A DNA stretch of 64,000 nucleotides from Fusobacteria bacterium ZRK30 (lineage in GTDB: Bacteria; Fusobacteriota; Fusobacteriia; Fusobacteriales; Fusobacteriaceae): positions 248,001 through 312,000 of the forward strand of contig CP102404.1 in assembly GCA_024628785.1 (NCBI GenBank), in the 5' to 3' direction. Below, piece by piece: positions 1 through 64,000 of the stretch (the first letter of the stretch is position 1; the number at the start of each line of letters is the position of its first letter). Position numbers and translations under genes: made by a program. Below the pieces are notes generated by a model. It was not told the origin of the DNA and did not search any database. It saw nothing but the letters and a program-made list of their open reading frames with translations.

Positions 1-2
1 AC

Positions 3-560
3 GATGAGGATGGTTTATATTTCAGAACAATGTTTCCAAAACCTTTTTATAAGCAATTAAAGAAGATAAAAAAAATATCTGTATGCGGTTTATACGGGTC
101 TACAGAAGTAACTCATGGAGAAGATGGGTTGCCGGAGTTTGAACCTGGATATACTATTAGAGTAACAGGTGATATTAAGGAAGTTTCTTTAGAAGAAATT
201 AAAAAAAAATCTATAAATAAAGAGCTTTTTGATGTGGGAATAAAAGATGTGGAAAAGTACCCTGCAATGAGAATTTTTGTTTTATATAGAGGTAAGGGAG
301 AGGTTTTCGATTTTGATTTTGAGACTAAGTTCCGTGATCATAAATTATTGCGGACAAATTTTTCCTTTAACGATTTTTGTGATAAGGTCTTTGGTCTGGA
401 AATTAAGAATAACTGTATAAGATGTGGAAAGTGTTTTAAAAGATGCTCCTTTAAAGCCGTCGAAAAGATCAACAAAGATTATACTATAAACAGCAAAAAG
501 TGCGATATATGCGGAGACTGTGTTACAGTCTGTCCTGTAGATGCCATCAAAGAAAGGTAA
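3..560 (+). CDS. Partial flavin-binding (PNPOx-like) protein with C-terminal 2x[4Fe-4S] domain
   Basis: The reading frame is open to the window edge, so the N-terminus is missing; the ATG at 30 is internal (DEDGLYFRT reads in frame before it). The first ~120 visible residues resemble the pyridoxamine-5-phosphate-oxidase-like flavin fold, including the segment YFRTMFPKPFYKQLK. The C-terminus has two ferredoxin clusters: CIRCGKCFKRC and CDICGDCVTVC, the second followed by P as usual. Proteins of this architecture are small anaerobic flavin/Fe-S oxidoreductases with unknown substrates. It ends 83 bp before mobA on the same strand. The flavin-fold assignment is by pattern only; the ferredoxin domain is certain. 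Confidence 0.75.
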   Translation, partial: DEDGLYFRTMFPKPFYKQLKKIKKISVCGLYGSTEVTHGEDGLPEFEPGYTIRVTGDIKEVSLEEIKKKSINKELFDVGIKDVEKYPAMRIFVLYRGKGEVFDFDFETKFRDHKLLRTNFSFNDFCDKVFGLEIKNNCIRCGKCFKRCSFKAVEKINKDYTINSKKCDICGDCVTVCPVDAIKER

Positions 561-643
561 TTATCTTTATTAAGGGTATCTCTTTAAAACTCCATATGAT
601 ATTATAGAAGGTATAAAATCTATAATTTTAGGAGTACCTGATT

Positions 644-1195
644 ATGAAAAAAAATATTGCCCTTCTTGCAGGGGGGAAAAACTCCCGTATGGGTGGATTT
701 ACTAAATCTTTTTTAAAATTTAAAAATGAGTATTTTCTACAAAGAGTTTTGAATGAATTCAATGATTTCCATAAGACAGTAATCATATCCAATGAAAAAA
801 AACTATATAAAGAATATCAAATTGAGACATTTGAAGACCTTGTAAAAGACAAGGGGCCATTAGGAGGGATCTACACAGCTCTTTCATCTATTAATGACAG
901 CTGTTTTATTGTGGCTTGTGATATGCCATTTTTAAGTCAGGAAAAGATTTTAAATTTCTACAACGACTTAGATAATTATGATGCTGTAATCCCAATCTAC
1001 AAAAATCGTCCCCAGCCTCTCTGTGCTCTTTATAATATAAGTGTTCTCAAATATATAAAAGATGCTATAGACAACGATGACCTCAAGATAATGATCCCTT
1101 TAAAAAAAGCCAGGGTTAAATTTGTAGAGATAGATGACGATAAGTTATTTGTAAATATAAATACTCCGGAAGAATACAGGGCATTGACTATTTAG
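644..1195 (+). CDS. mobA: Molybdenum cofactor guanylyltransferase MobA
   Basis: MobA attaches GMP to molybdopterin to form the bis-MGD cofactor used by formate dehydrogenases. The N-terminal nucleotide-binding signature LLAGGKNSRMGG followed by TKSFLKF matches the family LAGG-x-S-x-RMG-x-x-K pattern. DKGPLGGIYTAL and VACDMPFL (metal-binding Asp) follow at the expected places. Its 183 residues are normal for MobA. The start is supported by AGGAG about nine bases upstream. The only visible client in the window is the Sec-containing formate dehydrogenase at 9.4-12.1 kb, so it probably serves that enzyme, although it is not in the same operon. Confidence 0.9.
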   Translation: MKKNIALLAGGKNSRMGGFTKSFLKFKNEYFLQRVLNEFNDFHKTVIISNEKKLYKEYQIETFEDLVKDKGPLGGIYTALSSINDSCFIVACDMPFLSQEKILNFYNDLDNYDAVIPIYKNRPQPLCALYNISVLKYIKDAIDNDDLKIMIPLKKARVKFVEIDDDKLFVNINTPEEYRALTI

Positions 1196-1542
1196 TTTTT
1201 TATTATTAGGTAGATATAAAATATAGTCAGATTTTTCAAAAAATATTTTTTAACTTCTTTAGTATATTTATTACATTTTTCAGACAAAATCCCCTCCTAA
1301 GCAAACATTTTTAAGCTATTAAATCGTAGATGTTTTTATTGTATCTACTTAAGAGGGATTATACTATAAAACAGCAGCTTTTATTTTACATAAATCCAAC
1401 TTACAAAGATTTATAAGGCTCTCCACTACAGGGTAATCTCTTATAAAATTATAATATAATTTTTGTTTTGAGATATAAGTGCTGTATATCCGTCTTTCAT
1501 TGTAATAAATATACTAAGGTTTCCATTTTCATCCGTATGACT
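1196..1542. other. Intergenic region with a possible coding remnant
   Basis: No confident gene. On the minus strand, directly after the nitroreductase stop and in the same frame, 1441-1542 reads SHTDENGNLSIFITMKDG and on to a stop at 1441. This looks like the tail of a protein rather than random AT-rich sequence, perhaps a remnant left by a deletion or nonsense mutation. A 6-bp stem (GTAGAT/ATCTAC) lies at about 1327-1349. Confidence 0.35.
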
Positions 1543-2091
1543 TTACAAGAATTGAACAACACCCTCTTTACGCTTAGGCGCCTTTCCCTCAATTCCCTTA
1601 TAACCTACGACCACTGCATGAAATGGTTTAACACCTTCTGGAAGTTGAAGGTCTTTAATAACATCGTGCTCAGGCATAAAATTAAATAAAAACCTCATAC
1701 CATTCCAACATGTACCTACCCCCATACTTTCTGCAGCTAATAGCATATTTTGTGTTGCAGCAGAAATATCCTCAATTGGAGTATGGGCATCTTCTGACGC
1801 CGATACGACAATAACGGTTTTAGCACCATAAAAAACATCTGGCATATTCTTTGCCGCGTTACGAATATATTCATCCTCACTTTTTGATGCATTTTCTTTG
1901 GAAGCCATGTTTAAACGCTTCAACAATTGTTCATCTTGAACAACTGTAAAATGCCACGATTGCTTGTTGTTACCACTAGGAGCCCACATACCAGCTTCGA
2001 TAATAATCTCCAATTTTTCTCTCTCTACAGGTGTGTCTGTGAATTTACGTGTTGTTCTTCTACTCTTAATATTTTCGATCACCTTATTCAT
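1543..2091 (-). CDS. Nitroreductase family protein
   Basis: FMN-dependent NAD(P)H oxidoreductase of the nitroreductase superfamily, 182 residues. Diagnostic segments are the N-terminal IKSRRTTRKFTDTPV (FMN phosphate contacts), WAPSGNNKQSWHF, ISAATQNMLLAAESMGVGTCW and the C-terminal VVVGYKG. It is divergent from an HxlR-family regulator 220 bp away, a common arrangement in which the regulator controls the reductase in response to electrophiles or disulfide stress. The substrate cannot be told from sequence. The stop is followed in frame by another apparently coding stretch (1441-1542). Confidence 0.9.
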   Translation of the reverse strand: MNKVIENIKSRRTTRKFTDTPVEREKLEIIIEAGMWAPSGNNKQSWHFTVVQDEQLLKRLNMASKENASKSEDEYIRNAAKNMPDVFYGAKTVIVVSASEDAHTPIEDISAATQNMLLAAESMGVGTCWNGMRFLFNFMPEHDVIKDLQLPEGVKPFHAVVVGYKGIEGKAPKRKEGVVQFL

Positions 2092-2136
2092 AATTATCCT
2101 CCAAATTTTTCAAACTATAATGTTGTTCGTTACAAT

Positions 2137-2206
2137 TATCATATACCTATGATATAATTTTGACAAGTAGGCACAATAGAGTAATTAAGTTACCTCAAAG
2201 TAACTT
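2137..2206. promoter_or_regulatory. Two palindromes between nitroreductase and hxlR-type genes (candidate operators)
   Basis: TATCATA-TACC-TATGATA at 2137-2154 and AAGTTAC-CTCAAA-GTAACTT at 2187-2206 are perfect 7-bp inverted repeats in the divergent intergenic region. HxlR regulators bind such dyads as dimers, so these are candidate operators controlling both directions. Which of them is functional is inference. Confidence 0.45.
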
Positions 2207-2311
2207 ATAAGGCCAAGCCATAGGTCGGACAAATGGATCTAACACAATAAAATCAAGCTCTGCATGCAAGTAGAGTTTTACCTGATCTGCTGTTAATAGG
2301 AGGTGAAATAA

Positions 2312-2671
2312 ATGCATATACGTGGAAAAGATTATAACTGTACTATCGATCTTATGATGGATATTATCGGCGGAAAGTGGAAAATGCGTTTGTTATGGAC
2401 ACTTATGATGGATGGTAGCCAGCGGTTTGGAGAACTTAAAAGACGTTGCGTTAAAATTTCTGCTAAGGTTCTGGCACAACAGCTAAAAGAACTTGAGCAG
2501 GACGAACTGATTACACGAAAATCTTATGACGAGGTGCCACCCCGAGTCGAGTATTCAATTTCAGAGTACGGGAAAACAGTCATTCCATTCATTAAACAAA
2601 TGCACGAATGGTCATTTAGGCATATGATCAAGAATGGAGTTGAAGTAACTGACAATGATATAAAATCGTAA
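2312..2671 (+). CDS. HxlR family transcriptional regulator
   Basis: A 119-residue winged-helix protein with the HxlR hallmarks: an N-terminal Cys (YNCTIDLMMDIIGGKWK), the LLWTLMMDGSQRFGELKRR helix-turn-helix and the wing KSYDEVPPRVEYSISEYG. In this family an N-terminal Cys often senses electrophiles or hypochlorite. AGGAGGTG precedes the ATG at normal spacing. It is divergent from the nitroreductase, which is its likely target; two palindromes lie between them. Confidence 0.9.
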   Translation: MHIRGKDYNCTIDLMMDIIGGKWKMRLLWTLMMDGSQRFGELKRRCVKISAKVLAQQLKELEQDELITRKSYDEVPPRVEYSISEYGKTVIPFIKQMHEWSFRHMIKNGVEVTDNDIKS

Positions 2672-2750
2672 AATCAGAAACAGTATCATAACTTATTTAA
2701 TTTTTAAATATAGTAAGATGATTTTACAAAATACCATATTGCTGTATATA

Positions 2751-2793
2751 AAAAAAGGTAGTTTCTGCAGAATACAAAAACTACCTTTTTTTT
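2751..2793 (-). terminator. Intrinsic terminator of nucleoside hydrolase
   Basis: AAGGTAGTTT pairs with AAACTACCTT across a 15-nt loop, flanked by A and T runs so it can act in both directions. It overlaps the stop of the minus-strand nucleoside hydrolase and also faces the hxlR-type gene. Confidence 0.75.
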
Positions 2794-3682
2794 ATTTTAA
2801 TGTTTCAATTAAATATTTTTTAAACCAGTCTTTATTAAAATCAACTGCTACCTGTATTTTCCCACCTTTAAAATTTTCAGCAGTTTCTCCCCTCTTTTCC
2901 TCTATTCCAACTAATACTTTTTTCTCTTCAAACTTAAAAGCCTCATTATATATAGGTGCAATCAAGGCTATAGTATCGTGGAATACCACACTTGTCATCC
3001 CAATTTTTTCCCTCACTCTAAACATTGAGTCAAAAATTTCCATAGTTACCCTGCTGTATTTAGAATCAGATTTTCTGATCTCCTCCAATTCATCAGCTGC
3101 AAACTGCCCCTTCATAGTAGCATCTAATCCAATCATCTTTACTTCTAATCCTGAATTAAATACTATATTAGCCGCCTCTGGATCGACAAATATATTAAAC
3201 TCTGCATAGGGAGTTATGTTTCCGCCACAAAGGGATCCTCCCATAATAGTTATACCCTTTAAAAGTTTTTTTAATTCCGGATATTTAACCAATGCATTGG
3301 CAACATTTGTTAGTGGACCCACTGCAACTAGTTCAACCTCCTGAGGATATGTTTTGGCACACTTCAAATAAAATTCCGAATATCCTTCAAAGACTCTTTT
3401 AGATGAATTTGGCAGTTCTATATCTCCCATCCCTGTTTCCCCATGAAATTCAGTCGCAGTATGTAGATCTCTTGTCAATGGTTTTTTTGATCCACTGTAC
3501 ACATCTATATCTTCATTTAAATATTCCAAAAGATTTAATGCATTTCTTGTTGTATGAGAAAGTTCTACATTCCCTGCCACCGTAGTTATTCCCAGCATGT
3601 CTATACTCTTATCTGCTAAGCCTATTATAATGGCTAAGGCGTCATCCATCCCAGGGTCACAGTCTAATATTATTTTTTGCAT
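2792..3682 (-). CDS. Inosine/uridine-preferring nucleoside hydrolase
   Basis: Cleaves the N-glycosidic bond of ribonucleosides for base salvage. The N-terminal Ca-binding motif is present as ILDCDPGMDDALAI, followed by VAVGPLTNVANAL, the GGS-containing loop IMGGSLCGGNITPYAEFNI and the C-terminal VVFHDTIAL, where the Asp completes the metal site. At 296 residues it is slightly shorter than RihA/RihB (about 310). No transport or kinase partner is adjacent, so the preferred nucleoside is unknown. It is a single-gene unit with its own terminator. Confidence 0.93.
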   Translation of the reverse strand: MQKIILDCDPGMDDALAIIIGLADKSIDMLGITTVAGNVELSHTTRNALNLLEYLNEDIDVYSGSKKPLTRDLHTATEFHGETGMGDIELPNSSKRVFEGYSEFYLKCAKTYPQEVELVAVGPLTNVANALVKYPELKKLLKGITIMGGSLCGGNITPYAEFNIFVDPEAANIVFNSGLEVKMIGLDATMKGQFAADELEEIRKSDSKYSRVTMEIFDSMFRVREKIGMTSVVFHDTIALIAPIYNEAFKFEEKKVLVGIEEKRGETAENFKGGKIQVAVDFNKDWFKKYLIETLK

Positions 3683-3810
3683 ATAATCCTCCTCTTTCTT
3701 TTATAACATAGTATCATATCAAAGTTTGTTTCTCAATAAATCCAGATTCAGATTTTAATTTAAAAAATTCTATTTTTATATTCCTCAAATGTTTATATTA
3801 AAAAAACTTT

Positions 3811-3830
3811 TTTGTTGAAAATTCAACAAA
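3811..3830. promoter_or_regulatory. MarR-type operator upstream of marR-GNAT operon
   Basis: TTTGTTGAA-AA-TTCAACAAA is a perfect 9-bp dyad located 46 bp before the MarR start and just ahead of a TATGAT-like -10 element. The position fits autorepression by the adjacent MarR protein. Confidence 0.6.
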
Positions 3831-3876
3831 AATATGATATCTTATTTTAATAAATAAAAAATAGAAAGGAGATTTC

Positions 3877-4329
3877 ATGAAAAAAATATTTAGAGAGATC
3901 GGAATGATAGCCCGATGCACCGCAACCATTAGCGATATTGAATTTAAGGAGATCAATCTTGCCAAGGGACAGTACCTGTATCTAGTGAGGATATATGAAA
4001 ATCCGGGGATTATTCAGGAAAGGGTGGCCGATATGCTCAAAGTGGACAGGACCACTGCAGCCAAAGCAATAAAAAAACTGGTAGAAATGGAATTAGTAAA
4101 AAAAACAAAAAGTGAAAACAATAAAAAGGAACTAAAACTCTATTGTACCTCCAAGGGAAAGGAGATCTATCCCTTTCTTCAAAGAGAGGAAGAATATACA
4201 GTAGAGTCAGCCATGGAAGGAATGAGTACAGAGGAAAAAGAGATGATTTTTGAACTTCTCCATAGGATGAGAGTAAATATTGAAAAAGAATGGAAAGATA
4301 TAAAGAAGGGAAATAAAAGGAGGTATTAA
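3877..4329 (+). CDS. MarR family transcriptional regulator
   Basis: A 150-residue winged-helix regulator. The DNA-binding region is PGIIQERVADMLKVDRTTAAKAIKKLVEMELVKK, followed by a basic wing (KSENNKKELKLYCT) and a C-terminal dimerisation helix. AAAGGAG precedes the ATG. It is followed after 3 bp by a GNAT acetyltransferase, forming a two-gene operon, and preceded by a perfect dyad that is probably its own operator. The ligand is unknown. A paralogue of similar length (30541-30978) controls the MATE pump. Confidence 0.9.
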   Translation: MKKIFREIGMIARCTATISDIEFKEINLAKGQYLYLVRIYENPGIIQERVADMLKVDRTTAAKAIKKLVEMELVKKTKSENNKKELKLYCTSKGKEIYPFLQREEEYTVESAMEGMSTEEKEMIFELLHRMRVNIEKEWKDIKKGNKRRY

Positions 4330-4332
4330 AAG

Positions 4333-4779
4333 ATGAATTTAAAGATTAAAAAATTTGACGAACTTACAGGAAGGGAAGTATATGAAATACTAAGGGTAAG
4401 ATCAGAAGTTTTTGTAGTGGAACAAAATTGCGTCTACAACGATGAAGATGGTAAAGATATCGAATCTATTCATATTATGATCGAAGAAGATGATAAAATT
4501 ATAGCCTATCTAAGGATTATAAAACCAGGAATTTCATATAACGACGCTTCTATAGGAAGAGTTTTAGTAACTTCTGAAGCAAGGAATAGAGGCTTAGCCA
4601 GAAAAATTGTTTGTGCCGGAATAGATTATATAATCAATAACTGGAATGAAGATAAAATAACCATAGGAGCCCAAAATTATTTGAAAAATTTCTATGAAAG
4701 TTTAGGTTTTAAAGCCGTTTCTGAAGTTTATTCAGAGGATGGGATTCCCCATTTAGATATGACGTATAGTAAGAAATAA
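4333..4779 (+). CDS. GNAT family N-acetyltransferase (ElaA-like)
   Basis: A 148-residue GNAT protein. It starts LKIKKFDELTGREVYEILRVRSEVFVVEQNC, which is characteristic of the ElaA subgroup, and has the acetyl-CoA-binding segment IGRVLVTSEARNRGLARKIV (R/Q-x-x-G-x-G/A form) and NFYESLGFKAVSEVYSEDGIPH near the end. AGGAGG about 11 bp upstream gives the start. It is co-transcribed with the MarR gene upstream, so the acetyltransferase is probably part of the response that MarR controls. Substrate unknown. Confidence 0.9.
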   Translation: MNLKIKKFDELTGREVYEILRVRSEVFVVEQNCVYNDEDGKDIESIHIMIEEDDKIIAYLRIIKPGISYNDASIGRVLVTSEARNRGLARKIVCAGIDYIINNWNEDKITIGAQNYLKNFYESLGFKAVSEVYSEDGIPHLDMTYSKK

Positions 4780-4804
4780 ACTCTAATTTTTAATTAGATC
4801 TATC

Positions 4805-4869
4805 CAAGCCTCTTCATATTAAGTTGTGACCAAAATGGTGATTTCTTAACGTAAAGAGGTCTTTTTTTA
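4805..4869 (+). terminator. Probable terminator of marR-GNAT operon
   Basis: AAGCCTCTT near 4805 pairs with AAGAGGTCTT at about 4853, with one mismatch, and a run of seven T follows. The loop is long (about 40 nt), so confidence is moderate. Confidence 0.4.
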
Positions 4870-5009
4870 TTAAAAAAATACAACACTTAAAAACTTCTCC
4901 CTTTAACCATTTAAGTCTGACTTAATTATTTTTTAATTTTACTTTACACAACTCTTAAATGAGTATATAATTACAATAAATACAAATATTTTAATAATTG
5001 GGAGGAAAT

Positions 5010-6431
5010 ATGAGCATAAAATTAAATTCAGTTAAGGAGTTAAGGAAGCTTACTCTGCAGGCAATCGTAGATCTTTATGAAAATGGAGTGTTATTAGAAG
5101 AACTTACTAAATTGCCTAAGATGCTGTTAAGTGGGGAAAAACCAACCTATAGAGATTCAATTTACAGAGAAAGAGAGGTTTTAAAACAGAGAATAAAAGT
5201 ATATTTAAATCTCAATATCTATAAAGTTAGAGATATGGAACTTTTTGAGTTATTAGACCTTTTAAAAAAGAAGTTTAATTGTGAAAAAATTCCTGCTGAG
5301 TATGAAGGAAGAGACCACGCTGTGGAAGTTATAGAAGAGGCATGCGATCAATGTCCAAGTGGTCAATATTATGCAACAGATCTTTGTAGAAATTGTATAG
5401 CTCACTCTTGTGACGCAGTATGTCCTAAAGATGCAATTACCTTTTCTAATGGAAGAGCTATAATAGATGCAGAAAAATGTGTTGGCTGCGGACTTTGTGA
5501 AAAAGCATGTGATTATTCTGCAATAGTTAAACTATCAAGACCTTGTGAAAAAGCATGCGGTGTGGGAGCTATAAAAGCTAACGAAAAAGGTGTAGCTAGT
5601 ATAGATAGAAGCAAATGTGTTTCATGTGGAGCATGCCATTCTGCCTGTCCATTTGGTGCTATAGAGTCCCCAACCCATCTGATAGATGTTGTATCTCATA
5701 TAAAAAATAACAATAAAGTTGTTGCAATGTTTGCACCTTCAATAATTACACAATTTGGTGCAGGTATTACTTTAGAAAAAATAAAATCATTATTTCTAGA
5801 GCTTGGATTTACCAAATCAGTTGAAGTAGCACTGGGTGCAGATATGGTCATTGATGAAGAAGCCAGTGAAATGGAGAGAAGAGAGGAAAAAATGACTACT
5901 TCTTGCTGCCCGGCTTTCTATGAATATATAAAACTCCATCAGCCGGATATGGCAAAATACATATCACATGTAGATTCTCCTATGATGGCTCTGGCTAAAA
6001 AACTTAAAGAGGAAGATCCTAAATATAAGATAGTATTTATAGGACCTTGTACTGCTAAAAAGGTAGAGGCTGTAAAATATGGGGTAGTAGACAACGTGTT
6101 AACTTTTACAGATATATTATCATGGACAGATGCCAGAGGAATTGATATTAAAACTTTGGCAAGTGATAAAATTGAAGGAAGTTACGATGGTTGGAATTTT
6201 GCTAAAAGTGGAGGAGTTGCACAGGCTGTGGTAAACAAGTGTGAAAAGGAACTTCAATTAATTCAAATGGATGGAATTAAGGAAGGTGCTCAAGCCTTTA
6301 AACAATTTAGATTAGCTAAGTCAAATACATTGTTGGAGGGTATGGGATGTAAAGGTGGATGTATATGCGGACCAAGTGTAATTCAAAAACCTCTCGTGGC
6401 AAAAGCAATGCTTACAAAATTAAAAAGATAG
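5010..6431 (+). CDS. Monomeric [FeFe] hydrogenase, group-B-like
   Basis: Produces or oxidises H2 at an H-cluster. Visible features in order: an N-terminal helical domain (about 1-85) without the NuoG-type [2Fe-2S] module; a Cys-rich region CDQCPSGQYYATDLCRNC; ferredoxin clusters CVGCGLCEKAC and CVSCGACHSAC; then the H-cluster signatures TTSCCPAFYEY (L1), GPCTAKKVE (L2) and EGMGCKGGCICGP (L3). The divergent L1 and L3 motifs and the N-terminus resemble group B enzymes rather than the NADH-linked group A enzyme at 7.7 kb. A TTG at 4998 lies before the ribosome site GGGAGG (5000-5005), so the ATG at 5010 is the start. It is a single gene followed by a perfect terminator. The redox partner is probably ferredoxin. 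Confidence 0.92.
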   Translation: MSIKLNSVKELRKLTLQAIVDLYENGVLLEELTKLPKMLLSGEKPTYRDSIYREREVLKQRIKVYLNLNIYKVRDMELFELLDLLKKKFNCEKIPAEYEGRDHAVEVIEEACDQCPSGQYYATDLCRNCIAHSCDAVCPKDAITFSNGRAIIDAEKCVGCGLCEKACDYSAIVKLSRPCEKACGVGAIKANEKGVASIDRSKCVSCGACHSACPFGAIESPTHLIDVVSHIKNNNKVVAMFAPSIITQFGAGITLEKIKSLFLELGFTKSVEVALGADMVIDEEASEMERREEKMTTSCCPAFYEYIKLHQPDMAKYISHVDSPMMALAKKLKEEDPKYKIVFIGPCTAKKVEAVKYGVVDNVLTFTDILSWTDARGIDIKTLASDKIEGSYDGWNFAKSGGVAQAVVNKCEKELQLIQMDGIKEGAQAFKQFRLAKSNTLLEGMGCKGGCICGPSVIQKPLVAKAMLTKLKR

Positions 6432-6440
6432 ATATTAGTG

Positions 6441-6480
6441 AATACAAAAGAGGCTTCCATATGGAAGCCTCTTTTGTATT
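6441..6480. terminator. Bidirectional terminator after group-B hydrogenase
   Basis: A perfect 40-nt palindrome (AATACAAAAGAGGCTTCCAT and its complement) with A/T-rich ends, directly after the hydrogenase stop and 20 bp before the end of the convergent small gene. Confidence 0.85.
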
Positions 6481-6500
6481 CTAAATTTCTAATTTTCCTA

Positions 6501-6701
6501 TCAGAGAAATTTTGCTTTTATCATAGGTGTATCGGAGCAAAAGTAACAACTTTTTGCCCTATGATATCCCTGTTTTTTTGCTCCCGTAACCGCTTCACCT
6601 AAAGATGCAAACTCACTTAAAATTACCTTATTACCTATAAGCAGACAACTATAGTCCTTTCGATGCACCTCCTGGTTATTTACATTGATAAAATAAAACA
6701 T
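6501..6701 (-). CDS. Small hypothetical protein with His/Cys pairs
   Basis: 66 residues, not recognised. The start is well supported (GGGGGGGG six bases before the ATG). There is no signal peptide. It has an early VHRKDYSCLL segment and a later CYFCSDTP, a spacing that recalls small metal-binding or Ada-like zinc modules: His/Cys near residues 13-19 and C-x-x-C near 53-56. It converges on the group-B hydrogenase and shares its terminator. A metal-binding role is only inferred from the Cys/His arrangement. Confidence 0.6.
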   Translation of the reverse strand: MFYFINVNNQEVHRKDYSCLLIGNKVILSEFASLGEAVTGAKKQGYHRAKSCYFCSDTPMIKAKFL

Positions 6702-6923
6702 ATATCCCCCCCCTTAATATAATTTTCTAGTGCTATTATATTCATATATATTCTATTTCCTTTCATTTAAATATATAAATTATTCCAATTTTAAATTGTG
6801 TAATTAACTGGGTTTAAAAACTACTAGAAAATTTCATTTAGAAACTTACAGAGGCAAAAGAAATATAAAAAATTAAACGAATATGATATAATTTATCTTA
6901 ATTAAATTGTTTGGGAGGATATT

Positions 6924-7646
6924 ATGGAATTTGTATATATTGGAGCAACCTTCTTTTTTTCAACCTTTGTTCAGGGATTTACCAGTTTTGGGTTTTCTTT
7001 AGTAGCAATTCCATTACTTTCACTATTTTTAGATACCAAGTTAATCATAATTATAACTGTGACCTACAGCCTTGTAATAAATGGAATTATCGTTAGAAAA
7101 TACTATAGAGATACTAAGTTGAAAAAGATAGTTCCCCTGTTAATCTCAGCAATTATTTTTACCTTTCTAGGGGTATCCTACCTTCAGATTATAAATGAGT
7201 ATATTTTGAAGCTGGTTATCGGGGTATTACTTATAATAGTAGGGATCATCAATAACTTCGGAATAAGAATTAATTTTAAAAAACCAGAAAAGTACTATCT
7301 CCCTGTAGGAGCAGTCTCTGGAGTTTTAAATGGAATTGGCGGTATTTCAGGACCTCCGGTTCTGGTATTCCTGTCAAATATAGATCTAAACAGATCCCAG
7401 TTTAAGGCAACACTGTCATCTTACTTTTTTACTCTAAATATCGTAGCTATCCTTACCTATGTCTATAAGGGGTTTTATACTCCTGAAAATCTTAAGATAA
7501 TTTGGACCTATCTTCCCCATGTGATTATTGGCACTGCAATAGGGGTATATGCCTCAACAAAAGTGGAGGAAAGACTCTTTAAGAGAGTAATTAACTTTGC
7601 TATACCAGTGATGGGATTGAATATAGTATGGAAGTTATTTGGATAG
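6924..7646 (+). CDS. TauE/SafE family sulfite/anion exporter
   Basis: A 240-residue polytopic membrane protein, roughly eight helices in two repeats. Typical family segments are IGATFFFSTFVQGFTSFGFSLVAIPLLSL at the N-terminus and the repeat GAVSGVLNGIGGISGPPVLVFL, which carries the conserved G-x-x-x-G/PP motif. Members export sulfite, sulfoacetate or related anions by proton coupling. It sits alone between two hydrogenase genes and has GGGAGG at the ATG. Given the sulfur-transfer locus further right it could handle a sulfur oxyanion, but this is a guess. Confidence 0.88.
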   Translation: MEFVYIGATFFFSTFVQGFTSFGFSLVAIPLLSLFLDTKLIIIITVTYSLVINGIIVRKYYRDTKLKKIVPLLISAIIFTFLGVSYLQIINEYILKLVIGVLLIIVGIINNFGIRINFKKPEKYYLPVGAVSGVLNGIGGISGPPVLVFLSNIDLNRSQFKATLSSYFFTLNIVAILTYVYKGFYTPENLKIIWTYLPHVIIGTAIGVYASTKVEERLFKRVINFAIPVMGLNIVWKLFG

Positions 7647-7701
7647 ATAGTAAATTCAATACACTTATTTTAAAAAATAGAGATGGAAATATATATAATC
7701 A

Positions 7702-7730
7702 AAAGAGGGCTATATTATATAGCCCTCTTT
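7702..7730. terminator. Bidirectional terminator between tauE-like gene and fdh-hyd operon
   Basis: AAAGAGGGCTAT and ATAGCCCTCTTT form a 12-bp stem around a short AT loop with T runs on either strand, serving the convergent TauE gene and the hydrogenase gene. Confidence 0.85.
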
Positions 7731-7738
7731 CAATAAAT

Positions 7739-9445
7739 TTATTTATTTCTAGGTTTATAGTGGGTATGTAACAGGTGGTGACTCTTATGTCCCCCAGGTT
7801 TACCCAAATAATCCTCATAAAGTTTTTTTACCTCTATATTTTCATGAGATTTTCTTAAAGCAGATTTTTCATCTGAATCATATAACCCTATTTTTCTGTC
7901 TGCAACAACTCTCATATTGTCTGGGGCAGGGGCTCCTCCCCCATTTAAACATCCTCCGACACAGGCCATTACTTCAATAAAATCAACTGTTGTTTCACCT
8001 TTTTTTATTGATTCTAAAAATGGAGTTGCATTTTTAATTCCATTTATTACTGCAACATTTACTTCTTTCCCTGCTAAGACAAGGTTTGCTCTTCTTACCC
8101 CTTCAAATCCTCTTACCTCTCTATATTCCAATGAATGAGTGGTTTCTCCCAATACATCGGAAACTGTTCTAAGAGCTGCTTCCATTACTCCACCAGTGGA
8201 AGCAAATATCCTAGCCGCTCCTGTTCCCTCTCCAAGGAGCTGATCAAATTCCTCTTCCTTTTCATAGTCAGCTAAATTTATTTTGTTCAATCTGAATAAT
8301 TTTGCCAGTTCCCTTGTTGTTATTACCATATCAACATCTTTATTTCCATCATGATCTACCATTGTATCCCTTATAATTTCATCTTTTTTAGCAGTACAAG
8401 GCATTATAGATACTGAATATACCTCAGAAGGCTCTACTCCTGATATCTTTGAATAATAACTTTTAGACAGAGCCCCGAATATTTGCTGAGGAGACTTACA
8501 AGAAGATAAATTATCTAAAAATTCAGGATGGTTGATCTCAGCATAATTTATCCACCCTGGACAGCAAGATGTAAACATAGGTAATTTTCCGCCATTTGTA
8601 AACCTGTCTAAAAACTCTGTCCCCTCTTCCATAATAGTTACATCAGCACTAAAATCTGTGGAGAAAACTCTGTCAAATCCCAGATCTTTTAGAGCTGCCA
8701 CCATTCTTTTAGTTATATCAGTCCCCGGTAAGATACCAAATTCCTCTCCTATGGTATTTTTAATAGCCGGTGCCATTTGAACAACTATATGTTTCATAGG
8801 ATTTTTAAGATCATAGTTTAAATTCTTTAGATCTATCTTTTCATGAAGTGCTCCTACTGGACATATTTTGACACACTGCCCGCATGAGATACAATCAGTT
8901 TCAGCCACTTTCCCGTGGGTCATTCCTATAGATCCGTCCTCTTCTACACAATAAACTCCAATTCCCTGGATCTCATCACATACTTTTACACATTTTTGGC
9001 ATTTTATACATTTATTCATATCTCTGACAAATGCATCTGATGAATTGTCTATAGCTAACTTTTCACGGGTTCCGTCTCCCCTGTTTTCTACACCATATTC
9101 ATAGGATATATTTTGTAACTCACAGTCTCCCATTGCTTTTTCACAAGTCAGACAGTCATTGGAATGATCCTTCAAGATCTCTTTAATCCTGTCTTTTCTA
9201 TATTCTTCCACCTCATCTGAATGAGTGTTTAATTCCATTCCGGCTTCAGGGTAGTTATCACAAGTTGTAACTAGTCCTCTTCCTACAACCTCTACCGAGC
9301 AGACCTTACATACTCCTGCAGGACTTATGTCTTCATGATGACATAGAGTGGGGATCTCTATTCCCATTTCATTTATATTTTGTAGAAGAGTTTTTTCTGT
9401 ATCAAATATAGATTTTTTTTGATTTATTATAACTTTTACTTCCAT
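7739..9445 (-). CDS. [FeFe] hydrogenase catalytic subunit, NADH/FDH-linked type (HndD-like)
   Basis: 568 residues. Domains in order: N-terminal [2Fe-2S] NuoG-like domain with CHHEDISPAGVCKVC; the Cys3His cluster region HSNDCLTCEKAMGDCELQ; ferredoxin clusters CIKCQKCVKVC and CISCGQCVKIC; and the H-cluster domain with TSCCPGW (L1), MPCTAKKDE (L2) and MACVGGCLNGGG (L3). This is the group A architecture found in HndD and in formate-dehydrogenase-coupled hydrogenases. It follows the Sec-FDH gene with a 1-nt stop/start overlap (TAATG) and its own AGGTGA, so the two are translationally coupled. No NuoE- or NuoF-like subunit is present, so electrons probably pass directly between FDH and this hydrogenase. 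Confidence 0.93.
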   Translation of the reverse strand: MEVKVIINQKKSIFDTEKTLLQNINEMGIEIPTLCHHEDISPAGVCKVCSVEVVGRGLVTTCDNYPEAGMELNTHSDEVEEYRKDRIKEILKDHSNDCLTCEKAMGDCELQNISYEYGVENRGDGTREKLAIDNSSDAFVRDMNKCIKCQKCVKVCDEIQGIGVYCVEEDGSIGMTHGKVAETDCISCGQCVKICPVGALHEKIDLKNLNYDLKNPMKHIVVQMAPAIKNTIGEEFGILPGTDITKRMVAALKDLGFDRVFSTDFSADVTIMEEGTEFLDRFTNGGKLPMFTSCCPGWINYAEINHPEFLDNLSSCKSPQQIFGALSKSYYSKISGVEPSEVYSVSIMPCTAKKDEIIRDTMVDHDGNKDVDMVITTRELAKLFRLNKINLADYEKEEEFDQLLGEGTGAARIFASTGGVMEAALRTVSDVLGETTHSLEYREVRGFEGVRRANLVLAGKEVNVAVINGIKNATPFLESIKKGETTVDFIEVMACVGGCLNGGGAPAPDNMRVVADRKIGLYDSDEKSALRKSHENIEVKKLYEDYLGKPGGHKSHHLLHTHYKPRNK

Positions 9446-12117
9446 TATTTTTTCACCTCATATTTTTCTATAGATACAGTTACTAATTTTAATTCCGGTT
9501 CACCGGATTTTTCATCTAAAGCTTCTGTTCCTGTTAACATATTTGCTGACCCTTCTGCAAAATGGAAAGGCATAAATACAGTTCCCTTTAAGATCTTTTT
9601 AGTTTCAAGAACCCTTGTCTGAACAGCACCCCTTCTAGAGGTTACAGTTACCATCTCCCCGTCTTTTACCCCTATCTCTTCACAAGTTAACGGGTTTATC
9701 TCGATATAAGATTCCGGTGATTTTTCATGGAGCCCTTCAGTTTTGGCAGTCATAGTTCTAGTATGATAGTGATATAGATTTCTACCATTAGTCAATACAT
9801 ATGGATATTTCTCATCTACTATCTCTGCTGGCAGATCATATTCTACAGGAACTATTAATCCCTTACCTCTCATAGGTCCGTCTACATGAAGGATAGGCGT
9901 CCCAGGATGATTTTTATCCTTTACAGGCCATTGTAATCCTTCTTTTTCTATCCTGTCATAAGATATTCCTGCATATTGAGGTATCAGTCTGGCCATCTCA
10001 TCCATAATATCTGCGGGACTGTCATAATGAACATCATATCCAAATTCATTCATAAGCTCCATAAATATTAACCAGTCAGCCTTGGCTTTTCCACGGCCTT
10101 TTACAGCAGCTCTTACCCTCTGTACCTTTCTTTCGGTATTTGTAAATGTACCGTCTTTTTCAGCAAATGACAGTGCCGGTAAGATAAGATCTGCATATTT
10201 AGCAGTTTCTGTCATAAAGATATCCTGAACTACCAAAAAATCTAAAGATTCTAAGGATTGAATGATATGAGTTGTATCCGGATCAGATACAACCGGGTTT
10301 TCCCCCATAATAAATAAGAATTTAAGATCCTTATGATGAGCTGCATCCATGATTTGCGTTATAGTTAACCCTACTTTCGAAGGTAGTTCAACACCCCACT
10401 CTTCTTTATATAATTTCCTGAACTTTTCATCCTTAATACTCTTATATCCAGGGAGCGTATCTGGGAATGCACCCATATCACATGATCCCTGTACATTATT
10501 TTGTCCTCTCAAAGGGTTGATTCCTGTTCCAGGTCTTCCTATCTGTCCTGTTATTAAAGCCAGGTTTGATAGTGCTATTACAGCATTTGTACCAGTTTTA
10601 AACTGAGTTATCCCCATGGCATAATATATTGAAGAAGCTTTCCCTGTTGCATACAGTCTGGCAGCTTCTACTATTTTTTCAGGAGCTACTCCAGATATTT
10701 CTGAAGCCATACGAGGAGTATATTTTTTCACCATTTCCTTTAACTCTTTATACCCTTCTGTATGGTTTTTAATATAGTCATTATTAACTAAATCCTCTGA
10801 AATAATTACATGAATCATTCCATTTATAAGAGCTATATTAGCTCCTACATTTACCTGCATATATACGTCAGCCTCTTCCGACAGGTCTATTTCCCTCGGA
10901 TCAGCCAATATTATTTTGGATCCATTTCTCTTTGCTTGTTTTATCTTAGCTCCTATTACAGGATGATTTTCCCTTGGGTTTGATCCAATTATAAAGATTA
11001 AATCCGAATCTTTTGCTTCCTGGATACTATTTGTCATAGCTCCACTTCCTAATGTAGTTGCAAGCCCGGCAACTGTTGCAGAATGTCAGAGACGGGCACA
11101 GTGATCTATATTATTGGTTTCCATTGAAACTCTCATTAATTTTTGAAATAAAAAGTTATCTTCATTGGTACATCTGGCAGAAGCTAATCCTCCAAGTGCT
11201 TCGGGACCGAATTCTTCCTTTATTCCATTGGCCTTAGATACGAATAATTCATATGCTTCCTTCCAGGTAGCCTCTCTAAATTCACCATTTTCTTTGATTA
11301 AAGGTGTCTTTAATCTCTCTGGATGATCTATAAATTTATACCCGAATTTCCCCTTTACACACAATAATCCATCGTTGGGGCTGGCAAGTACCGGTTCTAC
11401 TCCTACTACCTTATCTTTTTTGGTAATAAGATCAAATTGGCACCCGACTCCACAGTATGAACAAGTTGTCTGGGTTTTTTTTACTTCCCAATTTCTATAT
11501 TTTGTCTTTTCCTTGGCCTGAAGAGCCCCTACAGGACAGACACTTACACAGTTCCCGCAAAATACACAGTCAGAATTATTTGTTACTGTGCCTCCTGCTA
11601 CCTTTACCCTCTTTTTATCACTATCTAAAGTTAATACATCGTTACATTGTTGTGTTTTGCATACCTCTACACATTTTCCACATGAGATACATTTATTTGG
11701 ATCTATATCATAAAATGGATTACTTCTATCTAAAGAAAGTTCCTCTCTGCATTCATTATGTCTTTGTTCTACCCCATATTCATAGCAGTAATCCTGTAAT
11801 TTGCAATGCCCTGATTTTTTACATACCAGACAGTCCAATGGATGATCTACTATTATCGATTCTAATATCTCTCTTCTCTTTTCTATGATCTCCGGAGTAT
11901 GAGTTTTTATCTCTAATCCCTCTTCTACTTCTACAGAACATCCCTTTACTATTTCACCATTACACTCTACAACACATATCCCGCACTTATCTTCTGTTTC
12001 AAATCTTTCATCATAACAGAATGTTGGTATAATGTGTCCTGCTGATTCTGCCGCCTGGCAAATGGTCGTATCTTTTGAAGTTTTTACTTCTTGACCATTG
12101 ATATTAATCTTAACCAT
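9445..12117 (-). CDS. fdhF: Selenocysteine-containing formate dehydrogenase alpha subunit (UGA readthrough)
   Basis: An 890-residue molybdenum/tungsten-bis-MGD formate dehydrogenase that plain gene calling splits into two at an in-frame UGA (minus strand, 11088-11086). The context is C-A-R-L-U-H-S-A-T-V-A-G-L, the conserved active-site motif of Sec-FDHs, and the frame continues without interruption. N-terminal domains are a NuoG-like [2Fe-2S] (CYDERFETEDKCGIC), a Cys-rich HPLDCLVC module, two ferredoxin clusters (CISCGKCVEVC, CVFCGNCVSVC) and the CSYCGVGC cluster of the Mo domain. The C-terminus carries the molydopterin-dinucleotide-binding YVLTNGRNLYHYHTRTMT region. First gene of an operon with the [FeFe] hydrogenase; mobA, fdhD, tupA and selC in the window supply cofactor needs. 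Confidence 0.96.
11056..11074 (-). promoter_or_regulatory. Bacterial SECIS hairpin in fdhF
   Basis: In the mRNA, 11 nt after the UGA, AGUUGC pairs with GCAACU around the 7-nt loop CGGGCUU, giving a 6-bp stem with GG in the apical loop. Position and shape match the bacterial SECIS element that recruits SelB. It lies inside the coding sequence. Confidence 0.8.
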
Positions 12118-12230
12118 CTTAAGATATCCTCCTATAAAACTTAAAAAACAATTTAATTTTTCCTTTGCTACTTAAAAATTTCACATTCACAGAGATAAGT
12201 TTACCTCCTAGACTAAAATAAATCAATATT

Positions 12231-12291
12231 TTTTTGCATATAGATTAACATTTTTTGCATACAGCTTAACACTTTTTCGTATTTTTTAAGA
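12231..12291. repeat. Direct repeats in fdhF-fdhD divergent region (candidate regulator sites)
   Basis: TTTTTGCATATAGATTAACA (12231-12250) and TTTTTGCATACAGCTTAACA (12252-12271) match at 18 of 20 positions with a 21-bp period, and a weaker third copy (TTTTTCGTATTTTTTAAGA) continues the period. A 21-bp spacing is two helical turns, so a regulator could bind all copies on one face. They lie between the divergent formate dehydrogenase operon and fdhD. Confidence 0.6.
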
Positions 12292-12367
12292 TTATTTTAA
12301 TTTAATTTAACATTCATACCTTAAAAATGGTATAATTACCAAAAATAAAAAAGGGGAAAATAAAACT

Positions 12368-13075
12368 ATGTATCCAGTTTGCGAAGAAATCAATGTCACC
12401 ATGTTTATAAACAATACAAAATTTATAACCTTTATGTGTACTCCCGATAATTTAAAGGCATTGGCTATAGGTCACCTGTACACACGAAATCTTATTGCAG
12501 ATATCGATGATATCGATTCTATCAGAGTTTGTAATAGTTTAAAAAATATCTATATCACATCTGAATTTATCTCTTTGAAGGAGGATCTTTCTTTAAGCAC
12601 GGTATTATCGAGCTCATGCGGCAGTTCCCCAAACTTTAATCTGAAACTAGATCAAGTTGTAGAATCCCATACCTCCTTTGATCTGAAAGCATTAAAAAAT
12701 GCAACCATAAAAATGTTTAAATTAGCAGTAAAACACCAGGAAACAGGGGGGATGCACAGCTGCGCTGTGTACAATGCAAAAAAAGATATAATAGCTATTG
12801 AAGATGTAGGCAGGCATAATGCCGTAGATAAGATCATAGGAGCTTGTCTCATTAAAAACTATGATTTAGAAAATAGTGCAATCATTTCTACCGGCAGAAT
12901 ATCTACCGATATGGTATTAAAATGTGCCGGTGCAAAAATTCCTGTAGTTGTAACCAGGAGTATTCCTACAAGTTCAGCTTTAGAATTAGCCAGGCAAAAT
13001 GGGATTACAGTCATTGGAAGAATAATGGCCAGCGAACCCATTATCTATGTAAATGAAGATCGAATATTAAAGTAG
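12368..13075 (+). CDS. fdhD: Formate dehydrogenase accessory sulfurtransferase FdhD
   Basis: FdhD passes sulfur from a cysteine desulfurase to the Mo/W-bis-MGD cofactor of formate dehydrogenase. The family is clear from MHSCAVYN, IEDVGRHNAVDKIIGACL, ISTGRISTDMVLKCAGAKIPVVVTRSIPTSSALELA and the C-terminal GITVIGR. The cysteine motif is unusual: instead of C-x-x-C the sequence has SSSCGSSP, so only the first Cys is kept. 235 residues is slightly short (E. coli 277). It is divergent from the FDH operon and separated from it by regularly spaced direct repeats, suggesting shared control. Confidence 0.93.
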   Translation: MYPVCEEINVTMFINNTKFITFMCTPDNLKALAIGHLYTRNLIADIDDIDSIRVCNSLKNIYITSEFISLKEDLSLSTVLSSSCGSSPNFNLKLDQVVESHTSFDLKALKNATIKMFKLAVKHQETGGMHSCAVYNAKKDIIAIEDVGRHNAVDKIIGACLIKNYDLENSAIISTGRISTDMVLKCAGAKIPVVVTRSIPTSSALELARQNGITVIGRIMASEPIIYVNEDRILK

Positions 13076-13151
13076 TACAAACTAAATTTATAGATACAGT
13101 CAAAAATATTTCTGCCATTTTATTGTCGTACTTATTTTATTGGAGGATACC

Positions 13152-13934
13152 ATGAAAAAAATTATTTTTACACTTTTGTTATTAATATCACTAGCTAGTT
13201 TTGGAGCTTCAGATCAACTTCTGTTAGCAACTACTACCAGTGTTAGAGATAGTGGTCTTTTAGACTATATATTACCTGAATTTGAAAAAGAAACTGGAAT
13301 TGATGTTAAATTTGTAGCAGTTGGTACAGGTCGTGCTCTTAAGATGGGAGAAGACGGTGAAGTAGATGCTCTTCTTGTTCATGCTAAAACATCTGAACTT
13401 AAATTTATCAAAGCCGGACATGGAATAGATAGAATTCAATTCATGCACAACTTTTTCATTGTTGTAGGACCTGAAGATGGAAAAGAATTCAAAAATTTAC
13501 ACGATGCACTTAATAAGATAGATAAAAATAAATATAAATTTGTATCTAGAGGAGATGACTCAGGTACAAATAAAAAAGAAATTTCTCTTTGGAAAAACGA
13601 AGGTATAAATACAGATAAAGACTGGTATATGTCAAGTGGAAATGGTATGGCTGCTACCCTTAAAATTGCCAGTGAAAAAGGATGTTATACCCTTACAGAC
13701 ATGTCTACTTACCTTCACCTTAAGGACAAGTTAAATTTAGATATCAAAGTAAACAACGACAAAAACTTAATAAATGAATACAGTGTTATTACTATAAATC
13801 CAGATAAAAATAAGATGATCAACTATAAAAATGCTAAAATATTTATGAACTGGATCACATCTAAGGAAACTAAAAAACTTATCTCTACATACGGGGTAGA
13901 AGAATTCAAAATGCCTCTATTCATAGTTGAATAG
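13152..13934 (+). CDS. tupA: Tungstate ABC transporter substrate-binding protein (TupA-like)
   Basis: A periplasmic oxyanion-binding protein, 260 residues. A Sec signal peptide (MKKIIFTLLLLISLASFGAS) precedes LLLATTTSVRDSGLLDYILP, whose TTTS motif is the tungstate-binding loop of TupA. FVSRGDDSGTNKKE and YTLTDMSTYL, also typical, follow. A TTG at 13140 overlaps the ribosome site GGAGG (13142-13146), so the ATG at 13152 is chosen. The expected permease (TupB) and ATPase (TupC) do not follow; the next genes are convergent. Placement next to fdhD suggests that it supplies tungsten to the formate dehydrogenase. Confidence 0.9.
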   Translation: MKKIIFTLLLLISLASFGASDQLLLATTTSVRDSGLLDYILPEFEKETGIDVKFVAVGTGRALKMGEDGEVDALLVHAKTSELKFIKAGHGIDRIQFMHNFFIVVGPEDGKEFKNLHDALNKIDKNKYKFVSRGDDSGTNKKEISLWKNEGINTDKDWYMSSGNGMAATLKIASEKGCYTLTDMSTYLHLKDKLNLDIKVNNDKNLINEYSVITINPDKNKMINYKNAKIFMNWITSKETKKLISTYGVEEFKMPLFIVE

Positions 13935-13951
13935 ATTTTAAAAAAAAATAT

Positions 13952-14000
13952 AAAAAAGAGGAGTATCTCCCAAATTTTTGGATAGATACTCCTCTTTTTT
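13952..14000. terminator. Bidirectional terminator between tupA and ynjF-like gene
   Basis: AAAAAAGAGGAGTATCT and AGATACTCCTCTTTTTT form a 17-bp perfect stem around a 15-nt loop, with A and T runs on either side, serving the convergent tupA and the minus-strand transporter operon. Confidence 0.9.
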
Positions 14001-14014
14001 ATATTTTAATTTAC

Positions 14015-14596
14015 TTATTTTAATATCTTTCTGGCTTCTGCCATCCTCTGGCCGGCAGTAAAAATTATTATCAAGATAAATATAGTTATTATGATATTTA
14101 AGTATTGGGGAAATAAGATCATCCCTGAAAAAAATATAAAACCTTCCGTTCTTTCTGCTAAACCAGCCTGATAATAAAAAGATTTTTCACTTATTTTTGT
14201 AGACAGCGTTCCCACCGTTAAAAATATAGTCATACTGATTATGATACTAGATGCAAGGAGAAAAAATAAAAAATTACTTTCTGGATATTTCATGGCTAGG
14301 GCTAACATTATTCCAATCTCCACTATCCTGTCAAAGGTAATATCCATAAGTGCTCCAAAAAGGTTGGATCCCTTTGATCTGGCAATGGTCCCATCTACAG
14401 CATCTAAAAGTCCCGACATCCATAACAGAGTCACTCCTACCAATGAATAACCTAAGTATATAGACAGGGGGACACTAAGCCCCAATACTAGAGCCATAAC
14501 CGTAACTTGATTGGCACTGACCCCTGCCTTTATAAATCCAGCTGCAAAAGATTTAATTATTGGTTGTACATATTTTCTTCCGTGTGTATCTAACAT
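14015..14596 (-). CDS. CDP-alcohol phosphatidyltransferase family protein (YnjF-like)
   Basis: A 193-residue membrane enzyme of the CDP-alcohol phosphotransferase superfamily. The catalytic signature D-G-x2-A-R-x8-G-x3-D-x3-D is complete: DGTIARSKGSNLFGALMDITFD, split here as DGTIAR, then G and two Asp at the right distances. About five or six hydrophobic segments follow the pattern of the family. It is the last gene of the operon encoding the ABC-type binding protein and permeases, exactly as ynjF ends the E. coli ynjABCDEF run. The alcohol acceptor is unknown. Confidence 0.88.
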   Translation of the reverse strand: MLDTHGRKYVQPIIKSFAAGFIKAGVSANQVTVMALVLGLSVPLSIYLGYSLVGVTLLWMSGLLDAVDGTIARSKGSNLFGALMDITFDRIVEIGIMLALAMKYPESNFLFFLLASSIIISMTIFLTVGTLSTKISEKSFYYQAGLAERTEGFIFFSGMILFPQYLNIIITIFILIIIFTAGQRMAEARKILK

Positions 14597-14620
14597 CTTT
14601 CCTCCCTCAATAACTTTCTA

Positions 14621-15373
14621 CTACCTTACCTTTGTAATTTTTTTCAATCCAAACCTTATTCCCAATTCAAACACTAAAATCCCAATAACATTAAATAGGA
14701 TAAATAGGATAGCATATACCGCCCCCACAACCTTATCTCCGCTGCTTAAATATGGAAACATCAAGATTGGCAGAGTAATTATCTCTCCTCCTCCTATTAG
14801 AAGGGTCAGTATATATTCTGACAGAGATATCAATATCGATATTGTTGAACCGATCAATATCCCGGGAAGCAATATGGGCAGGATAATATACCTGTACATC
14901 TGAAATTTCGAGACACCATCAATAAGTGCCGATTCTTCCAGTCTTTTGGGAAATCCTTTAAAACTCCCATAAAGACTTAGAAGTACATAGGGAAAACTAG
15001 GTATTATGTTGACCAGGATCACTCCTAATAAGTTGTCTGTTAATCCATAAATTATCATACTGTAATGGATTCCCAACACAGATGACAGAGATGGGATTAT
15101 TAGGGGGGCAAATAAAATTACCATATAAATTCCTTTAAATCTGCTTTTTTTTCTGAATAAAAATCTAGCTGCAGGTATAGCCAGAAACAGATTGATTACA
15201 GCCACTGTATAGGCAATGGATAAGTTATATCCCATCCCAACCCACGTGGATCTATTTTTTAATACATATTCATATCCATCCATGGAATAATTAGAAGGCA
15301 GTATCTCTCCAAATCTCCATCCGCTAGATACAGAACCTAGAACCAAGGGGATAAACGGGAATAAAACTACCAA
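14621..15373 (-). CDS. ABC transporter permease (second half of YnjC-like permease)
   Basis: 250 residues, six predicted hydrophobic segments. The EAA-type loop that contacts the ATPase is RLEESALIDGVSKFQMYRYIILPILLPG. It follows the other permease gene after 26 bp and precedes the CDP-alcohol transferase. In E. coli, YnjC carries two permease halves in one polypeptide; here they appear to be separate genes. The substrate is unknown, and no ATPase is encoded in the operon. Confidence 0.87.
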   Translation of the reverse strand: MVVLFPFIPLVLGSVSSGWRFGEILPSNYSMDGYEYVLKNRSTWVGMGYNLSIAYTVAVINLFLAIPAARFLFRKKSRFKGIYMVILFAPLIIPSLSSVLGIHYSMIIYGLTDNLLGVILVNIIPSFPYVLLSLYGSFKGFPKRLEESALIDGVSKFQMYRYIILPILLPGILIGSTISILISLSEYILTLLIGGGEIITLPILMFPYLSSGDKVVGAVYAILFILFNVIGILVFELGIRFGLKKITKVR

Positions 15374-15399
15374 TATAAATACCAGTCCTGCTATTATAA

Positions 15400-16275
15400 T
15401 TATTTTTCTAATTCTAATTCCACCCTTTCTCCCAGTGATCTATTTAGTTTATAGATAATTAGTGCCACACCGACTGTTAACAATATGATTATACTATTTA
15501 TGACCATTACCTCTCCCCTGTGAACTATACTATTTCTTGCATATTTTTCATAGGCTAAAACCGGAAGAGTCCTAGGGTACGTTACTCCCAAAAGATATGG
15601 AACTTCAAATGAAGCAAATATATGAGCAAAAACTACAAACAATGAACTCAAATAGATAGGGAAAATTATTGGAAATACTACCTCTTTAAAAAAATGATAT
15701 CTATTTACCCCATACACTTTAGCTACATCCAGCCACTCATTGTTTATCTTTATCATCGTTGAATAAACCATAAGGATCACAAAGGGACTGGCCTTCCACC
15801 CATAGGTTAATATGATTGAATATCCATGACTCTCATTGACCAAAATCGGAAATTCATCCATCTTATGAATACATCCCAATCTATAACATAGAGTAGAGAT
15901 CATACCACTCTGGCCAATCAGGGTCGAGATCATATATCCTCCTAAGAGATAGGGAATATACATAGGTGACAGAATAAACATCTTAATCCCATTTAATTTT
16001 GCCAGATCGACCTCTGTACTGAGAAGGTAGAGTACATATATCCCCAAAAGAGATATTACTCCCACTAAAATTATGGAGCACAGACTTAATTTAGCTGTAT
16101 AAACCAGAGAATTTAAAAATTCTCCCTTATTTATTACTTTTTCCAGCAATTTATAGTTAAATATCTGCTGAAAAGACTTCAATATTCCGCTCCAAAATAA
16201 TACCGACATCACAATGATGCTGGGCAGGATTCCCAGATGTTTCTTAACCCTTTGCCACTTTTTCATACCATTCAT
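15400..16275 (-). CDS. ABC transporter permease (first half of YnjC-like permease)
   Basis: A 291-residue polytopic membrane protein with the permease loop EWLDVAKVYGVNRYHFFKEVVFPIIFP near residue 190 and about six hydrophobic segments. It overlaps the end of the binding-protein gene by 32 bp; the ATG at 16275 has GGGA upstream, and a second ATG three codons later (16266) is also possible. The overlap indicates translational coupling. With the next gene it forms a heterodimeric permease of the YnjC type. Confidence 0.87.
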   Translation of the reverse strand: MNGMKKWQRVKKHLGILPSIIVMSVLFWSGILKSFQQIFNYKLLEKVINKGEFLNSLVYTAKLSLCSIILVGVISLLGIYVLYLLSTEVDLAKLNGIKMFILSPMYIPYLLGGYMISTLIGQSGMISTLCYRLGCIHKMDEFPILVNESHGYSIILTYGWKASPFVILMVYSTMIKINNEWLDVAKVYGVNRYHFFKEVVFPIIFPIYLSSLFVVFAHIFASFEVPYLLGVTYPRTLPVLAYEKYARNSIVHRGEVMVINSIIILLTVGVALIIYKLNRSLGERVELELEK

Positions 16276-17365
16276 CTTTTATCCCTTCTGTTACCTCTGG
16301 AGATAACTCCTCCAATTGAGGTGTAAACAACTCTTCCTTCAATTTTTTGGTAACTGCACCGTCTCCCCAGACTGAAGACTTCATCTTTTCCTCTTGAGGG
16401 GCATTGGAGATCATATAGTTTATAAAAACCAAAGCTGCTTCTGGATTTTGTGTATTTTTAGCTATAGTCAGATAGTGATTGTTTGTAAAACTCCCTACAT
16501 TCATTACATATGGATATGTATCCTTAGGAAACTCCCCTAAAGCCACTTTATTCTCTACAATACTAGGAGTGTAGCTGATGGAAAAATCAACCTCTCCACT
16601 GACAAATAATTCATGGTTTCTTTCTGAAGATTCAGGATATGTTTTTCCTTCCCTCCATAGATAGGGCTTTATTTCATTTAAGTAATCCCATACTGGTCCC
16701 ATCTCATCCACTGTAAAATCATCTCTTCCCAATATATCTACAGCCAATGTCCTTATAAAAGCATTTCCCACAAAATCATTGGGGTTGGAATAGGTAAATC
16801 TTCCCGGATTTTTTATTACCCATGATCGGAGTTCTGCTGCTGTTTTAGGAGGATTCTTTACCTCTGTTATCATTATAAAGTTAGCCTGTCCCAGAGGTGC
16901 TTCCAGTCCATCTACCGGCTCACCAAAATCACTTCTTAAGGCATTTGGGTCTACTCCCTCTATATTTGGTAACTTAGAGTTGATATCTCCCAATAAAATC
17001 CCATTGGTTTTAGCAAATTTAAAATTTTCTCCATTGAGCCAGATAACATCGGTACTTCCATTTATTTTATTGGCTTCTTTCTCGATAACCAGTTTATTCA
17101 GAGGCTGTCTGATATCTGTAACCGGTACCCTCTTTAAAGTTACATTATATTCTTTTTTCAGATTAGGAGCTATAAATTCATCATAATATTTATTGATCTC
17201 CTTACTTCCTCCCCACATTGTTATGGAAACACTCTGTCCATCGGCATTTTTTTCAATCTCTTCCCAGCTCATGTTCAAAACGTCTTTTTTGGATACTTCT
17301 TCCTCTTTCCCACAACCTATCAATAAAAAACTCACTAATATTAATAGAAACATTAATTTTTTCAT
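16244..17365 (-). CDS. ABC transporter substrate-binding lipoprotein (YnjB-like)
   Basis: A 373-residue extracytoplasmic solute-binding protein. The signal peptide ends in a lipobox, LLIGCGKEEE, so the mature protein is a lipoprotein. SVSITMWGGSKEINKYYDEFIAP, LNGENFKFAK and FINYMISNAPQEEKMKSSVWGDGA match the family that includes E. coli YnjB, whose ligand is not established. It is the first gene of the binding protein-permease-permease-CDP-alcohol transferase operon. No ATP-binding subunit is present between these genes, so the ATPase must be shared or encoded elsewhere. Confidence 0.88.
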   Translation of the reverse strand: MKKLMFLLILVSFLLIGCGKEEEVSKKDVLNMSWEEIEKNADGQSVSITMWGGSKEINKYYDEFIAPNLKKEYNVTLKRVPVTDIRQPLNKLVIEKEANKINGSTDVIWLNGENFKFAKTNGILLGDINSKLPNIEGVDPNALRSDFGEPVDGLEAPLGQANFIMITEVKNPPKTAAELRSWVIKNPGRFTYSNPNDFVGNAFIRTLAVDILGRDDFTVDEMGPVWDYLNEIKPYLWREGKTYPESSERNHELFVSGEVDFSISYTPSIVENKVALGEFPKDTYPYVMNVGSFTNNHYLTIAKNTQNPEAALVFINYMISNAPQEEKMKSSVWGDGAVTKKLKEELFTPQLEELSPEVTEGIKDEWYEKVAKG

Positions 17366-17558
17366 TTCTCTTCTCCCCCTTTAAATAATTGTGCTCTTTC
17401 CACTATTATACCATAATTATACCTTCTATTCTGAGTGTTTATTCCCCTTTAAATAAATATTTAGACTGTATCAGTAACATAATATTTATTAATAATTTTT
17501 TTAGATATTTTAATTTCATACCTAATATATCTACGCCTGATTATTAGAGATAAGTTAG

Positions 17559-17586
17559 AAAAAAGCTGTAGAAATATATCTACAGC
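17559..17586 (-). terminator. Terminator of Sec-rhodanese gene
   Basis: On the minus strand GCTGTAGA pairs with TCTACAGC around a 6-nt loop and is followed by six T. It is 29 nt past the stop at 17615, which supports the readthrough gene end rather than the UGA at 17741. Confidence 0.85.
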
Positions 17587-17614
17587 CCAAATATCAAAAG
17601 TAGCTTATTAAATT

Positions 17615-18562
17615 CTATTTTTCCATTGGCATAGTTTTATCACCACTCCATTCATAGATAGAACCTTCATAGTTTTTCACATTTTCAAAGCCCCCGGCTC
17701 TGAGGATCATAGTTGCATAACCCGATCTTATTCCCATAGTTCAGTAAAGTGTAAAATCATCTTTTTTAGAAATTCCCATCTTACCCATTATCTCTTCTAT
17801 TTCTTTTGGTGTCTTTAAAGTCCCATTTTTATTTAATAGATCTGTCCAAACAAGATGCTTCGCTCCTTTTATATGACCACCTCTAGGTTCCCCTGCATTT
17901 TGAGACCCATCAAATTCTTTTTTAGTTCTTACATCAATAACTATTTTTTTATCTAAATTTTCAAAAAGATCATCTTTTGTTATCATAAAACTTTTATCAT
18001 AATCTTTTAAAGTTATACCCGAACTAGGATTTGGTTTAACTGTAATATCATTTGTCATTTCATAGCCAAGTTCTTTCCAATAACTAGATCCTCCATGAAG
18101 GATTTTAACGTTATTCAGTCCTGCTAACCTTAACTGCCAGACTGCACGGCCATCTGCACCAGGACCTTTAAATAGATCTGAGTAAAGTACCACTGTTTTT
18201 TCATTATCTATTCCCAATGAAATAAGTTTTTTAGTTAACTCCTCATTTGATTTTATAGTCCCCCAACCTGGGTCTCCTGGTTTCCCAACTTTTTCTGAAA
18301 AAGCATGGAACCCGATTCCGATTGCTCCCTTTATATGTTCTTTAGCATATATTTTAGGATTATTACAATCTAATAATATTAAATTTTCTGATCCCAACAA
18401 TGGCTTGAGTTCTTGCGGACTGATAAAATAATCTCCTTTTTCATATATCGATAGATCTATTTCTTTTATTTTCTCAGTCGATGTTTTATTACAACTACTA
18501 AACAAAATAAATGTTAACGTACATAAAATAAGCAGTCCAAATTTGATGTAATTTTTCTTCAT
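17615..18562 (-). CDS. Selenocysteine-containing rhodanese (double-domain sulfurtransferase lipoprotein)
   Basis: A 315-residue lipoprotein (lipobox FSSCNK) with two rhodanese domains. The first (about 40-160) has no catalytic Cys (VVLYSDLFKGPGADGRA). The second (about 175-315) reaches FTLY and then an in-frame UGA at 17743-17741 where a rhodanese has its catalytic Cys. The frame continues U-T-M-G-I-R-S-G-Y-A-T-M-I-L-R-A-G-G and ends at TAG 17615, giving an ideal active-site loop (C/U-x-x-G-x-R) and a normal domain length. A terminator lies just beyond. A weak SECIS-like hairpin (AUAA/UUAU, loop GAUCGGG) begins 9 nt after the UGA. It is co-transcribed with the TVP38 gene 12 bp upstream. Confidence 0.9.
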
Positions 18563-18574
18563 TTCTTCCCCCTT

Positions 18575-19279
18575 TTAATTTAGATCAATTATATCTTTTG
18601 CTTCTTTTTTGTCGTTCCAAACTTTTTTAAGTAAAAAGATCAATGTACTTATTGCAAATAACATAAGTAGTCCCACTACTATTGTTTTAGTTGTCCCTGT
18701 TAACATACTTCCAATATACGAATAAACTATCGTTGCTGGAAGTTGTCCTATACCCGTTGCAACAAAAAAGCTGAAAAAACTCATAGAAGTTAATCCGGCA
18801 GCATAACTGACAATATCAAAAGAAATAAATGGTAATAAACGTGCTATTAATATTGTATATTTCCCATATCTATCAAAAAAATCATCTACACTATCTAGTG
18901 CATATCTACCAGTTAATTTTGTTACAACTGCTCTACCATAAAACCTTGCAATAAAGAAACAAAGAGCTGCCCCTGCCATAGAACTTGTCCAAGAAAGAAT
19001 AGCCCCTTTTACCCACCCAAATAAACCCGCGTTTGCAAAAGTTATTATAAAGGCAGGAAGAGGAGCTGCTATAGATTGAAGAATCATCAGTAAAAATGAT
19101 ACAACTGGTGCCCATATTCCAAATCCTAAGATATAACCTCTTGCCAAATCAACATCTACATTTTTAAGGATAAAAACAGCTTGATTGACGTTTATTTTAA
19201 CTGCTGGTATTAATAAATACAGCCCTATTACGACTATCAAAACTCCTATTTTTATACCCTTTTCTTTTCTATACTTCAA
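18575..19279 (-). CDS. TVP38/TMEM64 family membrane protein (YdjX/YdjZ-like)
   Basis: 234 residues of the DedA-like VTT superfamily. The central region (FANAGLFGWVKGAILSWTSSMAGAALCFFIARFYGR, then RLLPFISFDIVSYAAGLTSMSF) carries the conserved re-entrant loop and Arg/Pro residues. The start is TTG at 19279 with GGAGG eight bases upstream. It leads the Sec-rhodanese gene in a two-gene operon. TVP38 proteins pair with rhodaneses in the E. coli ydj-ynj run, and a second TVP38 domain is fused to a rhodanese at 20 kb, so the partnership is functional rather than accidental. The transported substrate is not known. Confidence 0.9.
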   Translation of the reverse strand: MKYRKEKGIKIGVLIVVIGLYLLIPAVKINVNQAVFILKNVDVDLARGYILGFGIWAPVVSFLLMILQSIAAPLPAFIITFANAGLFGWVKGAILSWTSSMAGAALCFFIARFYGRAVVTKLTGRYALDSVDDFFDRYGKYTILIARLLPFISFDIVSYAAGLTSMSFFSFFVATGIGQLPATIVYSYIGSMLTGTTKTIVVGLLMLFAISTLIFLLKKVWNDKKEAKDIIDLN

Positions 19280-19722
19280 TTAATTAACCTCCATATACCA
19301 GTATAATTTTTATTATATATATTAATCATCTTTATTTTATGTAAATTTATATGCCTGTCATCATTTAAGGCTCATTAAATTTAATCTATCTTATCTCCCT
19401 TTTTCTAGAATTATCTGTGGTTTGAAGGTTTTTAATCAATAATTTTAAAAATACTTCAAATTTAATACACCACAAATGTCCCCCTGCTTTATCAAGGAGA
19501 TTATATTTATACATTAAGAATTAAATTTTTATTTTCTTGATTTTTTACAATGATTGTTAGTTGGAACAGAACAGTTCCGAAAGTAATTATTTAGGAATAG
19601 ATAAAATATTAAGGTCAAAATATCTCGTTAATATGTTTATTTATATCCATCATAATTTTAAAATAGGTTGGAAGTTAAAGAGTGAATTAGAATAAATGTT
19701 CATAATATTGAAGCAGTAAAAA
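19280..19722. other. Intergenic region without confident gene
   Basis: Holds the promoter side of the TVP38-rhodanese operon. A 42-codon minus-strand ORF (19386-19514, MYKYNLLDKAGGHLWCIKFE...) lacks a ribosome site and is not called. GGAAC/GTTCC at about 19564-19579 can form a short hairpin. Otherwise AT-rich sequence. Confidence 0.5.
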
Positions 19723-19821
19723 CTACCTAATATATCCTTTTTCAGATTCTAAAAGTTCCATTATAACTTCATCCAGAAGTTTCTCGGCTGCTCAGGCTCA
19801 ATTAGATCTTAATTTAAACAT
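19723..19821 (-). CDS. Candidate 32-residue selenoprotein with U-x-U motif
   Basis: The minus strand has AAAGGAGAGG four bases before an ATG at 19821, then an ORF with two in-frame UGA codons (19800-19798 and 19794-19792) ending at TAG 19723. It begins MFKLRSNUAUAAEKLL and ends LESEKGYIR, an amphipathic helix. A SECIS-like hairpin begins 10 nt after the second UGA. A promoter with TTGATA-17-TATAAG lies just upstream, and the preceding rhodanese-TVP38 gene ends in its own terminator, so this is a separate unit. I do not recognise the family. A U-x-U pair suggests metal or selenium/sulfur binding or dithiol-like redox chemistry. Its position between two rhodanese/TVP38 modules suggests a role with them. 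Confidence 0.7.
19765..19781 (-). promoter_or_regulatory. SECIS-like hairpin in small U-x-U gene
   Basis: In the mRNA, AACUUC pairs perfectly with GAAGUU around the loop UGGAU, beginning 10 nt after the second UGA. The spacing and GG-containing apical loop closely resemble the hairpin in fdhF of the same window. Confidence 0.65.
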
Positions 19822-19852
19822 AATTCCTCTCCTTTAAAAATTTATTTACATA

Positions 19853-19882
19853 ACTTATACCATTTTTTATCTAATTTATCAA
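19853..19882 (-). promoter_or_regulatory. Sigma-70-type promoter of small U-x-U gene
   Basis: On the minus strand TTGATA (19882-19877), a 17-nt spacer and TATAAG (19859-19854) give a near-consensus promoter. The expected transcript start is about 20-25 nt before the ribosome site. Confidence 0.65.
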
Positions 19883-19883
19883 C

Positions 19884-19914
19884 AAATAAAAATTGCCTAC
19901 CAAAGGCAGACAAT
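19884..19914 (-). terminator. Terminator of rhodanese-TVP38 fusion gene
   Basis: ATTGTCTGCC and GGTAGGCAAT form a stem with two wobble pairs around TTT, followed by a T-rich run on the minus strand. It separates the fusion gene from the small U-x-U gene. Confidence 0.7.
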
Positions 19915-19957
19915 TCTTTAACTTTCAATAGATCTAATATCTCAAAATTTTAATTAT

Positions 19958-21487
19958 TTAATTTTGAAGTTCTATCTTTTTTTTGATAATCTTAGTTACC
20001 ACCATAAGTCCCATAAAGATAAGTGATGCTGTGATTGAATATCTTAAAACTATAGCCTTATCCCCAGATGTAAAGGCTCCTGCCAACATAACATATACAG
20101 AGCTTCCCGGAAGGATAAATATTATAGATAATACAACATATTTTATAAATCCAATAGAAGTTAATCCATATACATAATTTTGAATTCCAAAGGGAAAGAT
20201 AGGTATTAATCTCGTTACAGCTAAAATAAACCATCCATCCTTTTTTACCCCTTCATCTATCTTTTTAAAGACAGCTGTGTTTCCAAACTTTCTCTCAATA
20301 GCTTCCCTTGCAACATATCTCGCGATTAAGAAAGATAAGGAAAGTCCTATACCTGCCCCAATAGCCGTATAGACAACTCCCATTACTGGTCCAAAGATTA
20401 TCCCTCCGGCTATTGTTATAGGCAAAGCAGGTGAAATCGTAAGGGTTATAAAGATATACATCAATATATAAGCAAGGGGTCCCCATACTCCCAGCATAGT
20501 AATTACACTTTCTAACTTTTCCCTCTTTGCAAGGTAGCTGAATAAAACTTTAAAAGTATTATCTTTCTCAATCTCAACGTTTCCCCGGGCCAATTCGTAG
20601 GACCACTGGATCCATGAACCATCATAATTTTCAACATCTTTATATCCCAATAACTCTCTCAATACAAAAACCATACGGGCAGACTCTATCCCTGATCGAG
20701 AATATAAAATAATCGGCATATCTTTAGTAATTCCCTGTTCATCAAAAATTCCTTTTATCATTTTATATGATTTAAATGTTTTATCCTTATCTATCGTCAA
20801 ATCCCAGGGAATGTTATATGAACCTGGGATTCTTCCCACAGCAAATATTTTTTCCTCTTGAATGAACCCGTCAGATTCAAGGTAGGTTCTTGTATCTAAT
20901 ATCACTCCACCATCTGCTATGGCAGCTTTAACTTCTTCTAAATTTGCCGACTTAGACAGATCTACCGAATTCGCAAATTCATATACTGCAGGAATCATTG
21001 GTTTTGCCATAGCTCCCTCTACTACCTTTAGTCCAGCTGACTTCCACCCGTCTATCCCACCGTTGATCATGGATATATTCCTATGCCCATACATATCCAA
21101 TATCCACCATAATCTATATGCTTCGCTGCCTTCCCCTCCACCTAATAACAGGATGTGGGTATTAGTCGTAACTCCATATGAACCCAATGTTTCGGCTATC
21201 TTTTGAGGAGCAGCTCTCATACCATCATATTTATACTCCCCTTTATCAGCAGAAAAATCAGATTCCCAAATCTGATAGGACCCTTCTATATGTTCTTTTT
21301 CAAAATCTTCTCGTTTTCTTACATCTAAAATTACTAAATCATTTTCAGACTCTACCATCTTTTTTGCCATCTCTGGATTTACTAAGGTACTGCCTGCATA
21401 TACGGAGTTATCTTTTGAGATTGGAGAACTAGCCATTCCAACCATAAAAATTGCTATAAACATTATAACGGTTAGCAGTTTTTTCAT
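19958..21487 (-). CDS. Rhodanese-rhodanese-TVP38 fusion protein (catalytic Cys missing)
   Basis: 509 residues. Order: signal peptide (MKKLLTVIMFIAIFMVGMASS); rhodanese domain 1 (about 35-160, active loop LLLGGGEGSEA, no Cys); rhodanese domain 2 (about 175-300), where the active loop is LYSRSGIESARM with Ser in place of the catalytic Cys; then a TVP38/VTT membrane domain (about 330-505) with ISPALPITIAGGIIFGPVMG and RLIPIFPFGIQNYVYGLTS. A protein with two Cys-less rhodanese folds joined to a transporter-like domain probably binds or positions a sulfur/selenium carrier rather than catalysing transfer. It follows the Fe-S protein at 21.6-22.7 kb and has its own terminator. Confidence 0.92.
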   Translation of the reverse strand: MKKLLTVIMFIAIFMVGMASSPISKDNSVYAGSTLVNPEMAKKMVESENDLVILDVRKREDFEKEHIEGSYQIWESDFSADKGEYKYDGMRAAPQKIAETLGSYGVTTNTHILLLGGGEGSEAYRLWWILDMYGHRNISMINGGIDGWKSAGLKVVEGAMAKPMIPAVYEFANSVDLSKSANLEEVKAAIADGGVILDTRTYLESDGFIQEEKIFAVGRIPGSYNIPWDLTIDKDKTFKSYKMIKGIFDEQGITKDMPIILYSRSGIESARMVFVLRELLGYKDVENYDGSWIQWSYELARGNVEIEKDNTFKVLFSYLAKREKLESVITMLGVWGPLAYILMYIFITLTISPALPITIAGGIIFGPVMGVVYTAIGAGIGLSLSFLIARYVAREAIERKFGNTAVFKKIDEGVKKDGWFILAVTRLIPIFPFGIQNYVYGLTSIGFIKYVVLSIIFILPGSSVYVMLAGAFTSGDKAIVLRYSITASLIFMGLMVVTKIIKKKIELQN

Positions 21488-21612
21488 TATATTCTCCCTT
21501 TTTATATTCAGAGGAAGTACAGGTCTTCACTCTTTAACATTATTTTTTATTCCTAATATAATCTTTATAAAATTAATTTATTATAGTCACAGTAAATATA
21601 TGCTGTATTCTA

Positions 21613-22749
21613 TTATTTCCTTTTATTCAGTTCTTTTTTAGATTTAAATCTGTTCATCCATTGCACACTTGTCCCTTGAGTTCTTTTAGTTGCAGAATCT
21701 TTAGTATATCTTTCTCCAAATATTAAGTCTAAAATATGTACTGAATCTTTTCCTGCACTTTCCATAGCTCCTCTGCACGCAGCACAATAACTTACTATAT
21801 GGTCTGTGTTATATTCTGCTGCTCTCTTATTTCTAATTGTATGAGTCATTTTAGGGTTGGCTGGCCCTACCATCCCGCCAAACCCGCAGCACCTTGTATC
21901 TTCCCTTGTGTGCAACGGCTCTTCAGTTTCATATTCCATTTGAGCTAGGATCCATCTGATCCCATCTTGAATCTTCTTGTTGTACCTGGTAGGGCATGAG
22001 TCATGAATACCAAATATTACATCTGAATCTTTCCCTATTCCTTTGGCATGTTCAGGTAATCCTAATTCAGGAAGGACCTCCCATAGAGATCTTACCCTTT
22101 GATTGGGACTATTTTTTCTAAAAACTTCATAACATGACTGACATGCTACGATGATCTCCTCTGCACCTAATTCATCCATAGATCTCTGGACTGAGGTATA
22201 TCTTTTCTTAAATTTCTCCTCCTGTCCCAAATCCTTGGTTGGTTTCCCACAGCATTTTAAGATCGAACCTACCTCACCCTCATATTTTTCCTGGAGATAA
22301 TCTAAGATATTTCCCACAGCTTTTGGGTTATATGATGACAGGGAACACCCCGGAAGAAAGACTCTCACAGTCTTTTTATCTCCTAAAGCTTTATTGGAAG
22401 TATTAAAAAAATTAGAATTCCCCAAATATTGGTGAGCTTCAACTACTTTATGACCCTTCATAGGTGATCTCCCATTATTTTTTTCTACCTTCAGCTTCCT
22501 GCTTTCCATAAATATATCCTGTATCTTATAATCTTTTGGACAGGCAATGGTACATTGACTACACATATTACAAGAATATGATAATTTATCTAATATTTTA
22601 TTTTTCTCTATACACCCCTTGAAAATTGATTTTGGATCTTTCCCAAAATCATTTAACATAGCACAATTTTTCATACAGGGTTTAGATTTACACTCTAAAC
22701 ATCCCTCAATTATTTCTTCCATTTTTTCTTTGATCTCTTTAGAAATCAT
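21613..22749 (-). CDS. Fe-S oxidoreductase with two CCG (HdrB-like) domains
   Basis: 378 residues. The N-terminus has a Cys-rich CLECKSKPCMKNC and the ferredoxin cluster CNMCSQCTIACP. Two CCG domains follow: CCGKPTKD with CQSCYEVF, and CCGFGGMVG with CAACRGAM, the signature of HdrB/GlpC/LldE-type subunits that handle thiol-disulfide or heterodisulfide chemistry at an unusual [4Fe-4S] site. Start: an upstream GTG (22758) is inside the ribosome site AAGGTG, so the ATG at 22749 is preferred. It is upstream of the rhodanese-TVP38 fusion on the same strand, 125 bp apart, and could deliver electrons to a persulfide or selenosulfide bound by the rhodaneses. Confidence 0.88.
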   Translation of the reverse strand: MISKEIKEKMEEIIEGCLECKSKPCMKNCAMLNDFGKDPKSIFKGCIEKNKILDKLSYSCNMCSQCTIACPKDYKIQDIFMESRKLKVEKNNGRSPMKGHKVVEAHQYLGNSNFFNTSNKALGDKKTVRVFLPGCSLSSYNPKAVGNILDYLQEKYEGEVGSILKCCGKPTKDLGQEEKFKKRYTSVQRSMDELGAEEIIVACQSCYEVFRKNSPNQRVRSLWEVLPELGLPEHAKGIGKDSDVIFGIHDSCPTRYNKKIQDGIRWILAQMEYETEEPLHTREDTRCCGFGGMVGPANPKMTHTIRNKRAAEYNTDHIVSYCAACRGAMESAGKDSVHILDLIFGERYTKDSATKRTQGTSVQWMNRFKSKKELNKRK

Positions 22750-23020
22750 AATTTTCACCTTCTTTATCCTGATTATAATGTCTTAAATTCCTGACTTTTA
22801 TTTATATTTTTTACCTGTCTGTTTATTCAAAAACATAACACTTTGAATACAAAGTGTCAACTTTTTCATCAGCAACAGTAAATTTTAAATTGCAATTCAG
22901 TTATAGCTTTCATGTGATAATCTTCATAACTTATAGATAAATTTATATAAAGTAAATAAAAGTTATAAAAATTTGGTAGAATAAATTATATCACAATAAT
23001 TATAATTTTTAGGAGGTCTT

Positions 23021-23431
23021 ATGTCGCGACTAATTTTTATCGGAACAGGTGGAGCCATTGGGGCTCTCTCTAGATACCTTATTGATTTTATTATCACCAA
23101 ATACTATCCTATGCATTTTCCACTGGGAACACTAACTGTTAACCTTATCGGCTGCTTTATCATTGGAGTTGCATTTAAAATATTTTATCACGAAATTGTC
23201 CATACTAGATTCAATCCTTTTATTGTTACAGGTTTTTTAGGAGCATTGACTACATTTTCCAGTTATGCCTACACTACCTTGATCCTCCTCGAAAAAGGAA
23301 AATATCTCCTGGCAGGCTCTAATTTATTGGGAAATAATGTTTTGGGTATCTTATTTGCATTTTTAGGGGCTAAGGTCACTGATTTTGTTGTCAAAAAACA
23401 TTTCAATCATAAATTTAAAGGAGATGAATAA
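23021..23431 (+). CDS. fluC: Fluoride exporter FluC/CrcB, subunit 1
   Basis: 136 residues with four hydrophobic segments and the family motifs GTGGAIGALSRYLID, GTLTVNLIGCF and GFLGALTTFSSYAYTT; the FSSY Phe/Ser residues line the fluoride path. AGGAGG precedes the ATG. It is followed after 2 bp by a second, divergent FluC, indicating a heterodimeric channel as in many firmicutes. No fluoride riboswitch is recognisable in the 260 bp upstream. Confidence 0.94.
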   Translation: MSRLIFIGTGGAIGALSRYLIDFIITKYYPMHFPLGTLTVNLIGCFIIGVAFKIFYHEIVHTRFNPFIVTGFLGALTTFSSYAYTTLILLEKGKYLLAGSNLLGNNVLGILFAFLGAKVTDFVVKKHFNHKFKGDE

Positions 23432-23433
23432 CT

Positions 23434-23808
23434 ATGATTTTAAATATTATCTTGGTAGCTGTTGGAGGAAGCATTGGAGCTATCTCCAGATATAAAATAG
23501 ATAGGAAAATTTCCAGTGTAATAAAGCACAGTATCCCCTTTGGGACTTTAGGAGTAAACCTTCTGGGTTTATTTATAATCGGTTTTTCTTACAGAATCTT
23601 TGAACACCATATAGTAGCTGAAGATCTAAAACATTTTATTGTTATTGGATTTTTAGGAGCTCTCACTACTTTTTCCAGTTATGCCCTTCATACATTTCAA
23701 TTATTTGAAAAAGGAAAGACAAAAGAAGGGTTTTTAAATATTCTTCTAAATAATATTTTAGGGATGTTGATGGCATTGGCTGGATCGGAGTTAGGGAAGT
23801 TTTTATAA
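23434..23808 (+). CDS. fluC: Fluoride exporter FluC/CrcB, subunit 2
   Basis: 124 residues, same fold as its upstream neighbour: GGSIGAISRYKIDRK, GTLGVNLLGLFIIG and GFLGALTTFSSYALHT are present. AAAGGAG is 12 bases before the ATG. The two proteins are about as diverged as partners of known paired FluC systems, which assemble antiparallel. A perfect bidirectional terminator follows, shared with adhE. Confidence 0.94.
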   Translation: MILNIILVAVGGSIGAISRYKIDRKISSVIKHSIPFGTLGVNLLGLFIIGFSYRIFEHHIVAEDLKHFIVIGFLGALTTFSSYALHTFQLFEKGKTKEGFLNILLNNILGMLMALAGSELGKFL

Positions 23809-23814
23809 TAAAAT

Positions 23815-23846
23815 TAAAAAAAACTGGGAAAATTTCCCAGTTTTTT
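23815..23846. terminator. Bidirectional terminator between fluC pair and adhE
   Basis: AAAACTGGGAAA pairs with TTTCCCAGTTTT, flanked by A and T runs. Convergent gene ends lie on both sides. Confidence 0.88.
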
Positions 23847-23873
23847 ATATAGACCATTAGTTATAAGATCCTA

Positions 23874-26522
23874 TTAGTTTTTCTTTTCTTTAACTTTTTT
23901 AGCTGTTTCATTTTTTTTCATATTTTGATATTTTTCTGCACCATAGTATGCTCTTAAATACATCTCTTTTAATTCTTTCATTAATGGATATCTCGGGTTA
24001 GCTCCTGTACATTGATCATCAAAAGCTTCCTCTACCATTTGGTCTAATTTACCTAAGAATTCTGCTTCAGATACTCCATAGTCAGCGATAGTATGCTTGA
24101 TCCCTACTGCTTCTCTTAACTCTACACAAGCCTTTCTAAGTAACTTAGCCTTCTCTTCTGGAGTTTCATTTCCTTTAGTTAAGCTTAAGAAATCTGCTGC
24201 TTTAGCATATCTTGCCTTAGCATTTGGATACTTATATTGAGCGAATCCAGCCATCTTATTTGGTCTGTCTGTAGCGTTAAATCTGATTACTTCCTCTATT
24301 AATAGTGCATTGGCTGTTCCATGTGGAATATGGAAAGCTGCTCCTAATTTATGTGCCATTGAGTGACAAATACCTAAGAATGCATTTGAGAACGCCATTC
24401 CAGCCATACAAGATGCATTGGCCATCTTTTCCTTTGCTTTTAATGCTGTAGCTCCACCTTTTACAGATTCAGGTAAGTATTTAAATACTAATCTTAATGA
24501 TTCTAAAGCTAATGGGTTTGTATAATCTGATGCTAATACAGACGCAAATGCTTCTAATGCATGAGTTAATACATCATATCCTGATGCAGCTGTTAATGAA
24601 GCCGGCATTGTTAACATTAATTGAGGGTCTACGATAGCTACATTTGGAGTTAATTCGTAGTCAGCTAACGGATACTTTGTTCCAGTCTTTTCATCTGTGA
24701 TTACTGCGAATGGAGTAACTTCAGATCCTGTTCCTGCTGATGTAGCAATAGCCCAGAAATCAGCTTTTTTACCCATCTTAGGGAATTGTACTATTCTTTT
24801 TCTGATATCCATAAATGTCATAGCAAGATCTTCGAACACTACTTCTGGATGCTCATACATAACCCACATGATTTTCGCCGCGTCCATTGGAGATCCTCCA
24901 CCTAATGCTAAGATAGCATCTGGTTGGTATGACTTCATCATCTCTGCACCTTTTCTTACTGTAGCTAATGTAGGATCAGCTTGTACGTCAGAGAATATTC
25001 TGTAATCTACACCGATTTCATCTAATACATCTGTGATATGGTTTGTATAACCTAATGAAGCTAGTACTGAGTCAGTAACTATCATTACTTTTTTCTTAGT
25101 TCCCTTTAATTCTTCTAAAGCTACAGGTAATGAACCGAATTTAAAGTATACTTTTTCTGGAATTCTAAACCAAAGCATGTTTTCTCTCCTTTTCGCTACA
25201 GTTTTTATGTTTAAAAGATGTTTTACTCCAACGTTTTCAGAAACTGCGTTTCCTCCCCATGATCCACAACCTAAAGTTAATGAAGGAGCTAGTTTGAAGT
25301 TAAATACATCTCCGATTGCACCCTGGGCAGCCGGCATATTTACTAAAGTTCTACCTGTTTTCATTGTTTTACCAAATTTTTCTAATCTTTCAGTAGCAGT
25401 TAATTCGTTAGCATACATGATAGAAGTATGTCCCATCCCACCTAATTGAATCAATCTATCTGCTTTCTTTAAAGATTCTTCGAATCCAGTTGTCTTATAG
25501 AAAGCTAATACTGGAGATAATTTTTCATGTGAGAATGGCTCCTCTAATTCTACAGATTCAACTTCTCCGATTAATACTTTTGTATCTACATGTACATCTA
25601 CACCAGCTAATTGTGCTATCTTATGAGCTGTTTGTCCTACTATTTCAGAGTTTAAGTGTCCATCTATTACGATAGTCTTTCTTACTTTATCTAACTCCTC
25701 TCCCTTTAAGAAGTATGCTCCTCTATCAGCAAACTCTTTTTTTACTGTTTCGTAGATTGAAGCAGGTGCTAATACGGCTTGCTCAGATGCACAGATAACT
25801 CCGTTATCAAATGTTTTAGACATTAAGATAGAACTTACAGCCATCTTGATGTGTGCACTTTCGTCGATGATTACAGGTGTGTTTCCAGCTCCTACTCCAA
25901 TTGCAGGTACTCCTGAAGAGTAAGCAGCCTTAACCATTCCCGGTCCTCCTGTAGCTAATATAATATCTACATTTTGCATAAGGTAAGTAGATAATTCCAT
26001 AGATGGCTTAGTTATCCAACCCACTATTCCTTCTGGTGCTCCAGCTTTTATTGCAGCTTCCATAACTATCTCGGCAGCTTTTGCAGTACACTTCATAGCT
26101 CTTGGATGTGGTGAGAATATGATAGCATTTCTAGTTTTTAAAGCTATTAATGCTTTAAATACTGCTGTTGATGTAGGGTTAGTAGTTGGTATAACAGCTC
26201 CTACGATTCCGATAGGTTCAGCTATTTTTTCAATACCGTAAGCTGCATCTTTTTCAACAACTCCACAAGTTTTTGTATCCTTATATTTGTTATATACTAT
26301 CTCTGAAGCGAAATGGTTTTTGATTACTTTATCTTCAACTATTCCCATTCTAGTTTCTTCAACAGCCATTTTAGCTAATTCTATTCTTTGTCTATTTACA
26401 GCTAATGCTGCTTCTCTAAAAATTTCATCTACCTTTTCCTGAGGGAAAGTAGCAAATTCCTCTTGAGCTTTTTTCATAGTTTTTAAATACTCTTGTAATT
26501 CTTTTACGTTTGTTATCTTCAT
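23874..26522 (-). CDS. adhE: Bifunctional acetaldehyde-CoA/alcohol dehydrogenase AdhE
   Basis: 882 residues, full length. The N-terminal CoA-acylating aldehyde dehydrogenase (1-440) has NPTSTAVFKALIALKTRNAIIFSPHP and the catalytic Cys in NGVICASEQAV. The C-terminal Fe-dependent alcohol dehydrogenase has GGGSPMDAAKIMW (NAD) and the iron ligands in CHSMAHKLGAAFHIPHG. It converts acetyl-CoA to ethanol with two NADH, the main sink for fermentation electrons, and forms spirosomes. It has a long (570 bp) upstream region without another gene on this strand, which suggests redox regulation. The C-terminal tail is Lys-rich. Confidence 0.97.
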   Translation of the reverse strand: MKITNVKELQEYLKTMKKAQEEFATFPQEKVDEIFREAALAVNRQRIELAKMAVEETRMGIVEDKVIKNHFASEIVYNKYKDTKTCGVVEKDAAYGIEKIAEPIGIVGAVIPTTNPTSTAVFKALIALKTRNAIIFSPHPRAMKCTAKAAEIVMEAAIKAGAPEGIVGWITKPSMELSTYLMQNVDIILATGGPGMVKAAYSSGVPAIGVGAGNTPVIIDESAHIKMAVSSILMSKTFDNGVICASEQAVLAPASIYETVKKEFADRGAYFLKGEELDKVRKTIVIDGHLNSEIVGQTAHKIAQLAGVDVHVDTKVLIGEVESVELEEPFSHEKLSPVLAFYKTTGFEESLKKADRLIQLGGMGHTSIMYANELTATERLEKFGKTMKTGRTLVNMPAAQGAIGDVFNFKLAPSLTLGCGSWGGNAVSENVGVKHLLNIKTVAKRRENMLWFRIPEKVYFKFGSLPVALEELKGTKKKVMIVTDSVLASLGYTNHITDVLDEIGVDYRIFSDVQADPTLATVRKGAEMMKSYQPDAILALGGGSPMDAAKIMWVMYEHPEVVFEDLAMTFMDIRKRIVQFPKMGKKADFWAIATSAGTGSEVTPFAVITDEKTGTKYPLADYELTPNVAIVDPQLMLTMPASLTAASGYDVLTHALEAFASVLASDYTNPLALESLRLVFKYLPESVKGGATALKAKEKMANASCMAGMAFSNAFLGICHSMAHKLGAAFHIPHGTANALLIEEVIRFNATDRPNKMAGFAQYKYPNAKARYAKAADFLSLTKGNETPEEKAKLLRKACVELREAVGIKHTIADYGVSEAEFLGKLDQMVEEAFDDQCTGANPRYPLMKELKEMYLRAYYGAEKYQNMKKNETAKKVKEKKN

Positions 26523-27092
26523 AAAAATCCTCCGAGTTAGTTATTTTTTTCTCATGGGTTGAGTATAGCAACTACTTTTTTTTATGTCAAATGACTATTT
26601 CGATGAATCTTTGATCTCCTCTAAAACTCTATGTGAATTTCATATCAAATCAGAACACCAGATTCAACAACTAAATTTATTGAATATAATTGAAACACAA
26701 AAATATTTATAAAAAATATTTTTTATTTTTTATTCGTTCCTTAAACTATATTCCATATAAATTGTAACGGTCAAAGTATGAGAAATTTTTAACTTTTATA
26801 TGGTTAATTTTTAACAGAAAAATAGTTCCCCCTTTTTCTCCTGTTAAAGTTTATCTGTCTTCAGACAAGATTTCTAATCAAGAACTGCTGGAAAAAAATT
26901 TAAAATTAAACTTCTTTCAGTTCAAAATAACTTTTTCTATATATGTATAACTCAAAATAAGGTTGATCTCTATATAGTTTCAATCTTATAGTTAATAAGT
27001 GATGATAAAGTAAGAACCATTTTACAACTTTTGATTATTTTCTATAATATGATATTATTTAGATAGATAATATTGATGTAGGAGGAACAAAA
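26523..27092. other. Divergent regulatory region, adhE and yaiI-like
   Basis: 570 bp without a gene. GTTAATTTTTAAC at 26803-26815 resembles a Rex-type site with the spacer one base short, which is only suggestive. An iteron-like copy (GTTAATAAGTGATGATAAAG, minus orientation) is at 26991-27010, near the promoter of the next gene. Confidence 0.4.
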
Positions 27093-27530
27093 TTGAGAAT
27101 AATAATAGATGCTGATGCCTGTCCAAAGGGTGTTAAATCAATATGTATGGAGTTATCTAAAAAATATAGTTTAGAATTGATCATGGTGGTAGACACAGCC
27201 CATGAGTTAAAGGGGAACTTTAGAGTTATCCAAGTAGAAAAAGGAGATGATTCTGTAGATTTAGAAATTATGAAAATATCCACAAAGGAAGATATAGTCG
27301 TTACTCAAGATTACGGTTTAGCCACTATTATCCTAGAAAAAACCCATAGTGTTATCCATCCCAATGGATTTATCTACAATAAGTTCAACATCGATTCCTT
27401 GATGTTCTCCAGACATATGAGTGCGAAGATCAGAGCTTCCGGAGGAAGAACCAAGGGTCCTAAAAAAAGAAAAGCCAACAATGACGCAGAATTTAGAGAA
27501 ACTCTTTTAAATCTTCTCCAAAATTTATAA
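27093..27530 (+). CDS. YaiI/YqxD family (DUF188) protein
   Basis: 145 residues with the family start MRIIIDADACPKGVK and IVVTQDYGLATIILEK, and the C-terminal basic stretch RASGGRTKGPKKRKANND. This is a PIN-like fold of unknown role. The start is TTG with GGAGG seven bases upstream, since the protein begins exactly at the conserved MRI. The end is embedded in an inverted pair of iteron-like repeats that also resembles a terminator. Confidence 0.9.
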   Translation: MRIIIDADACPKGVKSICMELSKKYSLELIMVVDTAHELKGNFRVIQVEKGDDSVDLEIMKISTKEDIVVTQDYGLATIILEKTHSVIHPNGFIYNKFNIDSLMFSRHMSAKIRASGGRTKGPKKRKANNDAEFRETLLNLLQNL

Positions 27531-27577
27531 TAAATAAGTGATTATAATCCTTTACTATATAATCACTTATTTATTAT
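27527..27577. repeat. Inverted pair of iteron-like repeats at yaiI-like gene end
   Basis: Perfect 20-bp arms (ATAATAAATAAGTGATTATA and its complement) separated by ATCCTTTACTA. The arms match the iteron family next to rep (54-56 kb). The stem could also terminate transcription. Confidence 0.75.
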
Positions 27578-27590
27578 ATTTATAGTAATA

Positions 27591-27622
27591 AAAAAAAAGG
27601 CAGAGAAATTTTCTCTGCCTTT
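27591..27622. terminator. Bidirectional terminator between yaiI-like gene and alanine symporter
   Basis: AAAGGCAGAGAAA pairs with TTTCTCTGCCTTT with a long A run on one side and T run on the other. Confidence 0.85.
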
Positions 27623-27642
27623 AAAAGTGTCGCCGCGACCTT

Positions 27643-28992
27643 TTAGTTCACTACCCATTTTTTCTTAGATAATATATTTAGATCATAATCTTCTAAAGAT
27701 TCCAAACATTGTCCTCTCAAGATAAATAAAGCGGTTAAGTTAATAACTCCCATAAATCCTAATCCCAAATCAGCTAAAGACCATACTATGGCACTCTGAC
27801 TGACTCCTCCAAATAAGATCATGATCAAAACTAAAATCTTATATCCTATCTTCAAATAGTTTTTATCACTGATATAGTTTAAATTTGTCTGGGCATAATA
27901 TCCAATCCCCAAAATCGTACTAAATGAGAATAAAAATAAGATCAAGGCTATAAAGTTTACCCCAAAAGCTCCAAAATGATAGCTCATAGCTCCCTGTAAA
28001 AGTTCCATCCCGGATAAACCTTCTACGGCTCCCTTATCAGCTAATAGCATAATCATAGCTGTAGAAGTACAGATTACCAAAGTATCCACAAAAACTCCTA
28101 AGCCCTGGGTCAGTCCCTGCTTTACCGGGTGACTTACCTCTGCTGTTGCTGCTACTGCTGTAGCAGTTCCAAGTCCTGCCTCATTAGAGAACAATCCTCT
28201 CTTTACACCGGCCATGACTATTGCACCAATTCCCCCGCCGATAGCTTGTTTAAAACCAAAAGCTCCTTGAACAACCTCTCCTAAAACTCTAGGTATAATC
28301 CCTATGTTTTTAAACATTATCACAAATACCAGCAATAGATAGATTGCAGCCATTATAGGTACCAGTTTTTCCAAAATCTGAGGGATTTTACTGGCTTTAC
28401 CAAAGGTAAGTATCCCGGTAAATGCTATCAATAAAAAACTCATGATAGTTTTATCTATTCCAAAAGCATTGTTAAAAGATACAGTCACAGAGTTAGCTGT
28501 AATTGCACTTACTCCTGAAAAACAAAAAATTGCAGCTAATACAAACAATATTCCAAATTTTCTGTTTCCCAGGGCTTTTTCAACATAATAAGCCGATCCA
28601 CCTGTTAAATCTCCATTTTTTTTCCTTGTCCTATATAGTTGAGCTAAAGTTGCCTCTGCAAAACCTGTAGAAGCTCCTAACATTCCAACTATCCACATCC
28701 AGAATATAGCTCCCGGTCCTCCTACGGAGATAGCCGCTACTACTCCTGCTAAATTTCCTGTTCCTACCCTAGAGGCTGTACTTATACAAAAAGCCTGAAA
28801 GGATGAAATTCCTCCTGTAGTTTTTTCACTTTTATCTACCAGCAGTTTCACCATGTGTTTAAACAACCTAAATTGCACAAACCTGGTCTTTACCGTAAAA
28901 TAGATCCCTACACCTAACAACATTACAACCAGTAAATTAGTCCCCCATAAAAAACCATTGAGACTATCAATTACTCTCTTCAACATTTCCAC
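27643..28992 (-). CDS. Sodium:alanine/glycine symporter (AgcS/AlsT family)
   Basis: About 450 residues with ten or eleven hydrophobic segments and the family signatures ASRVGTGNLAGVVAAISVGGPGAIFWMW and GGIGAIVMAGVKRGLFSNEAGLGTA. Members import alanine or glycine with Na+. A longer frame starting at 29055 would read through a terminator hairpin and is rejected. AAGGAG at about 29003 favours GTG 28992, with ATG 28986 as alternative. The upstream leader contains an intrinsic terminator and a second hairpin, suggesting control by attenuation. Confidence 0.9.
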   Translation of the reverse strand: MEMLKRVIDSLNGFLWGTNLLVVMLLGVGIYFTVKTRFVQFRLFKHMVKLLVDKSEKTTGGISSFQAFCISTASRVGTGNLAGVVAAISVGGPGAIFWMWIVGMLGASTGFAEATLAQLYRTRKKNGDLTGGSAYYVEKALGNRKFGILFVLAAIFCFSGVSAITANSVTVSFNNAFGIDKTIMSFLLIAFTGILTFGKASKIPQILEKLVPIMAAIYLLLVFVIMFKNIGIIPRVLGEVVQGAFGFKQAIGGGIGAIVMAGVKRGLFSNEAGLGTATAVAATAEVSHPVKQGLTQGLGVFVDTLVICTSTAMIMLLADKGAVEGLSGMELLQGAMSYHFGAFGVNFIALILFLFSFSTILGIGYYAQTNLNYISDKNYLKIGYKILVLIMILFGGVSQSAIVWSLADLGLGFMGVINLTALFILRGQCLESLEDYDLNILSKKKWVVN

Positions 28993-29024
28993 ACTACCAC
29001 ACTCCTTAATTATATTCCTAATAT

Positions 29025-29099
29025 AAAAAAGGAAGATGTTTTTATTCCCAAACATCTTCCAAAATCGATTAGGAAATTACGGCCCTTCATACCGTCCTA
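29025..29099 (-). promoter_or_regulatory. Attenuator-like leader of alanine symporter gene
   Basis: On the minus strand the leader first forms TAGGA...TCCTA around an inner ACGG...CCGT hairpin (29099-29070), then GGAAGATGTTT/AAACATCTTCC followed by six T (29060-29025), a textbook terminator lying before the start codon. A structured element plus terminator ahead of a transporter implies conditional readthrough, by a riboswitch or a protein. I do not recognise a known riboswitch class. Confidence 0.65.
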
Positions 29100-29125
29100 G
29101 AATGTTAACATATCCGTTAAGAAAA

Positions 29126-29150
29126 TACAATACAATTCAGTTGTATTGTA
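29126..29150. repeat. 25-nt palindrome after MATE gene
   Basis: TACAATACAA-TTCAG-TTGTATTGTA, perfect 10-bp arms, 27 bp beyond the MATE stop. It may terminate the MATE transcript on the minus strand (weak T run) or be an operator for the downstream symporter leader. Confidence 0.5.
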
Positions 29151-29176
29151 AATAATTAAAATAAAATTCTAGAAAA

Positions 29177-30538
29177 TTAATAAACTATCCCTACCTGTCT
29201 TGCCTTTAGCTCTCTAATATTTTTCCTTATAAAATATCCTGTAAAGAAAAATACAACAATATCACTGATGGGCCAAATTAACCATATTCCATCAATCCCA
29301 TAATATTTTGGCAAAATTATAAATAGCGGTACAAAAAGTACGACTTGTCTTATGAGATTTAAAATAACAGATTTTACAGCCTGATCTAGAGACTGAAAAT
29401 AATTTGCTCCTATTATATAGAAGGCATTAAGAATTCCCATAGACAGGCATATCTTTAATCCCCTTTCTCCTATACGAAGGATCTCTTCATTCCCGTCATT
29501 GAATAAATTGATTAAAACATCTCCTCTGAAAAATGCAATCAGGGTAATAAAACCAGCGATAAGCATAGATCCCACCAGAGATATTTTTAGTGTTTCAACT
29601 ACCCTGTCAAATTTACCGGCACCATAATTATAGCCGATAATAGGCTGGCTCCCTGCCCTGATCCCTGAAATAATCATAGACATAAACATATATATGCTGT
29701 TTACTATCCCCATTGCTCCTACTGCCAGGTCTCCTCCATATGCAAGGAGAGTTTTATTACATGCCACTGCCACTAAACTTGTAGTAACCTGCAAAGTGAA
29801 TGGAGATACCCCTATTTTAAATATTTCTTTTACAGTTTCACTATCCAAAATAAGATTTTCTTTTTTTAATTTTATATGACTGTTTTTACTATATATAAAG
29901 TGATAAAATACAGCAATTGTTACAATAACATTTGAAAGTGCTGTGGCTATGGCAGCCCCTTTTATCCCCATGTCAAACCAGAATATCAAAACAGGATCTA
30001 AAATAATATTAATAACCGCTCCTGTAACCATATATTTCATAGCCAGTTTAGAACAACCTTCTGACCTCATGAGGTTATTCATTCCCATTGCCATAAAATT
30101 AAAAAACACAAGTAAATTTATTATACTCATATAATCCCTGGCATAGCTTAAGGTATTTTCAGTAGCTCCAAACAAAAGAAGCAGGTCATCTAAAAATATC
30201 CTTCCTATGATCATAAGGAGGATACTGGATATGGTAAATAAGGTAACCGTATTACCCAAAGCTTTATCTGCCTTGTCTTTTCTGCCTTCACCCAGCCTCA
30301 GAGATACAATACTTCCTCCCCCCTGGCCTATAAGCATCCCTATAGCAATATAAAGTGTAAATATAGGAAAAGTAATACTTAACCCTGTCATAGCATATGC
30401 TCCTATTCCCTTTCCAATAAAGATCCTGTCTACAATATTATATAGGGCAAATACAAGACTTCCCACTATGGCAGGAATAGAAAATTCCATTAAAAGTTTT
30501 GAGATCTTCTCTGTTTCCAATCTTCTCAAGGCTCCCAT
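29177..30538 (-). CDS. MATE family efflux transporter
   Basis: 453 residues, twelve hydrophobic segments in two related halves. The N-terminus MGALRRLETEKISKLLMEFSIPAIVGSLVFALYNIVDRIFIG is typical of the DinF/MATE group, and AVGAMGIVNSIYMFMSMIISGIRAGSQPIIGYNYGAG is the duplicated motif in the second half. These pumps export cationic drugs using Na+ or H+. It starts 2 bp after a MarR gene on the same strand, so the pair is one operon with drug-inducible expression likely. Confidence 0.93.
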   Translation of the reverse strand: MGALRRLETEKISKLLMEFSIPAIVGSLVFALYNIVDRIFIGKGIGAYAMTGLSITFPIFTLYIAIGMLIGQGGGSIVSLRLGEGRKDKADKALGNTVTLFTISSILLMIIGRIFLDDLLLLFGATENTLSYARDYMSIINLLVFFNFMAMGMNNLMRSEGCSKLAMKYMVTGAVINIILDPVLIFWFDMGIKGAAIATALSNVIVTIAVFYHFIYSKNSHIKLKKENLILDSETVKEIFKIGVSPFTLQVTTSLVAVACNKTLLAYGGDLAVGAMGIVNSIYMFMSMIISGIRAGSQPIIGYNYGAGKFDRVVETLKISLVGSMLIAGFITLIAFFRGDVLINLFNDGNEEILRIGERGLKICLSMGILNAFYIIGANYFQSLDQAVKSVILNLIRQVVLFVPLFIILPKYYGIDGIWLIWPISDIVVFFFTGYFIRKNIRELKARQVGIVY

Positions 30539-30540
30539 AA

Positions 30541-30978
30541 TTATTCCTCCATTTTCTTTAAATGTCTGTCAATATTCTTTGTCATTTTTTCCATCATTTT
30601 CCTGAAAATTTTCACTTCATCTTCAGAAAACTCTTCAGTTAACACCTCAGTTTCTAATTTTATAACTCTTTCTATTTTCGGCATTAATTCAACGGCTTTT
30701 TCAGTACATAAAAGACAGTAAACTCTTTTATCTGTCTTATCTTTTTCCCTCTGAATATATCCATTATTTATTAGTTTTTTTACAGCTTTGGCTATGGTTG
30801 TTTTATCTACATTTCTTGTTTTACTCAGTTTTTCCTGGGATATTCCCGGATTATGGAAAACATCATACAATATCCCAAACTGCCCGTCTCCTAAAGAATA
30901 TCCGTCTAAATGGTAGTGAAGAAACTTTTTTATGTCTCTTGCCAGTTCATTTATCTCTTTTCCCAATGGTTTTTTCAT
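30541..30978 (-). CDS. MarR family transcriptional regulator of MATE pump
   Basis: 145 residues. The winged helix is NPGISQEKLSKTRNVDKTTIAKAVKKLINNGYIQRE, followed by KTDKRVYCLLCTEKA. An upstream TTG in frame (31005) is ignored because AGGAGGAGAG lies right before the ATG at 30978 and because the extension would cover an operator. It leads the MATE gene. Two dyads upstream, in the divergent region with the EamA gene, are probable binding sites, so it may control both directions. Confidence 0.9.
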   Translation of the reverse strand: MKKPLGKEINELARDIKKFLHYHLDGYSLGDGQFGILYDVFHNPGISQEKLSKTRNVDKTTIAKAVKKLINNGYIQREKDKTDKRVYCLLCTEKAVELMPKIERVIKLETEVLTEEFSEDEVKIFRKMMEKMTKNIDRHLKKMEE

Positions 30979-30993
30979 CTCTCTCCTCCTAAA

Positions 30994-31058
30994 ATAGTTG
31001 GTCAACCAACTTTATTCATTTAAGTATAATAACACGATATAGTTGGTAAGTCAACTAT
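30994..31058. promoter_or_regulatory. Two MarR-type operators in marR-eamA divergent region
   Basis: AGTTGG-TCAA-CCAACT (30995-31011) and ATAGTTG-GTAAGT-CAACTAT (31039-31058) share the GTTGG half-site and flank a TATAAT (31025-31030). This spacing fits repression of the marR-MATE operon and possibly of the EamA gene. Confidence 0.65.
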
Positions 31059-31138
31059 ATTAATTTTAAAGACTATTGTAAAAAAAAATTATTATTGCTA
31101 GAATATATCTAATTACAATAAATTCAGGGGGGAGTGAG

Positions 31139-32056
31139 ATGAAAAACGAGGTTATAAGTTTAAATAAAAATAAGATGAAAGAATTGATAGATAAGAATTT
31201 AATGGTAATTGCAACTGTATTTTTTTCAGGGGCTTTTATAGCAGGTAAATTTTCCATAGCGGAATTTCCGGTATATTCTCTGACATTTTTTAGATTTTTA
31301 ATAGCAGCTGTGGTTTTATTTTTAATCATGTGGAAAAAAGGAGAAGATTTAACTCTGGAAAAAACAGATATTCCCAGAATACTCCTCCTATCCCTCCTTG
31401 GTATGGTAGGCTACCATGTATTCTTTTTTACAGCGTTAAAGTATACAAGCAGCGTAAACACATCTCTTATAGCAGCTACGAATCCAATTATGACTACTAT
31501 TATGGCATCCCTGATTTTAAAGGAAAGATTTCCTAAAAAAGCAGTGGGGGGAATACTTATCTCCTTTTTAGGAGTAGCTATGATCGTTACCAACGGTTCT
31601 ATCGATGTTATTAAAAATATGAATTTTAATGTAGGAGATATCTATATGCTCCTGGCTGTCCTGTCTTTTTCCCTATATTTTATAGTTTTAAAGGGAATCG
31701 TAGGACGTGTAGCACCTATAAAACTTACATCTTATGTATTTTTATTCTGTGTAATCCTTTTGATACCCATGGTAATCTATGAGAATCCAATGAGTTTTTT
31801 ACCTAAAACTACCTGGACAGGATGGAGCAGTTTAATATATATGTCTATCTTTGCTTCGGTTATAGCATATTTAATCCAGCAGGTATCGGTAAAAAGGATC
31901 GGCCCTTCCAAGACCTCCCTGTACGTTAACTTAGTTCCTCTGTTTTCCATGATAATGGCATACTTTATCTTAGGAGAAGTTATTACACTTCCAAAGGTCT
32001 TAGCAGGTTTTATGATCATATCAGGAGTAATCATAACCTTAAAAAGTAAGAAATAA
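31139..32056 (+). CDS. EamA/DMT family transporter
   Basis: 305 residues with ten hydrophobic segments and two EamA repeats: FFSGAFIAGKFSIAEFPVYSLTFFRFLIA and, in the second half, LSFSLYFIVLKGI with ISGVIITL at the end. Substrates of this group range from amino acids to metabolites and cannot be assigned here. GGGGGGAG precedes the ATG. It is divergent from the marR-MATE operon across two MarR-like operators, which raises the possibility of co-regulated efflux. Confidence 0.9.
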   Translation: MKNEVISLNKNKMKELIDKNLMVIATVFFSGAFIAGKFSIAEFPVYSLTFFRFLIAAVVLFLIMWKKGEDLTLEKTDIPRILLLSLLGMVGYHVFFFTALKYTSSVNTSLIAATNPIMTTIMASLILKERFPKKAVGGILISFLGVAMIVTNGSIDVIKNMNFNVGDIYMLLAVLSFSLYFIVLKGIVGRVAPIKLTSYVFLFCVILLIPMVIYENPMSFLPKTTWTGWSSLIYMSIFASVIAYLIQQVSVKRIGPSKTSLYVNLVPLFSMIMAYFILGEVITLPKVLAGFMIISGVIITLKSKK

Positions 32057-32065
32057 ATCTTATAG

Positions 32066-32099
32066 AAAAAGTCCCTAAAAAATATTTAGGGACTTTTTT
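32066..32099. terminator. Bidirectional terminator after EamA gene
   Basis: AAAAAGTCCCTAAA pairs with TTTAGGGACTTTTT around a short loop; near-identical in stem to the hairpin at 36531-36566. Confidence 0.85.
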
Positions 32100-32157
32100 A
32101 ACATCCACACAGGATGTTTGGAATTTTATTTTGTAGAATCTATCCTAGTTATAATAT

Positions 32158-33189
32158 CTAATTATTTTGAAGGATTTTTGCTTTTATTGAGTCATACTCC
32201 TCTTTAGTTATACTGCCATCTTTAAAAAGTTCCATCCATTTTTTTAGTTCATCAGCCCTATGGATTGTATTATTTTCTTTTTCAGAATTTATAATAGAAG
32301 CTTCTGATTTTTGTTTCCCCTCTTTTTGATATCTTATATCCATTTGGTTTAATAAGTCAACATCTTCTTCAGTTTTTGGTATATAACCATTTTCTATCAA
32401 GTTTTTAATATAGAGCTTATTATAGATAAAGGGGAATACAAGGGAACTTATTCCACTGGTAAATACAGATCCTACCAGCATTACAACTCCCCATTTGATA
32501 TCTCCTCTTATAAGTGCAGGTAAAAAACCAAAAAAGAATGTTGTCCATGAAAACCCCACAGGAGCTTCTTTAAGTATTCCATTTTTTTCCAGATTAATTT
32601 TAACACTTTCTTTATCTTCTGTTATTTTTAAAGTCCCGTCTTCTTTCACTAGGATATGTATATAAAACAGTAAAACAGCAAAGGAAATTGCTTCTATTAT
32701 ATAAATAAAATTTATTACATTTGTAAAGCTATAATAAAATAAATAATTATTTAAATTGTTTAATACTAATAAAATAATTTTTATTATAATATTTATTATA
32801 ATTAATATTTCCAGCCTTTTATTTTTTACTCCTCTGTAAATACAGTATAAGAAAAATATAAGGCCTATATAACCAATATCATACACAAAATTTAGCAGCT
32901 GATAAGAAAAAATATATCTTAAAGATTCAAATGAATCCGCTAAAATATAATAACCTCTCATAACCAAAAAAATTAAAGCACTGCACATTGCCGCTATATT
33001 CATTTTTTTCAAATTATCCTTATCCTTATTTTTTATGGATACAGTAATTAACCAGAAAACTAATGTGAGCTGAGGAATAGCATAAATAAAAGACCTCAAC
33101 TTATCCGGAATATCTAAAAACCTGTATAATGGAAATATGCTGCTTATTGTTCCTATAAAAGCTATTAAAGTAACATTTGCTAAAAACAT
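32158..33189 (-). CDS. Membrane protein with DUF2628-like region and SHOCT domain
   Basis: 343 residues. About six hydrophobic segments in the first 190 residues are followed by VGFSWTTFFFGFLPALIRGDIKWG, a hydrophobic motif seen in DUF2628-like proteins, and by a C-terminal SHOCT motif, ADELKKWMELFKDGSITKEEYDSIKAKIL. SHOCT segments mediate oligomerisation. The second half is a paralogue of the smaller gene immediately upstream (33290-33745), which lacks the N-terminal membrane part. Function unknown. Confidence 0.8.
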   Translation of the reverse strand: MFLANVTLIAFIGTISSIFPLYRFLDIPDKLRSFIYAIPQLTLVFWLITVSIKNKDKDNLKKMNIAAMCSALIFLVMRGYYILADSFESLRYIFSYQLLNFVYDIGYIGLIFFLYCIYRGVKNKRLEILIIINIIIKIILLVLNNLNNYLFYYSFTNVINFIYIIEAISFAVLLFYIHILVKEDGTLKITEDKESVKINLEKNGILKEAPVGFSWTTFFFGFLPALIRGDIKWGVVMLVGSVFTSGISSLVFPFIYNKLYIKNLIENGYIPKTEEDVDLLNQMDIRYQKEGKQKSEASIINSEKENNTIHRADELKKWMELFKDGSITKEEYDSIKAKILQNN

Positions 33190-33289
33190 GGTAGTTCCTC
33201 CTGTAGTTTAAATTTAAATTTTTTTTGAGATTCAATAAAAATTAAAAGTATCTGAATTTTTCTATCTATTTTTATATCGATTAAAATAT

Positions 33290-33745
33290 TTATAAATTTA
33301 AAATTTGCGACTTCTTTAATTTAAATTCTTCCTCTGTTATAGCTCCATCCTTATAAAGCTCCTGCCATTTTTTTAATTCATCTACAGGATGAAGTGACTC
33401 TGTTTTTTGAATAGTTGTATTGTTAGTTCCAATATTTGAAACTGTTTTTATTGCATTATCTAAAAAGTCTTCATCATATACTCCCATATCTTTTAGTATT
33501 TTCTCATCACTTGATCCCTTAGGTCTATACCCCATTTCGATTAAACTTTTTATATAAATTTTATTGTAGATAAAAGGGAAAATAAGGCAGCTCAATCCGC
33601 CTGTTGTTAATGCTAGTCCTAACATTATAACTCCCCATTTGATGTCACCTCTTATAAGTGCAGGAAAAAAACCAAAAAAGAATGTTGTCCATGAAAAGCC
33701 TGTTGGAATTTCTTTTGTCCCTCCATTTTTTACTAAAAAAATCAT
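33290..33745 (-). CDS. DUF2628-like/SHOCT-domain protein
   Basis: 151 residues. TGFSWTTFFFGFFPALIRGDIKWGVIML, FPFIYNKIYIKSLIEMGY and the C-terminal VDELKKWQELYKDGAITEEEFKLKKSQIL align closely with residues ~200-343 of the next gene, so the two arose by duplication. GGAGGGG precedes the ATG. Two hydrophobic segments suggest membrane attachment. Function unknown. Confidence 0.8.
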   Translation of the reverse strand: MIFLVKNGGTKEIPTGFSWTTFFFGFFPALIRGDIKWGVIMLGLALTTGGLSCLIFPFIYNKIYIKSLIEMGYRPKGSSDEKILKDMGVYDEDFLDNAIKTVSNIGTNNTTIQKTESLHPVDELKKWQELYKDGAITEEEFKLKKSQILNL

Positions 33746-34092
33746 ATCCCCTCCTTATGTAATAAATCATTTTTAAAAATTAAAAAACTTGACGAATCTT
33801 AATAATTCCTTAAAATAGTACTTTAAAAAGGTAAAAAAATCAAGTGTATATAATAACAGATCTAATGTTTTACCTCATTTTCTTTCAAAAAAAATCTATT
33901 TTAAATATAAAATAAAAAAGAACTAAGGTAAATCTTAGTTCTTTTTCTTATCTAAACAACCGTAAATTTTGCAGTCATATATTTGTTGGTGGAAGCGAGC
34001 TGTCACTAATCTAAATTTATTCAAAATTGTGATCAAGCACAGTACCTTGTTGGGTGGTCTCCTTACAACTGTTCATAAGTTTAACTGGAGTT
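33746..34092. other. Intergenic region with terminator
   Basis: A bidirectional hairpin (AAGAACTAAG/CTTAGTTCTT with A and T runs) is at 33914-33946. To its right the composition becomes clearly less AT-rich, marking the left edge of the foreign segment that holds the next gene. No gene seen. Confidence 0.6.
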
Positions 34093-35085
34093 TTACAGTT
34101 TTATCCAGCCAGGTCCAGCTAGGGCAGAGATTGCCTGTAGTTCAGCCGGCGGATCCAGTTGAAGCCTTATGGTTTTATCCAAGGAAGAGGCAAGCCACCT
34201 TTTTACTTCTGTGGGTTCCCCAAGTAAGGCTAGCAAATCCCTATCAACTTCCTGGCTTAACTCCGGGTCTCCACAGAACACCTTTAGAGTGTTAGAAACA
34301 ATTGTCATCCGGCTGCGAATCGGTACCAGAGCGATGTTTCTCCCACACGCAGCAAAGGGCTTATCCAAATTGAGTTTTCCTCCTATTGCCTCTAGAACAA
34401 TTTGAAGATTTGTCATAAACCTCCAGTGGCAGGGCATAAGCATATCGATGGCAAGACCCAAGGAGAGTTCTGCCCCATGCTCATTTTCAGTGTCATGAAG
34501 GATCGTTCGAACTGTTCTCAGCCAGAAATCTTCATGTTCCTTGTAGTCCTCAGGGCAGTCATTGCGATAAGTACATTCATATTCACCTCCACTTAAGAGA
34601 AGCCATATATACCGGGCTGTTGGATCATCACGCGATTGTAGCCAATGGATTATGCTACGGATTTTTTCAATCACCCGTTGGACCTGCCATTCCTTCAAAG
34701 GTGACCTTTCCCCAAGTCTAGCAAGGAGTTGAGAGGCCGGTACGGTACCGATACACAAATCAACCTTTGTACTGGGACATCCTGCACACCATGCTGAGAG
34801 AGCAACGCAGGCATTCTGCCAGGTTTTTTCAACGGGGTGCGGCTGACCAAGCGAACGGGTACCCAACCCCTTATTTGTTTCTCCCTCTCCGATAGCTTCG
34901 ATGATGTTCTCGACCCATCGCTCGGCTTTGTGGTGGCATAGCTCGAGACTTGAAATGAGTTCTCGAACCCTCGCTATGTTTGGATCAATGGGAGCTATAC
35001 GGTCTTCCATTTTATCTATGTCCATAATTTCCGAATCAGCTTCCAGGGCGCAATTTCTCCACCATGTTCGAAAAGATATTTTCAT
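34093..35085 (-). CDS. Hypothetical protein of foreign composition
   Basis: 330 residues, not recognised. Codon use and base composition are strikingly different from every neighbour, with many GC-rich codons and little of the AT-rich codon bias of the window. The protein is soluble, with no signal peptide, Trp-rich, with scattered Cys (CHHKAERW, CAGCPSTKVDLC, CTYRNDCPED, MPCHW). A TTG at 35103 lies before the ribosome site GGGGAGG, so ATG 35085 is chosen. It stands alone beside the decayed tRNA-Sec copy, consistent with recent horizontal acquisition. No function proposed. Confidence 0.7.
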   Translation of the reverse strand: MKISFRTWWRNCALEADSEIMDIDKMEDRIAPIDPNIARVRELISSLELCHHKAERWVENIIEAIGEGETNKGLGTRSLGQPHPVEKTWQNACVALSAWCAGCPSTKVDLCIGTVPASQLLARLGERSPLKEWQVQRVIEKIRSIIHWLQSRDDPTARYIWLLLSGGEYECTYRNDCPEDYKEHEDFWLRTVRTILHDTENEHGAELSLGLAIDMLMPCHWRFMTNLQIVLEAIGGKLNLDKPFAACGRNIALVPIRSRMTIVSNTLKVFCGDPELSQEVDRDLLALLGEPTEVKRWLASSLDKTIRLQLDPPAELQAISALAGPGWIKL

Positions 35086-35275
35086 ATAATCTGCCCTCCC
35101 CAATATAATTTATTATGTTATTACTATTTTTTAATTTTAGATATATCTCATAATATATCTTTCATTATAAATTTAACACTGTCAAGTAAAGTTTAGGGGA
35201 TATACGGTGTTCATAGGATCTTTCATGAGTTTGGAGGAAACCGCCTATTATAGGCTTTTATTTTCGGATAAAAAA

Positions 35276-35295
35276 AAACATCCCGTAGGATGTTT
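35276..35295 (-). terminator. Duplicated selC terminator beside pseudo-tRNA-Sec
   Basis: AAACATCCCGTAGGATGTTT with an adjacent A run (T run on the minus strand), identical to the selC terminator at 36574-36593. Confidence 0.8.
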
Positions 35296-35306
35296 ACAAT
35301 TTATAT

Positions 35307-35401
35307 TGGCGGAAGTATGTTGGATTCGAACCCACCCATGACGACTAAACGCCAAAACTCGGTTTTGAAGAAAGCTTAATTTCCAAAACCTATCTAGAAT
35401 T
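35307..35401 (-). pseudogene. Decayed second copy of tRNA-Sec
   Basis: The 3' portion (anticodon loop, long variable arm, T arm and CCA) is almost identical to the intact gene at 36605-36701, as is the downstream terminator. The 5' portion has lost the acceptor partner and D arm: where selC has GGAAGTAGATAGGT this copy has AATTCTAGATAGGT, followed by unrelated bases up to CTTCAAAACC. The T arm also has substitutions. It cannot form a tRNA. It may be a failed duplication or the scar of an element that entered selC. Confidence 0.8.
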
Positions 35402-35431
35402 ATTAGTATTAAGTAATAAAGATTAACTTGT

Positions 35432-35659
35432 TTAATAAGTACTAGGATAAATTTCTATTTTGTTATTACCATCTTCATTTAGTTGAATACTGTAGCTATA
35501 CTTCCCATTCAACTTAACATCTTTATATCCATTAAAATCAATATTAGTATAACTTGTATTTCCAAACATATCCTGAACTACTTCTGTATAAATTTTTAAG
35601 CTATTTTCTTTTTTATTGGGCAGTATGTATTTTTCAAGTGTCGATTTTGAAGTCGTGTT
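35432..35659 (-). pseudogene. 3' fragment of an unidentified gene
   Basis: An open minus-strand frame without start codon reads TSKSTLEKYILPNKKENSLK, then a Tyr/Asn-rich segment ending EIYPSTY and a stop at 35432. Amino acid composition is protein-like. It lies between the two tRNA-Sec copies and is probably a remnant of the DNA that was inserted or duplicated there. Confidence 0.45.
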
Positions 35660-35772
35660 TTAATTTTAGGATTTGTTAGAAAATCAGAATCACTTTTATA
35701 TGCAAAAAGAAGTGTAAATACACTTTACCTCTTCTAGCATTTTTTATATACCGTTAATAATTCAGTTTGTAA

Positions 35773-36213
35773 TTACCAGATATTTTTATACATCATTATC
35801 ATGTCTTCTTCGGTAATAAAGCCGTTCTTTATATAAAACTTCTCAGTGAAATCGCCCCTGCTGGTAAATAAACTTATTGAATTTACTCCTAGTTCTTTTA
35901 TCCTTTTCTCTAATTCCACAATTAAATAACTTCCAATTCCACTACCTTTATCCTCATGATTTACAAACATCTCTCTCAAATTATACATATCTCCTTTGTA
36001 CCACTGTTCTATATTTCCTAACACAGCCGCTTTTAATTGATCTTGATCAAGTACTACTAGTCCTAAAAATCCCGGAGTATCATAAATGTCTTTCAATCTC
36101 TTATACGATGTAATTTCATTCCAATTGTCATTCCATGGTTCCCTATTAAATGTCTGAACATACATTCTTGAGCACTCTTTCAAATGCTTTTCATCTAATT
36201 TTTGAATTCTCAT
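35773..36213 (-). CDS. GNAT family N-acetyltransferase
   Basis: 146 residues with the acetyl-CoA motif NHEDKGSGIGSYLIVELEKRIKE (R/Q-x-x-G-x-G/A variant), preceded by LREMFV and followed by SLFTSRGDFTEKFYIKNGF. The N-terminus is MRIQKLDEKHLKECSRMYVQTFNREPWND, typical of small-molecule or aminoglycoside-type GNATs. It lies between the decayed and the intact tRNA-Sec, possibly as cargo of the event that duplicated the tRNA. Substrate unknown. Confidence 0.88.
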   Translation of the reverse strand: MRIQKLDEKHLKECSRMYVQTFNREPWNDNWNEITSYKRLKDIYDTPGFLGLVVLDQDQLKAAVLGNIEQWYKGDMYNLREMFVNHEDKGSGIGSYLIVELEKRIKELGVNSISLFTSRGDFTEKFYIKNGFITEEDMIMMYKNIW

Positions 36214-36604
36214 GTCATACCCCCATCATTTTTTAATATTCAATACTAGAAAACAAATTTTACTAACTAGTCTATTAGGCATTGTTATTAACTACGTTAA
36301 ATATAAAACTTTACCTTTTATCAACTCTAAACCAGATATATTCAACATCTTCATCATATTTTTTCATATTAACTCGATCTATCACTTTTTGTCTCTAATA
36401 TCATTTTTTTCTCCCCTTTTTCCCTAATAACACCAACATTTTCTCTATTCTTCCAAATAATTGTTCTTTCATATTTTAATGATACTTTATTTTTTCTCAA
36501 AACATAATCTATTTAAAATAAAACTTACAGAAAAAGCCCCTAAAAATGCTTCTTAGGGACTTTTTTATAAAAAAAACATCCCGTAGGATGTTTACAATTT
36601 ATAT
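36214..36604. other. Intergenic region upstream of GNAT, downstream of selC
   Basis: 391 bp. Two hairpins lie at its right end: AAAAAGCCCCTAA...TTAGGGACTTTTTT (36531-36566) and the selC terminator AAACATCC-CGTA-GGATGTTT (36574-36593). The rest is AT-rich with no gene seen. Confidence 0.6.
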
Positions 36605-36701
36605 TGGCGGAAGTATGTGGGAATCGAACCCACCCATGACGACTAAACGCCAAAACTCGGTTTTGAAGACCGGTAGGCACACCAGTTACCTATCTACTTC
36701 C
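36605..36701 (-). tRNA. selC: tRNA-Sec (UCA anticodon)
   Basis: 97 nt including an encoded CCA. Reading the minus strand: acceptor GGAAGTAG, a long D stem (TGGTGTGCC-type loop), anticodon stem-loop CCGGTCTTCAAAACCGG-like with anticodon TCA, a long variable arm (GTTTTGGCGTTTAGTCGTCATGG region) and T arm GGGTTCGATTCCC. The TCA anticodon, long variable arm and extended acceptor-T helix identify selenocysteine tRNA. It decodes UGA in fdhF, the Sec-rhodanese and probably the small U-x-U gene. selA, selB and selD are not in the window. A terminator follows at 36574-36593. Confidence 0.95.
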
Positions 36702-36862
36702 AAAAAGATTATACTACATAATCTAAAAAAATGCACCCTTTTTTTTGATTTATGCTATACTTTAGTTGTAAGTTGACGTTTAATCAAGCTGAAAGCTAGA
36801 CAAAACAAGGGGTGGATAGCTTCAAATAAATTTAAAAAAAGTTATTATGGGGTGAAAAATTA

Positions 36863-37642
36863 ATGAAAAAAGTAAAAATACATAAATTAAATAAAGAAGA
36901 ATTTTTTAAAACCTTTGAGATTTCAGATGAATATTTTACCTCTACAGGATTAGAGTGGGATAATTTAAATGAAATCTATGCTGATTATTGCAGAATAGTG
37001 CCTCTATTAGAAAAAGAAGCCGAACATATAGTTTCTAAATTAATAGATGTACCTTTAGTTCATTCTGTTAGAAGAAGGGTCAAAGAGCCCAGCCATCTAG
37101 TTGAAAAGATCATTAGAAAAGGTAAAAAATATCATGACCTGAATATCGACGTAACCAACTACATAAAAATAGTTACCGATCTAATCGGTATAAGAGTTTT
37201 ACACCTATTCAAAGATGACTGGATAAACTTACACAGGAGTATCACAGATATTTGGGAAACCAAAGAGATCCCACAGCTAAACGTTAGACGTGGCGACTAC
37301 AATATGGAAAATTTAGAGGATCAATTAAAAGATATCGACTGTGAAGTTATTATAAGGGAATACGGTTATAGATCTGTACACTACCTTATCGGAGCCCATA
37401 TCTCAAAATCTAAAGAGACTTTTATAGAGATCCAAGCCAGAACAGTATTTGAGGAGGCTTGGAGTGAGATCGATCACATTATCAGATATCCATACGATAC
37501 AGATAACCCTATCCTCACTGAATATCTTGCCATTTTTAACAGAATTGCCGGAAGTGCTGATGAGATGGGGATGTTTATAAAAAAATTAAAATCTGAAGTG
37601 GGAAACAGCGGTAAAAGGGAACTAGATTTAAAATTTAAATAA
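36863..37642 (+). CDS. RelA/SpoT-domain (p)ppGpp synthetase (small alarmone synthetase-like)
   Basis: 259 residues containing only a synthetase domain: HSVRRRVKEPSHLVEKIIRKGK (ATP-binding basic motif), VTDLIGIRVLHLF (catalytic Asp), REYGYRSVHYLIG and FIEIQARTVFEEAWSEIDH (catalytic Glu). There is no HD hydrolase, TGS or ACT region. It would make (p)ppGpp from GTP/GDP and ATP under stress. GGGGTG precedes the ATG. A short hairpin leader (GAAAGCTA...TAGCTTC) is just upstream. Single-gene unit with its own terminator. Confidence 0.9.
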   Translation: MKKVKIHKLNKEEFFKTFEISDEYFTSTGLEWDNLNEIYADYCRIVPLLEKEAEHIVSKLIDVPLVHSVRRRVKEPSHLVEKIIRKGKKYHDLNIDVTNYIKIVTDLIGIRVLHLFKDDWINLHRSITDIWETKEIPQLNVRRGDYNMENLEDQLKDIDCEVIIREYGYRSVHYLIGAHISKSKETFIEIQARTVFEEAWSEIDHIIRYPYDTDNPILTEYLAIFNRIAGSADEMGMFIKKLKSEVGNSGKRELDLKFK

Positions 37643-37659
37643 AAAATATTTTATAGATT

Positions 37660-37687
37660 AGAGCTTTTTAATTAAAAGCTCTTTTTT
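37660..37687 (+). terminator. Terminator of alarmone synthetase gene
   Basis: AGAGCTTTT pairs with AAAAGCTCT around TAATT, followed by seven T. Confidence 0.85.
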
Positions 37688-37756
37688 TATATCTATGATA
37701 TAATACTATACAAATAAAAAGCAATGGGACATTACCCCCAAATGGAGTTGAACAGA

Positions 37757-38689
37757 ATGAAAAAATCAAAAAAATTTATATATATTATTAACTATCCTAC
37801 ATTTGAAGAAGAACTTTGTATGTTAGAGATGAGATCTATTTTTAATACCGAGCCAAAGGACAAAATTTTAATATCTCATCTAGAATTTAATCCCTCTGAT
37901 AGCACATTTATTAAAAGTCGATTGGAAGTTTTCCATGAGGAAGAAAATTTTGAAGATATTTTAAAAGCATTGGAAGAAGATATAATAACATTAGATGATT
38001 TTAGGCTGGAGTTTATAAAAGCCTTAAAAGCAGATGTTCCTTTCAGTGAAAGATTTGGATATCTCAGTAAAATTGGAGATAAAATTATGGGAATCCCAGA
38101 TATTAAATCTCCTAAACTGGTTCTAGCCTTAGGTAAACACAATGAAAAATGGGTCTTTGGTATCCATGAAAAAAACGATAACCTGTGGATTACCCATGAA
38201 AAAAAACCTTGCAGCTACTCCAATTCTCTCAGTGTAAGAGTCGCCAAAAGTGTAGTAAATATAGCATCTAACGGAGATAAAAATATAAAGATTATAGATC
38301 CATGCTGCGGTGTAGGAACTACAATTGTAGAAGGGCTGTCTATGGGTTATGAAATTCAGGGAACTGAAATCAGTGAAAAAAACACCAATAATGCCAAAAG
38401 AAACTTAGGATTTTTTAATCTGGAACCCAGAGTTACCCACCAGGATATGCATACAATAAAAGAAAGTTATGACAGTTCTATAGTGGATATTCCCTATGGA
38501 TTATTCAGTCATATTACCAAAGACCAGCAGCAGGATATAATAGACACTGCCAGACGAATCTCTAAAAAAATGATCCTTATAACCTTTGAAGATCTGGATT
38601 ATATGGTTGAAAAATCAGGTTTTAAGATAGTTGACCGATGTGCCGTTACCAAGGGCAGCTTTAAAAGATATATCTTAGTCTGTGAATAG
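37757..38689 (+). CDS. TRM11-like nucleic-acid methyltransferase
   Basis: 310 residues from the chosen start. The SAM-binding motif is IIDPCCGVGTTIVEG and the catalytic motif IV is VDIPYG (D/N-P-P-Y-like), as in N2-guanine or N6-adenine RNA methyltransferases; FSSxx-type THUMP features are not obvious in the N-terminus. An ATG at 37724 gives 11 more residues, but GGAG (37743-37746) sits ahead of ATG 37757. It probably modifies tRNA; the target base is unknown. It stands alone with a strong bidirectional terminator after it. Confidence 0.8.
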   Translation: MKKSKKFIYIINYPTFEEELCMLEMRSIFNTEPKDKILISHLEFNPSDSTFIKSRLEVFHEEENFEDILKALEEDIITLDDFRLEFIKALKADVPFSERFGYLSKIGDKIMGIPDIKSPKLVLALGKHNEKWVFGIHEKNDNLWITHEKKPCSYSNSLSVRVAKSVVNIASNGDKNIKIIDPCCGVGTTIVEGLSMGYEIQGTEISEKNTNNAKRNLGFFNLEPRVTHQDMHTIKESYDSSIVDIPYGLFSHITKDQQQDIIDTARRISKKMILITFEDLDYMVEKSGFKIVDRCAVTKGSFKRYILVCE

Positions 38690-38692
38690 AAT

Positions 38693-38732
38693 AAAAGCCT
38701 CCTATAACTTAATTAAGTTATAGGAGGCTTTT
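38693..38732. terminator. Bidirectional terminator after methyltransferase
   Basis: AAAAGCCTCCTATAACTTAA and its complement form a perfect 20-bp palindrome with A/T-run ends. Confidence 0.9.
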
Positions 38733-38747
38733 ATTCTTATAATCTAT

Positions 38748-38803
38748 AAATTTATAAAAATTTAGATTGTATCCCTGGATGCAACCGTCACATTGCTTTT
38801 TTA
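38748..38803. repeat. Dispersed GCAACG-hairpin repeat, copy A
   Basis: About 55 bp, TTTATAAAAATTTAGATTGT... ending in GGATGCAACCGTCACATTGC and a T run. Copies B (58123-58176) and C (59392-59445) share the same order of elements, with a perfect GCAACG-TCA-CGTTGC hairpin. All three lie just past the stop of a minus-strand gene. Confidence 0.7.
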
Positions 38804-38811
38804 TCTAATTT

Positions 38812-39366
38812 TTAAAAACACGGAGGGTTGATAGCAAAAATTATCTTCACTGTTTTTTTCCCGTTGTTTTTCCATCTATGTTTCATATATGAATTTATCT
38901 TGGCACTGTCTCCTTTGGATAGGGTAAAATTATCCCCTTCTAAGTCTAATGAAACTTCTCCTTCCAATATATAGGCCACCTCTTCCCCCTTGTGTTCCCT
39001 TCTTTTTTCAGAGGACTCCATCCCCGAAGTCAGGGTAAGGATCATAAATTCAATACTTCCTGAAAGGTCAGGAGTCAGAAGTTCATAGGATATCCCCTCT
39101 TCCTTTGAAAATGTCATCCTTCTCCTGCTGTTTTTTCTTACTATAAAATCATCTTTCGGAGCCTCCTCTTTAAAAAATAAAAATAAAGGAATATCTAATT
39201 TTTCCGATATATTTTTTATCGTATTGATCGATGGATTAGCACTGCCTTTTTCTATCTGACTCAAAAGAGAAGATGAAACTTCCGTTATCTCTGCCAGTGA
39301 TTTCAAACTCATTCCCCTTAAATTTCTAAATTCTTTTATTTTATTTCCAATATTTATACCGCTCAC
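38812..39366 (-). CDS. XRE family regulator with C-terminal cupin domain
   Basis: 184 residues. The N-terminal HTH is MSLKSLAEITEVSSSLLSQIEKG and the C-terminal cupin has EHKGEEVAYILEGEVSLDLEG and SYMKHRWKNNG. Such two-domain proteins sense small ligands or polyamines/amino acids. TTG 39378 lies within the ribosome site GGAGGG, so GTG 39366 is chosen. It is divergent from the D-threonine aldolase-like gene, its likely target. Confidence 0.9.
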   Translation of the reverse strand: MSGINIGNKIKEFRNLRGMSLKSLAEITEVSSSLLSQIEKGSANPSINTIKNISEKLDIPLFLFFKEEAPKDDFIVRKNSRRRMTFSKEEGISYELLTPDLSGSIEFMILTLTSGMESSEKRREHKGEEVAYILEGEVSLDLEGDNFTLSKGDSAKINSYMKHRWKNNGKKTVKIIFAINPPCF

Positions 39367-39541
39367 TTTTCCCTCCAAATATAACCATCTATAAAATATT
39401 ATATCATAAAAATATAGTCAGCAATAAAAATTAAATTTCAAAAGATAGTTGAAAAAAAACATCTTTTAGATTACAATACATTAAATATAATTAAACTAAT
39501 CAAATTATATTTAATCACATTTAATTTAGGAGATGAAAATT

Positions 39542-40654
39542 ATGAATATAGATAATTTAACGACACCTTGTTTTTTATTGAATTTGGATATTTTAGAGGG
39601 AAATATCCAAAAATTTCAAAGGTTAGCCGATGAAACTAAAACACAATTATGGCCTATGCTCAAAACTCATAAAAGCACAGAGATAACTAGGATGCAGATA
39701 GAAGCAGGTGCCACTGGTGTACTCACAGGAACCATCGATGAAGCAGAAGCTGTAGTTGAAAAATCTGGTGTAAAAAAAGTAATGTTAGCTTATCCGGTTT
39801 TAGGGGAAGCTAATATAAAGAGGATAGTTCAATTAAAAAATAAAGCTGAGGTCTATATAGCTCTTGACGGAAAAGAGGGAGCCAGAGAGATCTCAGAAGC
39901 TTTAGGCAGTAACAAAATAAACTACCTCCTCATCTTAGATTCAGGATTAGGAAGGTTTGGAGTAAAAGCTGATAAAGTAGTTTCAGCAGTAAAAATAATA
40001 GATAGTTATAAAAATTTAAAATTTTCAGGGATTTGTACACATACAGGCCAGGTTTATGGAGTTTCAGGGGAAAAAGAAGTAGGTTCTATAATCGAGATGG
40101 AGCTTAATTCCACTGAGATGGCTGTTGAAAATCTGAAAAAATCAGACTATGAATGTGATATTGTAGCCACAGGAACCACCCCTACATTCTCTGAAACTAT
40201 AAAATCACCATATATAACAGCATCCAGACCTGGAAATTATGTATTCTGTGATGCGATACAGGTAGCATTAGGAGCTGCCACAGTGGAGGAGTGCTCCCTT
40301 ACAGTTATGAGTACCATAGTTTCTCATCCAACTGAAGATTTGTTTATTTTAGATTGTGGAAGCAAGTGTTTAGGTTTAGATAAGGGGGCACACGGTAGTT
40401 CACTTATCGAGGGATTTGGAACTGTAAAGGGTCATCCCGAACTTATAATTACCGGTCTTTCAGAGGAAGTAGCTAAAGTTAAGATCTGTGGGGAGACAAA
40501 TCTTAAAATAGGTTCAAAAATAGAGATAATTCCTAATCACAGCTGTTCTGCTGCAAATATGACCAGCTATATGGTCGGTTATAGGGGTAAAGAAATAGAA
40601 CGTTTAATAGAAGTAGATATAAGGGGAAACTCTAAAAAACCTAAAATAGATTAA
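39542..40654 (+). CDS. D-serine/D-threonine aldolase-like PLP enzyme (DSD1 family)
   Basis: 370 residues of the alanine-racemase-fold type III PLP family. The PLP lysine is in LWPMLKTHKSTEI, followed by LDSGLGRFGV, GICTHTGQVYG, GTTPTFSE and the metal site PNHSCSAAN (His-x-Cys) near residue 340. Members cleave D-threonine or deaminate D-serine using PLP and a divalent metal. ATG 39533 overlaps the ribosome site GGAG, so ATG 39542 is chosen. It is divergent from an XRE-cupin regulator. Confidence 0.9.
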   Translation: MNIDNLTTPCFLLNLDILEGNIQKFQRLADETKTQLWPMLKTHKSTEITRMQIEAGATGVLTGTIDEAEAVVEKSGVKKVMLAYPVLGEANIKRIVQLKNKAEVYIALDGKEGAREISEALGSNKINYLLILDSGLGRFGVKADKVVSAVKIIDSYKNLKFSGICTHTGQVYGVSGEKEVGSIIEMELNSTEMAVENLKKSDYECDIVATGTTPTFSETIKSPYITASRPGNYVFCDAIQVALGAATVEECSLTVMSTIVSHPTEDLFILDCGSKCLGLDKGAHGSSLIEGFGTVKGHPELIITGLSEEVAKVKICGETNLKIGSKIEIIPNHSCSAANMTSYMVGYRGKEIERLIEVDIRGNSKKPKID

Positions 40655-40663
40655 CTAAAAAAT

Positions 40664-40693
40664 GAGAGGGATTCTCCCTCTCTCTTAATTTTT
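40664..40693 (+). terminator. Terminator of DSD1-like gene
   Basis: GAGAGGG pairs with CCCTCTC around ATTCT, followed by an AT/T-rich tract. Confidence 0.7.
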
Positions 40694-40902
40694 CTTGCAA
40701 GCTATTTATATTTTTTTTATTTTTATTTTTATTTTTAAAATTCTTTTAATCCATGAGATCATATTGTACCCCTCCATAACTATCTTTCAAAAAAGTTAGA
40801 TGTTATCTACATTTAAATATAACATATTATACTAGGCTTTTCAAGAGATAATTAAATTATGAGGTTCTATTTTACCATATATCTAAAAAAATAATTAAAT
40901 TT

Positions 40903-41568
40903 TTAATCTAAAATTTTATATAAGGGAAATTTAAAGGTAATTTTACCACTGGAATATGGAGCTATCATATATTCGGGAAATAGAATAACCAGATTTTTTC
41001 CTTGAAAATAAAAGCTTGTTCCCTCTAAATTAGTTATTTTGTCCACAAAATAAATTAATTTTTTTGGATTTTCATTTTTTAAAAGATTGTTTTCATCCAT
41101 TTGTTTATTTATTTCTTCTATTATCAGTTTTTTATAATCTTTTCCTATCAATTCCTCCAATTTAACAGTTTTTTTAGTATCCCTGGATATGTTATATATT
41201 GTATATTCCTCTATTCCATGGGCCCCTCCTGTATAAAAATATATTTTATAGATAAGGGAGTAAACATCCAGATTATTTTCTATCACTTCATAACTCCCTT
41301 TTAATTCATAAGGGAGAAGGGAGGAAGTTTCATTATTTTTTACCAATTCTTCATGAAACTCTTTACCAGTTTTTATGAGGTCTGCCTGGAATTCTTTCAG
41401 TGATTTTCTTATCTCCCTGTCTATTTCTGGATATGGTGTTTTCGGAACTACCCAACTGATCTCATAGATATCATTTTTTTCTTGATAAGTTATTTCTTTC
41501 TTGTTTTCTATAAGGTTACAGGAGATAATAGATAAACTTATTAAAACAATAATTATTAATTTTTTCAT
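40903..41568 (-). CDS. DUF3298/DUF4163 (RsiV-like) lipoprotein
   Basis: 221 residues. The signal peptide ends in lipobox IISCN. Conserved segments FYTGGAHGIEEYTIYNISRDT and the C-terminal LFPEYMIAPYSSGKITFKFPL mark the DUF3298 domain, which occurs in periplasmic lipoproteins and in the anti-sigma factor RsiV. It follows the thioredoxin-like gene after 3 bp, so both are likely exported-stress or envelope proteins in one operon. Exact role unknown. Confidence 0.88.
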   Translation of the reverse strand: MKKLIIIVLISLSIISCNLIENKKEITYQEKNDIYEISWVVPKTPYPEIDREIRKSLKEFQADLIKTGKEFHEELVKNNETSSLLPYELKGSYEVIENNLDVYSLIYKIYFYTGGAHGIEEYTIYNISRDTKKTVKLEELIGKDYKKLIIEEINKQMDENNLLKNENPKKLIYFVDKITNLEGTSFYFQGKNLVILFPEYMIAPYSSGKITFKFPLYKILD

Positions 41569-41571
41569 AGT

Positions 41572-42060
41572 TTATCCCTTCATTAATAAGATCAGTTCTC
41601 TTGCGGCATCCGTTAAAAAATTCCCCTTAAGATAAAATAATTCATTTTCGGCATTTTCTTCCAATTTTTTTGTATTTTTAGGCCGTTCCAAAAATAATCC
41701 CAGTTGATTAAAATTTTTATCCAAAATAACCATTGTGGGTATTTTAAATTCCTCTAAATTAAGCAGAGGCATCAAATATGTTCTTCCCCTTCCCATAGAT
41801 ATTATAGAAAGTTTGATATTGTCGTTGATTTCAGTTAATTTTTTAGCCACAGTTATATTTAATTGACAATCCGGGCACCACATCTCACCACTAGCCAAGA
41901 TATAGATCTCTTCTTTAACCTCTTTAATTTCCTCAATCAGATCCATGGGCAGTTCTATTCTGGAATGATTTTTAGGAATCCTATCCCTTTCACTCTGAGT
42001 AGCTACTTCTATATAGTTTTCAAATGTCTGCCCTACCTCAAAAAGTTCTTTAAATGTCAT
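41572..42060 (-). CDS. Thioredoxin-family protein
   Basis: 162 residues with an active site MWCPDCQLN and IPTMVILDKNF containing the cis-Pro. No signal peptide is visible, so it is cytoplasmic. It resembles the group annotated as thioredoxin family with a C-P-D-C motif in low-GC anaerobes. It heads a two-gene operon with the DUF3298 lipoprotein. A role in disulfide reduction is likely; partners unknown. Confidence 0.88.
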   Translation of the reverse strand: MTFKELFEVGQTFENYIEVATQSERDRIPKNHSRIELPMDLIEEIKEVKEEIYILASGEMWCPDCQLNITVAKKLTEINDNIKLSIISMGRGRTYLMPLLNLEEFKIPTMVILDKNFNQLGLFLERPKNTKKLEENAENELFYLKGNFLTDAARELILLMKG

Positions 42061-42196
42061 ATGTTCCTCCTATTAAATCTAATTTTTTCAGTATAACATG
42101 AAAATGTAAGTTTAACAAAAATTGTTTTCTATCATTTATGTTATTTTTGTGGTATAATTAGTAACCATATAATTTAATTTAACACTGGGAGGCAAG

Positions 42197-42838
42197 ATGA
42201 AAAAATTAGTATTATTTATATCTGTTTTTCTCGTTTACAGTCTAAGTTTCAGCACTCTTATCGATAAGAACCTATATAAAAAATTAGATACACCAAGATT
42301 GGATAAAAAAGTTTTAAACAGAGCCCTTGAAGGATTATCGGAGATTGATATAAAGAATAAAGAAGTTATAACAATCATTGACTATACAAAATCAGCCAAT
42401 GAAAAAAGATTGTTTGTTATCGACCTGAAGAAAGAAAAAATTATTTTCGATACCTATGTTTCCCACGGAAAAAATACCGGAGGGGAATTTGCCAAAAATT
42501 TTTCAAACAATATAGATTCCCTTCAAAGTTCAGTTGGATTTTTCAAAACTTCCAATACTTATATGGGTTCTAACGGATATTCTATGAGATTAGATGGGTT
42601 AGAAAAAGGTATCAATGACAATGCCAGGGAAAGAAATATAGTTATTCATGGGGCAAAATATGCTACAGAATCATTTATAAATAAAAATGGAAGATTGGGG
42701 AGAAGCTGGGGATGTCCGGCTGTCCCTCTAGATCTAAGTAAAGACCTGATCAACAGTATCAAAGGTGGAAGTATTGTTTATATCAATGGGGATTTAAACA
42801 ATTATCAGAAAAAAACAAAGTTCTATATGAACTTCTAA
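42197..42838 (+). CDS. L,D-transpeptidase catalytic-domain (YkuD_2) protein
   Basis: 213 residues. Signal peptide MKKLVLFISVFLVYSLSFS, then a catalytic region with VIDYTKSANEKRLFVIDL, FDTYVSHGKNTGG, the His motif IVIHGAKYA and the Cys motif GRSWGCPAVP. These are the family catalytic His and Cys. It acts on peptidoglycan in the periplasm. GGGAGG precedes the ATG. Single gene with its own terminator. Confidence 0.92.
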   Translation: MKKLVLFISVFLVYSLSFSTLIDKNLYKKLDTPRLDKKVLNRALEGLSEIDIKNKEVITIIDYTKSANEKRLFVIDLKKEKIIFDTYVSHGKNTGGEFAKNFSNNIDSLQSSVGFFKTSNTYMGSNGYSMRLDGLEKGINDNARERNIVIHGAKYATESFINKNGRLGRSWGCPAVPLDLSKDLINSIKGGSIVYINGDLNNYQKKTKFYMNF

Positions 42839-42864
42839 AGTTATACAAAGCTATATATTAAATT

Positions 42865-42894
42865 AAAAAGGAGCTGTAACTACAGCTCCTTTTT
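42865..42894. terminator. Bidirectional terminator between YkuD_2 gene and pulA
   Basis: AAAAAGGAGCTGTA and TACAGCTCCTTTTT form a 14-bp stem; convergent gene ends flank it. Confidence 0.9.
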
Positions 42895-42899
42895 AATTT

Positions 42900-44975
42900 C
42901 TATTCCCTAACTCCTAAAACTACCGTTGTATTTCCTGTAATTGTTAACGAACCTTCTTTTACTACTATCTCCGTATCTTTTATTGGAATAATACCGGCAT
43001 TTTCTGAGTCTACTAAGATATCCATACCTTTAAAAAATTCCTCGTCTTTTAAATTTAAAACCTCAAAGGAAGCGTTGTGTACAACTAAAAATTTACTATA
43101 TGGGATCCTTTCTACTCCTGGTCTATAGTTATATTCTATTCTATTGTCCAGGGTATAGGCTATTACCCTATAGGCATTAAAATCATCTACCAATATAAAC
43201 TTCAATCCTTTTTTTATATTTTCCGAGGTTGAATACCTAAAGGCATTAACATATCTTCTTAGTTTTATTAAACCGGCACAATAATTATAGAGTCCTTTAA
43301 AGAGATGATTCTCCTTCCTTTCCCACCTGATCTTGTTGACAAAATCAGAGGAGGAGTAACTGTTTTCATGGTAGTGGGTTATATTTCCGATATCATCATC
43401 AAAATTTATAAATTCCGATGTATGTGCTCTATCTGATTCTGGATCTTTTGGCTGGTGTCTGGCTCCTAGGGGCTTTGTCAGACCGATCTCTGTTCCACCT
43501 TGAATGATTATCTTCCCCTGGGAGGTAAAAAGCATTCCCAGACTGAATTTAGACAGATGTATCCTTTCTTTCATAGTTCCATTATAGGATAAATTTATCT
43601 TATCCCAAAGGGTAAAACCGTCGTGAATTGAAAGATACTGCAAAGTTTCATTGGGAGAATAGGCAAACCTATGATAGAGATCTATACTTACCGATTTATC
43701 ATAATAATCTATTATATTTCCAATAATTCCAGCTCTGCATATATCTGTAAAATCATAATTCCCCTGAACAAATCCCTTTTCATGAATCTTTCCCAAGTAG
43801 GAGTCTCTGGTACTGTCATTAAAGACAGCTAAATTTATCCTATGGGGATAGTTGGCTATATGTCCCTTTACAGGAGCTTCATTAACAGGAAGATCTGTAA
43901 AGTTCCAAGCTTCACCCTGCAATATTATATTATCTCCTACAGCTTTTCTAATCTCTATCATAGTCTCTATATCCATAAAGCCCATAAGGTCAAACCTAAA
44001 TCCATCTATCCCATATTCATCTATAAAAAATTTTATTGAATCAATAATTAATTTTCTTACCATGGGATTCCGGCTTTCCAAAGTCGGTCCTGCTCCTGTT
44101 CCTCCAGAGATACTTTCACCAAACATACGATAATAAGATCCCGGTGTTAAATTTTCAAATATATCCCAATTATAGGTATGGTTATAAACTACATCCATGA
44201 TAACTCCAATTCCATTTTCATGGAGTTTATTCACCAAATTTCGTAGTTCTTTGATTCGGCCATATGGATTTTCTGCATCTGCAGCTAACCACCCTTCAGG
44301 TGTAAAGTAATTGTGGGGGTCATATCCCCAATTATACGATGATCCCAGTTCATTATATTTTTTATTTCCTTCATCTACAGTAAAATAATTTTGTATAGGT
44401 AAAAATTGAACATGGGTGACTCCTAACTCCTTCAGGTGTTCTATCCCTTTGTCATATTCATAAAAAGCCTTAAAAGTTCCTGCATCTTCCATCCCTATAC
44501 CTATGGTAAAATCCCTTATATGGATCTCGTAGGCTACCATATCTGTAGGAGACCCCAGGTTCGACATTCCAATACTAGTCGGCTTCTCTCCTGCTTCCTC
44601 TGAGTCCATAGATACTATGGCTCCTCTCCCTATATTATCTATATCTTCATCTGGTACAAAACTTGCCATGGACTTGGCATAGGGATCCAAAGCATATTTT
44701 ACAGATCCGTCCAGGTGTTCCACTTTAAAGTCATAAAAAAATTTATCCAAATTTAAATAACCGGTTTCTGTTTCCTTTAAAATAATACTCCAGACATCAT
44801 CCTCTAATTTAGCCATATTTTTAGAAAAAATAAGTCTTTGGGGATCATTTTTAGAATATAAATTCAAGAGAACATTTTTTATGTTAGGAGCCCAAACCTT
44901 TATTTTTGTGGTTCCATCTTCTTTAAAAGTAACTCCTAAATCATCACCTTTATATAAAAATTTTCTTAGATCCAT
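42900..44975 (-). CDS. pulA: Type I pullulanase
   Basis: 691 residues: an N-terminal CBM48-like domain (about 1-110) and a GH13 barrel. The type I signature YNWGYDP is present, followed by GVIMDVVYNHT, GFRFDLMGF (nucleophile Asp), ILQGEAW (acid/base Glu) and LSIHDGFTLWD. No signal peptide, so it is an intracellular debranching enzyme for glycogen or maltodextrins, cleaving alpha-1,6 bonds. Single-gene unit. Confidence 0.93.
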   Translation of the reverse strand: MDLRKFLYKGDDLGVTFKEDGTTKIKVWAPNIKNVLLNLYSKNDPQRLIFSKNMAKLEDDVWSIILKETETGYLNLDKFFYDFKVEHLDGSVKYALDPYAKSMASFVPDEDIDNIGRGAIVSMDSEEAGEKPTSIGMSNLGSPTDMVAYEIHIRDFTIGIGMEDAGTFKAFYEYDKGIEHLKELGVTHVQFLPIQNYFTVDEGNKKYNELGSSYNWGYDPHNYFTPEGWLAADAENPYGRIKELRNLVNKLHENGIGVIMDVVYNHTYNWDIFENLTPGSYYRMFGESISGGTGAGPTLESRNPMVRKLIIDSIKFFIDEYGIDGFRFDLMGFMDIETMIEIRKAVGDNIILQGEAWNFTDLPVNEAPVKGHIANYPHRINLAVFNDSTRDSYLGKIHEKGFVQGNYDFTDICRAGIIGNIIDYYDKSVSIDLYHRFAYSPNETLQYLSIHDGFTLWDKINLSYNGTMKERIHLSKFSLGMLFTSQGKIIIQGGTEIGLTKPLGARHQPKDPESDRAHTSEFINFDDDIGNITHYHENSYSSSDFVNKIRWERKENHLFKGLYNYCAGLIKLRRYVNAFRYSTSENIKKGLKFILVDDFNAYRVIAYTLDNRIEYNYRPGVERIPYSKFLVVHNASFEVLNLKDEEFFKGMDILVDSENAGIIPIKDTEIVVKEGSLTITGNTTVVLGVRE

Positions 44976-45007
44976 ATTCTGCCTCCTAATTTTTTAACAA
45001 TTTATAC

Positions 45008-45042
45008 AAAAGAAGCCAGTTTAAGAAACTGACTTCTTTTTT
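45008..45042. terminator. Bidirectional terminator after nfnAB fusion
   Basis: AAAAGAAGCCAGTTT pairs with AAACTGACTTCTTTT (one mismatch), with flanking A/T runs. Confidence 0.8.
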
Positions 45043-45065
45043 GTACTATAATTTATTCTAAAGAA

Positions 45066-47306
45066 TTAATTTTTTCCTTTAATATATTCATCTATTTCAT
45101 GGGCAGCATCTTTTCCTGCTCCCATAGCCAAGATTACTGTAGCAGCACCTGTTACGATGTCTCCTCCAGCGAAAACTCCTTCTCTAGAAGTTGCAGTTTC
45201 CTTATTTTCCATAGTTTGGATTGTGTTCCATCTAGTTAACTCAAGATCCTTAGTTGTTCCTGTTACTAGATCATTTGGCATAGTTCCGATTGACATGATA
45301 ACTGTGTCAGCTTCGATAACGAATTCAGATCCTTCAATTGCTTGTGGTCTTCTTCTTCCACTTTCATCAGCTTCTCCTAATTCCATCTTAACACATTTTA
45401 ATCCAGTTACTTGTCCAGTTTCGTCAGCTATTACTGCAACCGGGTTAGTTAATAAGTTGAATTGGATTCCCTCTTCCATTGCATGTTCTACTTCTTCATG
45501 TCTAGCAGGGATCTCTTCTTCACTTCTTCTATAAACAATATGAGCTTCAGCTCCTAATCTCTTAGCAACTCTGGCTGCGTCCATAGATACGTTTCCTGCT
45601 CCTACTACAGCTACTTTTTTACCGATAGTTGTTGGAGTATGGTAACCTTCCTTATTTCCACCCATTAAGTTTACTCTAGTTAAAAATTCGTTAGCTGATA
45701 AAACTCCTACTGAGTTTTCTCCAGGAATTCCCATGAATCTAGGTAATCCTGCTCCACTTCCGATAAATACAGCATCGTATCCTTCATCTAATAATTCATC
45801 TACAGTAGTTGTCTTTCCTACTACTACGTTTGTATGGAAATCTACTCCTAATTTTTGGATTCTTCCAATTTCACCATTTACGATATCTTTTGGTAATCTA
45901 AATCCTGGAATACCATAAGTTAATACTCCACCTAATTTATGTAATGATTCAAATACATCTATTTCATATCCTAAAGTAGCTAATTCTGCTGCTGCTGCTA
46001 ATCCTGCAGGTCCACTTCCGATTACTCCTACTTTTTTACCATTTTTAGGTGTAGAACTTACTTCAAGATGCTTTAAACTCCAGTCTCCAACAAATCTTTC
46101 TAAAAGTCCGATTGCTACTGGTTCACTCTTTATACCAACTATACAAGATCCTTCACACTGCTTCTCTTGAGGACATACTCTTCCACATACAGATGCTAAT
46201 TTTGTATATTTAGCTAAAACTTCCGCTGATTTTCCAACTTCTACATTCTTTAATTCACTAATAAATCCTGGAATATCAATTCCTACAGGACATGCTGACA
46301 CACATCTAGGGTTTTTACACACTAAACATCTTTTAGCTTCTCTTACTGCTTCATCTAAAGTAAGACCTAAATTAACTTCATCAAAACACTTACTTCTAGA
46401 TGTTGCCTCTAACATTCTTGGATGAGCTCTTTTCTTTGGATCTGTTACTTCTTCATGGTCGATAGGACAATTTTTATTTTCACCATGCTCTAATTTATTT
46501 TCTTTTTTCATTCTAAGTCTGTTTTGTGCTTCATCGTAGTCTACTTTATGACCGTCAAATTCAGGACCGTCTACACAGGCAAACTTTACTTCACCATCGA
46601 TAACAACTCTACAAGCTCCACACATTCCTGTTCCATCTACCATCAATGGATTTAAACTTACTGTAGTTGGTATATTTAATTCTTTTGTTAATAGTGCTAC
46701 AAATTTCATCATGATCATAGGTCCAATAGCTACTACATGATCATATTTTTTATTTTCAGCTACTAATTTAGAAAGCATATCTGTTACTCTACCATGAAGT
46801 CCTTGAGAACCATCATCTGTACATACATATACATTTGGTGTTAAAGCTCTAAATTCATTTTCTAAGATAACATAATCTTTATTTCTAGCTCCAATTATAA
46901 CATCTACTTCTATTCCTTGTTCTGCAAACCATTTAACCTGTGGGTATACTGGTGCTGTTCCAACTCCTCCAGCTATAAAAACGATCTTTTGTTTTTTTAA
47001 TTCTTCTATATCTTCATGAACAAATTCACTCATCTGTCCTAAAGGTCCAACTACATCTTGAAAATGATCTCCCACTTCAAGAGCTGCCATATCTTCAGTA
47101 CTCTTTCCAACGATTTGATAGATTATAGTTATAGTTTCATATTTTCTATCATAGTCACATACAGTTAAAGGAATTCTTTCACCGAATTCATCTACCTTTA
47201 CTATTAAAAATTCTCCTGGCATAGCTTTTTTAGCTAACTTAGGAGCTTTAATATCCATAAGTACAATATTTTCTGACAAATACTCTTTTTTCATTATTTC
47301 AAACAT
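45066..47306 (-). CDS. nfnAB: Fused NfnA-NfnB (electron-bifurcating ferredoxin:NADP oxidoreductase)
   Basis: 746 residues made of two normally separate subunits. Residues 1-275 are NfnA/SudB: an FAD/NAD(P) reductase ending in the [2Fe-2S] motif DGTGMCGACRVVIDGEVKFACVDG. A short charged linker leads to NfnB/SudA (about 300-746): [4Fe-4S] clusters CLVCKNPRCVSACP and CGRVCPQEKQCEGSC, then IGSGPAGLAAAAEL and VVGAGNVSMDAARVAKRLG Rossmann motifs. The enzyme couples NADH and ferredoxin to NADP+. Fusion is seen in a few anaerobes and assures a 1:1 ratio. The annotation as gltA-type glutamate synthase small subunit is the usual alternative for the C-terminal half. Confidence 0.92.
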   Translation of the reverse strand: MFEIMKKEYLSENIVLMDIKAPKLAKKAMPGEFLIVKVDEFGERIPLTVCDYDRKYETITIIYQIVGKSTEDMAALEVGDHFQDVVGPLGQMSEFVHEDIEELKKQKIVFIAGGVGTAPVYPQVKWFAEQGIEVDVIIGARNKDYVILENEFRALTPNVYVCTDDGSQGLHGRVTDMLSKLVAENKKYDHVVAIGPMIMMKFVALLTKELNIPTTVSLNPLMVDGTGMCGACRVVIDGEVKFACVDGPEFDGHKVDYDEAQNRLRMKKENKLEHGENKNCPIDHEEVTDPKKRAHPRMLEATSRSKCFDEVNLGLTLDEAVREAKRCLVCKNPRCVSACPVGIDIPGFISELKNVEVGKSAEVLAKYTKLASVCGRVCPQEKQCEGSCIVGIKSEPVAIGLLERFVGDWSLKHLEVSSTPKNGKKVGVIGSGPAGLAAAAELATLGYEIDVFESLHKLGGVLTYGIPGFRLPKDIVNGEIGRIQKLGVDFHTNVVVGKTTTVDELLDEGYDAVFIGSGAGLPRFMGIPGENSVGVLSANEFLTRVNLMGGNKEGYHTPTTIGKKVAVVGAGNVSMDAARVAKRLGAEAHIVYRRSEEEIPARHEEVEHAMEEGIQFNLLTNPVAVIADETGQVTGLKCVKMELGEADESGRRRPQAIEGSEFVIEADTVIMSIGTMPNDLVTGTTKDLELTRWNTIQTMENKETATSREGVFAGGDIVTGAATVILAMGAGKDAAHEIDEYIKGKN

Positions 47307-47747
47307 GATTTACCTCCAAATTATTATTAAAAATACCTTTATTTAATTTTTTTATCTAATTTAATTTATTTATAAGCTGTTTTTAAGCTTGTTTTTACTA
47401 GGCTTTCTAATATTTTCACATACTTCTCGATTCTAATCGCGATTATTAAAAAATATTTCACATTTTGATAATAGCACATTTCGCATTGAATTCCAAACGT
47501 TTTTTATAAAAACAGTTCGTTTTTTCAAAAAAAAACTCTATTAATCCTTATTTATTAAAAAAAATTTATCATAATTTATATCTTCTTTACATTATACTCA
47601 TAAAGTTTCTCAACCTCAAAGCAATTTATTTTATGTCATAAATTTTCTTTCCAACAATCATTAATTATGTTATTATATTACCAATACTTTCAAGGAATTT
47701 TCCTCTTTTTGTATTTTAAAATTTAAAAATAAAAGTAGGTGTTATAT
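47307..47747. other. Intergenic region upstream of nfnAB
   Basis: 440 bp of very AT-rich sequence holding the nfnAB promoter on the minus strand and that of the small membrane protein on the plus strand. I see no strong dyad or hairpin and no gene. Confidence 0.5.
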
Positions 47748-47942
47748 ATGAAAACTCAAGAACAATATGAAGAACAAATTATTAAATCATTGAATAAAGT
47801 TCCTTTTGAGATGAAGAAAATTAAATTTATCCTTTTTTTGGCTAAACATATAAATAAATTAAAAAGAAGTAAATCAACAATATTAAAAATACTGATCTTA
47901 CTTTACAGTATTGTAGTATCCCTTCTCTATTTTTTTAAATAG
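47748..47942 (+). CDS. Small basic membrane protein, hypothetical
   Basis: 64 residues, not recognised. A charged amphipathic N-terminus (KTQEQYEEQIIKSLNKVPFE) is followed by a basic segment and a single C-terminal hydrophobic helix (ILKILILLYSIVVSLLYFF). GTG 47739 overlaps the ribosome site, so ATG 47748 is used. It ends just before a strong terminator. It could be a tail-anchored regulator or structural peptide; no role can be assigned. Confidence 0.55.
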   Translation: MKTQEQYEEQIIKSLNKVPFEMKKIKFILFLAKHINKLKRSKSTILKILILLYSIVVSLLYFFK

Positions 47943-47999
47943 GTCTGTAAAACTCTATTTATTTTTATTTCCTAAACTGTCAAATTAAACACAACATAA

Positions 48000-48033
48000 A
48001 AAAGCTCCCTAGAACTTTCCTAGGGAGCTTTTT
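48000..48033 (+). terminator. Terminator of small membrane protein gene
   Basis: AAAGCTCCCTAG pairs with CTAGGGAGCTTT around AACTTTC, followed by T run. Confidence 0.88.
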
Positions 48034-48207
48034 CTAATTTAAACATTTCTTTGGTCCGTTATTAATATTTTATACCGCCATGTGTAAAGGGTAATATAAA
48101 ATTGACCCTTTTGAGATAAAAAAGGCAGCTAATTATTGACCCACCCTAATATTACTCTGTACAATCTTTTTAAAGAGATGTACAGGAGGTTTGAGGTGGC
48201 AATTCAT

Positions 48208-49566
48208 ATGGATACATATAAAAAAATTAGACGACTTCATCTAGTTGAAGGGGTTTCTATTAGAAAAATTTCTAGAGATCTTCATATTTCTAGAAACACT
48301 GTTAGAAAGTATATTAATGGAGATACAATTCCTGGAGAAAAAAAGTTTTCTTCTCGAGGAAAACAAGTTATGACTAGAGAAGTCTTAGACTTTATTGAAG
48401 CTTGTATTTTTGAAGACAACGAGCATACTCATTCAAAACAGAGGCACACTGCTAATAGGGTTTGGGTTAGACTCAAAGAAGAGGTTGGGTTTCTTGGTTC
48501 ATATTCTTCTGTTAAGGTTGCATTTAGAGAATTAAAAGGTAAAACAAAAGAGGTTTTTCTACCACTTACCTTTAATCCTGCGGAAGCTATGCAAATTGAT
48601 TTTGGTTCAGCGCATATCTTTCTCAATGATGAAAAGCAGGAAATAAAATATTTTTGTGCTCGGTTAGCATATAGCGCTCATATCTTTACTAAGGCCTACT
48701 TCGCAGAAAGAGAAGAATGTTTTTTAGATGGGATCATCTCTGCTTTTGAATATTTTGGTGGTGTTCCTAGAGAAGTTCTCTTTGATAATGCCAGAGTTGC
48801 TGTATCAGAAGGCTATGGAAAACATGTAACTAAAATAACTAAAGGGTATGAAACTCTCGTTGCTCATTATGCTTTTAAACCTAAATTTTGCAATGTTAGA
48901 AGTGGAAATGAAAAAGGTTTGGTTGAAAATTTAGTAGGACTTATCAGAAGAAATACTATGGTTCCTATCCCTAGAGTTAAAAGTTTGAATGAGTTAAATA
49001 TCAAAATAAAAAAGGCTTGTGATAACTACTTAGAAAATCATAAAGTTGGCGGTGAAAGCTTAAGTGTTAAACAAAAATTCCAGATTGAAGCTAATAACCT
49101 TTTAGAGCTTCCTAGCCATTCACTAGATATTTCTAAAAGAGACTATAAAAGAGTCACTAAGTTTTCAACTGTAACTTTTGAAACTAATAAATATTCATTA
49201 CCCTGTGAATTAGTAGGAACTGAGGTGATTTTAAAAACTGGTCATTCAGAAATACAATTTCTTCATAAAGGTAAAGTTGTTGCAATTCACCAGAGAATAT
49301 TTAAAAAAAATAAGCATAGTTATCAATTAATTCACTATCTTAAAGCTTTAGAAAGAAAACCGCGAGCTGTATTTAATGCTGATCCAGTTATACAAAATAT
49401 TCCTAAAGCAATTTTTGAAATGTATCACTCTAAAGGAGATTCAAAACTCTTTTTAGAATATCTAAGAGAAGAAGTCGGTCTTCCTAAAATCAACGACCAA
49501 ATAGAAGTTCAAAGAAATAATTTAGGTAAATATGATAACTTAATTTCCCAAGAGGTGATCCAATGA
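48208..49566 (+). CDS. istA: IS21 transposase IstA
   Basis: 452 residues: an N-terminal HTH (LVEGVSIRKISRDLHISRNTVRKYI), a DDE integrase core with MQIDFGSAHIF (first Asp), EVLFDNARVAV (second Asp) and SGNEKGLVENLVGLIRRN (Glu), and a C-terminal beta domain. ATG 48208 follows GAGGTGG; a longer TTG frame (48136) enters the terminal repeats and is rejected. The stop overlaps the istB ATG (ATGA). Confidence 0.94.
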   Translation: MDTYKKIRRLHLVEGVSIRKISRDLHISRNTVRKYINGDTIPGEKKFSSRGKQVMTREVLDFIEACIFEDNEHTHSKQRHTANRVWVRLKEEVGFLGSYSSVKVAFRELKGKTKEVFLPLTFNPAEAMQIDFGSAHIFLNDEKQEIKYFCARLAYSAHIFTKAYFAEREECFLDGIISAFEYFGGVPREVLFDNARVAVSEGYGKHVTKITKGYETLVAHYAFKPKFCNVRSGNEKGLVENLVGLIRRNTMVPIPRVKSLNELNIKIKKACDNYLENHKVGGESLSVKQKFQIEANNLLELPSHSLDISKRDYKRVTKFSTVTFETNKYSLPCELVGTEVILKTGHSEIQFLHKGKVVAIHQRIFKKNKHSYQLIHYLKALERKPRAVFNADPVIQNIPKAIFEMYHSKGDSKLFLEYLREEVGLPKINDQIEVQRNNLGKYDNLISQEVIQ

Positions 49567-50296
49567 GTGTAATTAGTGAAAAAATTAAACTTTTTTCCAA
49601 AGCTTTAAAACTATCTAGCTTCAAAGACTATCATGAGGTTCAGCGCCAAGCAATAAATTCAAAACAAGGATATGAAGAATTTCTGCTTACACTATTAGAA
49701 AAGGAAGTATTAACTAGACAAGACAATAAACTTTTCAGGTTAAAGCGCGGAGCTAAATTTCCCTTTGAAAAAACGCTAGAAGAGTTTGAAGTTAAACGTC
49801 TTAGCTATTTAAAACCTTCAGTAGTAGGCGAACTCTCCAGCTGTGAGTTTATCAAAAAAAAAAAGAAAATATAATAATGATAGGGAACCCAGGAACTGGA
49901 AAGACACATCTTTCTATAGCTCTAGGACTTAAAGCTTGCAACTGTGGACATAAGGTGTACTTTACTACAGCTGCTAACTTATCAAATAAATTAGTTGAAG
50001 CGCAAGAAAATAGTAATTTAGGGAGATTCTTAAGGCAATTAGCAAGATTAGATCTACTCATAATAGATGAGCTTTCCTACCTCTCCTTTAACAAACATCA
50101 ATCAGAACTCCTATTTCAAGTGATTTCAGAAAGAAGTGAGAGGGGAAGTATTATAATTTCTACTAATTTAGCATTTTCAGAGTGGGAAGAATTCTTCCCT
50201 GATACAATGTTAACAACAGCTTTAATAGATCGCGTAACATTTAGAGGACATATTTTAAACATGAATGGTGACTCTTACAGGGTCTCTGCGAAATAG
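49563..50296 (+). pseudogene. istB: IS21 ATPase IstB, split by a -1 frameshift at a poly-A tract
   Basis: IstB is the AAA+ helper of IS21. The first frame (49563-49874) gives the N-terminal ~100 residues; the second (from the frame at 49877) gives MIGNPGTGKTHLS (Walker A), LLIIDELSYL (Walker B) and the C-terminus. The junction is a run of 11 A at 49854-49864; a -1 slip there yields FIKKKKENIIMIGNPGTGKT, the expected sequence. Either a true inactivating indel, or slippage of polymerase or ribosome that keeps IstB functional. Homopolymer length should be verified. Confidence 0.88.
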
Positions 50297-50401
50297 GCAG
50301 GGTGGGTCACTTTTTAATTACCCTTAGGTGGGTCAAAAATTAACTGCCACATGGGTCAATTCTTGATTGACATTTACAGCCATGTTTATTTTTTTATCAA
50401 T

Positions 50402-51148
50402 TTATTTCTTAAATATATATTTAAGATGTTTCCCCCCTAATCCAATAATTGAATAAAGTTTTTTTGCTCCCTCTATAATTTTTAATTCTTCATATACTTC
50501 ATTTTTTTCAAGCTTTGCATAAGATTTCATATCAAACCTAGTGTGTGCATCACTTCCAAAGGTAGCTTTTAAATCATATTTTTCCCTTAGATCTCTGGCT
50601 CTTAAGTTTCTAACCTTATCTAAAGTATGATTGTATGTTTCTATAGAATCTACACTTTTTATTATTTCTTCCAGATATTTTTTATTTTTTATATAGTTTT
50701 TCTGTGCATATCCATTTAAATGAGGAAGAGAAGTGTGCGTTTTATATTTTTTCAAAACCTCTATATAATATTCCCAGGATTTATAGGATTTAGCCATCCT
50801 ATACCTATTTTTATAAGGTTCTAAATAAACTTTATAAAATTCCTCCAATTCCTTAGGGTTTTGAAAATAAGCTAATATCTCCATACCATCTTCACACCCT
50901 ATCTCTATTCCAGGTATAGAATTTATATTTTCTACTTCAAAGGATTTAATACTTTTTCTAATCTCATTATGATCTGTTATAGATATCAAATGATTTTTTT
51001 CTTCTAAAAAACTTTTTAAAAATTTTATATCTAAAAATCCATCTGAAGCTTTCGTATGTAAATGAAGGTCGTAGTAAACTCCATCATACTGTCCATCTAA
51101 TATAATTTTACTTTTAAAAAACTCATCTAATTTATCAAATTCAATCAT
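50402..51148 (-). CDS. PHP-domain metal-dependent phosphoesterase
   Basis: 248 residues with the PHP metal ligands DLHLHTKASDG, ISITDHNEI, IPGIEIGCEDGMEIL and FGSDAHTRFDM. Members hydrolyse phosphoesters such as 3',5'-nucleoside bisphosphates or histidinol phosphate; the substrate here cannot be fixed. It begins 128 bp from the trmN6-like gene, and the spacer contains a perfect 63-nt palindrome. Insertion of the IS21 element lies just downstream. Confidence 0.9.
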   Translation of the reverse strand: MIEFDKLDEFFKSKIILDGQYDGVYYDLHLHTKASDGFLDIKFLKSFLEEKNHLISITDHNEIRKSIKSFEVENINSIPGIEIGCEDGMEILAYFQNPKELEEFYKVYLEPYKNRYRMAKSYKSWEYYIEVLKKYKTHTSLPHLNGYAQKNYIKNKKYLEEIIKSVDSIETYNHTLDKVRNLRARDLREKYDLKATFGSDAHTRFDMKSYAKLEKNEVYEELKIIEGAKKLYSIIGLGGKHLKYIFKK

Positions 51149-51222
51149 TAGTATCTCCCTCCTTTTTTTATAGTATACTCTGTAAAAATATAAAACTCAA
51201 AATCATTTGATTTTTTTCAAAG

Positions 51223-51285
51223 AAAAATATAACAAATAAGGGATGATAAAGTTTAACTTTATCATCCCTTATTTGTTATATTTTT
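51223..51285. repeat. Perfect 63-nt palindrome made of two inverted iterons
   Basis: 31-bp arms around a single T at 51254; each arm contains TTTATCATCCCTTATTTGTT, an iteron-like sequence of the family beside rep. It overlaps the last codons of the trmN6-like gene and precedes the PHP gene. It may terminate transcription, bind Rep or both. Confidence 0.85.
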
Positions 51286-52055
51286 CCAAACATCTTCAAG
51301 ACTTCTTCTGTATACGAACCATCATCATTATTAATATAAAGAGGTGGCTGGATCACTAAACCTGCTTCAGCACCCTTCATTCCTTCAATTAATATTATTT
51401 TTGCGGCCTTATTCCTTGTGGTATGACAGAACCTTATTCTTTTAGGTTCTATCTTATATTTTTTCATAAGTTCTAAAATATCTATCAACCTGTCTGCTCT
51501 ATGGACCATAGTGAAGTTTCCCCTGAATTTCAACAGGTAACTCCCGGCTTTTATTATATCTTCTAAATTAATTAAAATTTCATGTCTTGCATAAGTCAAC
51601 TGATCTAAGTCATTCAATTGATTTTTATCTCCGGTAAATTTAAAAAAAGGCGGATTAGTTATCACTGCATCAAAACTCTGATCTACAAATTGTGATTGTA
51701 TATTTTTTATATCCCCCTTTACGATCTTTACCTGTGATTCTAATTTATTGAGGATGATATTCCTACAGGCCAGATCTACTGAAGTATCCTGGATTTCTAT
51801 CCCTACTACCTTAGCATTGGTTCTCTTTGACAGGAGCATTGGAATTACACCATTTCCTGTTCCTAAATCCATTATATTCTTTCTTCCTTTTTTTATAGTC
51901 AAAAAATTAGATATTAATACTGAATCTATAGAAAAGTTAAGGTAGTCATTTCTTTGAATTATTCTCATATCACTATAATTTAAAAAATCTATAATAACTT
52001 CATTTTCATGATTTTTACTTATTTCTTTATTTTTTTCCCCACCTTTTGTTGTCAT
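51276..52055 (-). CDS. trmN6: tRNA1(Val) adenine-N6 methyltransferase TrmN6-like
   Basis: 259 residues. RIIQRNDYLNFSIDSVLISNFL is the conserved start, MDLGTGNGVIPMLL the SAM motif I and VITNPPFFK the catalytic NPPF motif of N6-adenine methyltransferases in the YfiC/TrmN6 group. It methylates A37 of tRNA-Val1 in E. coli. An iteron-like repeat overlaps its ribosome-binding region, and its 3' end lies inside the 63-nt palindrome. Confidence 0.9.
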   Translation of the reverse strand: MTTKGGEKNKEISKNHENEVIIDFLNYSDMRIIQRNDYLNFSIDSVLISNFLTIKKGRKNIMDLGTGNGVIPMLLSKRTNAKVVGIEIQDTSVDLACRNIILNKLESQVKIVKGDIKNIQSQFVDQSFDAVITNPPFFKFTGDKNQLNDLDQLTYARHEILINLEDIIKAGSYLLKFRGNFTMVHRADRLIDILELMKKYKIEPKRIRFCHTTRNKAAKIILIEGMKGAEAGLVIQPPLYINNDDGSYTEEVLKMFGKI

Positions 52056-52058
52056 CCT

Positions 52059-52083
52059 TTATCATCACCTGTTTATTATAATT
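52059..52083 (+). repeat. Iteron-like repeat at trmN6-like start
   Basis: TTATCATCACCTGTTTATTA on the plus strand; its complement supplies the AGGTGATGATAAAGG ahead of the start codon, so protein binding here could affect expression. Confidence 0.6.
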
Positions 52084-52120
52084 TATTTTCCAAAAAAACA
52101 AGTCCAGGAAATCCTAGACT

Positions 52121-52387
52121 TTATTTTTTATTCATATCTTTAATTAATTTAGATAACATCTCTTTTATCCCAGTATCTACATTTCTAAATCTAATGTTAT
52201 TTTGGATCGATTCAAATCCCTTTTGTTCAACTACTTTTCCTACTGTTTTTTCTAAAAAATCATAAGTAGTTTTTTCAATTCCTTTAAAATCTAATGTTAT
52301 TTTTACATCTCTTTTTAAGTTGTTCATAATATTTAAGTAAAGTACTTCTGCATCTTGGTCCATAAAATTTTTAACGACTATTACCAT
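52121..52387 (-). CDS. STAS-like DUF4325-type small protein
   Basis: 88 residues. The pattern ITLDFKGIEKTTYDFLEKTVGKVVEQKG followed by an IRF strand resembles the STAS-like DUF4325 domain, which often accompanies phosphatase or ATPase signalling proteins. No such partner is adjacent. It lies 12 bp after xth and is likely the last gene of a udk-xth operon. Assignment by pattern only. Confidence 0.65.
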   Translation of the reverse strand: MVIVVKNFMDQDAEVLYLNIMNNLKRDVKITLDFKGIEKTTYDFLEKTVGKVVEQKGFESIQNNIRFRNVDTGIKEMLSKLIKDMNKK

Positions 52388-52399
52388 CTCACATCACTC

Positions 52400-53164
52400 C
52401 TATTTTACTGATACCCTTAATACAACAGGGCAATGATCAGATCCCATTACATCATTTAATATGACGGCATCCTCTATATTATTTACAAATGATTCATTAA
52501 CAATATGATAATCTATTCTCCAGCCAATGTTTTTTTCCCTGCTTTTAAACCTATAAGACCACCACGAATATTTAGTTTCTTCAGGCTGAATATATCTAAA
52601 AGTATCTATATAACCAGATTCTAAAAATTCGGTCATCCAATCTCTTTCTTCAGGCAGGTATCCCGGATTTTTTTCATTTCTTTTAGGGTTAGTCAGATCA
52701 ATCTCCCTATGTGCTACATTTAAATCACCACATAAAATCACATTTTTCCCTAGATCAACTAGTTCATTACACCTTTTCATTATGGCTTTATTAAATCTTA
52801 TTTTATAATCTAATCGTTTTCCCTCACTCTGACTGTTAGGAAAATAACAGTTGATTAAATTAAAGTTTTTATATTCTAATTCTATGTATCTGCCTTCAAA
52901 ATCAAATTCTTCTATATCCATATTTCTGACATTCAAAGGTTCTACTTTTGTATATACCGCAACTCCTGAATATCCTTTTTTTTCAGCTGAAAAAAAATAA
53001 GATTTATATCCATCTATCTTAGTTAATTTTTCCTCTAATTGTTCTGTTTGTGCCTTTGTTTCTTGAATACACAGAATATCCGGACTTTCTTTTAAAATCC
53101 ATTCCACAAAACCCTTTTTTTGAATTGCTCTTATCCCATTGACATTCCAAGAATAGATATTCAT
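52400..53164 (-). CDS. xth: Exodeoxyribonuclease III
   Basis: 254 residues with the EEP-family motifs SWNVNGIRAI, ILCIQETKAQ (catalytic Glu), GDLNVAHREIDL, and the C-terminal VMGSDHCPVVL (catalytic Asp-His). It is an AP endonuclease and 3'-5' exonuclease in base excision repair. It starts inside the udk stop (TAATG) so the two genes are translationally coupled. Confidence 0.95.
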   Translation of the reverse strand: MNIYSWNVNGIRAIQKKGFVEWILKESPDILCIQETKAQTEQLEEKLTKIDGYKSYFFSAEKKGYSGVAVYTKVEPLNVRNMDIEEFDFEGRYIELEYKNFNLINCYFPNSQSEGKRLDYKIRFNKAIMKRCNELVDLGKNVILCGDLNVAHREIDLTNPKRNEKNPGYLPEERDWMTEFLESGYIDTFRYIQPEETKYSWWSYRFKSREKNIGWRIDYHIVNESFVNNIEDAVILNDVMGSDHCPVVLRVSVK

Positions 53165-53796
53165 TAACTTAAACTCCCTTTGTCAAGATATCTCTTTAAT
53201 TTAGCTATAATCATATTTATAGCTATTTTATTCTCTCCACCTCTAGGTATTATCACATCAGCATACCTTTTAGATGGTTCACAAAACTCTAAATACATTG
53301 GTTTTACAGTCTGTAAATATTGTTTTTTTACTGAATCAAATGTTCTCCCTCTTTCATTGATATCTCTTTCGATCCTTCTTAAAAGCATCTCATCTGCATC
53401 AGTATCAACAAAGATCTTCACATCTAACATATCCCTTATCTCTGGGATAGATAGGATTAAAATCCCCTCTATAACAATTATTTTAGATGGATTTATCCTT
53501 ACCATCTTTTCTTTTCTTGAATGAGTTTTAAAATCATATATAGGTCTGTCTATAGACTTTCCATCTTTTAAATCCATCAAATGTTTCTTTATAAGTTCAA
53601 ATTCTATGGACTTAGGGTGATCAAAATTGACTTTTGCTCTCTCCTCTATAGATAGTTCCTTTAATTCTTTATAATATGCATCTTGTTCAACTAGTACTGC
53701 GTCTTCTGACTTAAATGCCTTTATCAGGTTATGAGCAACTGTTGTTTTTCCAGATCCACTTCCCCCTGCTACTCCTACAAATATACAGTTATTCAT
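53164..53796 (-). CDS. udk: Uridine kinase
   Basis: 210 residues with the P-loop VGVAGGSGSGKTTVAHNL, the base-recognition FDHPKSIEFELI and PIYDFKTHSR, and VIPRGGENKIAINMI at the end. It phosphorylates uridine and cytidine in salvage. Followed by xth with a 1-nt overlap. A nucleoside hydrolase at 2.8 kb and a BMP-family binding protein at 58 kb complete a nucleoside theme. Confidence 0.95.
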   Translation of the reverse strand: MNNCIFVGVAGGSGSGKTTVAHNLIKAFKSEDAVLVEQDAYYKELKELSIEERAKVNFDHPKSIEFELIKKHLMDLKDGKSIDRPIYDFKTHSRKEKMVRINPSKIIVIEGILILSIPEIRDMLDVKIFVDTDADEMLLRRIERDINERGRTFDSVKKQYLQTVKPMYLEFCEPSKRYADVIIPRGGENKIAINMIIAKLKRYLDKGSLS

Positions 53797-53864
53797 GGTA
53801 CCCTCCTTTAAATATAGCTTTGATTATTATACCCTATCTCTTATAAAATATCAATGATGGTTAT

Positions 53865-53890
53865 TTTTAATCACTTATAAATTATAATCC
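53865..53890 (+). repeat. Iteron-like repeat at rep 3' end
   Basis: TTTTAATCACTTATAAATTA plus the following TAATCC, in the orientation of the origin iterons, overlapping the rep stop. Confidence 0.55.
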
Positions 53891-55612
53891 TTTTTCTTTC
53901 TTTAATATCTTCAATATATATATTTTTTCTATGGATTTAAATATTTGCTGGTGAATTGGCATGAATTTTTCTATATTTGAATCTATTTCAAACATTTTTT
54001 TGGCTTTTACCAATAATTCTTCCTTTTCCTTTTTTTCCATTTTTTCATATAGTTCTAATAAAACTTTATAGATTGGATTATTTAAATCAACCTCTTCATC
54101 TACCTTTGATTTCGCTGGTTCAACTATCTCAGCATCTATAATTTCCAGATTGGATGGCTTCTTCTTTGTCACTTTAGGCATTTTAATTTTTTCTTTCTTT
54201 TTAGTTACTTTTATATCTTCTAAAAGATCTTTATCACTTTTTACATTTTTCAATATCCCATTGATATAAGCCACTAAAGTTTTAGAGATATCAGTTTTTA
54301 AATTTGAATATAAGATATCTAAAATATGTATAGTTACATTTTCCCCCTCTTCATTATATAACTTTACAATCTTATTCTCTGCTCTTTTATTCCAATTTTT
54401 AGAAACAAATATATTTCTTTTTGCCTTGGACATGGCTTTTAAAGTAACCTCCGATACCTCATTAATATCTTTAGCTACTATCTGAACTGCTTCATTAGGC
54501 ATTTCTAATTTAATCTGTTTTTGCGTTGCATTTTTGAGAGTTTTTTTCTTTTTCCCCTTCAGAATATAATCTGAAATATGACATTCTCCATCTTTATCTA
54601 TATTGTATTTAAATTTATAGACATAAGTTTTTTCTGCCTTCAAAGGATGAACTTCATAGTTTAAAAGATAGCCTTTCTCCACTAAAGTATCAAAAGATTT
54701 ATTTATCCTTTTCATTACCTGTTTCATCTTACTCACTTCATATTCCTTAACTTCTCCGGTCTTTAATACTTTTTTTATCCTACTTTTTAAAGTTAATGGA
54801 ATTATAGTTGCTATGGTTTCTATTCTAAATTCGCCTTCAGTATTAGCAAATCTTTTCATACTTAAAAACTGATATATTTTTTCTGCAGCTCTATCAGATT
54901 TTCTTAAAACATTCAGTTGATGTCTATCAAAAATAGAGTAATGTTTTATCCTCAATTCCTCTATTATTCTATGGTCTAATCTCACCTTATAATAAACTTT
55001 CATCTTATTTGTTTTTATATTTTTTTCCTTAAATTTTTCATATTTCACTAAATTAAGTGGCTCTTTATAAACCTCTCTGATTATATTCCCTGCAGCTTTT
55101 TTATTTCTAATCAGTATCTTATATGTTGTTGCCTGCAGATTATATAGAGTTTCTTCCATTTTTCTATAATATTTCATAGAAAACTTTAAACCTAAATAAT
55201 CTATAACTTCCTCAACATTAAAAGTTATATATTCCTTTGCAGGGTCATCAGCCAAAACTTCTTGAAATTTATATAAAATAAAGTAAAATACATTCTTCTC
55301 AAAATCTGAGGGTTGTTGATTTCTTATCCCTTCAAAATTATCTGTACTTAAAGAGGAACCAAATTTAATCCCAGCATTAGCTATTTCGTATACCAAATTT
55401 ACATTTCTCTGCCTTTTAGATGTAAAAAATGGTAAAATTATGAATAAAAAAGGTTGATTAATCGTATCTCTTATATCCATATCTTCTAAGTATAAAGACA
55501 CTGTTTTAGTTGGGATTGTTTTAGGTTTATAGCTTTTAATGTTTACACTAAGGTCATTTTTGTTTCCTATCTCTAATATTTCTAATAAAGATCCTTGTTT
55601 TTTTTCAGACAT
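53882..55612 (-). CDS. Plasmid-type replication initiator protein (Rep, RepB/Rep_3-like winged helix)
   Basis: 576 residues. The middle contains two winged-helix-like segments: YRKMEETLYNLQATTYKILIRNKK and the HQLNVLRKSDRAAEKIYQFLSMKRF region with TIIPLTLKSRIK. The C-terminal third is Lys/Glu rich (PKVTKKKPSNLEI) and probably an interaction tail. It is longer than small plasmid Reps (about 300-400). The 1.1 kb upstream of its start is an array of at least 13 direct repeats, the classical arrangement of an iteron-controlled replication origin. Function is inferred from fold pattern plus context. Chromosomal origins do not normally have this. Confidence 0.85.
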   Translation of the reverse strand: MSEKKQGSLLEILEIGNKNDLSVNIKSYKPKTIPTKTVSLYLEDMDIRDTINQPFLFIILPFFTSKRQRNVNLVYEIANAGIKFGSSLSTDNFEGIRNQQPSDFEKNVFYFILYKFQEVLADDPAKEYITFNVEEVIDYLGLKFSMKYYRKMEETLYNLQATTYKILIRNKKAAGNIIREVYKEPLNLVKYEKFKEKNIKTNKMKVYYKVRLDHRIIEELRIKHYSIFDRHQLNVLRKSDRAAEKIYQFLSMKRFANTEGEFRIETIATIIPLTLKSRIKKVLKTGEVKEYEVSKMKQVMKRINKSFDTLVEKGYLLNYEVHPLKAEKTYVYKFKYNIDKDGECHISDYILKGKKKKTLKNATQKQIKLEMPNEAVQIVAKDINEVSEVTLKAMSKAKRNIFVSKNWNKRAENKIVKLYNEEGENVTIHILDILYSNLKTDISKTLVAYINGILKNVKSDKDLLEDIKVTKKKEKIKMPKVTKKKPSNLEIIDAEIVEPAKSKVDEEVDLNNPIYKVLLELYEKMEKKEKEELLVKAKKMFEIDSNIEKFMPIHQQIFKSIEKIYILKILKKEKGL

Positions 55613-56736
55613 TTCTATCCCACCTTATCATCATTTTCAATTTATAATTTTATCATCCTTTACAGGTTATAACATGTTTTCATGGTTTTATCAAGTTTTA
55701 TTTTTATCATCACTTGTTATTTATAATCGAATATTTTCCAATAAAACCATTCAACTTCTCTTTTATTGCCCCTGTTTATAATCCTTTAATTACTATAAGT
55801 TATTAACCTCAATAAACTTGGCAATTTATTATTCATCCCTTATTATTTATAATTAATATCTAGACTTATTCTCTCTTATTTCCTTGGTAATTCAAGCTGT
55901 GTTTATCATCACTATATTATTAACTTCATTTTAATACAATAAATATAGGGTTAATAATATAATCCTTTACTTATTATATTTTTTTTATTGGCTTGCCTCA
56001 GTAAAATTAGGAGAACCTTTATAATCATCTATTTATTATATTTTTATTATATTTCTATTTAAACCTTTAAGTCTTTTTTTACTTCTGATTTTACTGACCT
56101 ATTTTATAATCACTGATAAAACATATTAATAATCATTTTATCATCATCCATTTATTATAACTATTTTTTTTATCTACCCATGACTTTTAAAGGGTTCTAA
56201 TCAATCTAATATATTTAAAGTCATGAAAATATAGTCTAGAATTATAATCCTTCATTTATTATAATCTTATTTTTTTTTCACTTTTTTTTAACCCAATAAA
56301 AACAAACTTTTTTTATAATCCTTTATTACACATAAAAAAAACTCTCTGAATTTATAGGCTTAATTATGCAATCCTCTATTTATTATAAAAAAATAATTTA
56401 GTTTCCTCTTTACAACATATATTTATTGAGCTTTACTAAATATCCTTCTTTTTATAAAAGGCTCTACATAATACATAAAACAATAATACATAAAACAACT
56501 ATAAATAATTAAAGATCGTTTTGTCTGTTTTAGATTATTTTTTTCTAAAAAATCAAAACCTTCTAAATCAATATATCTATCTTAAATATAATCATCTCCA
56601 TAAATACAATCTGGAATTTTATAATATTTTATCAATTTCATAAAATATCTATTTACTGAAACTAAAAAAGTAATTTGATCTTCTACTAGACAATAAAAAA
56701 AGGATAAGACAACATATATCTTATCCTCTAAAATAA
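55613..56736. other. Iteron-type replication origin
   Basis: 1.1 kb without coding capacity, extremely AT-rich. At least 13 copies of an about 22-bp repeat, roughly TTATAATCCTTTATTTATTA, all in the plus orientation, begin near 55625, 55650, 55704, 55776, 55830, 55903, 55957, 56019, 56104, 56138, 56242, 56313 and 56364, with a degenerate copy near 56439. Spacings vary (25-104 bp). I see no clear DnaA boxes. AT-rich stretches between copies could unwind. This is interpreted as the Rep-dependent origin and the rep autoregulatory region. Confidence 0.85.
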
Positions 56737-57888
56737 TTAATCTTTATTTAATCTTGGTGGTCTCTGACCATAATATTGATAATATCTACATTTTAAATTA
56801 CCATTATATAATTTTCTATTTTTATCTGCTCTTTTATCAAATAATTTTTCAAAACCATCATGAGAAGTAATTATGTAATAAGACCATTTTTTACATCTCA
56901 TTCTACAAATATCTCCTAATGTTCTATATAACTTCTCCACTTGATCTAAATCAGATAAACGTTCTCCATAAGGTGGATTAGTAATAAGTGATCCATATTC
57001 AGCCATAGATTCAAACTCTAATAGATGCTTTTGTTCAAATAATATATCATTTTCAACACCAGCTAATTTAGCATTCTTTATTGCAGTTTCAATAGTTTCG
57101 CCATTTAAATCTGATCCATAGATCCTAACTTCTTTTTCATAATCTTCATGGGTAAAAGCTTCATCTCTAGCATCTAACCAAAGTTGTTCATCGATAATAT
57201 GCCAGTCTTCAGAAGCGAACCGTCTATTTACTCCAGGAGCGATGTTTCTAGCGATCATGGCAGCTTCTATCAAAATAGTTCCTGTACCACACATAGGATC
57301 AACAAGAGGACGTTCTCCGCCATTCCATTTAGATAATTTAACAAGTGCTGCTGCCAAAGTTTCTTTCATAGGAGCTTCATTTAGGTGAGCTCTATATCCT
57401 CTTTTGTGTAAGGGTGTACCGGAAGTATCTACCATTACTACAAAATTATCTTTATTTCCAATAATTTTTATTCTATAAAGAGCTCCATCTTCACTAAAAT
57501 AATCATGTTTATATTGAAGTTTTAGTTTTTCAACAATAGCTTTTTTAGCCATCCTCTGCATATCAGACTTTGAAAAAAGTTTACATTTAACAGAACTAAC
57601 CCATGAAATTGGGAATTCTGCATTAATTGGTAAGATACTAATCCAATCCATTTTTTTTACTTTTTCAAAATATTCATCCCAAGTAAAAGCTTTAAATTCT
57701 CCCATCTTTAAATAAACTCTATCAGCTGTTCTAAGCCAAATGTTAGCTTTAATTATATCTTCTATCCCCCCATCAAATTCAACTCTTCCGTTGTGGGTAA
57801 CAACATTTTTAAACCCTAGATCTTTTATTTCTTGTGCTAATATACTTTCTACTCCCATGGTGGCCGTAGCTATCAATGTATACGTCAT
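56737..57888 (-). CDS. THUMP-domain class I SAM RNA methyltransferase (RlmL/YpsC-like)
   Basis: 383 residues. N-terminal THUMP part (YTLIATATMGVESILAQEIKDLG...) and a C-terminal methyltransferase with PLVDPMCGTGTILIEAAMIARNIAPG (motif I), GSDLNGETIETAIKNAKLAGV and ITNPPYGERL (catalytic NPPY). This is the group with YpsC and the N-terminal half of RlmL, which make m2G2445 in 23S rRNA. The C-terminus has a basic RCRYYQYYGQRP. The left neighbour is the iteron array. Confidence 0.92.
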   Translation of the reverse strand: MTYTLIATATMGVESILAQEIKDLGFKNVVTHNGRVEFDGGIEDIIKANIWLRTADRVYLKMGEFKAFTWDEYFEKVKKMDWISILPINAEFPISWVSSVKCKLFSKSDMQRMAKKAIVEKLKLQYKHDYFSEDGALYRIKIIGNKDNFVVMVDTSGTPLHKRGYRAHLNEAPMKETLAAALVKLSKWNGGERPLVDPMCGTGTILIEAAMIARNIAPGVNRRFASEDWHIIDEQLWLDARDEAFTHEDYEKEVRIYGSDLNGETIETAIKNAKLAGVENDILFEQKHLLEFESMAEYGSLITNPPYGERLSDLDQVEKLYRTLGDICRMRCKKWSYYIITSHDGFEKLFDKRADKNRKLYNGNLKCRYYQYYGQRPPRLNKD

Positions 57889-58122
57889 AATATATTCCTC
57901 CTAATTCATCACTTATAAATTATAATACTTTACATTTTAACATTATAATAAGGTTCATGCAAAGATATATTTTTTATTATCCAGGGATCTATCAAATTTA
58001 TTGAAAACATTGGTTTATAATTTAATATAAAATATAATTAATAAGGGATTATAAGTTTATTGCGAACTATTAAAATAAAAATTATAATAATATAGTGATG
58101 ATATCTTTTTAAAAGATCTAGG

Positions 58123-58176
58123 AAATTATAAAAACTTGAATTGTGCTTATTCGGATGCAACGTCACGTTGCTTTTA
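58123..58176. repeat. Dispersed GCAACG-hairpin repeat, copy B
   Basis: AAATTATAAAAACTTGAATT, then GGATGCAACGTCACGTTGC and TTTTA; the hairpin GCAACG-TCA-CGTTGC is at 58157-58171. Same order of elements as copies at 38.75 and 59.4 kb. Confidence 0.7.
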
Positions 58177-58206
58177 TCATCCCTTAATAAATATAATTTT
58201 TAAAAA

Positions 58207-58238
58207 TAAAAAAACAACTTAATATATAATTAAGTTGT
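58207..58238 (-). terminator. Terminator of BMP-family gene
   Basis: ACAACTTAAT pairs with ATTAAGTTGT, and the minus strand continues into a T run. Confidence 0.85.
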
Positions 58239-58274
58239 CTCTCTTGGTAAAATTTTAATTGCTGTTAAAAAAAC

Positions 58275-59240
58275 TTATTCTGAAACTATGATCTTTCCAG
58301 AGATAATATCTTTTTTCATCTTATCTAATTTAGCTAATTTATTAGAGCCGATAAGTTTTTTAGTATGGTTGAAGTCAGTTAAAGAAACGCCGTTATCAGC
58401 TAAACCAGCTTGTCTGTAGCCGGCTTTAAACCTATTTTCTCTTACTTCTTTAGTCAAATTATAAACTGCATTATCAATTCTAACTCTAACAGAAGTTAAG
58501 ATAGTACCTGGAGCTTCCCCATCTTGGTCTACATCAGATCCGATAGCATAGATCTTCTTTTCTTTTGCTGCTTCGAAAACTCCTTGTCCAGTACCTTCAG
58601 CAACTTGTAAAATAACATCAGTTCCTCTAGATATCATAAGATCAGAGATATTTTTTCCTGTAACAGGATCATTAAAAGGGTTGCTGCTAGTTGTAGGCAT
58701 ATAAGATGTAATAACCATCACATTTGAATCTACATATTTTGCACCCTGGGTAAATCCATGTTTAAATCTGTTGAAAGATTTATTATCCATTCCCAATAGA
58801 ACACCAATTTTATTGCTGTCACTCATCATGGTAGCTAATGCACCTGCTAAAAAACTCATCTCTTGTTCAGCAAAATCGATGGTAACAGTGTTAGGCACGG
58901 TAATTGTACCTCCTACAATGGCATATTTTTGATCTGGAAATTCAGTGGCAACTTTTTTTATAGATTCAGCTACGACACTACCCATTCCGATTACAAGGTC
59001 ATAGTTTCCTTCCCTTGAAAAATCTCTTAAAAACACTAAATCTTCTGTTATATTAGAAGGTTCAACATATTTAAAAGTAATAAGCCCTTCATCTTCCGCT
59101 TTCTTTAATCCATCATAAGCCATTTGATTAAATCCTGTACCTAATCCGCCACTAGAGAGGACTACTCCGACATTGATCTTATTCTTACTATAAGCCGTTA
59201 AACTTAATAATAAGAAAATTAACATAAATAATTTTTTCAT
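58275..59240 (-). CDS. BMP family (PnrA-like) substrate-binding protein
   Basis: 321 residues. Signal peptide MKKLFMLIFLLLSLTAYS is followed by INVGVVLSSGGLGTGFNQMAYDGL, LVIGMGSVVAESI, FAEQEMSFLAGALATMMS and IGSDVDQDGEAPG, the hallmarks of the basic membrane protein/PnrA nucleoside-binding family. No lipobox Cys is obvious. ABC permease and ATPase genes are not adjacent. It likely binds purine nucleosides in the periplasm. It has its own terminator. Confidence 0.9.
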   Translation of the reverse strand: MKKLFMLIFLLLSLTAYSKNKINVGVVLSSGGLGTGFNQMAYDGLKKAEDEGLITFKYVEPSNITEDLVFLRDFSREGNYDLVIGMGSVVAESIKKVATEFPDQKYAIVGGTITVPNTVTIDFAEQEMSFLAGALATMMSDSNKIGVLLGMDNKSFNRFKHGFTQGAKYVDSNVMVITSYMPTTSSNPFNDPVTGKNISDLMISRGTDVILQVAEGTGQGVFEAAKEKKIYAIGSDVDQDGEAPGTILTSVRVRIDNAVYNLTKEVRENRFKAGYRQAGLADNGVSLTDFNHTKKLIGSNKLAKLDKMKKDIISGKIIVSE

Positions 59241-59319
59241 TTTTTTCCCTCATTTTTATTTTCTAACTTTTTCATAACTCTAATAATATGATACTTGTAT
59301 CATAGGATTTGTTCAATTT

Positions 59320-59358
59320 AAAAAACGGAAAGTGTATGGGTACACTTTCCGTTTTTTA
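59320..59358. terminator. Terminator after sensor kinase
   Basis: AAAAAACGGAAAGTGTA pairs with TACACTTTCCGTTTTTT around a short loop; perfect 17-bp stem. Confidence 0.9.
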
Positions 59359-59391
59359 ATATCTAGAAAACTATAAAAGTTAGAAAATAAA

Positions 59392-59445
59392 AAATTATAA
59401 AAATCTCGATTATATTTATCTGGATGCAACGTCACGTTGCTATTT
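59392..59445. repeat. Dispersed GCAACG-hairpin repeat, copy C
   Basis: AAATTATAAAAATCTCGATT, then TGGATGCAACGTCACGTTGC; hairpin at 59426-59440. It touches the stop of the sensor kinase gene. Confidence 0.7.
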
Positions 59446-61117
59446 ATTTTATCATGGTAAAGGTAAATAGAGTCCCATTTTTATTGGATTTGACATCTAT
59501 ATCTCCGCCACATAGATGAACTAATTCATAGACTATAGACAGCCCCAAACCTGTTCCGGCTACATTACTGGTTCTTGCTTTATCGACCCTGTAAAATCTA
59601 TCAAATATTTTATAGGTATCGGATTTATTCATCCCAATCCCATTGTCCTTTACAGAAATTTTATATTTATCGAATTTTTCCTCCATAGTAACTTTTATTT
59701 TAGGAGTGTTAACATTATAAATAATAGCATTTTCTATGAGATTTTTTAAGATCATGGTAGTTTTTTCAAAATCTATTCTGATATAGTCAGTTTGCAGATC
59801 TAATTTATAGGATAGATCTACTTTTTTTGATTCAATTTGATTTTCAAGAGATCTGTTGATCTCATCCTTCAAAAGGTTGACATGAATAGGAGCTAAATTT
59901 ATGACCTTGCTGCTCTCTATCTTAGATAGATTTAAAAAATCCATCAAAATATTATCTAATTTTCCTGCATTTCTCTCTATGGTATTGATAAATTTATCTC
60001 TTTTATGGGAATTCTCTTCCTCCCTCAAAGCAACTAAATATCCCATAATATTAGTTAGAGGAGTTTTCAATTCATGTCCTACATTGGTAATAAAATTCTT
60101 TTGTACCTCTAGTGTTTCTCTGTTCCTGGTGATATCCTTTATGGTAAAAAGATATTCTTCCCGGGACTTCATATATTTACCCCTGAGCAATATATATTTT
60201 TGAATATCGTCTAAGAAGATTTCAGAGGTATCGTTTTCTTTTTTTGAGATCAATCGATCTATAAATTTAATAACTTCTGGATATTTGATATCTTTTTTAT
60301 AATTATTAATATCTTCCTTTATATAGATAAAATTAATGGCATCATTTTTTAATTTGATTTTTTTTTCATTATCCACTAAGAGGATCCCCATATCTACAGA
60401 TGAGATGATGTTATTTAATTTAATTTTTTCTAATTTTAATTTTTCTATATTCTTTAGGTTATTGTCCTGCCATTCCTTAATAACTTCCCAAAATTTAAAC
60501 AGCCACCTGTCGTCTTTTGTGACGACTTCTTTTATTTCATTACCATCCTCTAGCATCTTTTTTATCTGGTCGATCCTGTCAAACAGATAGCGTTTTAAAT
60601 AAAATCGATAACTTATAAGTGCAAAGAGGTTTAGCAGAGAGAATAAGATAATATGTACGTAAGTACTGAGTTTTATGTGTTTGAGAGCATTATTGGATAC
60701 TACAGAAACACGAATAATTTGAGATGAATTTAATTTCAGAGCAAAATATATCATCTCTTTTTTAGTAGTTTCACTTTTCCGTGTAGAGAGACCTTCATCA
60801 TCTTTTAGAGCACTTAAAATTTCAGGACGATTATGGTGATTTTCTATGGAGTCAATAGATTTATCCTCCATACTATCAAATAAAACTTTTCCATCTAAAC
60901 CTATAATGGTAAATCGTTTTTGTGTTTTTTTAAAGAGATCCCCATAATTTTCAGATGGATTTTGCAGGATAATATTTTTGATTAAATAAGCATCATTTCT
61001 AAGGGAATTTTCCACATTTTTTATGCTGATTTCCGATAATTTATCGGTGTTCCACCTTACATAGAGGACCTCTATCAGGAGGATAAAAATTATTATTATA
61101 AAATCTTTTCTTCTAAT
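59444..61117 (-). CDS. Sensor histidine kinase (PhoR-like), no canonical start codon
   Basis: About 557 residues from the chosen start. Order: first TM segment (KDFIIIIFILLIEVLYV), extracytoplasmic region, second TM (YVHIILFSLLNLFALISYRFYL), linker/PAS-like part, HisKA with the phospho-His in TNVGHELKTPL, then HATPase motifs NLIENAII (N), KDNGIGMNKSD (G1), FDRFYRVD (F) and GTGLGLSIVYEL (G2). The first canonical start in frame is GTG 61015, which would delete the first TM segment. The frame is open through the overlap with the response regulator without ATG/GTG/TTG, so an ATT (61117) or similar start coupled to the regulator is proposed. Confidence 0.85.
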   Translation of the reverse strand: MRRKDFIIIIFILLIEVLYVRWNTDKLSEISIKNVENSLRNDAYLIKNIILQNPSENYGDLFKKTQKRFTIIGLDGKVLFDSMEDKSIDSIENHHNRPEILSALKDDEGLSTRKSETTKKEMIYFALKLNSSQIIRVSVVSNNALKHIKLSTYVHIILFSLLNLFALISYRFYLKRYLFDRIDQIKKMLEDGNEIKEVVTKDDRWLFKFWEVIKEWQDNNLKNIEKLKLEKIKLNNIISSVDMGILLVDNEKKIKLKNDAINFIYIKEDINNYKKDIKYPEVIKFIDRLISKKENDTSEIFLDDIQKYILLRGKYMKSREEYLFTIKDITRNRETLEVQKNFITNVGHELKTPLTNIMGYLVALREEENSHKRDKFINTIERNAGKLDNILMDFLNLSKIESSKVINLAPIHVNLLKDEINRSLENQIESKKVDLSYKLDLQTDYIRIDFEKTTMILKNLIENAIIYNVNTPKIKVTMEEKFDKYKISVKDNGIGMNKSDTYKIFDRFYRVDKARTSNVAGTGLGLSIVYELVHLCGGDIDVKSNKNGTLFTFTMIK

Positions 61118-61776
61118 TTGTATCCAACCCCCTTGATCGTTTTAATGTCTTTTGAGATACTCTTTACCTTATCTCTAATTTTTGAGATATACATATCTAC
61201 AGTACGATCACCTGTATAATAGTTACTCTGCCACACTTTGTCTAATATTTTATCTCTAGTTAATACTAATCCTTTATTTTTTATAAGAAGAAGTAAAAGA
61301 TCATATTCTTTTTTAGACATGGGAATCTCATTTTTATCTTCTAAAATCAAGTGTTTATCGGTATCGATAGTTATATTTTTAAACGTATATTTCTTGGTAT
61401 TTACTTTCGTTTCACGGTTTAAAAGCTTCTTTACCCGTAAAACCAACTCTCTAGGATCAAATGGTTTTTTCATATAATCGTCTGCTCCTATCTCAAGACC
61501 TGATAATACATCTTCTATATCAGTTTTGGCTGTAAGCATTATTATCTTAGGGTTACCATATTTCTCTTCTGACTTTTTAATCATTTGTGCCAGACTCTTT
61601 CCATCCAAATGAGGAAGCATAAGATCCAGTATAATAATATGAGGATGATAAGTTTTTGCTAATTTTAATCCTGCCATCCCATCGCCAGCCTCAAGGACTT
61701 CATATCCCTCTTTCTCCATAAAAAAACTAATTAATTCTCTGATATCTATGTCATCTTCTACAATTAATACTTTCAA
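61096..61776 (-). CDS. OmpR/PhoB-family response regulator
   Basis: 226 residues. Receiver domain with acidic pocket VEDDIDI, phospho-Asp in IIILDLMLPHLDG, Thr in MLTAKTD and Lys in DDYMKKPFDPREL. C-terminal winged helix: MSKKEYDLLLLLIKNKGLVLTRDKILDKVW and VDMYISKIRDKV. It overlaps the sensor kinase gene, so the two are one operon. The PhoR-like architecture of the kinase suggests phosphate or another nutrient signal, but this is not shown. Iteron-like repeats lie in its promoter region (61787-61975). Confidence 0.94.
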   Translation of the reverse strand: MKVLIVEDDIDIRELISFFMEKEGYEVLEAGDGMAGLKLAKTYHPHIIILDLMLPHLDGKSLAQMIKKSEEKYGNPKIIMLTAKTDIEDVLSGLEIGADDYMKKPFDPRELVLRVKKLLNRETKVNTKKYTFKNITIDTDKHLILEDKNEIPMSKKEYDLLLLLIKNKGLVLTRDKILDKVWQSNYYTGDRTVDMYISKIRDKVKSISKDIKTIKGVGYKLEEKIL

Positions 61777-62079
61777 TTAATAATCACCTCATCCCTTATT
61801 ATTTATAAAATTATATTCTATACTTAGAATACAATTTTTTTTACTCTATTTCAAACTTTTTCTTATTTGTTTACATTAGATTTACATTGAGAGACAGAGA
61901 AATGAATAGATATTAAATTTTATATTTTATAAGTGATGATAACTTTTTATATAATCACCTATAAGTCATAATTTTAAATTTTTCTAGAATTTCAATAAAA
62001 AAATAAAACTCCCATTAAATATGGAAGTTTTGTAAAGTCTTAATAATCAGTTTAAGGTTTTGTATTTTGTTTTAGATTT
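61777..62079. other. Intergenic region with iteron-like repeats and ilv terminator
   Basis: Iteron-like copies at 61787-61808 (plus), 61925-61942 (minus) and 61947-61975 (plus) lie in the response-regulator promoter region. The ilvC terminator is at 62005-62031. No gene. Confidence 0.65.
62005..62031 (-). terminator. Terminator of ilv operon
   Basis: AAAACTCCCAT pairs with ATGGAAGTTTT (one mismatch); the minus strand continues with a T-rich run. It follows the ilvC stop. Confidence 0.8.
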
Positions 62080-63039
62080 TTATTTTTTAAAAACCATCTT
62101 TCTCATCTTTGATCCAACTTCTTCAATTTTAGAGTTAGAATATTTAGACCTTTCCCCCCCCATAAATTTATATCCAGTTTCTGTTTCATCTATAAATTCC
62201 TTTGCAAATTTACCATTCTGAATATCTCCTAAAACTTCTTTCATAGCTTCACGAGTTTTACCTGTGATAATTTTTTTACCAGTAACATAATCACCATATT
62301 CAGCAGTATTTGATATAGAATCTCTCATCTTAGCAAATCCTTTTTCATATACCATGTCAATTATTAATTTCATCTCATGGACACATTCAAAATATGCTAC
62401 CTCAGGATTATACCCTGCTTCTACCAAGGTATCAAATCCAGCCTGCATAAGTTCTGTAACTCCCCCACAGAGTACAGCCTGTTCTCCAAATAGATCTGTT
62501 TCAGTTTCCTCTTTAAAGGTAGTTCCTATGATACCAACCTTTCTTCCTACTCCATTTCCCCATGCATCAGCAACTTCTTTGGTATCTCCGCTTATATCTT
62601 GATATACTGCTGTTAAGCAGGGAACCCCATGTCCTTTTTCAAATATTTCTCTGACCATATGCCCAGGTCCTTTAGGAGCTACCATAAATACGTTAACTTT
62701 TTCATTGGGAATGATTTTTTTATAATGGATATTAAATCCATGGGCAAAACCTAGGTATGCTCCCTCTTTTAGATTATCTTTTATATCTCTTTCGTATACA
62801 GTAGGCTGGGCTTCATCTGGAGTTAAAAACATAACTACATCAGCATCTTTTACAGCTTCTGATATTTTTTTTACTTTGACTCCTGCTTTTTCTGCTTTTT
62901 CCCAAGATTTAGAGCCTTCCCTTAATCCTACTGTCATATCCATTCCCAAATCTTTTAAGTTAAGTGCATGAGCATGTCCCTGACTTCCATATCCTATTAC
63001 AGTTAATTTTTTCCCTTCTAAAACTTTTAATTCCTTCAT
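62080..63039 (-). CDS. ilvC: Ketol-acid reductoisomerase
   Basis: 319 residues, class [24 protein letters not shown] is the Rossmann glycine motif, and GLREGSKSW the NADPH specificity loop. The Mg/catalytic domain is seen in [13 protein letters not shown] (Asp/Glu) and [13 protein letters not shown]. The protein is about ten residues shorter at the N-terminus than typical (it begins [11 protein letters not shown]). It isomerises and reduces acetolactate in valine/isoleucine synthesis. Last gene of an ilvB-ilvN-ilvC operon. Confidence 0.96.
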
Positions 63040-63071
63040 AATATATATACTCCTTCCAATGTAATTTTTAT

Positions 63072-63557
63072 TTATTGTTTTTCTCCTCTATGCATAGCTG
63101 TTATACCAGTTCTTGAGATCTCCAAGACCTCAAATTTTTGAACTAATTTTAAAAATCCATCGATCTTATCCAGATCTCCAATTAACTCTATAATCAATGA
63201 TTCGTGGGAAATATCAATAATTTTTCCTTTAAATATATCAGCAACTTCAATAAGTTCACTCCGGGTTTTAAAGTCAGTTTTTATTTTGACTAAAATTAAT
63301 TCCCTTTTGATGGTTCTTGTTTTATCAAAAATTTGTACCTCTACTACATCCACAAGTTTTCCAACCTGTTTTTTTATCTGTTCTATAATTTTTTTATTTC
63401 CTATAACAGAGATGGTCATCCTAAAAAAACCATCTCTTTCACTGACACCAGAAGTAATTCCATTGATATTAAAACCTCTTTTAGAAAACAATCCAGAAAT
63501 TTTAGACAATACCCCTGGAATATCTTTCATAATAACTAAAACTTGGTATTCTCTCAT
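63072..63557 (-). CDS. ilvN: Acetolactate synthase small (regulatory) subunit
   Basis: 161 residues. The N-terminal ACT domain is [36 protein letters not shown], and the C-terminal half is [31 protein letters not shown]. It confers valine feedback inhibition on IlvB. Start overlaps the ilvB stop by 4 nt (ATGA), indicating coupling. ilvC follows after 32 bp. Confidence 0.95.
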
Positions 63558-64000
63558 CTGTCCTCCTTTGATAAAATCATCTCATGTACAGATTGCCCCG
63601 GCGGAATCATAGGGAATATATTTTCTTCCCTTGTAACAACGGCATCTATTAATACCGGTTTATTAACTTTAAATGCTTTTTCCAAAATATTATCTAGAAG
63701 GGGAATATTTTCCACTCTATATGAATCAATTCTATAAGCTTTTCCTAAAGTTAAAAAATCAGGGTTTACTTCTAGATCAACAAATGAATATCTTCTCTCA
63801 TGAAACATCTCCTGCCACTGCCTGACCATCCCTAGGAATGAATTGTTTACGATGATGATCTTAATATCTAAATTATATTGTGATATGGTCATAAGTTCTT
63901 GGGAGTTCATTTGAAATCCCCCGTCTCCTACAATAGCAACTACTTCCCTATCTGGATGAGCAAGTTTAGCTCCTATGGCAGCAGGTAATCCAAATCCCAT
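63554..64000 (-). CDS. ilvB: Acetolactate synthase large subunit, C-terminal part (cut by window end)
   Basis: The frame is open to the window edge; only the last ~148 residues are present. They contain the ThDP-binding motif VAIVGDGGFQMNSQELMTISQYNLDIKIIIVNN and the FLGMVRQWQEMF helix, and end with VLIDAVVTREENIFPMIPPGQS. The Met at 64000 is internal (MGFGLPAAIGA). It joins ilvN by a 4-nt overlap. Confidence 0.95.
   Translation of the reverse strand: MGFGLPAAIGAKLAHPDREVVAIVGDGGFQMNSQELMTISQYNLDIKIIIVNNSFLGMVRQWQEMFHERRYSFVDLEVNPDFLTLGKAYRIDSYRVENIPLLDNILEKAFKVNKPVLIDAVVTREENIFPMIPPGQSVHEMILSKEDR

What the first reader, a model, noticed from the sequence alone, without database searches (positions are those of the whole stretch)
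19723..19821. Unannotated 32-residue selenoprotein candidate with U-x-U motif
Two in-frame UGA codons two codons apart (N-U-A-U-A) lie in a short ORF with very strong expression signals: TTGATA-17-TATAAG promoter, AAAGGAGAGG ribosome site, and a 6-bp/5-nt SECIS-like hairpin 10 nt after the second UGA, the same geometry as the fdhF SECIS. Ordinary gene finders cannot see it. It sits between rhodanese-TVP38 genes. A tiny protein with two selenols (C-x-C equivalent) would be a new kind of selenium or metal carrier or redox peptide.
Basis: partly seen in the sequence, partly recalled or inferred. Interest (0 to 1): 0.9.

Follow-up and report, generated by a model that had tools for sequence, protein, structure and literature searches.

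The report
Conserved selenium-operon leader with paired UGAs
A short, unannotated reading frame with two UGA codons and a hairpin is conserved in front of selenium-related gene clusters in one bacterial genus, and looks more like a leader that senses selenocysteine supply than a tiny functional protein, although nothing yet shows that the UGAs are read as selenocysteine.

Summary
The sequence features are real: promoter, ribosome site, a 32-codon frame with UGA-GCC-UGA, and a 6-bp/5-nt hairpin. They are also conserved. The frame is the 5' part of a ~300-nt unit with its own promoter, present 11 times at three loci in four species of the genus. Nothing like it was found in the other Fusobacteriota genomes searched, in phages or in plasmids. 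Every copy whose surroundings could be read lies beside selenium-related genes: the TVP38/selenocysteine-rhodanese operon in this window, and both sides of a "SAO" selenoprotein cluster elsewhere. The host has tRNA-Sec and SelB. Inside the frame the longest invariant blocks are exactly UGA-GCC-UGA and the hairpin. The rest drifts without third-position bias (7 of 23 variable sites, against medians of 67-75% in neighbouring genes), so the peptide itself shows no clear selection. The unit follows an upstream terminator, has no intrinsic terminator of its own, and points toward the next operon. Best reading: a translated leader whose paired Sec codons and SECIS-like hairpin sense Sec-tRNA/SelB supply (about 0.42). 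Rivals: an ordinary 7-codon uORF on a structured leader with UGA as stop (0.30), or a real two-Sec micropeptide (0.20). Sec insertion and regulation are untested.

The parts
19888..19918 (-). intrinsic-terminator-like hairpin that ends the upstream rhodanese-TVP38 gene
   Evidence: 14-pair stem with T tail; it separates the upstream gene from the element
19854..19882 (-). promoter TTGATA-17-TGG-TATAAG (extended -10)
   Evidence: read directly; the same layout is conserved upstream of most of the 11 copies
19826..19835 (-). Shine-Dalgarno AAAGGAGAGG; pairs in the consensus fold with CUCUUU at 19677-19682
   Evidence: consensus fold and pair counts, (one compensatory A-U to G-C pair)
19723..19821 (-). 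short ORF of 32 codons with UGA at codons 8 and 10
   Evidence: frame open in all 11 copies apart from the two UGAs; ATG in 10, GTG in 1
19792..19800 (-). invariant block UGA-GCC-UGA (codons 8-10)
   Evidence: invariant 9-nt run flanked by variable columns, delimited exactly by codon boundaries
19765..19781 (-). SECIS-like hairpin AACUUC-UGGAU-GAAGUU
   Evidence: lies in the longest invariant run of the alignment, AAACTTCTGGATGAAGT, 17 nt; loop 16 nt after the second and 22 nt after the first UGA
19528..19722 (-). conserved non-coding 3' part of the unit: anti-SD/anti-start segment (19677-19702), long A-U hairpin, GGAAC-GUUCC hairpin (19563-19578)
   Evidence: alignment and consensus fold
19374..19520 (-). 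second repeated element that follows the first at loci a and b
18575..19279 (-). TVP38/VTT (DedA-like) membrane protein, first gene of the downstream operon
   Evidence: PF09335
17615..18562 (-). selenocysteine rhodanese; UGA at codon 274 (17743-17741) at the active-site position (LYUTMGIRSG)
   Evidence: one in-frame TGA kept in 5 genomes
19958..21487 (-). upstream rhodanese-TVP38 fusion
   Evidence: PF00581 + PF09335
36609..36701 (-). tRNA-Sec (selC)
   Evidence: Rfam RF01852, 65.7 bits

Best explanation
The element is the start of a leader transcript for selenium-related operons. Ribosomes begin on the short ORF directly after the promoter and meet two UGA codons backed by a SECIS-like hairpin. 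When Sec-tRNA/SelB is plentiful the UGAs are read as Sec and the ribosome passes the hairpin to codon 32. When it is scarce, release or pausing occurs at codon 8. The ribosome position would change the fold of the ~200 nt that follow, including the segment complementary to the SD and start codon, and so the expression of the downstream operon. The paired UGAs would act like the paired Trp codons of trpL, with the peptide itself dispensable. SHOWN: promoter/SD/ORF layout, 11-fold conservation, invariant UGA-GCC-UGA and hairpin, drift of the rest of the peptide, Sec machinery, selenium-gene context. INFERRED: readthrough as Sec, the regulatory switch, and that the downstream operon is co-transcribed.
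For: Eleven copies at three loci in four species. The top invariant blocks in the ORF are exactly UGA-GCC-UGA and the hairpin. Other codons drift with no third-position bias, 7/23 variable columns, against window medians of 0.67-0.75 in VTT and Sec-rhodanese. No indel in ORF columns 31-108, against 10 gap positions in 198 downstream columns. The hairpin has the bSECIS geometry: 5-nt loop with GG, 16 and 22 nt from the UGAs (published constraints in PMC13188914). SelB is in the genus, tRNA-Sec in the window. Context: Sec-rhodanese operon in this window; SaoE, SaoP and UGA-containing SaoL between copies b and c. Layout: upstream terminator, promoter, ORF ~27 nt from the predicted start, no terminator-like site at the element's 3' end. 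In one species the element ends just before the TVP38 gene's ribosome site (G057a).
Against: No expression, ribosome-profiling or selenium data. The fold is no better than shuffles and covariation is slight, 5 pairs. Most hairpins miss the -7.5 kcal/mol limit of the bSECIS model. No attenuator-type terminator was found. The distance to the next gene is 285-543 nt at locus a but 700-1050 nt at c and 900-980 nt at b, long for a cis leader. One relative has the TVP38/Sec-rhodanese pair without the element.
Confidence: 0.42

Rival explanations
1. A structured leader or small RNA with an ordinary 7-codon uORF (MFKLRFN-stop). UGA-8 is a plain stop, and the conserved UGA-GCC-UGA and hairpin are parts of an RNA fold with some other regulatory role, in cis or in trans.
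For: The whole ~300 nt is about equally conserved, coding or not. CUGAN pairs with UUUUAG in the consensus fold, so RNA pairing could explain the second UGA. There is no protein-level selection. An open frame of ~22 codons after UGA is not rare by itself.
Against: Both UGAs and the bSECIS-like geometry are kept in all copies of a Sec-decoding host, next to selenoprotein genes. The ORF is free of indels. The invariant block stops exactly at the two codon borders.
Confidence: 0.3
2. A genuine 32-residue two-Sec micropeptide (U-A-U) acting as a metal, selenium or redox ligand, expressed from three genes; the first reader's reading.
For: Strong promoter and SD, open frame in 11 copies, invariant U-A-U, start conserved, selenium and organometal gene context.
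Against: No third-position bias, radical changes at codons 12, 13, 22, 23 and 26, and a frame-shifted C-terminus. No Cys homologue in 61 family genomes, plasmids or phages. It leaves the conserved 200-nt downstream RNA unexplained.
Confidence: 0.2
3. A non-functional repeated intergenic sequence spread by duplication.
For: Copies share further repeat blocks downstream and are confined to one genus.
Against: Each locus is kept at the orthologous place in three or four species with 17-nt invariant blocks while the surrounding spacer diverges; all well-placed copies are beside selenium-related genes.
Confidence: 0.05

Closest known systems
Leader-peptide attenuators such as trpL and hisL (from general knowledge)
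   Same: Short ORF immediately after a promoter, paired regulatory codons conserved while the rest drifts, complementary RNA segments downstream, relevant operon next
   Different: The codon is UGA/Sec, no intrinsic attenuator was found, the spacer is long at two of three loci, regulation is untested
SECIS-like element in the E. coli selAB leader bound by SelB (Thanbichler and Boeck 2002; cited in PMC8124441, full text not available here)
   Same: A SECIS-like RNA placed as a regulatory leader in a selenium operon
   Different: As recalled, the E. coli element has no translated UGA ORF; here the hairpin follows two in-frame UGAs
Bacterial SECIS (bSECIS) in selenoprotein genes, e.g. grdB of the same genus
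   Same: UGA-to-loop distance, small loop with GG; grdB: loop GGU 18 nt after UGA
   Different: Weaker hairpin; one hairpin would have to serve two UGAs; peptide not under visible selection
SAO (Sec-assisted organometallic) operon
   Same: Two of the three loci bracket an SAO cluster (SaoE, SaoP, SaoL)
   Different: The UGA-x-UGA leader matches no NCBIfam model and is also found outside SAO, at the Sec-rhodanese locus

Membership tests
Bacterial selenoprotein gene (bSECIS-dependent) | In-frame UGA with Sec machinery in the host | tested here: met
Bacterial selenoprotein gene (bSECIS-dependent) | Apical loop 3-9 nt with G in its first two positions, stem 4-16 bp, 16-37 nt after UGA | tested here: met
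   loop UGGAU, 6-bp stem, 16 and 22 nt
Bacterial selenoprotein gene (bSECIS-dependent) | MFE of -7.5 kcal/mol or lower | tested here: inconclusive
   about -4.8 to -8.2 in 48-nt windows; only a few copies reach the limit
Bacterial selenoprotein gene (bSECIS-dependent) | Cys homologues at the Sec position, or protein-level conservation on both sides of UGA | tested here: not met
   no Cys homologue; no third-position bias
Leader-peptide attenuator | Short translated ORF near the transcript start with repeated regulatory codons | tested here: inconclusive
   Layout met by sequence; translation and transcription start not tested
Leader-peptide attenuator | Alternative RNA structures controlling a terminator or downstream ribosome site | tested here: inconclusive
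   Complementary start-region/downstream segments found but no terminator and weak covariation
Leader-peptide attenuator | Downstream operon responds to the amino acid | not testable with these tools
   needs expression data
Known Rfam family | Match to a curated covariance model | tested here: not met
   none on the element

The most novel reading that the evidence does not exclude
A selenocysteine-coded leader peptide: paired UGA(Sec) codons plus a SECIS in a 5' uORF act as a direct sensor of Sec-tRNA/SelB supply that controls selenium and organometal operons, a Sec counterpart of trp attenuation.
Probability: 0.35. Interest if true: 0.85.

Novelty: new variant of a known kind. Interest (0 to 1): 0.6.

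Why it matters
If the UGAs are decoded, this would be a case of a natural leader ORF in which selenocysteine codons serve regulation rather than enzyme chemistry, and would tie a genus-wide family of leaders to the Sec-rhodanese and SAO loci. It also warns that a short ORF with UGA codons and a SECIS-like hairpin is not automatically a small selenoprotein. Even if the UGAs are plain stops, a new conserved RNA family at selenium loci is worth having.

Tried and rejected
Weak DNA hits in other Fusobacteriaceae genera fell mostly in unrelated coding or promoter-like AT-rich sequence. Cys-containing homologues: none. Known RNA families: none on the element; the miRNA-type hits on L063/L066 are well below gathering scores and fall on one long perfect inverted repeat. 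Wider genome and viral scans with a DNA pattern gave only the same genus' UBA2433 contigs plus two unrelated single MAG matches that were not followed up. A covariance model over 98 genomes of the phylum found only the 11 copies plus one marginal hit, E 0.04. Sec-ORF discovery by cross-species six-frame comparison was swamped by antisense shadows and dropped. Pairing of UGA-GCC-UGA with the downstream CCUCAGUUG repeat was considered by eye and rejected because locus a and two species lack the partner.

Full report
CHECK OF THE OBSERVATION. The minus strand of 19821-19723 carries ATG, seven codons to a first TGA, GCC, a second TGA and an open frame to TAG at codon 33. In the 64-kb window a TGA followed by a 6-bp hairpin with bSECIS geometry is not rare (53 of 2120 TGAs), but the full signature (SD, ATG, in-frame TGA-x-TGA, hairpin, 12 open codons) occurs once, and not at all in 20 first-order Markov windows. 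The hairpin on its own does not fold better than shuffles.

CONSERVATION. A DNA search of the own genome found two further copies at 90 and 85% identity. Across the family there are 11 copies in four species of the same genus and none elsewhere; a covariance model over 98 Fusobacteriota genomes agrees. The copies lie at three loci. Locus a is this window's, downstream of the rhodanese-TVP38 fusion and upstream of TVP38 in all four species. Locus b lies downstream of a GGDEF gene and upstream of an ABC transporter operon. Locus c lies downstream of a CobW-type GTPase and upstream of a corrinoid-protein operon. The G057 copy assigned to b sits at a contig end, so its downstream gene cannot be seen.

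SHAPE OF CONSERVATION. The aligned unit is about 300 nt; identity is about 0.86-0.93 over the ORF and about 0.88-0.94 over most of the non-coding part. The longest invariant runs are AAACTTCTGGATGAAGT (17 nt, the hairpin), two 12-nt runs downstream, and three 9-nt runs, one of which is TGAGCCTGA, exactly codons 8-10 between variable columns. The other codons change freely: variable columns by codon position are 6, 10 and 7, pN/pS is 0.62 over all pairs and about 0.9 within loci a and c. In the neighbouring TVP38 and Sec-rhodanese genes, two thirds or more of the variable columns in a typical 26-codon window fall in third positions, and windows as low as 0.31 are 0% and 0.7%. With only the four locus-a orthologues the sORF value is 6 of 14, which is less extreme. 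So I see no clear selection on the peptide, but strong selection on the UGA pair and hairpin. No indel falls in columns 31-108, against 10 gap positions in 198 downstream columns. That is suggestive of translation past the UGAs, not proof, since gap positions are not independent events.

CONTEXT. The genus has SelB and the window holds tRNA-Sec. The second gene downstream of the element is a rhodanese whose active-site residue is UGA-encoded (LYUTMGIRSG), kept in five genomes. The upstream neighbourhood has a gene related to the NCBIfam model diclust_near_Sec, below its cut-off. Loci b and c bracket an SAO cluster: SaoE (529 bits, cut-off 325), SaoP (291, just under 295) and a SaoL with an in-frame UGA (178, cut-off 140; NCUNIMNFF); the SAO system is reviewed in PMC13188914.

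TRANSCRIPTION UNIT. At locus a a terminator-like hairpin closes the upstream gene and, by eye, similar hairpins precede b and c. The promoter is part of the conserved unit. The predicted 5' UTR is about 27 nt. No intrinsic terminator follows the element; in the most divergent species it ends directly before the TVP38 ribosome site. At b and c, 700-1050 nt separate the element from the next long ORF, so co-transcription is inferred, not shown.

STRUCTURE. In the consensus fold the SD and start codon pair with a segment 120 nt downstream (AAGGAG/CUCUUU and AUGUUUA/UAAACAU); 96% of pair cells are standard, 5 pairs show changes on both sides (shuffles: mean 1.7, at least as high in 4 of 500), one of them in the SD helix. 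Single-sequence energies are ordinary. The structure is therefore plausible but weakly supported.

MECHANISM. I rate highest a leader in which the ribosome's fate at the paired UGAs reports Sec-tRNA/SelB supply and changes the fold that follows. This explains the invariant UGA pair and hairpin, the drifting peptide, the long conserved RNA and the selenium context. The switch itself is hypothetical: no terminator or sequestered downstream ribosome site was identified. An ordinary uORF on a structured RNA explains nearly as much and is the main rival. A functional U-A-U micropeptide explains the ORF but not the drift or the RNA.

In the four species with the syntenic locus the element is kept. 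In a fifth, incomplete genome (G059) TVP38 and Sec-rhodanese (91 and 89% identical) lie at a different place with another promoter-like sequence and no element; in G056 the upstream fusion gene exists without the downstream pair or the element. The element is therefore not needed for the Sec-rhodanese pair to be maintained.

LIMITS. The metagenome collection could not be scanned. The statement about E. coli selAB and about trpL rests on general knowledge; the primary paper was not held.

Noticed in passing
window 17615-18562 (-): Selenocysteine rhodanese: the ORF that table 11 ends at 17741 continues through UGA codon 274 at the active site; conserved with one in-frame TGA in five genomes of the genus.
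   Followed up: partly
L063:16522-17598 to L064:832-2984 (G000:C2, about 1406.5-1412 kb): SAO-type cluster with SaoE, SaoP and a UGA-containing SaoL, bracketed by leader copies b and c.
   Followed up: partly
window 19374-19520 (-); L066 (tandem), L063, L069: A second repeated element with a TATAAT-like start and a hairpin that appears to covary by eye; its clear matches all lie next to the first element at loci a and b, and it is tandemly duplicated in G055.
   Followed up: partly
L063:10097-10160, L066:9635-9696: A long near-perfect inverted repeat between locus b and the ABC operon, drawing sub-threshold miRNA-type Rfam hits.
   Followed up: no
window 14015-19279 (-): Gene order TVP38, rhodanese, substrate-binding protein (NF008633 family), two permeases, CDP-alcohol phosphatidyltransferase resembles, from memory, the E. 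coli ydj/ynj cluster.
   Followed up: no
window 21613-22758 (-): Protein related to the NCBIfam model diclust_near_Sec (297 bits, cut-off 530), matching only the second half of that model.
   Followed up: no
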